From: Thermoplasmatales archaeon UBA582
GTDB lineage: Archaea; Thermoplasmatota; Thermoplasmata; Thermoplasmatales; Thermoplasmataceae
Direction of reading: 5' to 3'
DNA: 16,138 nucleotides
Assembly: GCA_002502705.1 (NCBI GenBank)
Contig: DAQB01000070.1
Span: forward strand, 936 to 17,073
The notes under the pieces are model-generated. The model was not told the DNA's origin. It was given only the letters and a program-made list of their open reading frames with translations, and made no database searches. The position numbers and the translations under genes are program-made. How positions within the stretch are numbered: position 1 is the stretch's first letter; each line of letters begins with the position of its first letter. Of the stretch, positions 1 to 16,138 are shown piece after piece.

Positions 1-981
1 GCCAAGAACTGCTTCTACCCAATAATGGTGAAAGAGTCGGAAATTATAGGCTTCGGAGACGTACCCGATGAGAATTTCCATCCAAGAAGTCAGGTAGAAA
101 ATGGTAACGGTTATAAGCTCGTGTGGCCAATTGATGTGAACGGCAACGAAAAGAAGTGGAGATATGCTCGGCAGAGCGTGGAATCGATCTTGAACCTGCT
201 TCGAGTAAAGAAAAGCAACAATGGGCGTATCGAGATTGAAATAGGAAAACCCTACGGCACAGTCAAGACTGTCTGGCAGAACCCAAAGTATGATGCTGCT
301 GAATATGGAACTAAACTCGTTCATGAACTTGTCCCCAATAGCAATTTTGATTTTCCCAAATCCGTATACAACGTCTATGATTGCATAGCTCCAATAATCT
401 CTGAGAGAAAAGAGGCAATAGTTCTGGACTTCTTTGCCGGATCTGGAACGACCGGACATGCCACGATTATGTTGAACAAGGAAGATAACGGATCAAGAAA
501 ATTCATTCTGTGTACAAACAACGAAAACGGGATAGCAGAAGAAATCTGCTACCCGAGAATCAAAGCAGTTATCGATGGAAACGAAAAATACAAAGAGATA
601 ACAGAATACGCAACGAATCTGAAGTACTTCAAGACTGATTTTGTTGATTCTGCTCCTACAGATCTAAACAAGAAGGTGCTTGTTGACAGATCGACAGAGA
701 TGCTCTGCCTTAAGGAATACTGCTTCAACCTGATACGAAATGATGCAAACTTTAGAGTTTTTTCCGGCGCGACCGGCAAATATCTGGGAATTATATATGA
801 CGATGCAGGAATAGAAGGGTTAAAATCTGAAGTGAGAAGAATTAACAGAAAATTCTCAGTATATATCTTTTCCCTCGATGAGGGAGTAAAGGAGGATGAG
901 TTCGAAGAAATTGCAGAATTGGTTGATCTCAAGCCGATTCCTGCCTCGATTCTAAACGTGTATAGGAGGATTTACAGATGA
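1..981 (+). CDS. mod: Type III restriction-modification DNA methyltransferase (Mod), 5'-truncated by the window edge
   Basis: This is the C-terminal portion of a type III Mod subunit, which recognises the DNA site, transfers a methyl group from SAM to adenine and partners with Res. The reading frame is open from base 1, with AKNCFYPI before the first ATG at 25, so the true start lies to the left. The SAM-binding motif I (DFFAGSGTTG) is encoded at 427-456. The catalytic DPPY motif, which precedes motif I in this beta-class order, must lie outside the window. The C-terminal ~150 residues after motif I match the usual position of the Mod tail. The stop overlaps the res start in ATGA (978-981), and an AGGAGG ribosome site at 964-969 sits inside mod, so the pair is translationally coupled. 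Family assignment rests on motif I plus the neighbouring res gene. Confidence 0.9.
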   Translation, partial: AKNCFYPIMVKESEIIGFGDVPDENFHPRSQVENGNGYKLVWPIDVNGNEKKWRYARQSVESILNLLRVKKSNNGRIEIEIGKPYGTVKTVWQNPKYDAAEYGTKLVHELVPNSNFDFPKSVYNVYDCIAPIISERKEAIVLDFFAGSGTTGHATIMLNKEDNGSRKFILCTNNENGIAEEICYPRIKAVIDGNEKYKEITEYATNLKYFKTDFVDSAPTDLNKKVLVDRSTEMLCLKEYCFNLIRNDANFRVFSGATGKYLGIIYDDAGIEGLKSEVRRINRKFSVYIFSLDEGVKEDEFEEIAELVDLKPIPASILNVYRRIYR

Positions 982-3188
982 TCGTCCTAAGAAACTATCA
1001 GAAGAAAGCAATTCGCGAGTTGTCAGAAGGATTGAAACAACTATTGGAATACAAAGGACAGTTTGTTGTCTCATTCAAAGCCCCGACTGGCAGCGGAAAA
1101 ACTCTAATGGTGTCAGAGTCTCTTAGTGCTATTGCAGGAGATATAGGAATCAAACATGATATCTCCTTTGTATGGATTTCGGTCAGGTCTCTTCACGAGC
1201 AAAGCAAGAAGAAATTGGAAGAGTATCTAATTAATAACAGACTAATCAAGTGCAGTTATTTCGAGGAACTCCAGGACCGGCAAATCAGCAAGAACGAGAT
1301 TCTGTTCATAAACTGGGAAAGTATCAACAAAAAAGACATAAACATTCTAATTAGAGAGAATGAACAGGATAACAACTTGAACAGCGTGATAGCTGGAACA
1401 AGGAGTGAGGGCAGGAAAATCATTCTTATCATCGACGAAAGCCATCACACGGCAAACGCCGAAAGATCCAGAGAACTTGTCAATATCATATCTCCTGACA
1501 TAGCTCTGGAAGTTTCTGCAACCCCAGTTCAGAAGTTATTCAATGTAACCGTGGAAGTCAAGTTGCCAGACGTTAAAGCTGAACAGATGATCAAGTCCGA
1601 GGTGGCAGTGAACCCGGGATTTATGAATTTGCAGGTAGGGAGCGAAAGCACTGACGAGGTAATCATAGATCAAGCCCTAAAATCCAGAGCAATGCTTTTA
1701 CGTCTCTTGAAAACCGAAGGAAGCAGATTAAACCCCCTTGTACTGATCCAGCTCCCCGACAAAAGGAACGATCTTGACGATAAGAAGGAAGAGGTCATAA
1801 GACTGCTTGACCGGAAATTCGATATTAACGAAAACAATGGAAGACTTGCAATTTGGTTGTCGGAAGATAAGTCTCCCTCACTCGTCGATATTGAAAAACC
1901 AGACAATGAAGTTGAGGTCCTAATATTCAAGCAAGCCATCGCGTTGGGGTGGGACTGTCCACGAGCATCCATACTTGTCATCTTCAGAGAACTGCGGAGC
2001 TTTACTTTTACGATCCAAACGATAGGACGAATAATGAGGATGCCTGAATTCAAATACTATAAGCGCGATGAATTGAACCGAGCGTACGTCTACACAAATC
2101 TTCCAAACGTTATAATTGAGGGTGACGAACTAAGAGATTACATTACAGTAAATGAGTCAAGGAGAGACAATACAAGATATTCAAATATCTCACTTCGTTC
2201 AATCTCTGTTGAAAGATTGCGAGAAAGGACAAGGCTTTCCGGAGAATTTCCAAAAATTTTTCAGAGAATTTCGGCTGACTATATGTTGAAAGAGAAAATT
2301 AATCTGTCTCCGAAGAGAATTTCTGAATTTATTATAGCAGACGGTGTGATCAAGAATGTCGATCAAACCGGAGAGATAGATAGCAAAGGGACTGTTTCAG
2401 TAGCATCTATGTCCGAGGAAATAAACAGAAAGTTTGACCTGTTTATATGGAAGAGTTGTACGCCGTATGCTCCCGTAGACTCTAGTGACAGAATAAAGAC
2501 GGCCATCTATACTTTTCTTAAAGACAACATGGGAGTTGAGAAATATTCTGAGCGGGCGCAAGCCATTACACTTGGGGTCGAGAATATAAGTCACTTCGAA
2601 AAAGTGATTGAGGAGAGCAAAGCCGTGTACGAAGAGGAAGTTGTCAATAAGCTGAACAAAAAGAGAGTTTTTGTCGAAAATTCGGACTGGGAAGTACCAG
2701 AATTCATTTCTTACAATGAAAAATACACTGTTTTTTCGTCTCGGAAATCCATTATGCAACCCTTTTACCGATATACTGATGCCAGCAAGACTGAAATAGA
2801 ATTCATGAAACTCCTTGATCGAAGCGATAATACAGTTAAATGGTGGTTTAAGAACCGTGAAAACGAACCCAAGTATTTCTCAGTTGGATACGAGAATGAT
2901 GAGGGCGGAAACTCCACCTTCTATGTGGACTTTATTGTGAAGTTTAATGACAACAGTATAGGTCTCTTTGATACCAAGTTTGGTGGAACTGCTACTATCG
3001 AATTCGCAAAAGCAAAGGCGGAAGCACTTCAGAAATATATCAAAATGGAAAACCAAAGAGGAAAAAATCTCAGCGGGGGCATTGTTGTCCCTACTGACGC
3101 ATCATATCTATCTTGGAGAATAAATCAAAATGATATTTACACAGATGATATTCAGAACATAGACAAGTGGAAACCTTTCAAACTTTAG
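978..3188 (+). CDS. res: Type III restriction endonuclease subunit Res
   Basis: The 736-aa protein is an SF2 helicase-translocase joined to a nuclease, the restriction subunit that cleaves unmethylated DNA with Mod. Visible motifs in order: Q-motif region LRNYQKKAI (residues 4-12), Walker A APTGSGKT (35-42), DEAD-type DESHH (153-157), SATP motif III (180-183) and the motif VI arginine-finger segment QTIGRIMRMP (about 345-354). A C-terminal PD-(D/E)XK nuclease core follows, with the acidic strand YVDFIV near residue 647 and FDTK (D665, K667). Length is somewhat shorter than many Res proteins (about 900-1000 aa), but every core motif is present and it looks functional. The ATG start at 978 overlaps the mod stop and has a strong AGGAGG upstream. 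Confidence 0.93.
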   Translation: MIVLRNYQKKAIRELSEGLKQLLEYKGQFVVSFKAPTGSGKTLMVSESLSAIAGDIGIKHDISFVWISVRSLHEQSKKKLEEYLINNRLIKCSYFEELQDRQISKNEILFINWESINKKDINILIRENEQDNNLNSVIAGTRSEGRKIILIIDESHHTANAERSRELVNIISPDIALEVSATPVQKLFNVTVEVKLPDVKAEQMIKSEVAVNPGFMNLQVGSESTDEVIIDQALKSRAMLLRLLKTEGSRLNPLVLIQLPDKRNDLDDKKEEVIRLLDRKFDINENNGRLAIWLSEDKSPSLVDIEKPDNEVEVLIFKQAIALGWDCPRASILVIFRELRSFTFTIQTIGRIMRMPEFKYYKRDELNRAYVYTNLPNVIIEGDELRDYITVNESRRDNTRYSNISLRSISVERLRERTRLSGEFPKIFQRISADYMLKEKINLSPKRISEFIIADGVIKNVDQTGEIDSKGTVSVASMSEEINRKFDLFIWKSCTPYAPVDSSDRIKTAIYTFLKDNMGVEKYSERAQAITLGVENISHFEKVIEESKAVYEEEVVNKLNKKRVFVENSDWEVPEFISYNEKYTVFSSRKSIMQPFYRYTDASKTEIEFMKLLDRSDNTVKWWFKNRENEPKYFSVGYENDEGGNSTFYVDFIVKFNDNSIGLFDTKFGGTATIEFAKAKAEALQKYIKMENQRGKNLSGGIVVPTDASYLSWRINQNDIYTDDIQNIDKWKPFKL

Positions 3189-3228
3189 ACCTAACTTTCA
3201 GTCGCATCTACGAAATTTTGACAGCCTA

Positions 3229-3654
3229 TCATATGAAACCGGCAATCAATCTAAACACTATTTCAAACTCATTGTCTGCTCCACCACCTCCAGTAGTTTT
3301 CCCCCCGTACTTTATTGTAAGTATATTTCGGAGAGTATCCCAATTGTATCCCCATTTTTGATTGCCATAGGTTCCTTGATGTGCGGAAAAGAATGTTTTC
3401 CAATCCTCCAATATTTGACCTCTTAGGGCAAAAGGGGACTCAAAGGGTGCGTCATTTACAGTTTTTAGGTGCCAGGGATAAGCGTCAAAGAATTCCTGAA
3501 CCGCTCCAATAGCCTGTAGCATGTGACCGGTTGTGTTATCTGTATTAATCGGCCCTAACTCCATCGCTCTATTTGCTAACTTTGCAAGAGATCCGTTACT
3601 TCTGACTTCTCTATGACATTTACCCTGAAACCATTGCCTGCTTTTCAAAACCAC
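3229..3654 (-). CDS. Hypothetical protein, 141 aa
   Basis: I do not recognise this protein. It is convergent with res, leaving about 40 bp between the two stops. The product is soluble, with a basic N-terminus, a tryptophan- and aromatic-rich middle (for example EDWKTFFSAHQG) and a short glycine run (TTGGGGAD) near residues 119-126; no transmembrane helix or catalytic motif is evident. The start is taken as GTG at 3654, with a GAGGG-like ribosome site just upstream. A good TATA element lies at 3700-3709, which supports a real transcribed gene. It could be an intact small gene or a C-terminally altered relic, since the flanking area to the right is degraded. Confidence 0.5.
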   Translation of the reverse strand: MVLKSRQWFQGKCHREVRSNGSLAKLANRAMELGPINTDNTTGHMLQAIGAVQEFFDAYPWHLKTVNDAPFESPFALRGQILEDWKTFFSAHQGTYGNQKWGYNWDTLRNILTIKYGGKTTGGGGADNEFEIVFRLIAGFI

Positions 3655-3699
3655 ATACCCTCATCTTCCTTTTTATTGCATGACACAAATGACTTTGTT

Positions 3700-3709
3700 T
3701 AATATAAAG
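3700..3709 (-). promoter_or_regulatory. TATA box for the 141-aa gene
   Basis: On the minus strand the sequence reads CTTTATATTA, a good archaeal TATA element. It lies about 50 nt upstream of the GTG start at 3654, so transcription would begin near 3680 and leave a short leader carrying the GAGGG ribosome site. Between here and 3820 I see no further gene or structured element. Confidence 0.45.
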
Positions 3710-3820
3710 TTCATTCAGTGATTTCTTCTTTGTCTGTATTTGATGAGAGAAAACAATTTAATTGTACACGGTTCACAGTCTTACCTCAGAATCTCCATGA
3801 AGGAGTAAAGACAGGGCTGT

Positions 3821-4147
3821 TCAGCTTGACATCGTTGCGATATATCTCCCTAAAAGAGCTTCATTTCTGTATGTGTCCTGGTTCTGTACCCCGAATATAG
3901 CGAAATCTATGATCTCTTCAGCGAGCAGATGGAGTCTAAGCACCTGTAAAGGTCGTCCTTCCCGAGCCTTGGAGGATCCCACGGATTGTATGTCCCAGTA
4001 CGGGCGTGTCAGGGAGATGTTAGAATCGGGGCTGATGATTCCTCTGGCGATTATGAGGAAGGGCCCCTCCCGATATTTTTGGCGATCTCTACATCCCCCG
4101 TCATCGACGGCAAATCGCACAATGTACTGGATCAGTTCAAGAATCAC
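3821..4147 (-). CDS. Unrecognised 108-aa ORF, possibly a gene fragment
   Basis: I do not recognise this product. The minus-strand frame looks more coding-like than the overlapping plus-strand frames: it has a mixed hydrophobic and charged composition with segments such as GPFLIIARGIISPDS and LHLLAEEIIDFAIFG, and no low-complexity shadow character. The start would be GTG at 4147, but there is no clear ribosome site, and a stop codon lies in frame a few codons upstream. It follows the broken PIN gene by 15 nt on the same strand. Base composition is visibly richer in G and C than the neighbouring PIN gene. It may be the remaining tail of a larger protein whose front was lost. Confidence 0.35.
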   Translation of the reverse strand: MILELIQYIVRFAVDDGGCRDRQKYREGPFLIIARGIISPDSNISLTRPYWDIQSVGSSKAREGRPLQVLRLHLLAEEIIDFAIFGVQNQDTYRNEALLGRYIATMSS

Positions 4148-4162
4148 ATGCGAAATTCAAGT

Positions 4163-4975
4163 TTAAACCCCGCGGGATAATTTCTCTTTTAGGTCGTTAA
4201 TCTTGAACGCTTGGGGAAACTCGATTTTAGCGATGCTTTCAGAATCTGAAGTTAAGGTGGGTATCACAAAACACTCTGAATCTAAAGCAATCTTATCTCT
4301 GATCTTTTTCCAAATAGTACCTCGTGGCGGTGCTTGTAAATATTGAATAATGTTACGAAATTCACTGTCTCTAGTTAATATTGCGTCTGCTTGCAAATAA
4401 AGGGCGCATGAATACAGATAAAGATCAATTGAGCCCATAGCAACATTTCTTTGTACGGCCTCCACTATGTTAAGTATTGGGACCATAGCATCGGGACGCA
4501 CAGAATAATCATCACAACATTCCATTATGATCATATGCTCCCTCATAGTCTCTTTCAAGCGATCCATTCGATTTGCTACGATAGATATATATTCCTCTTT
4601 AATGGTGGAGCTTAGAATCACATGATTAGCAATTCGGTCTGGAACCCGAGTTCTTATTGCTTGGGTGAACATCAAGCTCTTTGTGAGAAGACTCCTTAGC
4701 TCTATCTCATTGAATTTTGAGTAAGAAACAGTAATTTTGCCCTGCTTATTCCCATCGCATAGTGCATGAACAACATCTCTTCCATGCTTTACATTATCTC
4801 TTGCTCCTTCGGCAATGCCAATAGAATATACTCTCAGTTATTCGCTCATATCAAATTTTTTACTCTCCTTAGTAAATGGATCAATACCCATCGCTTCACA
4901 ATAATCCAAATAAAGGATCATGTCCGATAAGTAGTTTGTATCAATGAAAATGTTAGATATTTTCTTCTTAGTCAC
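4163..4975 (-). pseudogene. PIN-domain RNase-like gene interrupted by one in-frame stop
   Basis: Read from GTG at 4975, one continuous frame of 271 codons contains a single TAA at 4838-4840 (codon 46). Before it is a PIN N-terminus with the first metal-binding aspartate in IFIDTNYLSDM (D12). After it the same frame continues with SKFNEIELRSLL (E90 or E92) and IDLYLYSCALYLQADAILTR followed by DSEF (D184 and D203 acidic positions). PIN proteins are Mg/Mn-dependent ribonucleases, often toxins or RNA-processing enzymes. Because frame and motifs are kept on both sides, the change is probably a recent point mutation or a sequence error. A shorter product could in theory restart at TTG 4675, but it would lack the first catalytic aspartate. 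The gene starts 22 nt after the ATPase remnant, suggesting an old operon. Confidence 0.7.
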
Positions 4976-4997
4976 TTAACCACCTACAATTATTTGC

Positions 4998-5436
4998 TTA
5001 CTGTGATAAGATTGTTGTACTTGTTAAATATCTTTTCAACAAATTCAATTGTGATAGGCGGGACTCTCGCTTGATCAATTGCTTCTGAAACAACGAAAAA
5101 AAGAGCCTAACCAACGCTCTGGGGAACATCTTGGTCGGTACCATCGATTTCAGAAAATCCAGAAGTTTTTCATCGAAAGGGAACAAATCACTAGGGGGAA
5201 CAGTGTTCTTGGGCCTTACCGTCCTTAGCCACCATTTTACCAATCGTAGCGCATAATCGGCAGAAAGGGGAAACAATGTAATAGCGTAATTTCCCTTGTT
5301 TGTTATTCTATCCCATAGAGCCGGATTCAAGTCTACGATTTGTTCTTGACTTTCGGAACTTAATCCAATTACAATCCAAAAATCTACCCCTTTTGACGTA
5401 TCAATGAGGATCTGTACACCACATTCAGGGTGCTGC
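4998..5436 (-). pseudogene. C-terminal remnant of a AAA-like P-loop ATPase
   Basis: The frame is open into the opposite strand of the methyltransferase remnant, and its first in-frame start codon (TTG at 5465) lies inside that foreign sequence, so the N-terminus is lost. What remains resembles the second half of a AAA-type ATPase: a sensor-1-like strand DFWIVIGLSSES, then NPALWDRITNKG (like the 'LLDRF' segment), FPLSADYALRLVKWWL (like the 'LPPLSEEEA' helix) and FPRALVRLFFSLF, which is like the sensor-2 'NPR' helix. No Walker A or B survives. This is pattern recognition at the fold level, with no specific family. It is upstream of and co-directional with the PIN gene, so the two may have formed one system before it was disrupted. 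Confidence 0.5.
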
Positions 5437-5560
5437 AGGACCAAAAAAGAGGATGCTTCTGACAAGGAAGCTCAGGGTCGCATTCCTCCATGAGAAGGTC
5501 TTCATGGAGATGAGGGACATGAAGTACGGAAGGGATATTGATACTGCATTCAGGGTGCTG
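5422..5560. repeat. 14-bp direct repeat flanking the remnant junction
   Basis: CATTCAGGGTGCTG occurs exactly at 5422-5435 and again at 5547-5560, 125 bp apart. The second copy lies inside the methyltransferase frame (encoding AFRVL). The first sits exactly where the antisense ATPase remnant gives way to methyltransferase sequence. The period is not a multiple of three, so it is not an in-frame domain repeat. It may mark the rearrangement point, or may be chance. Confidence 0.5.
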
Positions 5561-6002
5561 TCTTGCAGACTTTCTCATTCATGGGGACGGCAGGACATTC
5601 GGGAGGCGATTCAAGGGCACAACTAAATTTCCAAGGTTCGGCATAGAGAACTTCATCCTTGTGAGGGACTGGACCATTGAGAGCATGGATTTCAGGGAAC
5701 TGTTCCAGATATACAACAAGCCAAGGGTTTTGATGTACCTTGATCCACCGTACCTTTCATCGGGCAGGAAATACAGGCATAGTTTCACGATTGACAACCT
5801 TAAGGAACTGAAAATGTGCATGGATGATCACAGCGGTTCGTATCTTCTGAATTTATCATCATTCGATGAGGGGATGGAGGAGATCTTCGGGAGGCCTGAC
5901 AGGATTATTGACTACGCAAATCCTGTTAATAACAACGGGAAAGAGAAGTGGGGTTGCGGGTACTGGTGGGCTTCTAGCTTCGAATCTGGAAATTCCTCTT
6001 GA
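5438..6002 (+). pseudogene. D12-class N6-adenine DNA methyltransferase remnant, N-terminally truncated and frameshifted
   Basis: The catalytic motif IV is clear: VLMYLDPPYLSSGRKYRHSF (DPPY at about 5740-5751) is typical of Dam-like D12 methyltransferases. Upstream, DIDTAFRVLSCRLSHS corresponds to the 'A..F..LNR.SFSG' segment, but it is in a different frame from the GDGRTFGRRFKGTTKF that should follow. Removing the single T at 5582 restores the frame (…CRLSHS-GDGRTFG…), so a +1 insertion explains the break. The first ~100 residues, including SAM motif I (FGGSG), are absent: to the left the sequence changes into the antisense ATPase remnant. The end, after EKWGCGYWW, is also uncertain. It is not expected to make active enzyme. 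Confidence 0.72.
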
Positions 6003-6018
6003 CTACCTTAGTGAGGAT

Positions 6019-6516
6019 TCATCTTCCATTAAAGCGAGCAGACGAGATAACGCTAAAGATATCCTTATCATTATAAATACTTTCCAATACGCCTTTAAAC
6101 ATAAATGCCGTGGCAAGACCGGTCTTCTCCTGAATCATTAACAGTTCCATTACTTTTGCAATAAATTCCACGGAATAATCGCCAAATGAATCCAGTGGCA
6201 TATATTGTGATACATGAGCAAGGTCCGAATACCTCAGTTCGCAGCGAAGTTGCTCTTCCTTAGTCCTGAAAGGTGAAACATTTTCCCACATTTGAAGAAG
6301 GTACCAAACAAAGCTCTTGGTTAGGTCCGCATTATGCTCTTTCTTAATCATAAGGTCCATGGCCCAATGGAGGTGACTTGGGGTCCTTTCCCTCTTACCT
6401 GGCTCTCTATACTTTACCTTTATGTCCAGATCAGGTCTGCTTCCGTACTGGCCCTGATATACGTTAATTAGTATACCATCTCGAAGTGGAAATGTCTTGA
6501 TCAGAACTGAACCCAT
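6019..6516 (-). CDS. Hypothetical protein, 165 aa, divergent from a DNA methyltransferase
   Basis: I do not recognise a named family. The protein has an ATG start at 6516 and is soluble. It has a basic stretch YREPGKRERTPSHLHWAMDL, a charged helical middle, and a C-terminal part with IAKVMELLMIQEKTG and KGVLESIYNDKDIFS. No confident nuclease triad is visible; RPDLDIKVKY has acidic residues and a lysine but not a clear PD-(D/E)XK pattern. The 82-bp divergent spacer shared with the RHH/methyltransferase pair suggests joint control. An orphan beta-class methyltransferase often sits beside a hard-to-recognise restriction endonuclease, so a restriction role is possible but unproven. Confidence 0.65.
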   Translation of the reverse strand: MGSVLIKTFPLRDGILINVYQGQYGSRPDLDIKVKYREPGKRERTPSHLHWAMDLMIKKEHNADLTKSFVWYLLQMWENVSPFRTKEEQLRCELRYSDLAHVSQYMPLDSFGDYSVEFIAKVMELLMIQEKTGLATAFMFKGVLESIYNDKDIFSVISSARFNGR

Positions 6517-6561
6517 ACGTTGGTTTCAGGTAGGGATTAATAATAATTTTATGTTAAAAAC

Positions 6562-6569
6562 TATTAATA
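6562..6569 (+). promoter_or_regulatory. TATA box for the RHH-methyltransferase pair
   Basis: TATTAATA preceded by an A-rich BRE-like stretch (AAAAAC) lies about 33 bp upstream of the ATG at 6599. This spacing predicts a transcript with little or no leader, common in Thermoplasmata. It sits in the divergent spacer shared with the 165-aa gene. Confidence 0.5.
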
Positions 6570-6585
6570 TGTCAATATGAATATG
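6566..6585 (+). promoter_or_regulatory. Three iterated AATATG sites, candidate RHH operator
   Basis: AATATG occurs at 6566-6571, 6574-6579 and 6580-6585, starting within the TATA box and running toward the transcription start. Ribbon-helix-helix dimers bind short tandem sites, and the gene immediately downstream encodes such a protein, so autorepression is a reasonable inference. The region is AT-rich and chance repetition is possible. Confidence 0.3.
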
Positions 6586-6598
6586 GATAAGTCATTAT

Positions 6599-6748
6599 AT
6601 GGCAAAAGTACCATTGAACATTACGGTTGACGAAGAAGTTCTGGAGGAATTTAAAAGGATCTGCAACAATAATGATATAAAAATCTCAACGAAAGTAAAC
6701 TCCCTAATGCGGGAATGGGTCAAAAAAAACGGGGGAGACCTAATTTGA
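6599..6748 (+). CDS. Small ribbon-helix-helix (CopG/Arc-like) DNA-binding protein, 49 aa
   Basis: This short ORF encodes a compact RHH fold: a beta strand VPLNITVDEEV (residues 4-14), helix 1 LEEFKRICNNNDI and helix 2 STKVNSLMREWVKKNG. RHH proteins act as dimeric transcription repressors, inserting the beta strand in the DNA major groove. It sits directly after a TATA element and three AATATG repeats. Its TGA stop (6746-6748) overlaps a TTG start for the methyltransferase, which suggests a control protein for the modification gene, comparable in role (not sequence) to C proteins of restriction-modification systems. The first ATG is used because the promoter spacing fits a leaderless message. 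Confidence 0.65.
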   Translation: MAKVPLNITVDEEVLEEFKRICNNNDIKISTKVNSLMREWVKKNGGDLI

Positions 6749-7527
6749 AACATCAGATTTATATGGGGGACAGTCTGGAAATACTCAAGCAATTGCCGGA
6801 AAACTCTGTGGACATGGTTTTCGCCGATCCCCCATACGGTTTGGCGAAGAAGAGGGGATTGGGATGGAAATATAGCAAGCATATTACCTTACATGAGGCT
6901 TGGGATATTTTTACAAGAGACGAATTTTTCAAATTCAATCTAGAATGGATCAGCGAGAGCATGAGAGTTCTTAGACAAGGGGGAAGTATTTGGGTTTGTG
7001 GTTCCTTCCATAATATATATCAAATAGGGTTCATCCTCCAGCATCTTGATGCAAAGATAAATAATAGTATTGTGTGGTTTAAGCCCAATGCTCAGCCGAA
7101 TATAACCAGAAGGATGTTTACGGAGAGCACAGAGCACCTGATATGGGCGGTTAAAAATCATTCCAAAACGAAATGGACATTTAATTATGACGCAATGCGT
7201 GCATTGAACGATGGGAAACAGATGAGAAACATGTGGGAAATTCCGCTCACCCCAAAGAGCGAGAAGTGGGCCGGGGAACACCCAACACAGAAGCCTTTTG
7301 AACTTCTGAAAAGGATAATTCTTGCTTCTACAAATGAAGGTGACACTGTGCTGGATCCTTTTCTCGGTTCTGGCACAACATCAGTAGTGGCTGAATACTA
7401 TGGGAGGAATTCCATAGGGATAGAAAAAAACTCAGAATATTTACCAATTATTAGGAAGAGGATGAGCGTCAATCAAGCAAAAATTGATCGAGGCGAGTCA
7501 GAAGTTGTTTACATGTATCCGGAATAA
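6745..7527 (+). CDS. Beta-class DNA methyltransferase (N6-adenine or N4-cytosine)
   Basis: A SAM-dependent DNA methyltransferase with motif order IV then I, as in the beta class. Catalytic DPPYG is at residues 28-32, the conserved GEHPTQKP at about 175-182 and SAM-binding DPFLGSGTT at 204-212. DPPY is most usual for adenine enzymes, but N4-cytosine cannot be excluded, and the target site is not predictable here. I place the start at TTG 6745, overlapping the RHH stop (TTGA), because a GGGGGAG ribosome site (6731-6737) is 7 nt upstream and the protein then begins LKHQIYMGDSLEIL as in relatives. ATG 6715 would add ten residues inside the RHH gene and lacks a good ribosome site. No recognised endonuclease is adjacent; the divergent 165-aa gene is the only candidate. 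Confidence 0.88.
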   Translation: MKHQIYMGDSLEILKQLPENSVDMVFADPPYGLAKKRGLGWKYSKHITLHEAWDIFTRDEFFKFNLEWISESMRVLRQGGSIWVCGSFHNIYQIGFILQHLDAKINNSIVWFKPNAQPNITRRMFTESTEHLIWAVKNHSKTKWTFNYDAMRALNDGKQMRNMWEIPLTPKSEKWAGEHPTQKPFELLKRIILASTNEGDTVLDPFLGSGTTSVVAEYYGRNSIGIEKNSEYLPIIRKRMSVNQAKIDRGESEVVYMYPE

Positions 7528-7546
7528 TTCGGCCGAAGGAGTTCCT
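7528..7546. other. Palindromes just after the methyltransferase stop
   Basis: A perfect 10-bp palindrome TTCGGCCGAA (7528-7537) begins right after the TAA and overlaps a second inverted repeat, AAGGA-GT-TCCTT (7535-7546). They lie between convergent genes and could act as a transcription barrier, but no T-run follows, so a terminator is only a guess. Confidence 0.25.
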
Positions 7547-7580
7547 TGGTTCTGTTTCAAATATGCACAGATAAGCAGTT

Positions 7581-8882
7581 TCACTCCAACGCACTCAAAG
7601 CATCTGGTTTTAATTCCGCTTGGAGCCTGGCAGGCATAAGCTGATTCTTAAAGACCCAGGTGTTATGGAATCCCCGTCTTTTGTTGCGATTTGCTCCTCG
7701 AAAGATTATTACTTCTATGCCATTTTTCTGACATATTTCGCATCCACACTTTTCCCAGGGCCTGCTTTCAAGGGTTCGTCTATATCTGTGCTCGAGATTC
7801 TCTTCGCCTTTCGAACTCCTTGTTAGGAGTTTGTCATATTCCATTACATTTGCCAAGGCTTCATCAACATCAATTTCTCCTCTAGAATAGCTGATAAGTG
7901 ATTCATACGCCCGCTTTTCCAAGGTTTCCAGTGAAGATTGTGAAATGCCAAGTTCGGAAGTAGCCTTCAATAAATTTCTATTAGATGAGAAAGGTATTCT
8001 AATTGCCGAGTACCATTTACCGTCTGAGGAAAGATAATTCTGTCCGGACCTTAACCAAGCTTTCCTGAAGAAAGATGCGCTGTCGAAGCTCGTGACCCCT
8101 AACTTTTCAAACTCGTTAATATAACTTGGTCTTAGGACACCGAACAAGTGAAGATCCCTGTCCTCAAGCAACGGTTGTACTGATCTTAGTATTTTGAGTA
8201 ACTCACCGTTATTATATTGGACCAGCGACCCCAGCGCCACATAGTCATATCCCTGGGATATGAGCTTTTCAACACTGTCAGCATAAGTTTCAGGACTGTA
8301 ACCCTGGGCTGCCCCTATAGGCCTGAATTTTAATTTTTTTTCCTTTACTATGCTTATGAATTCTTCAGAATTCCGTAACGTAATCTGCCTCCTTCTTTCC
8401 CTTTCACTTTCTGGCAGTTCCTTGTAGGTTCTTTTTCCATTTTCCTTTACCTGTAAGAATTTTATGGCCATATGGTCCGGACTAACTCCAAAATCAAACT
8501 TCAGACTAGAGTAAAGAGAAGCGGTCTTCTCTGGCGAATACTCAGGAGGTGGCTCGTACTCTGTGACGTAGCTGAAGGCGCCACAATCGCCCATTATTTT
8601 TATTCTGGAATATTTTGGTATTTTTAGATACTCTTTTACAGATGATATTCCCCTGATCGTTCGCATTCCATTACCGTTTGTCCCCAATTTGAGTTTAGAC
8701 TCAAAGTTGCTTAAGCTGAACAGGATCCCATCGTAAACTGGCTTTTTAGAGTATATCTGGTGAGCATAGACATCATTTTTGTACGAATTATTTACATGAC
8801 CGGGTGAAAATTCGTCATTGACGAATTCAAAATTGGGATCAACCCTGTCTTCCCAGTCTGGAAGGAAAAATTTCATAGTCAT
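7581..8882 (-). CDS. dpdA: DpdA-type DNA 7-deazaguanine transglycosylase
   Basis: The 433-aa protein is a TGT-superfamily enzyme of the DpdA branch, which exchanges guanine in DNA for a 7-deazaguanine such as preQ0. Visible features: GDCGAFSYV with the first catalytic aspartate D99, GAAQG (190-194), the nucleophile aspartate in VTSFDSAS (D267), and the zinc site C379-x-C381-x2-C384 with H406 in the tail IFRGANRNKRRGFHNTW, a DpdA hallmark. The GGL(A/S)VGE-type loop of tRNA enzymes is replaced by ALGSLVQYN, and there is no PUA domain, which argues against a tRNA archaeosine transglycosylase. It is the last gene of a four-gene operon with a nuclease and a helicase, 87 bp after the nuclease stop. 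The base donor must come from genes elsewhere. The start is ATG 8882; ATG 8876 is an alternative. Confidence 0.85.
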   Translation of the reverse strand: MTMKFFLPDWEDRVDPNFEFVNDEFSPGHVNNSYKNDVYAHQIYSKKPVYDGILFSLSNFESKLKLGTNGNGMRTIRGISSVKEYLKIPKYSRIKIMGDCGAFSYVTEYEPPPEYSPEKTASLYSSLKFDFGVSPDHMAIKFLQVKENGKRTYKELPESERERRRQITLRNSEEFISIVKEKKLKFRPIGAAQGYSPETYADSVEKLISQGYDYVALGSLVQYNNGELLKILRSVQPLLEDRDLHLFGVLRPSYINEFEKLGVTSFDSASFFRKAWLRSGQNYLSSDGKWYSAIRIPFSSNRNLLKATSELGISQSSLETLEKRAYESLISYSRGEIDVDEALANVMEYDKLLTRSSKGEENLEHRYRRTLESRPWEKCGCEICQKNGIEVIIFRGANRNKRRGFHNTWVFKNQLMPARLQAELKPDALSALE

Positions 8883-8905
8883 TTAAATGTCATTCCCAGA
8901 ATACA

Positions 8906-8919
8906 CTATTTGTATATGA
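8906..8919 (-). promoter_or_regulatory. Possible TATA element for dpdA
   Basis: The minus strand reads CATATACAAATAG about 30 nt upstream of the dpdA ATG, inside the 87-bp gap after the nuclease gene. There is no ribosome site before dpdA, so leaderless transcription from here is plausible in addition to read-through from the operon. The match is weak. Confidence 0.3.
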
Positions 8920-8969
8920 GCTCTAGCTTGAACATTAATAGTTTATGGGAGCAAAGCAGTTGTTCAAGG

Positions 8970-10172
8970 TCATTCTGTTATCCTTGGTGGCCTCTTATCA
9001 CTTGACTTTGGGCAGAATGTTTTAAAGTCGCAGATTGTGCAGGTCTCATCCCTTGGCAACATTTTCCAAGTTTCAAGAATTTTCTTACCTCTCATTTCAT
9101 CAATAACAGAATTTTCTATCTCAGAAACCGCCCCATCCATGCTCCTTAGGCTCTGGTCTATGTTTTGCTTATTGACTTGTATTATTCTAATAGATCTGTT
9201 AATCATCGACTCAGGAGATAATTGAAGTGAATGAGTTGCTCCATTCCAAGCTTTAAGTGATGCCAAGTCTTGACTGTTGAGTTTGAGATCATCAGTTGAA
9301 TTACCCTGTTGAGACAAGACAAGCCTTTGTAATTTTTTAAGGTCGCTCTCTGATGGTACCAATTCATTAAGGTAGAAAATTATGGCTACTCGAACTCTGT
9401 TAGATTCTAATTGCTTTTCTCTTAGCCAAGCATACGTCATGACCTGGTCGTAGTGGTGATTCCACTCCGCATCTGAGGGTTTTGGTCTGGCCATACCTTT
9501 GTAGTCTATTATGATGTCAAACTCATTTTGCGCAGCTTCTTGCAGTAATTCCTCACCGAATTTTTCCTCTCTTATTTTTTTTAAAATTAAATTATCAGGT
9601 CCAGCACTAGCAACCTTAACTGAGGCCAGAACATCAACAATGCCGGTTATTCCATAATGCCTAGAGCGACTTATGCTCTCAGAATAGTTCGGCATAGGTC
9701 GGGTCCCCTTCAGTTTAACTTCAGCCTCTGAAATCAGGGGGAAAAGATGTGGTGCCCAAACCTCTAAAGTTCTTTCCACTCTTTTACTTGCTATCAATTT
9801 ATGTGGGTGATTTTCGTCGGGACAGCCACCCAATTTTTCATTGGGTTCGTCATATGGACAAAATATGTTCGGAGGTGGTCTTACACCTCCTGCTGCAAGG
9901 CGTTTATATACTGTCATTTCTATATCACGTATTCTAGATGCCCAATCTAAAGGTAATACACGATAATTTGGATTTTTCTTCCACCTCAGATAAGCTTCCT
10001 CAAGAGATCCATGTATAAATTGCCCAAACCACAATTGTACTGGTCTGGCTGGAGGAAGTTCTCCCTTGTTCTGCAAACGATACTGGAGACCGCAGGAATG
10101 ATATGAGAGAATATCTCCAGTTATGCTATATTCCGGGATTATATACGGTCTTTTTTTTATTTTCATTTCCAT
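8970..10172 (-). CDS. Cas4/AddB-like PD-(D/E)XK nuclease with a predicted Fe-S cluster
   Basis: The 400-aa protein has the RecB-family nuclease layout. H54 (FGQFIHGSLEEAY), an acidic position E149/E151, D180 (GIVDVL), D223 and K225 (IIIDYKG) and Q243 (YDQVMTYAWL) form the metal-dependent active site. Four cysteines, C27 (SYHSCGLQYR) near the N-terminus and C378, C381, C387 (CTICDFKTFC) at the C-terminus, bracket the domain as in Cas4 and AddB and should hold a 4Fe-4S cluster. These enzymes degrade or resect DNA, usually from ends. Here it follows a UvrD-like helicase by 9 nt with a GAGGTGA ribosome site, so the two probably form an AddAB-like helicase-nuclease. No cas genes or CRISPR array are present, so it should not be called cas4. 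All key residues are intact. Confidence 0.87.
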   Translation of the reverse strand: MEMKIKKRPYIIPEYSITGDILSYHSCGLQYRLQNKGELPPARPVQLWFGQFIHGSLEEAYLRWKKNPNYRVLPLDWASRIRDIEMTVYKRLAAGGVRPPPNIFCPYDEPNEKLGGCPDENHPHKLIASKRVERTLEVWAPHLFPLISEAEVKLKGTRPMPNYSESISRSRHYGITGIVDVLASVKVASAGPDNLILKKIREEKFGEELLQEAAQNEFDIIIDYKGMARPKPSDAEWNHHYDQVMTYAWLREKQLESNRVRVAIIFYLNELVPSESDLKKLQRLVLSQQGNSTDDLKLNSQDLASLKAWNGATHSLQLSPESMINRSIRIIQVNKQNIDQSLRSMDGAVSEIENSVIDEMRGKKILETWKMLPRDETCTICDFKTFCPKSSDKRPPRITE

Positions 10173-10181
10173 TCTTTCACC

Positions 10182-12518
10182 TCAGATGAGTTTAACATTT
10201 TTTGATAGCTGTCCCCATTCGTTATTAGAATCTCTTGTCCAGCCGGTTGCTACGTTTTTAACTTTACCATTAATGCTAGCACTTAGTCCAACTAGAACAA
10301 GGCAATCTTGTGGCCTACTATAAGCGACAAAATAATCACGATAAAGATCATTGAAATCTCTGTCAATAGGTTTGACTGATGACTTTCCAAGTGGGGAATA
10401 ATTCAATATAAAATCCTCAAGGGCACTTGTGCTTCCAACCTTTTCAGGAAAACGCTTGAAGGCTTGTTTCCAATGGTTTATGGCAAAGTCAGAACCGACA
10501 TCCACAATCACCATAGGAAACTCAAGCCCCTTGGATTGATGTATGGATAACACGTTAATTCTATCAGATGGGACAGTCTCAAGAAGGTCTTCATTTATCT
10601 CAACAGAATTCGTGGCTATTGGTACCATGATATCCCATATTATGTCTTTTATGGATAGTTCTCTTAATTTATCTTTTCCCTGACCGAGATTTATTATGCC
10701 GGACAAAGGCTCTATCATTGCACTTTGCTCCACCGCACGAGTTATTAGCTCAAGATAGGCAAGCCCAATGAGGTCATTGTGGAGATCAGGCATCCAACCT
10801 ACTAAATCGTATATTAACTTATTTAGATGAACTACGGCTTTTTTTGATTTTCCGTTATTCAAAATAAAGTCCCTTGATTCTTGCACATAATCCTGCAAAG
10901 TTCTACTATTTGCTAACTTGTGCTTATTATCATTCAAAAATTTATTAGCCGCAATCTCCCATTCATTAAAAGTATACTGTACTTCACGCGGGAGGTTGAC
11001 AATGGATTCTTGGATAGATTTATCGCCATCGATAATCATCAATATTAACCCAAGCAATTCTTTAATTGCTGGTTCTGTGGAAATATCTCTTCCTCTAGGG
11101 TTGAATAGTTTTAAAGGTCTGGCGATATCGTTCAATTGATTGCTGAGGAGGAGTGGTAATCGTTCTTTCCCGCTGCTTGCATATTCCCGAGGAGAATGCA
11201 TCAAAACTGCTAAATCTGCGGCCGAGCCAGCATTAGCATTTAACGAGATTTTATCACCATTATTTAATGTAAAACCCCCTTCATTGACAATTTTCTCTAT
11301 AAATCCCGAAACTGCGCTGACTAGATCGCTTATATTATCCCTAAAAATACCAAGTACTGGCAAACCACTTTTATTTTTTCCATTTGGGGGTGAAATTTTG
11401 GGTTTTCCTGGGACTCTGGAAGCTTGGTACTTAGAGTCCAAGCCTACAAAGGCATTGACAAAATCTATTATTTCCAAAGTTGATCTATAGTTTGTGTAAA
11501 GATTAATGGATTTTGCATCAACATTAGCGCAGGATTTGAATCTTGAAACGAAATTTCTAAAAAGTTCTACTGTTGCGCCCCTAAACCTGTATAATGATTG
11601 GTCGTCATCGCCAACAACTACTATGCTTCCTCCATTTTCTACGGCACTCTTCCCCATCCTGAAATATATACTTTCCTGCAAAAGATTTGTATCTTGATAT
11701 TCATCTATCATTATGAATTTTAAATTAGATAAAAAATCCCTAAGGTAACCATTCCTTAGTTTTTCATCAAAGATCGTTTCAAGCTTCCCATAGTCCAGCA
11801 AATTTCGACGGTCAAGTTCTGAGAAATAAGCATTTAACGCTTCTGTTAGTCTTAAAATTCCCTTATTTTGGCTGGCATCCTGTTCAAGTTTTTTTAAATC
11901 CACCATGTTTGTGTACACTTGGTCTTTGATCGTCAACAAAAGCTCAGCCTTTTGGCGAGCATTTAGAGAGCCGGCCCCCTCTCCACTTAATGATTTGAGA
12001 AGATCCTCCAAGGAGGTGCTGTTGTGCCTTCCATTGTCAAATAACCCGAATCTTAGCATGATCGAAGTTGATACAAATTTTTCTATAACAACTGGTTCAA
12101 TCTCTCCGGGAGACTTGTACTCTGCCATTATATCCTGCGCAAGGCTGTCGATTGTACCAACATATATTTTATTAAGGTCAATGGTAGACAGGAATTTTAT
12201 TGTATTTTCATCTTGAATTTGATTCAATAAGCTCTGTCTCAAATCATCGCCCCAACCCAAAACTCTGGACCGCAGTTCTTGGGCTGCCCTTCTGGTAAAA
12301 GTAGTTAGGACTATTTGTTCTGGTTTTTCACCATCCACAAAAATTAGCTTAAGGACTCTCAGGGCCATAACTGTTGTTTTTCCACTTCCTGGACCGGCAA
12401 TTATGTACAGTGATGTATTTTTATCCGATAATATTGCATCCCTCTGGCTTGTGTCTGACTTTAAGTCTTTGTCAAGCGTGTCCTCTGCAGTGGTTAAAAA
12501 CAAATCAATAGGTATCAA
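10182..12518 (-). CDS. UvrD/PcrA/Rep-like superfamily 1A DNA helicase
   Basis: The 778-aa protein carries all main SF1A motifs: Q-motif SQRDAIL (24-30), Walker A AGPGSGKTT (41-49), motif Ia TTFTRRAAQELRSR (72-85), GTIDSLAQDIM (121-131), Walker B FIMIDEYQDTN (268-278), motif III VVGDDDQSLYRFRGA (301-315), motif IV NLYTNYRST, motif V VLSIHQSKGLEFP and motif VI YFVAYSRPQDCLVL near the C-terminus. Such enzymes move 3' to 5' on single-stranded DNA and unwind duplexes. It has no fused nuclease domain; the nuclease is the next gene. Translation likely begins at TTG 12518, overlapping the upstream gene's TGA by 4 nt (TTGA), with GGTGAT as ribosome site. The operon context suggests it feeds DNA to the nuclease and works with DpdA in a modification-dependent defence. 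Confidence 0.9.
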   Translation of the reverse strand: MIPIDLFLTTAEDTLDKDLKSDTSQRDAILSDKNTSLYIIAGPGSGKTTVMALRVLKLIFVDGEKPEQIVLTTFTRRAAQELRSRVLGWGDDLRQSLLNQIQDENTIKFLSTIDLNKIYVGTIDSLAQDIMAEYKSPGEIEPVVIEKFVSTSIMLRFGLFDNGRHNSTSLEDLLKSLSGEGAGSLNARQKAELLLTIKDQVYTNMVDLKKLEQDASQNKGILRLTEALNAYFSELDRRNLLDYGKLETIFDEKLRNGYLRDFLSNLKFIMIDEYQDTNLLQESIYFRMGKSAVENGGSIVVVGDDDQSLYRFRGATVELFRNFVSRFKSCANVDAKSINLYTNYRSTLEIIDFVNAFVGLDSKYQASRVPGKPKISPPNGKNKSGLPVLGIFRDNISDLVSAVSGFIEKIVNEGGFTLNNGDKISLNANAGSAADLAVLMHSPREYASSGKERLPLLLSNQLNDIARPLKLFNPRGRDISTEPAIKELLGLILMIIDGDKSIQESIVNLPREVQYTFNEWEIAANKFLNDNKHKLANSRTLQDYVQESRDFILNNGKSKKAVVHLNKLIYDLVGWMPDLHNDLIGLAYLELITRAVEQSAMIEPLSGIINLGQGKDKLRELSIKDIIWDIMVPIATNSVEINEDLLETVPSDRINVLSIHQSKGLEFPMVIVDVGSDFAINHWKQAFKRFPEKVGSTSALEDFILNYSPLGKSSVKPIDRDFNDLYRDYFVAYSRPQDCLVLVGLSASINGKVKNVATGWTRDSNNEWGQLSKNVKLI

Positions 12519-12961
12519 GCACGATCACCAGAATTCGTAATTAGCCAAGTTTTAAACGTACTAACCCGTTTTATTATATCTCCCGTCAGAACTTTTATTG
12601 GAATATTATGCTTTTCTAAATTCTGTATATCAAGGGCTTGTATGTAAATCCGACCAAGATTGATAACTACTTCATTGTAAGAATTTTGATTTAAAAATTC
12701 ATCTAGTTGCTTTGTGACTGAGTTCCTCATTTCTTTTGCCCTTTTCACGGTCATTTTCTGGTCGTAGGGAGATATCTTTGTTTTGTGGTCTATAAGCCCG
12801 TATTTCGCAGATAAAATCAACACATCGATGGAGTTTAGATTCGTCTTCCTTAGCATTTTATAGTACGGACCATCGTACACCTCTATTGCTTCTGCTTCTG
12901 GAACTGAGCGCTTCGATTTTGAGCATGGAACAATCAATAATTTTTTTCCAAATGCAACCAT
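12515..12961 (-). CDS. DUF6884/YaaA-like protein, first gene of the Dpd-like operon
   Basis: The 148-aa protein has the pattern of the DUF6884/YaaA-like group: a first strand ending in LLIVPCSKSKR (C13-S-K-S-K17), EVYDGPYYKML (27-37), LILSAKYGLID (48-58) and SPYDQKM (64-70). YaaA itself is a peroxide-stress, DNA-associated protein in bacteria; the biochemical role of DUF6884 members is not established. The CS.(K/R)K strand recalls the CSARKPY-like strand in archaeosine synthase, which also handles 7-deazaguanine, so a role in tailoring the DNA base is conceivable but speculative. Its stop overlaps the helicase start, so it belongs to the same operon. The ATG at 12961 has only a T-rich stretch upstream, with no clear ribosome site or TATA box. 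Confidence 0.7.
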   Translation of the reverse strand: MVAFGKKLLIVPCSKSKRSVPEAEAIEVYDGPYYKMLRKTNLNSIDVLILSAKYGLIDHKTKISPYDQKMTVKRAKEMRNSVTKQLDEFLNQNSYNEVVINLGRIYIQALDIQNLEKHNIPIKVLTGDIIKRVSTFKTWLITNSGDRA

Positions 12962-13066
12962 AAAAAGACCTTAAGTACTGCCGAATCTCTTACAATCATT
13001 TCTTTGCAACAGATATGCCCGTTCAAACTGTCGGATTCTCAAAATTATTCTATCTCCAGTATATCC

Positions 13067-13252
13067 TCAATCTCTTTCAGCTTCCGTGCCATTATCGCTA
13101 TCTTTAGTTTCACTAGTGCTCTTTTCCTTGACATATACAGGACCATGATCCCATCCATACCTAGTAGTTTCTTTGGTAGTAACAGTCCTTCCTGGCCTCT
13201 TAGTCACAGTATACGCCCTTCTCGTCTTTCTCGGTCTGTTTCTTCTAGACAT
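13067..13252 (-). CDS. Small basic protein, 61 aa
   Basis: I do not recognise this protein. It is highly basic in its first half (MSRRNRPRKTRRAYTVTKRP) and threonine- and charge-rich later, with no membrane segment; it may be disordered or bind nucleic acid. Its ATG directly follows the TAA of the membrane protein with no gap, and a GAGGTGA ribosome site lies inside the end of that gene, so it is translationally linked to the preceding cassette. A second frame at its 3' end (13045-13134) encodes a peptide resembling the tail of the winged-helix regulator, so the end of this gene may have been altered by a rearrangement. Confidence 0.5.
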   Translation of the reverse strand: MSRRNRPRKTRRAYTVTKRPGRTVTTKETTRYGWDHGPVYVKEKSTSETKDSDNGTEAERD

Positions 13253-13462
13253 TTATTTACTCACCTCATTTATATTATTCCTCTCCCAGCTTATCCTTGC
13301 CTTTATTGCAGCAATCGCTGAAATAAAGGTCAGTCCCAGTATTACTAAACTTGAAATGAAACCAGGCTGACCTAGACTCTGTCTTAACGCAGTCATTATG
13401 CCAAATAGTACTATCACTGCGCCAAGGAATAGAATATTTATCGTAATGGGCAATGGATTCAA
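13253..13462 (-). CDS. Small membrane protein with two predicted transmembrane helices, 69 aa
   Basis: Two hydrophobic segments are clear: about residues 5-25 (ITINILFLGAVIVLFGIM) and 34-52 (FISSLVILGLTFISAIAA), joined by a short loop with RQSLGQPG and followed by a charged tail RISWERNNINEVSK. The start is TTG 13462, with GGTGA 9 nt upstream; this TTG overlaps the stop of a 23-codon micro-ORF (TTGA). It is downstream of the ATPase-HNH pair in the same operon. Small membrane partners of nuclease defence systems can act as membrane-damaging effectors or anchors, but no function is shown here. Confidence 0.62.
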   Translation of the reverse strand: MNPLPITINILFLGAVIVLFGIMTALRQSLGQPGFISSLVILGLTFISAIAAIKARISWERNNINEVSK

Positions 13463-13530
13463 CAGGGCGCATCACCTTTTTTATTCCACTTTATTGTCTG
13501 ATGATAGTTGCCCATAATTTTTTCTTTCAT
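13459..13530 (-). CDS. Micro-ORF of 23 codons linking the HNH gene and the membrane protein
   Basis: ATG at 13530 overlaps the HNH stop as ATGA, and its TGA at 13459-13461 overlaps the TTG start of the membrane gene. The peptide is MKEKIMGNYHQTIKWNKKGD followed by APC. The double overlap exactly fills the gap between two neighbouring genes, which suggests translational coupling rather than a functional peptide. No similarity is recognised. Confidence 0.4.
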   Translation of the reverse strand: MKEKIMGNYHQTIKWNKKGDAPC

Positions 13531-13934
13531 TTATTTCCCCTATTCCGAATACATTCATTATAGAATTTCTCAAATTCGCTTCTGCGTTTTAAAATAATTT
13601 TTCTTTTTTCTTCAATAATTTTGTCTATACGCTCTTCGAATGGCATACCTTTATATTTGTCGAAATTTGCCCTCGTCCTCATATTGTTGCAAATTTTGCA
13701 GGCCACTCTAAGGTTCCTTTTGTCATTCCTGTATTTTTGATCTTCTCCCGTTAGCTGCGTATAAGGAATAACATGTTCTCTTGTAAGTTGCATCCATTCT
13801 TCAAAGGAACCTCCACAATACTTGTGACAATAAATGCACGTATAGTTGTATTCCTCGAACAGCCTCCTGCTGTATCCCATTAGAGATGTGTCTTTTTCCC
13901 CTCTGCAATTAGATTGTTCTTCCTCTTTGTCCAT
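13527..13934 (-). CDS. HNH endonuclease, PtuB-like partner of the adjacent ATPase
   Basis: The 135-aa protein carries a zinc-ribbon HNH nuclease: C33-x2-C36 (YTCIYCHKYC), the catalytic histidine in REHVIPYT (H54), an asparagine in KRNLRVACK (N74), and C79-x2-C82 in CKICNNMRTRANF. HNH enzymes nick or cut DNA with a single metal ion. A charged helical tail (residues about 100-135, rich in E, K and R) follows. The gene begins one base before the end of the ATPase gene (TAATG overlap), so the two are translationally coupled. A AAA ATPase followed by a small HNH protein is the layout of Septu defence (PtuA-PtuB); the HNH here is shorter than typical PtuB, so 'Septu-like' is the safest label. Confidence 0.8.
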   Translation of the reverse strand: MDKEEEQSNCRGEKDTSLMGYSRRLFEEYNYTCIYCHKYCGGSFEEWMQLTREHVIPYTQLTGEDQKYRNDKRNLRVACKICNNMRTRANFDKYKGMPFEERIDKIIEEKRKIILKRRSEFEKFYNECIRNRGNK

Positions 13935-15004
13935 TACATTTCGCCTCTTTCCATAAAGGATATTAAATCGCTAACTTCATTGTCTTTGCTAATTTCCCTT
14001 ACATCACAGAATGCGGAGTCATTTCTCTTCTTGAATTGGATGAATTTTGCATCAGTATCTTGTTCCGGATATATATCAGATAGAAAGAGTGGTGAATGTG
14101 TTGTCATTATTATTTGAATTCGATTTTCCTTTACTGTAGTCAACATGATCTGCTTTAACTCCCTAATTGCTGAAGGGTGCAAATGTATTTCCGGCTCTTC
14201 TATAATTATTGATGAGCCTGGTGGAGCATACTCAAAGGTTATCAAAAGTATTAGCAGTTCTCTGAGCCCCTTCGAAATTAAATGGGAAGGTATCACACGA
14301 TTAAAGCCAGTGATTCCCATATTAACCATGACTCTTCCGTTTTCCAAAGACGTTTTAAGAGACTTAATCTCCCTTGCGATTCTCACGGCTTTTTCCATAA
14401 TAGAATTATATTTTTCAATTTGATTTAATTTCATTTCCAAGAGGGCATTGACAACATTATATTCTCCCGGTTTTTGGCCTGTGTTTCCCGGAGTGTTTTG
14501 TGGTATTTCTCTAACTTCGTTTAGGACGAATAGATTAAGTAGCGAGCTCAGAGAATTCGGGTTCAGGTAATGCGGAGAGACGGTAACAGGAAAAGCATTG
14601 CTGATAAATCCGCCACTGCTTAGATTTTTACCCAAGTTAAGCTTTAAAATCCCCTGCAATGGTCTGCCATTGAATATTAATTCAGATTCTAGTTCCAAAT
14701 AAGATGAATTTTGTCCGATTAAATCTTTTTTTAAAACGTCAGAAACTTGATAAAGTTTTTCTAATTCTATACCTGAAATATCAAATCTGGAATAGAAATC
14801 AGAGTTACCAGATGGGCTCGAATCTGTAATCGGATTAGAATTTGCATAAGTAGGATAAATTGGGCTGAGTGAATTTAAAATACCTTTTAAAAAATTTGAC
14901 TTACCAGACCCGTTTTCTCCAATCAAAACATTAAAATTTGATAGTTTAACATCGATGTTTTCTAAGTTCCTGAAATTTTGTATCTTGACCGTTTTAAATA
15001 TCAT
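13934..15004 (-). CDS. AAA (ABC/SMC-like) ATPase, PtuA-like
   Basis: The 356-aa protein is an ATP-binding protein of the RecF/SMC-like class. Walker A is NVLIGENGSGKSNFL (25-39), a signature-like segment is HLISKGLRELLILL, Walker B is SSIIIEEPEIHLHPSA and the H-loop is IIMTTHSPLFLS. It ends about 50 residues after the H-loop with no TOPRIM domain, so it is not an OLD-family nuclease. It is shorter than many PtuA proteins but keeps both halves of the ATPase. It lies 7 nt after the winged-helix gene and overlaps the HNH gene start. In Septu systems the ATPase senses infection and controls the nuclease; the same role is inferred here from layout alone. Confidence 0.82.
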   Translation of the reverse strand: MIFKTVKIQNFRNLENIDVKLSNFNVLIGENGSGKSNFLKGILNSLSPIYPTYANSNPITDSSPSGNSDFYSRFDISGIELEKLYQVSDVLKKDLIGQNSSYLELESELIFNGRPLQGILKLNLGKNLSSGGFISNAFPVTVSPHYLNPNSLSSLLNLFVLNEVREIPQNTPGNTGQKPGEYNVVNALLEMKLNQIEKYNSIMEKAVRIAREIKSLKTSLENGRVMVNMGITGFNRVIPSHLISKGLRELLILLITFEYAPPGSSIIIEEPEIHLHPSAIRELKQIMLTTVKENRIQIIMTTHSPLFLSDIYPEQDTDAKFIQFKKRNDSAFCDVREISKDNEVSDLISFMERGEM

Positions 15005-15011
15005 TTATCTT

Positions 15012-15305
15012 TCAGCCCTTCAATATCTCCTCAATCTCTTTCAACTTCCTAGCAACCTGTTTTCCTTTCTCCGTAAGGGAAATTACTGACTTCCTGGGAT
15101 AAGAAGAACTATCTATCTCTGATTTTACAATTTTCAGCTTTTTCAACGCTTCTATGGTTCTGTATAAAGTAGTTGACGAGATAGAGTACTCATCTATGAA
15201 CCTCTGGAAATTAATGGACCCTCTTTCATCAAGTATGAATATTATTTTCAAGAACTGCGAATGCCGCTCGAATTGAAAGATCGGAGAATCTTCATCGATT
15301 GTCAA
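15012..15305 (-). CDS. Winged-helix transcription regulator, 97 aa
   Basis: The sequence has a classic winged helix: helices through FQRFIDEYSISSTTLYRTIE (recognition helix SSTTLYRTIEALKKL, residues about 43-57) and a wing around SYPRKSVISLTEKG, then a short coiled tail ARKLKEIEEIL. It resembles MarR/PadR-type or archaeal DUF-type small regulators. The start is TTG 15305, since TAA lies immediately upstream and no ATG is available; there is no ribosome site, so a leaderless message is likely. A perfect inverted repeat begins one base upstream of the start, suggesting it represses its own promoter and the divergent small operon. It is the first gene of the ATPase-HNH operon and is likely its regulator. 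Confidence 0.75.
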   Translation of the reverse strand: MTIDEDSPIFQFERHSQFLKIIFILDERGSINFQRFIDEYSISSTTLYRTIEALKKLKIVKSEIDSSSYPRKSVISLTEKGKQVARKLKEIEEILKG

Positions 15306-15356
15306 TTATAGAAGTAAATAGCATGAAGTTTAGGATTTTACGCATTACTTCTATAA
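15306..15356. promoter_or_regulatory. Perfect 12-bp inverted repeat, candidate operator of the winged-helix regulator
   Basis: TTATAGAAGTAA at 15306-15317 is matched by its exact complement TTACTTCTATAA at 15345-15356, with a 27-bp spacer. The left arm touches the TTG start of the winged-helix gene, and the right arm ends a few bases before the TATA element of the divergent gene. Spacing between arm centres is 39 bp, close to four helical turns, so two dimers could bind the same DNA face. An A/T-rich TAAAATCC on the minus strand near 15333-15340 could be the TATA element for the leaderless regulator transcript. Confidence 0.6.
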
Positions 15357-15360
15357 GTGA

Positions 15361-15373
15361 AAAGTATTAATAC
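15361..15373 (+). promoter_or_regulatory. BRE/TATA promoter for the RHH and coiled-coil genes
   Basis: AAAGTATTAATAC reads as a BRE plus TATA element. Transcription would start near 15391-15394, just at the AGGAG ribosome site (15394-15398) that serves the TTG start at 15408. The inverted-repeat arm lies immediately upstream. Confidence 0.5.
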
Positions 15374-15407
15374 ACTGTATGCGTTTCCTTTTTAGGAGTG
15401 AAATGCA

Positions 15408-15584
15408 TTGAAACATCTGAACATAACATGCGGAGATGATGTCTTTCAGTGGCTATCTGAACATCCGGAGATAAACAAATCCGGCCTTTTTCAAAAAGTT
15501 GTATCTTTTATGATGGAAAAGCAGGAGACTGTTTTGAAGAATACAGATCTTGCTGAGATCGTAAAACAGGAGGCCTCCCAATGA
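15408..15584 (+). CDS. Ribbon-helix-helix-like small protein, 58 aa
   Basis: The start must be TTG 15408: an in-frame TGA lies three codons upstream and the AGGAG site is 9 nt before it. The peptide has an RHH-like layout, a strand HLNITCGDDVFQWL and a helix EINKSGLFQKVVSFMMEKQ, where 'NKSGLFQ' resembles the start of the second helix in CopG-type proteins. A C-terminal tail NTDLAEIVKQEASQ follows. It probably binds DNA as a dimer and may be an antitoxin-like or plasmid-type regulator. Its TGA overlaps the next gene's ATG (ATGA), so they are one unit. Confidence 0.6.
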   Translation: MKHLNITCGDDVFQWLSEHPEINKSGLFQKVVSFMMEKQETVLKNTDLAEIVKQEASQ

Positions 15585-15865
15585 GCACGGAAAAAATGAA
15601 TGGTTTGCGAGACCATCCAACAATATTGGGCAGGCTAAAAAGACTTTTCACAAGGGAATATGAGAGCAAGATCAGGACCAGGGAGATGATCCTGGACATA
15701 CAGGACACCCTGAAGTATCTCCTTCAGATCAGGAGGGAGAACCAGGACAACATATACCTTGAAACCCTTATCAGTGATTCAGCACGCATACAGAGCCGGT
15801 TAATGGAGAAATACACCAGGAAGTACGGGGAGTTTCCCTTCACGGTTGTGGAGGTGGAGGAGTGA
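15581..15865 (+). CDS. Coiled-coil protein, 94 aa, partner of the RHH gene
   Basis: I do not recognise a family. A strong AGGAGG ribosome site lies just before the ATG, inside the RHH gene. The protein is soluble and helical, with a basic N-terminal part (ILGRLKRLFTREYESKIRTR) and a predicted coiled segment around MILDIQDTLKYLLQIRREN, and it ends in a short strand-like FPFTVVEVEE. The ATGA overlap with an RHH gene suggests a two-gene regulatory or toxin-antitoxin-like pair, but no toxin motif is seen. It is convergent with the AbrB-like gene, with 2 bp between the stops. Confidence 0.62.
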   Translation: MSTEKMNGLRDHPTILGRLKRLFTREYESKIRTREMILDIQDTLKYLLQIRRENQDNIYLETLISDSARIQSRLMEKYTRKYGEFPFTVVEVEE

Positions 15866-15867
15866 AT

Positions 15868-16026
15868 TCAGAGCTTTTCCACAATTATAGTTCCATCCTC
15901 TTTTACAGTAATCCTGACCTGATCGCCACTGGCAAGCGGAAAATCGCTGAGGAGACGCTTGGACACGTAGATGATCCCCTCCCCTCTAGTTCCGATGTGA
16001 AAACTCCCGGTTCCCCTTTTTTCCAT
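15868..16026 (-). CDS. SpoVT/AbrB-type DNA-binding protein, 52 aa
   Basis: The short protein is a single swapped-hairpin AbrB domain: GEGIIYVSKRLLSDF (residues 16-30) corresponds to the 'IPK.L.....' strand and helix, LASGDQVRITVKEDG (31-45) to the 'L..GD.V.I....' loop, and TIIVEKL to the last strand. Such proteins act as transition regulators or MazE/VapB-like antitoxins. No toxin gene follows it on the same strand. The ATG at 16026 is about 27 bp from a TATA-like element, fitting a leaderless message. It diverges from a gene at the right edge, and repeated TTTCATACGAAA elements lie between them. Confidence 0.7.
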   Translation of the reverse strand: MEKRGTGSFHIGTRGEGIIYVSKRLLSDFPLASGDQVRITVKEDGTIIVEKL

Positions 16027-16048
16027 TCATGTGAAATATACAGAATGT

Positions 16049-16058
16049 TAATAATAAA
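16049..16058 (-). promoter_or_regulatory. TATA box for the AbrB-like gene
   Basis: On the minus strand the sequence is TTTATTATTA, centred about 27 nt upstream of the ATG at 16026, the distance expected for a leaderless archaeal transcript. Confidence 0.45.
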
Positions 16059-16064
16059 TGGCAA

Positions 16065-16121
16065 TTTCATACGAAATCATAAGATTACTATACGTTTGAA
16101 TTCATACAGTTTCATACGAAA
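16065..16121. promoter_or_regulatory. Repeated TTTCATACGAAA operator-like elements
   Basis: TTTCATACGAAA occurs exactly at 16065-16076 and 16110-16121, and a partial copy TTCATAC is at 16101-16107. Each full copy has TTTC/GAAA arms around ATAC. The copies are 45 bp apart, and the last one ends next to the GGTGAT ribosome site of the following gene. They lie between the AbrB-like gene and that gene, so they are good candidates for shared operator sites. Confidence 0.5.
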
Positions 16122-16130
16122 GGTGATGAA

Positions 16131-16138
16131 ATGGAGGA
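16131..16138 (+). CDS. Start of a gene running off the right edge
   Basis: ATGGAGGA at the end of the window is preceded by GGTGAT at 16122-16127, a good ribosome site with correct spacing. Only the first residues (Met-Glu) can be read. Nothing about its function is visible. Confidence 0.4.

Follow-up and report, generated by a model that had tools for sequence, protein, structure and literature searches.

Defence based on 7-deazaguanine takes up to eleven genes according to the accessible text of PMC11888242, and DpdB is suggested in the accessible part of PMC12839542 to be dispensable in certain clusters. In the text available of PMC5704561, fusions of UvrD with a Cas4-like nuclease of the PF12705 family are described as forming part of multiple defence systems. 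The window analyzed here, a stretch of 16,138 nucleotides from Thermoplasmatales archaeon UBA582, carries a DpdA together with a UvrD helicase, a Cas4-type nuclease and a DUF6884 protein (Table I). We read this operon, with a probability of about two in three, as a compact Dpd-type restriction-modification system devoid of DpdB, in which 7-deazaguanine would mark self and the helicase-nuclease would degrade unmarked DNA. The minus-strand open reading frames agree with the initial annotation of four same-strand genes, separated by a 4-nt overlap (DUF6884/UvrD), a 9-nt gap (UvrD/nuclease) and an 87-nt gap (nuclease/DpdA), UvrD and nuclease being located between DUF6884 and DpdA. This arrangement is not due to chance, because the same gene set recurs far outside the Thermoplasmatales lineage.

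Table I. Coordinates of features in the window and, where a locus number (L) is given, in related loci
Feature	Coordinates	Strand	Remarks
DUF6884 protein	12515..12961	(-)	148 aa
UvrD/AddA-type SF1 helicase	10182..12518	(-)	778 aa, TTG start
PD-(D/E)XK nuclease (AddB/Cas4 type)	8970..10172	(-)	400 aa, four conserved cysteines
DpdA, predicted DNA-guanine transglycosylase	7581..8882	(-)	433 aa
87-nt gap ahead of DpdA	8883..8969	(-)	
AAA ATPase	13527-15004		AAA_21/AAA_15; forms a pair with HNH nuclease gene, overlap 1 nt
Type III Mod and Res-like partner	1-3188		Mod truncated by window edge
Run of short ORFs	3229-6516		
ORF like part of a phage DNA methyltransferase	5538-6002		within the run of short ORFs
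CcrM-like DNA methyltransferase	6715-7527		stand-alone, convergent with DpdA
DpdA-DUF6884 fusion	L103:9458-11158		
TGT-like proteins with C-terminal DUF6884 domain	L131:8379-9704, L132:515-1963		
Stand-alone DUF6884	L143:9354-9797, L144:8760-9242		
Divergent TGT-like genes	L127:7704-8612, L128:5907-6878, L147:3155-4093		near UvrD-nuclease and methyltransferase

The DpdA of the window scores 413.1 bits against NF041059 (cut-off 200) and is also matched by PADLOC as DpdA; among solved structures its profile retrieves PDB 7ui4 at E 1.6e-106 and the archaeal enzyme ArcTGT (1iq8) at E 2.8e-4. Against TIGR00432 (TgtA) it reaches 26.8 bits, below the 350-bit cut-off, and a separate true tRNA TgtA is found elsewhere in the same genome (481.6 bits). 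A tRNA role for the operon protein is thus rejected on its NF041059 score, the match to 7ui4 over ArcTGT and the separate TgtA, and the DNA type originally proposed for this transglycosylase holds. Residues D99, D267 and C379/C381/C384/H406 of DpdA are invariant in the alignment of relatives (23 rows), as are H54, E151, D180, D223, K225, Q243 and Y247 and the cysteines C27/C378/C381/C387 of the nuclease (23 rows) and the DEYQDT motif at 272-277 of the helicase (14 rows). We take these, from knowledge of the families, to be catalytic, zinc or Fe-S positions, in keeping with the key residues noted at the outset as intact in all three enzymes. DpdA is rare in Thermoplasmatota, exceeding the cut-off in 2 out of 389 genomes; contig DARE01000002.1 (UBA447, assembly 62% complete) encodes a protein identical to that of the window, and one distant record occurs in the phage collection.

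The DUF6884 protein scores 61.7 bits against PF21818 (cut-off 30) and exceeds the cut-off of PF03883 (DUF328) too. Its profile finds nothing better than E 0.07 among solved structures, where no solved DpdC figures among the rows, and Foldseek with the predicted model returns nothing at E 0.001 or better. A second structural aligner relates the fold to YaaA and AF0587, and hhalign reveals a distant relationship with DpdC. Because of this kinship, the protein is predicted to be a DpdC-like enzyme that probably converts DNA-bound preQ0; adaptation of the base, one of the two options initially offered besides its recognition, is consequently the better one. Since phmmer with one classical DpdC matches no protein of the compact clade defined below, the kinship of DUF6884 with DpdC is distant at best and not one of orthology. 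Fusion to DpdA is seen in 8 of 120 homologues among the matches listed, out of 2515. Three loci (L143, L144, L146) contain DUF6884 without any TGT match; the stand-alone genes of L143 and L144 are embedded among a series of small genes which, by eye, resembles a mobile element. The TGT-like proteins of L131 and L132, far below the DpdA cut-off, possibly represent a further class.

The helicase scores 159.6 bits against PF00580 (cut-off 23), its nearest solved structures by profile being DNA helicase II, UvrD1, AddA and PcrA. The nuclease scores 45.3 bits against PF12705 (cut-off 22); its sequence profile matches none of the solved structures, and in Foldseek the first five rows are all the B chain of AddAB, with E values from 3.9e-6 to 5.0e-5 and a TM-score (by query) of approximately 0.40. 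This AddB-like fold sustains the initial description of an AddAB-like pair of UvrD and Cas4-type nuclease, and the two genes are adjacent, in accordance with the UvrD-Cas4 (PF12705) organization in which the helicase is adjacent or fused to a Cas4-like nuclease. A fused UvrD-nuclease-like protein of 928 residues occurs in L130 (genome G285), without a TGT match and close to a HerA match and to a DUF6884 match whose profile alignment includes a stop.

Of 195 related loci on genome contigs, the 80 best were retrieved, together with one IMG/VR contig. The DpdA tree comprises 83 rows, leaving out L111 (a copy of L033), L080 (a fragment), six tRNA-type rows and L079, in which no DpdA exceeds our threshold. 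It contains a clade of 37 loci including the window (support 100/98), hereafter the compact clade. The 15 named phyla of this clade are Thermoplasmatota, Methanobacteriota and Hydrothermarchaeota among archaea and, among bacteria, Aquificota, Bacillota, Bacteroidota, Chloroflexota, Planctomycetota, Acidobacteriota, Pseudomonadota, Actinomycetota, Latescibacterota, Nitrospirota, Poribacteria and Armatimonadota, with the reserve that short contigs may carry a misleading taxonomy through MAG binning and that L036, L037 and L039, short MAG contigs branching with archaea, may be mis-binned. The view of the cassette as purely archaeal is therefore not tenable, the clade spanning both domains. Scored with HMMs whose construction and iteration drew on these same loci, at thresholds set by us and with near-identical loci (L044-L046/L052, L088/L104, L075/L078) counted separately, UvrD and nuclease accompany DpdA in 33 of the 37 compact loci and 8 of the remaining 43 DpdA loci that were scored, and DUF6884 is present in 36 of 37 (fused to DpdA in 20, missing from L043), so that the linkage of the four genes is indeed conserved in relatives. 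HerA and NurA occur in six compact loci (L038, L042, L045, L046, L059, L096), as the sole helicase-nuclease in L038 and L042; L045 and L042 have a NurA match above the Pfam cut-off, that of L038 stays below it, and the copy in L059 has no Pfam match. Either pair is thus found in 35 of 37 loci and neither in two, L037, whose contig stops within UvrD, and L103. The latter carries a DpdA-DUF6884 fusion with genes downstream that resemble, by eye, those of a relaxase and TraG, and possibly encodes an orphan protective modifier. The IMG/VR contig (L112, 86 kb) contains UvrD, nuclease and DpdA toward one end, its DUF6884 being a 79-residue piece.

The DpdA-DUF6884 and UvrD-nuclease pairs behave as two modules that reassort. 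Over 32-33 clade loci, evolutionary distances correlate within the modules (r 0.72 for DpdA-DUF6884, r 0.94 for UvrD-nuclease) and less between them (0.39-0.46), none of 2000 permutations reaching the observed correlation for any pair. Compared with its two Thermoplasmata relatives, the window shares 60-61% identity in DpdA and 28% in the nuclease, and the order of the genes is not the same. On plasmids, the window nuclease used as a tblastn query matches 3 out of 72,556 records, all within the 25 that have a DpdA match. On the Bradyrhizobium (L133) and Rhizobium (L134) plasmids the neighbours of the pair are DpdC, two DpdB, DpdA, queE, queD and queC, and no match to DpdD or F-K is found in these stretches, the UvrD-nuclease occupying the place of the restriction genes DpdD-K; on the Picosynechococcus plasmid the helicase and nuclease lie approximately 9 kb from DpdA on the opposite strand. 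Beside DpdCBA, UvrD-nuclease takes the place of DpdD-K, and beside DpdA-DUF6884, HerA-NurA takes that of UvrD-nuclease; both exchanges speak for the helicase-nuclease as the restriction arm.

Classical DpdB, C, D, F (part), G, H, I, J and K, used as phmmer queries from L114, match in none of the 37 compact loci, and a DpdE-type gene is found in one (L054). The DpdB family NF041060 is likewise absent from all 35 compact-clade genomes, that of the window included, and present in both control plasmids. This absence would also suit an explanation in which the UvrD-nuclease serves modification or DNA repair, the helicase opening strands for DpdA in the role of DpdB and the nuclease tidying ends, as would the kinship of the pair with recombination enzymes and the closeness with which it follows TGT-like partners. 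However, the two rhizobial plasmids combine the pair with two DpdB genes and do without DpdD or F-K, the active-site residues of the nuclease are kept, and L103 has DpdA-DUF6884 without a helicase; we consider this explanation unlikely.

Screening of the 389 Thermoplasmatota genomes with the nuclease profile yielded eight at E 1e-5 or better, five strong (>280 bits) and three weak (<=38 bits). Two of the strong ones are the DpdA genomes and the other three are L127-L129, in all of which UvrD and nuclease are accompanied by an N6/N4 methyltransferase, with a ResIII helicase in L127 and L129 and, in L128, a restriction-helicase candidate with a weak restriction-enzyme match. This Mod-Res context accords with the UvrD-Cas4 account in the accessible text of PMC5704561. 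All three also contain, 0.2 to 7 kb from the pair, a gene for a TGT-like protein of 302-323 residues. The L127 and L128 copies receive no name from Pfam or PHROG, none of the three has a significant match in NCBIfam, and the profile of this protein (A8) matched none of the solved structures. The TGT profile gives the protein 42.8, 38.6 and 26.1 bits, the last for a cut piece and the best shuffled control reaching 4.6, and hhalign aligns this family of three sequences with DpdA (probability 92.7, E 4.2e-7); a profile built from the three recovers, among the 389 genomes, these three alone. All five strong nuclease genomes thus possess a TGT-fold partner near the pair, which indicates that the engine is tied to base exchange. 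The initial pairing of UvrD-nuclease with DpdA stands and is to be corrected in that the pair also serves classical DpdCBA and the divergent TGT-like partner. A broader reading would see here a guanine-modification immunity common to both domains, whose AddAB-like enzyme loads at the ends or breaks of DNA, is held back by marked bases and degrades DNA that lacks them, reading 7-deazaguanine as a distributed 'stop' as AddAB reads Chi; the engine would be tied to compact DpdA, classical DpdCBA and the divergent TGT-like family, with HerA-NurA as the alternative engine. Taken as a whole, this reading is tentative and rather doubtful.

The window carries further defence genes according to family and PADLOC matches. 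The AAA ATPase has HEC-01A as its top PADLOC match, with PtuA ranked lower, and the overlapping HNH nuclease matches PtuB (5.7e-7); the two look like a Septu- or HEC-like pair adjoining the operon. A Mod and a Res-type gene stand not only in the window (Table I) but also close to the cassette in L032 and L033/L111. Among the short ORFs between Mod-Res and the methyltransferase gene, three others that were scanned have no PHROG match, and the run consists perhaps of decayed genes. Mod genes near the cassette in all three Thermoplasmata loci raise the question whether the modification is instead a mark protecting a mobile element against host restriction, the UvrD-nuclease pair belonging to the neighbouring type III system and lying next to DpdA through the chance make-up of the defence island. 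The methyltransferase genes of L127-L129, the association of UvrD-Cas4 with Mod-Res published in PMC5704561 (as far as its accessible text goes), the relaxase-looking genes of L103 and the relative on an IMG/VR contig could all be understood in this way. Yet the association of the pair with DpdA holds for 33 of 37 compact loci and 3 of 3 plasmids, L127-L129 carry the TGT-like gene as well, and in the window the pair is flanked by DUF6884 and DpdA, so that we regard such a protective mark as quite improbable.

Of 34 genomes, 28 have a QueC match of E 1e-20 or better, that of the window among them, and in the other six QueC is missing or weakly matched; preQ0 genes lie nearby in 6 of the 37 compact loci, and the window system must draw its preQ0 from another part of the genome. 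Returning to the restriction-modification reading, DpdA would exchange DNA guanine for host-made preQ0, whose nitrile the DUF6884 enzyme would then convert within DNA, most likely to the amide dADG and less likely to dG+. UvrD and the AddB/Cas4-type nuclease may form an AddAB-like helicase-nuclease, entering DNA or moving along it and degrading the stretches that lack the mark, with the helicase supplying ATP in place of DpdB. We infer this base chemistry, the ATP supply and the restriction activity from family, fold and context. The reverse, a type IV-like nuclease attacking foreign DNA that bears 7-deazaguanine, could draw on the many viruses with such bases or genes mentioned in the accessible text of PMC6884629, but the host itself would then be exposed to attack through the marks set by the DpdA of the operon, which makes this reading scarcely credible. 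For the restriction-modification reading we count the DNA type of DpdA, its fusions with DUF6884 and scarcity in the phylum, the linkage in 33 of 37 loci, the plasmid and Thermoplasmatota partners, the HerA-NurA exchange, the defence neighbours, the correlated distances and the frequency of QueC; against it, DUF6884 without TGT (L143, L144, L146), the exceptions L043 and L103, the QueC gaps, the few nearby preQ0 genes, the blank DpdC search and the presence of UvrD and nuclease in only 8 of the 43 other DpdA loci scored. The haloarchaeal plasmid L113, with a TGT protein of 967 residues, a second TGT and adjoining queC-folE-queE-queD type genes, is perhaps a BRIGADE-type locus.

If this reading is true, 7-deazaguanine defence shrinks from up to eleven genes (PMC11888242, accessible text) to four, is placed in archaea and some 15 phyla, and DpdB proves dispensable; the cassette, small and transplantable, would then lend itself to studying how a helicase-nuclease distinguishes modified from plain guanine. 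A further suggestion is that cassettes for modification and engines for DNA degradation are exchanged as whole units. No description of DpdA with UvrD/Cas4 or HerA-NurA was found among the papers listed in the literature searched, and the main subscription papers on Dpd may mention the variant; UvrD-Cas4 beside type III systems is already published.

Compared with classical Dpd (dpdA-K, for example on the Enterobacter plasmid L114), the compact form shares the DpdA equivalog, a DpdC-like domain (PF03883/DUF328, DUF6884) and a predicted preQ0-based DNA modification, whereas it has no DpdB and no match to DpdD or F-K, forms a separate DpdA clade and would use UvrD and an AddB/Cas4-type nuclease as its restriction arm. 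With UvrD-Cas4 beside type III Mod-Res (PMC5704561, accessible text) it has in common both protein families, the defence context and the two-gene or fused form; the partner here is the base exchanger DpdA-DUF6884, and the main text of that paper contains neither 'transglycosylase' nor 'queuine'. BRIGADE, the Dpd-like YprA systems of halophilic archaea described in the accessible text of PMC12458937, likewise unites 7-deazaguanine genes and a nuclease in archaea, whereas no match to DpdJ (YprA), scored with the DpdJ query from L114, occurs in the 37 compact loci, that of the window included. BREX-Related Capture (PMC12839542, accessible text) resembles the compact form in its TGT with a HerA/FtsK translocase and in lacking DpdB, and differs by PglZ/BrxC-like parts and, according to that paper, the lack of a DpdC homologue; the main text of the paper names neither UvrD nor NurA. 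Finally, AddAB and RecBCD share the combination of helicase and nuclease, AddB being the top fold match, whereas here two smaller proteins are found within a defence island and linked to a base modifier.
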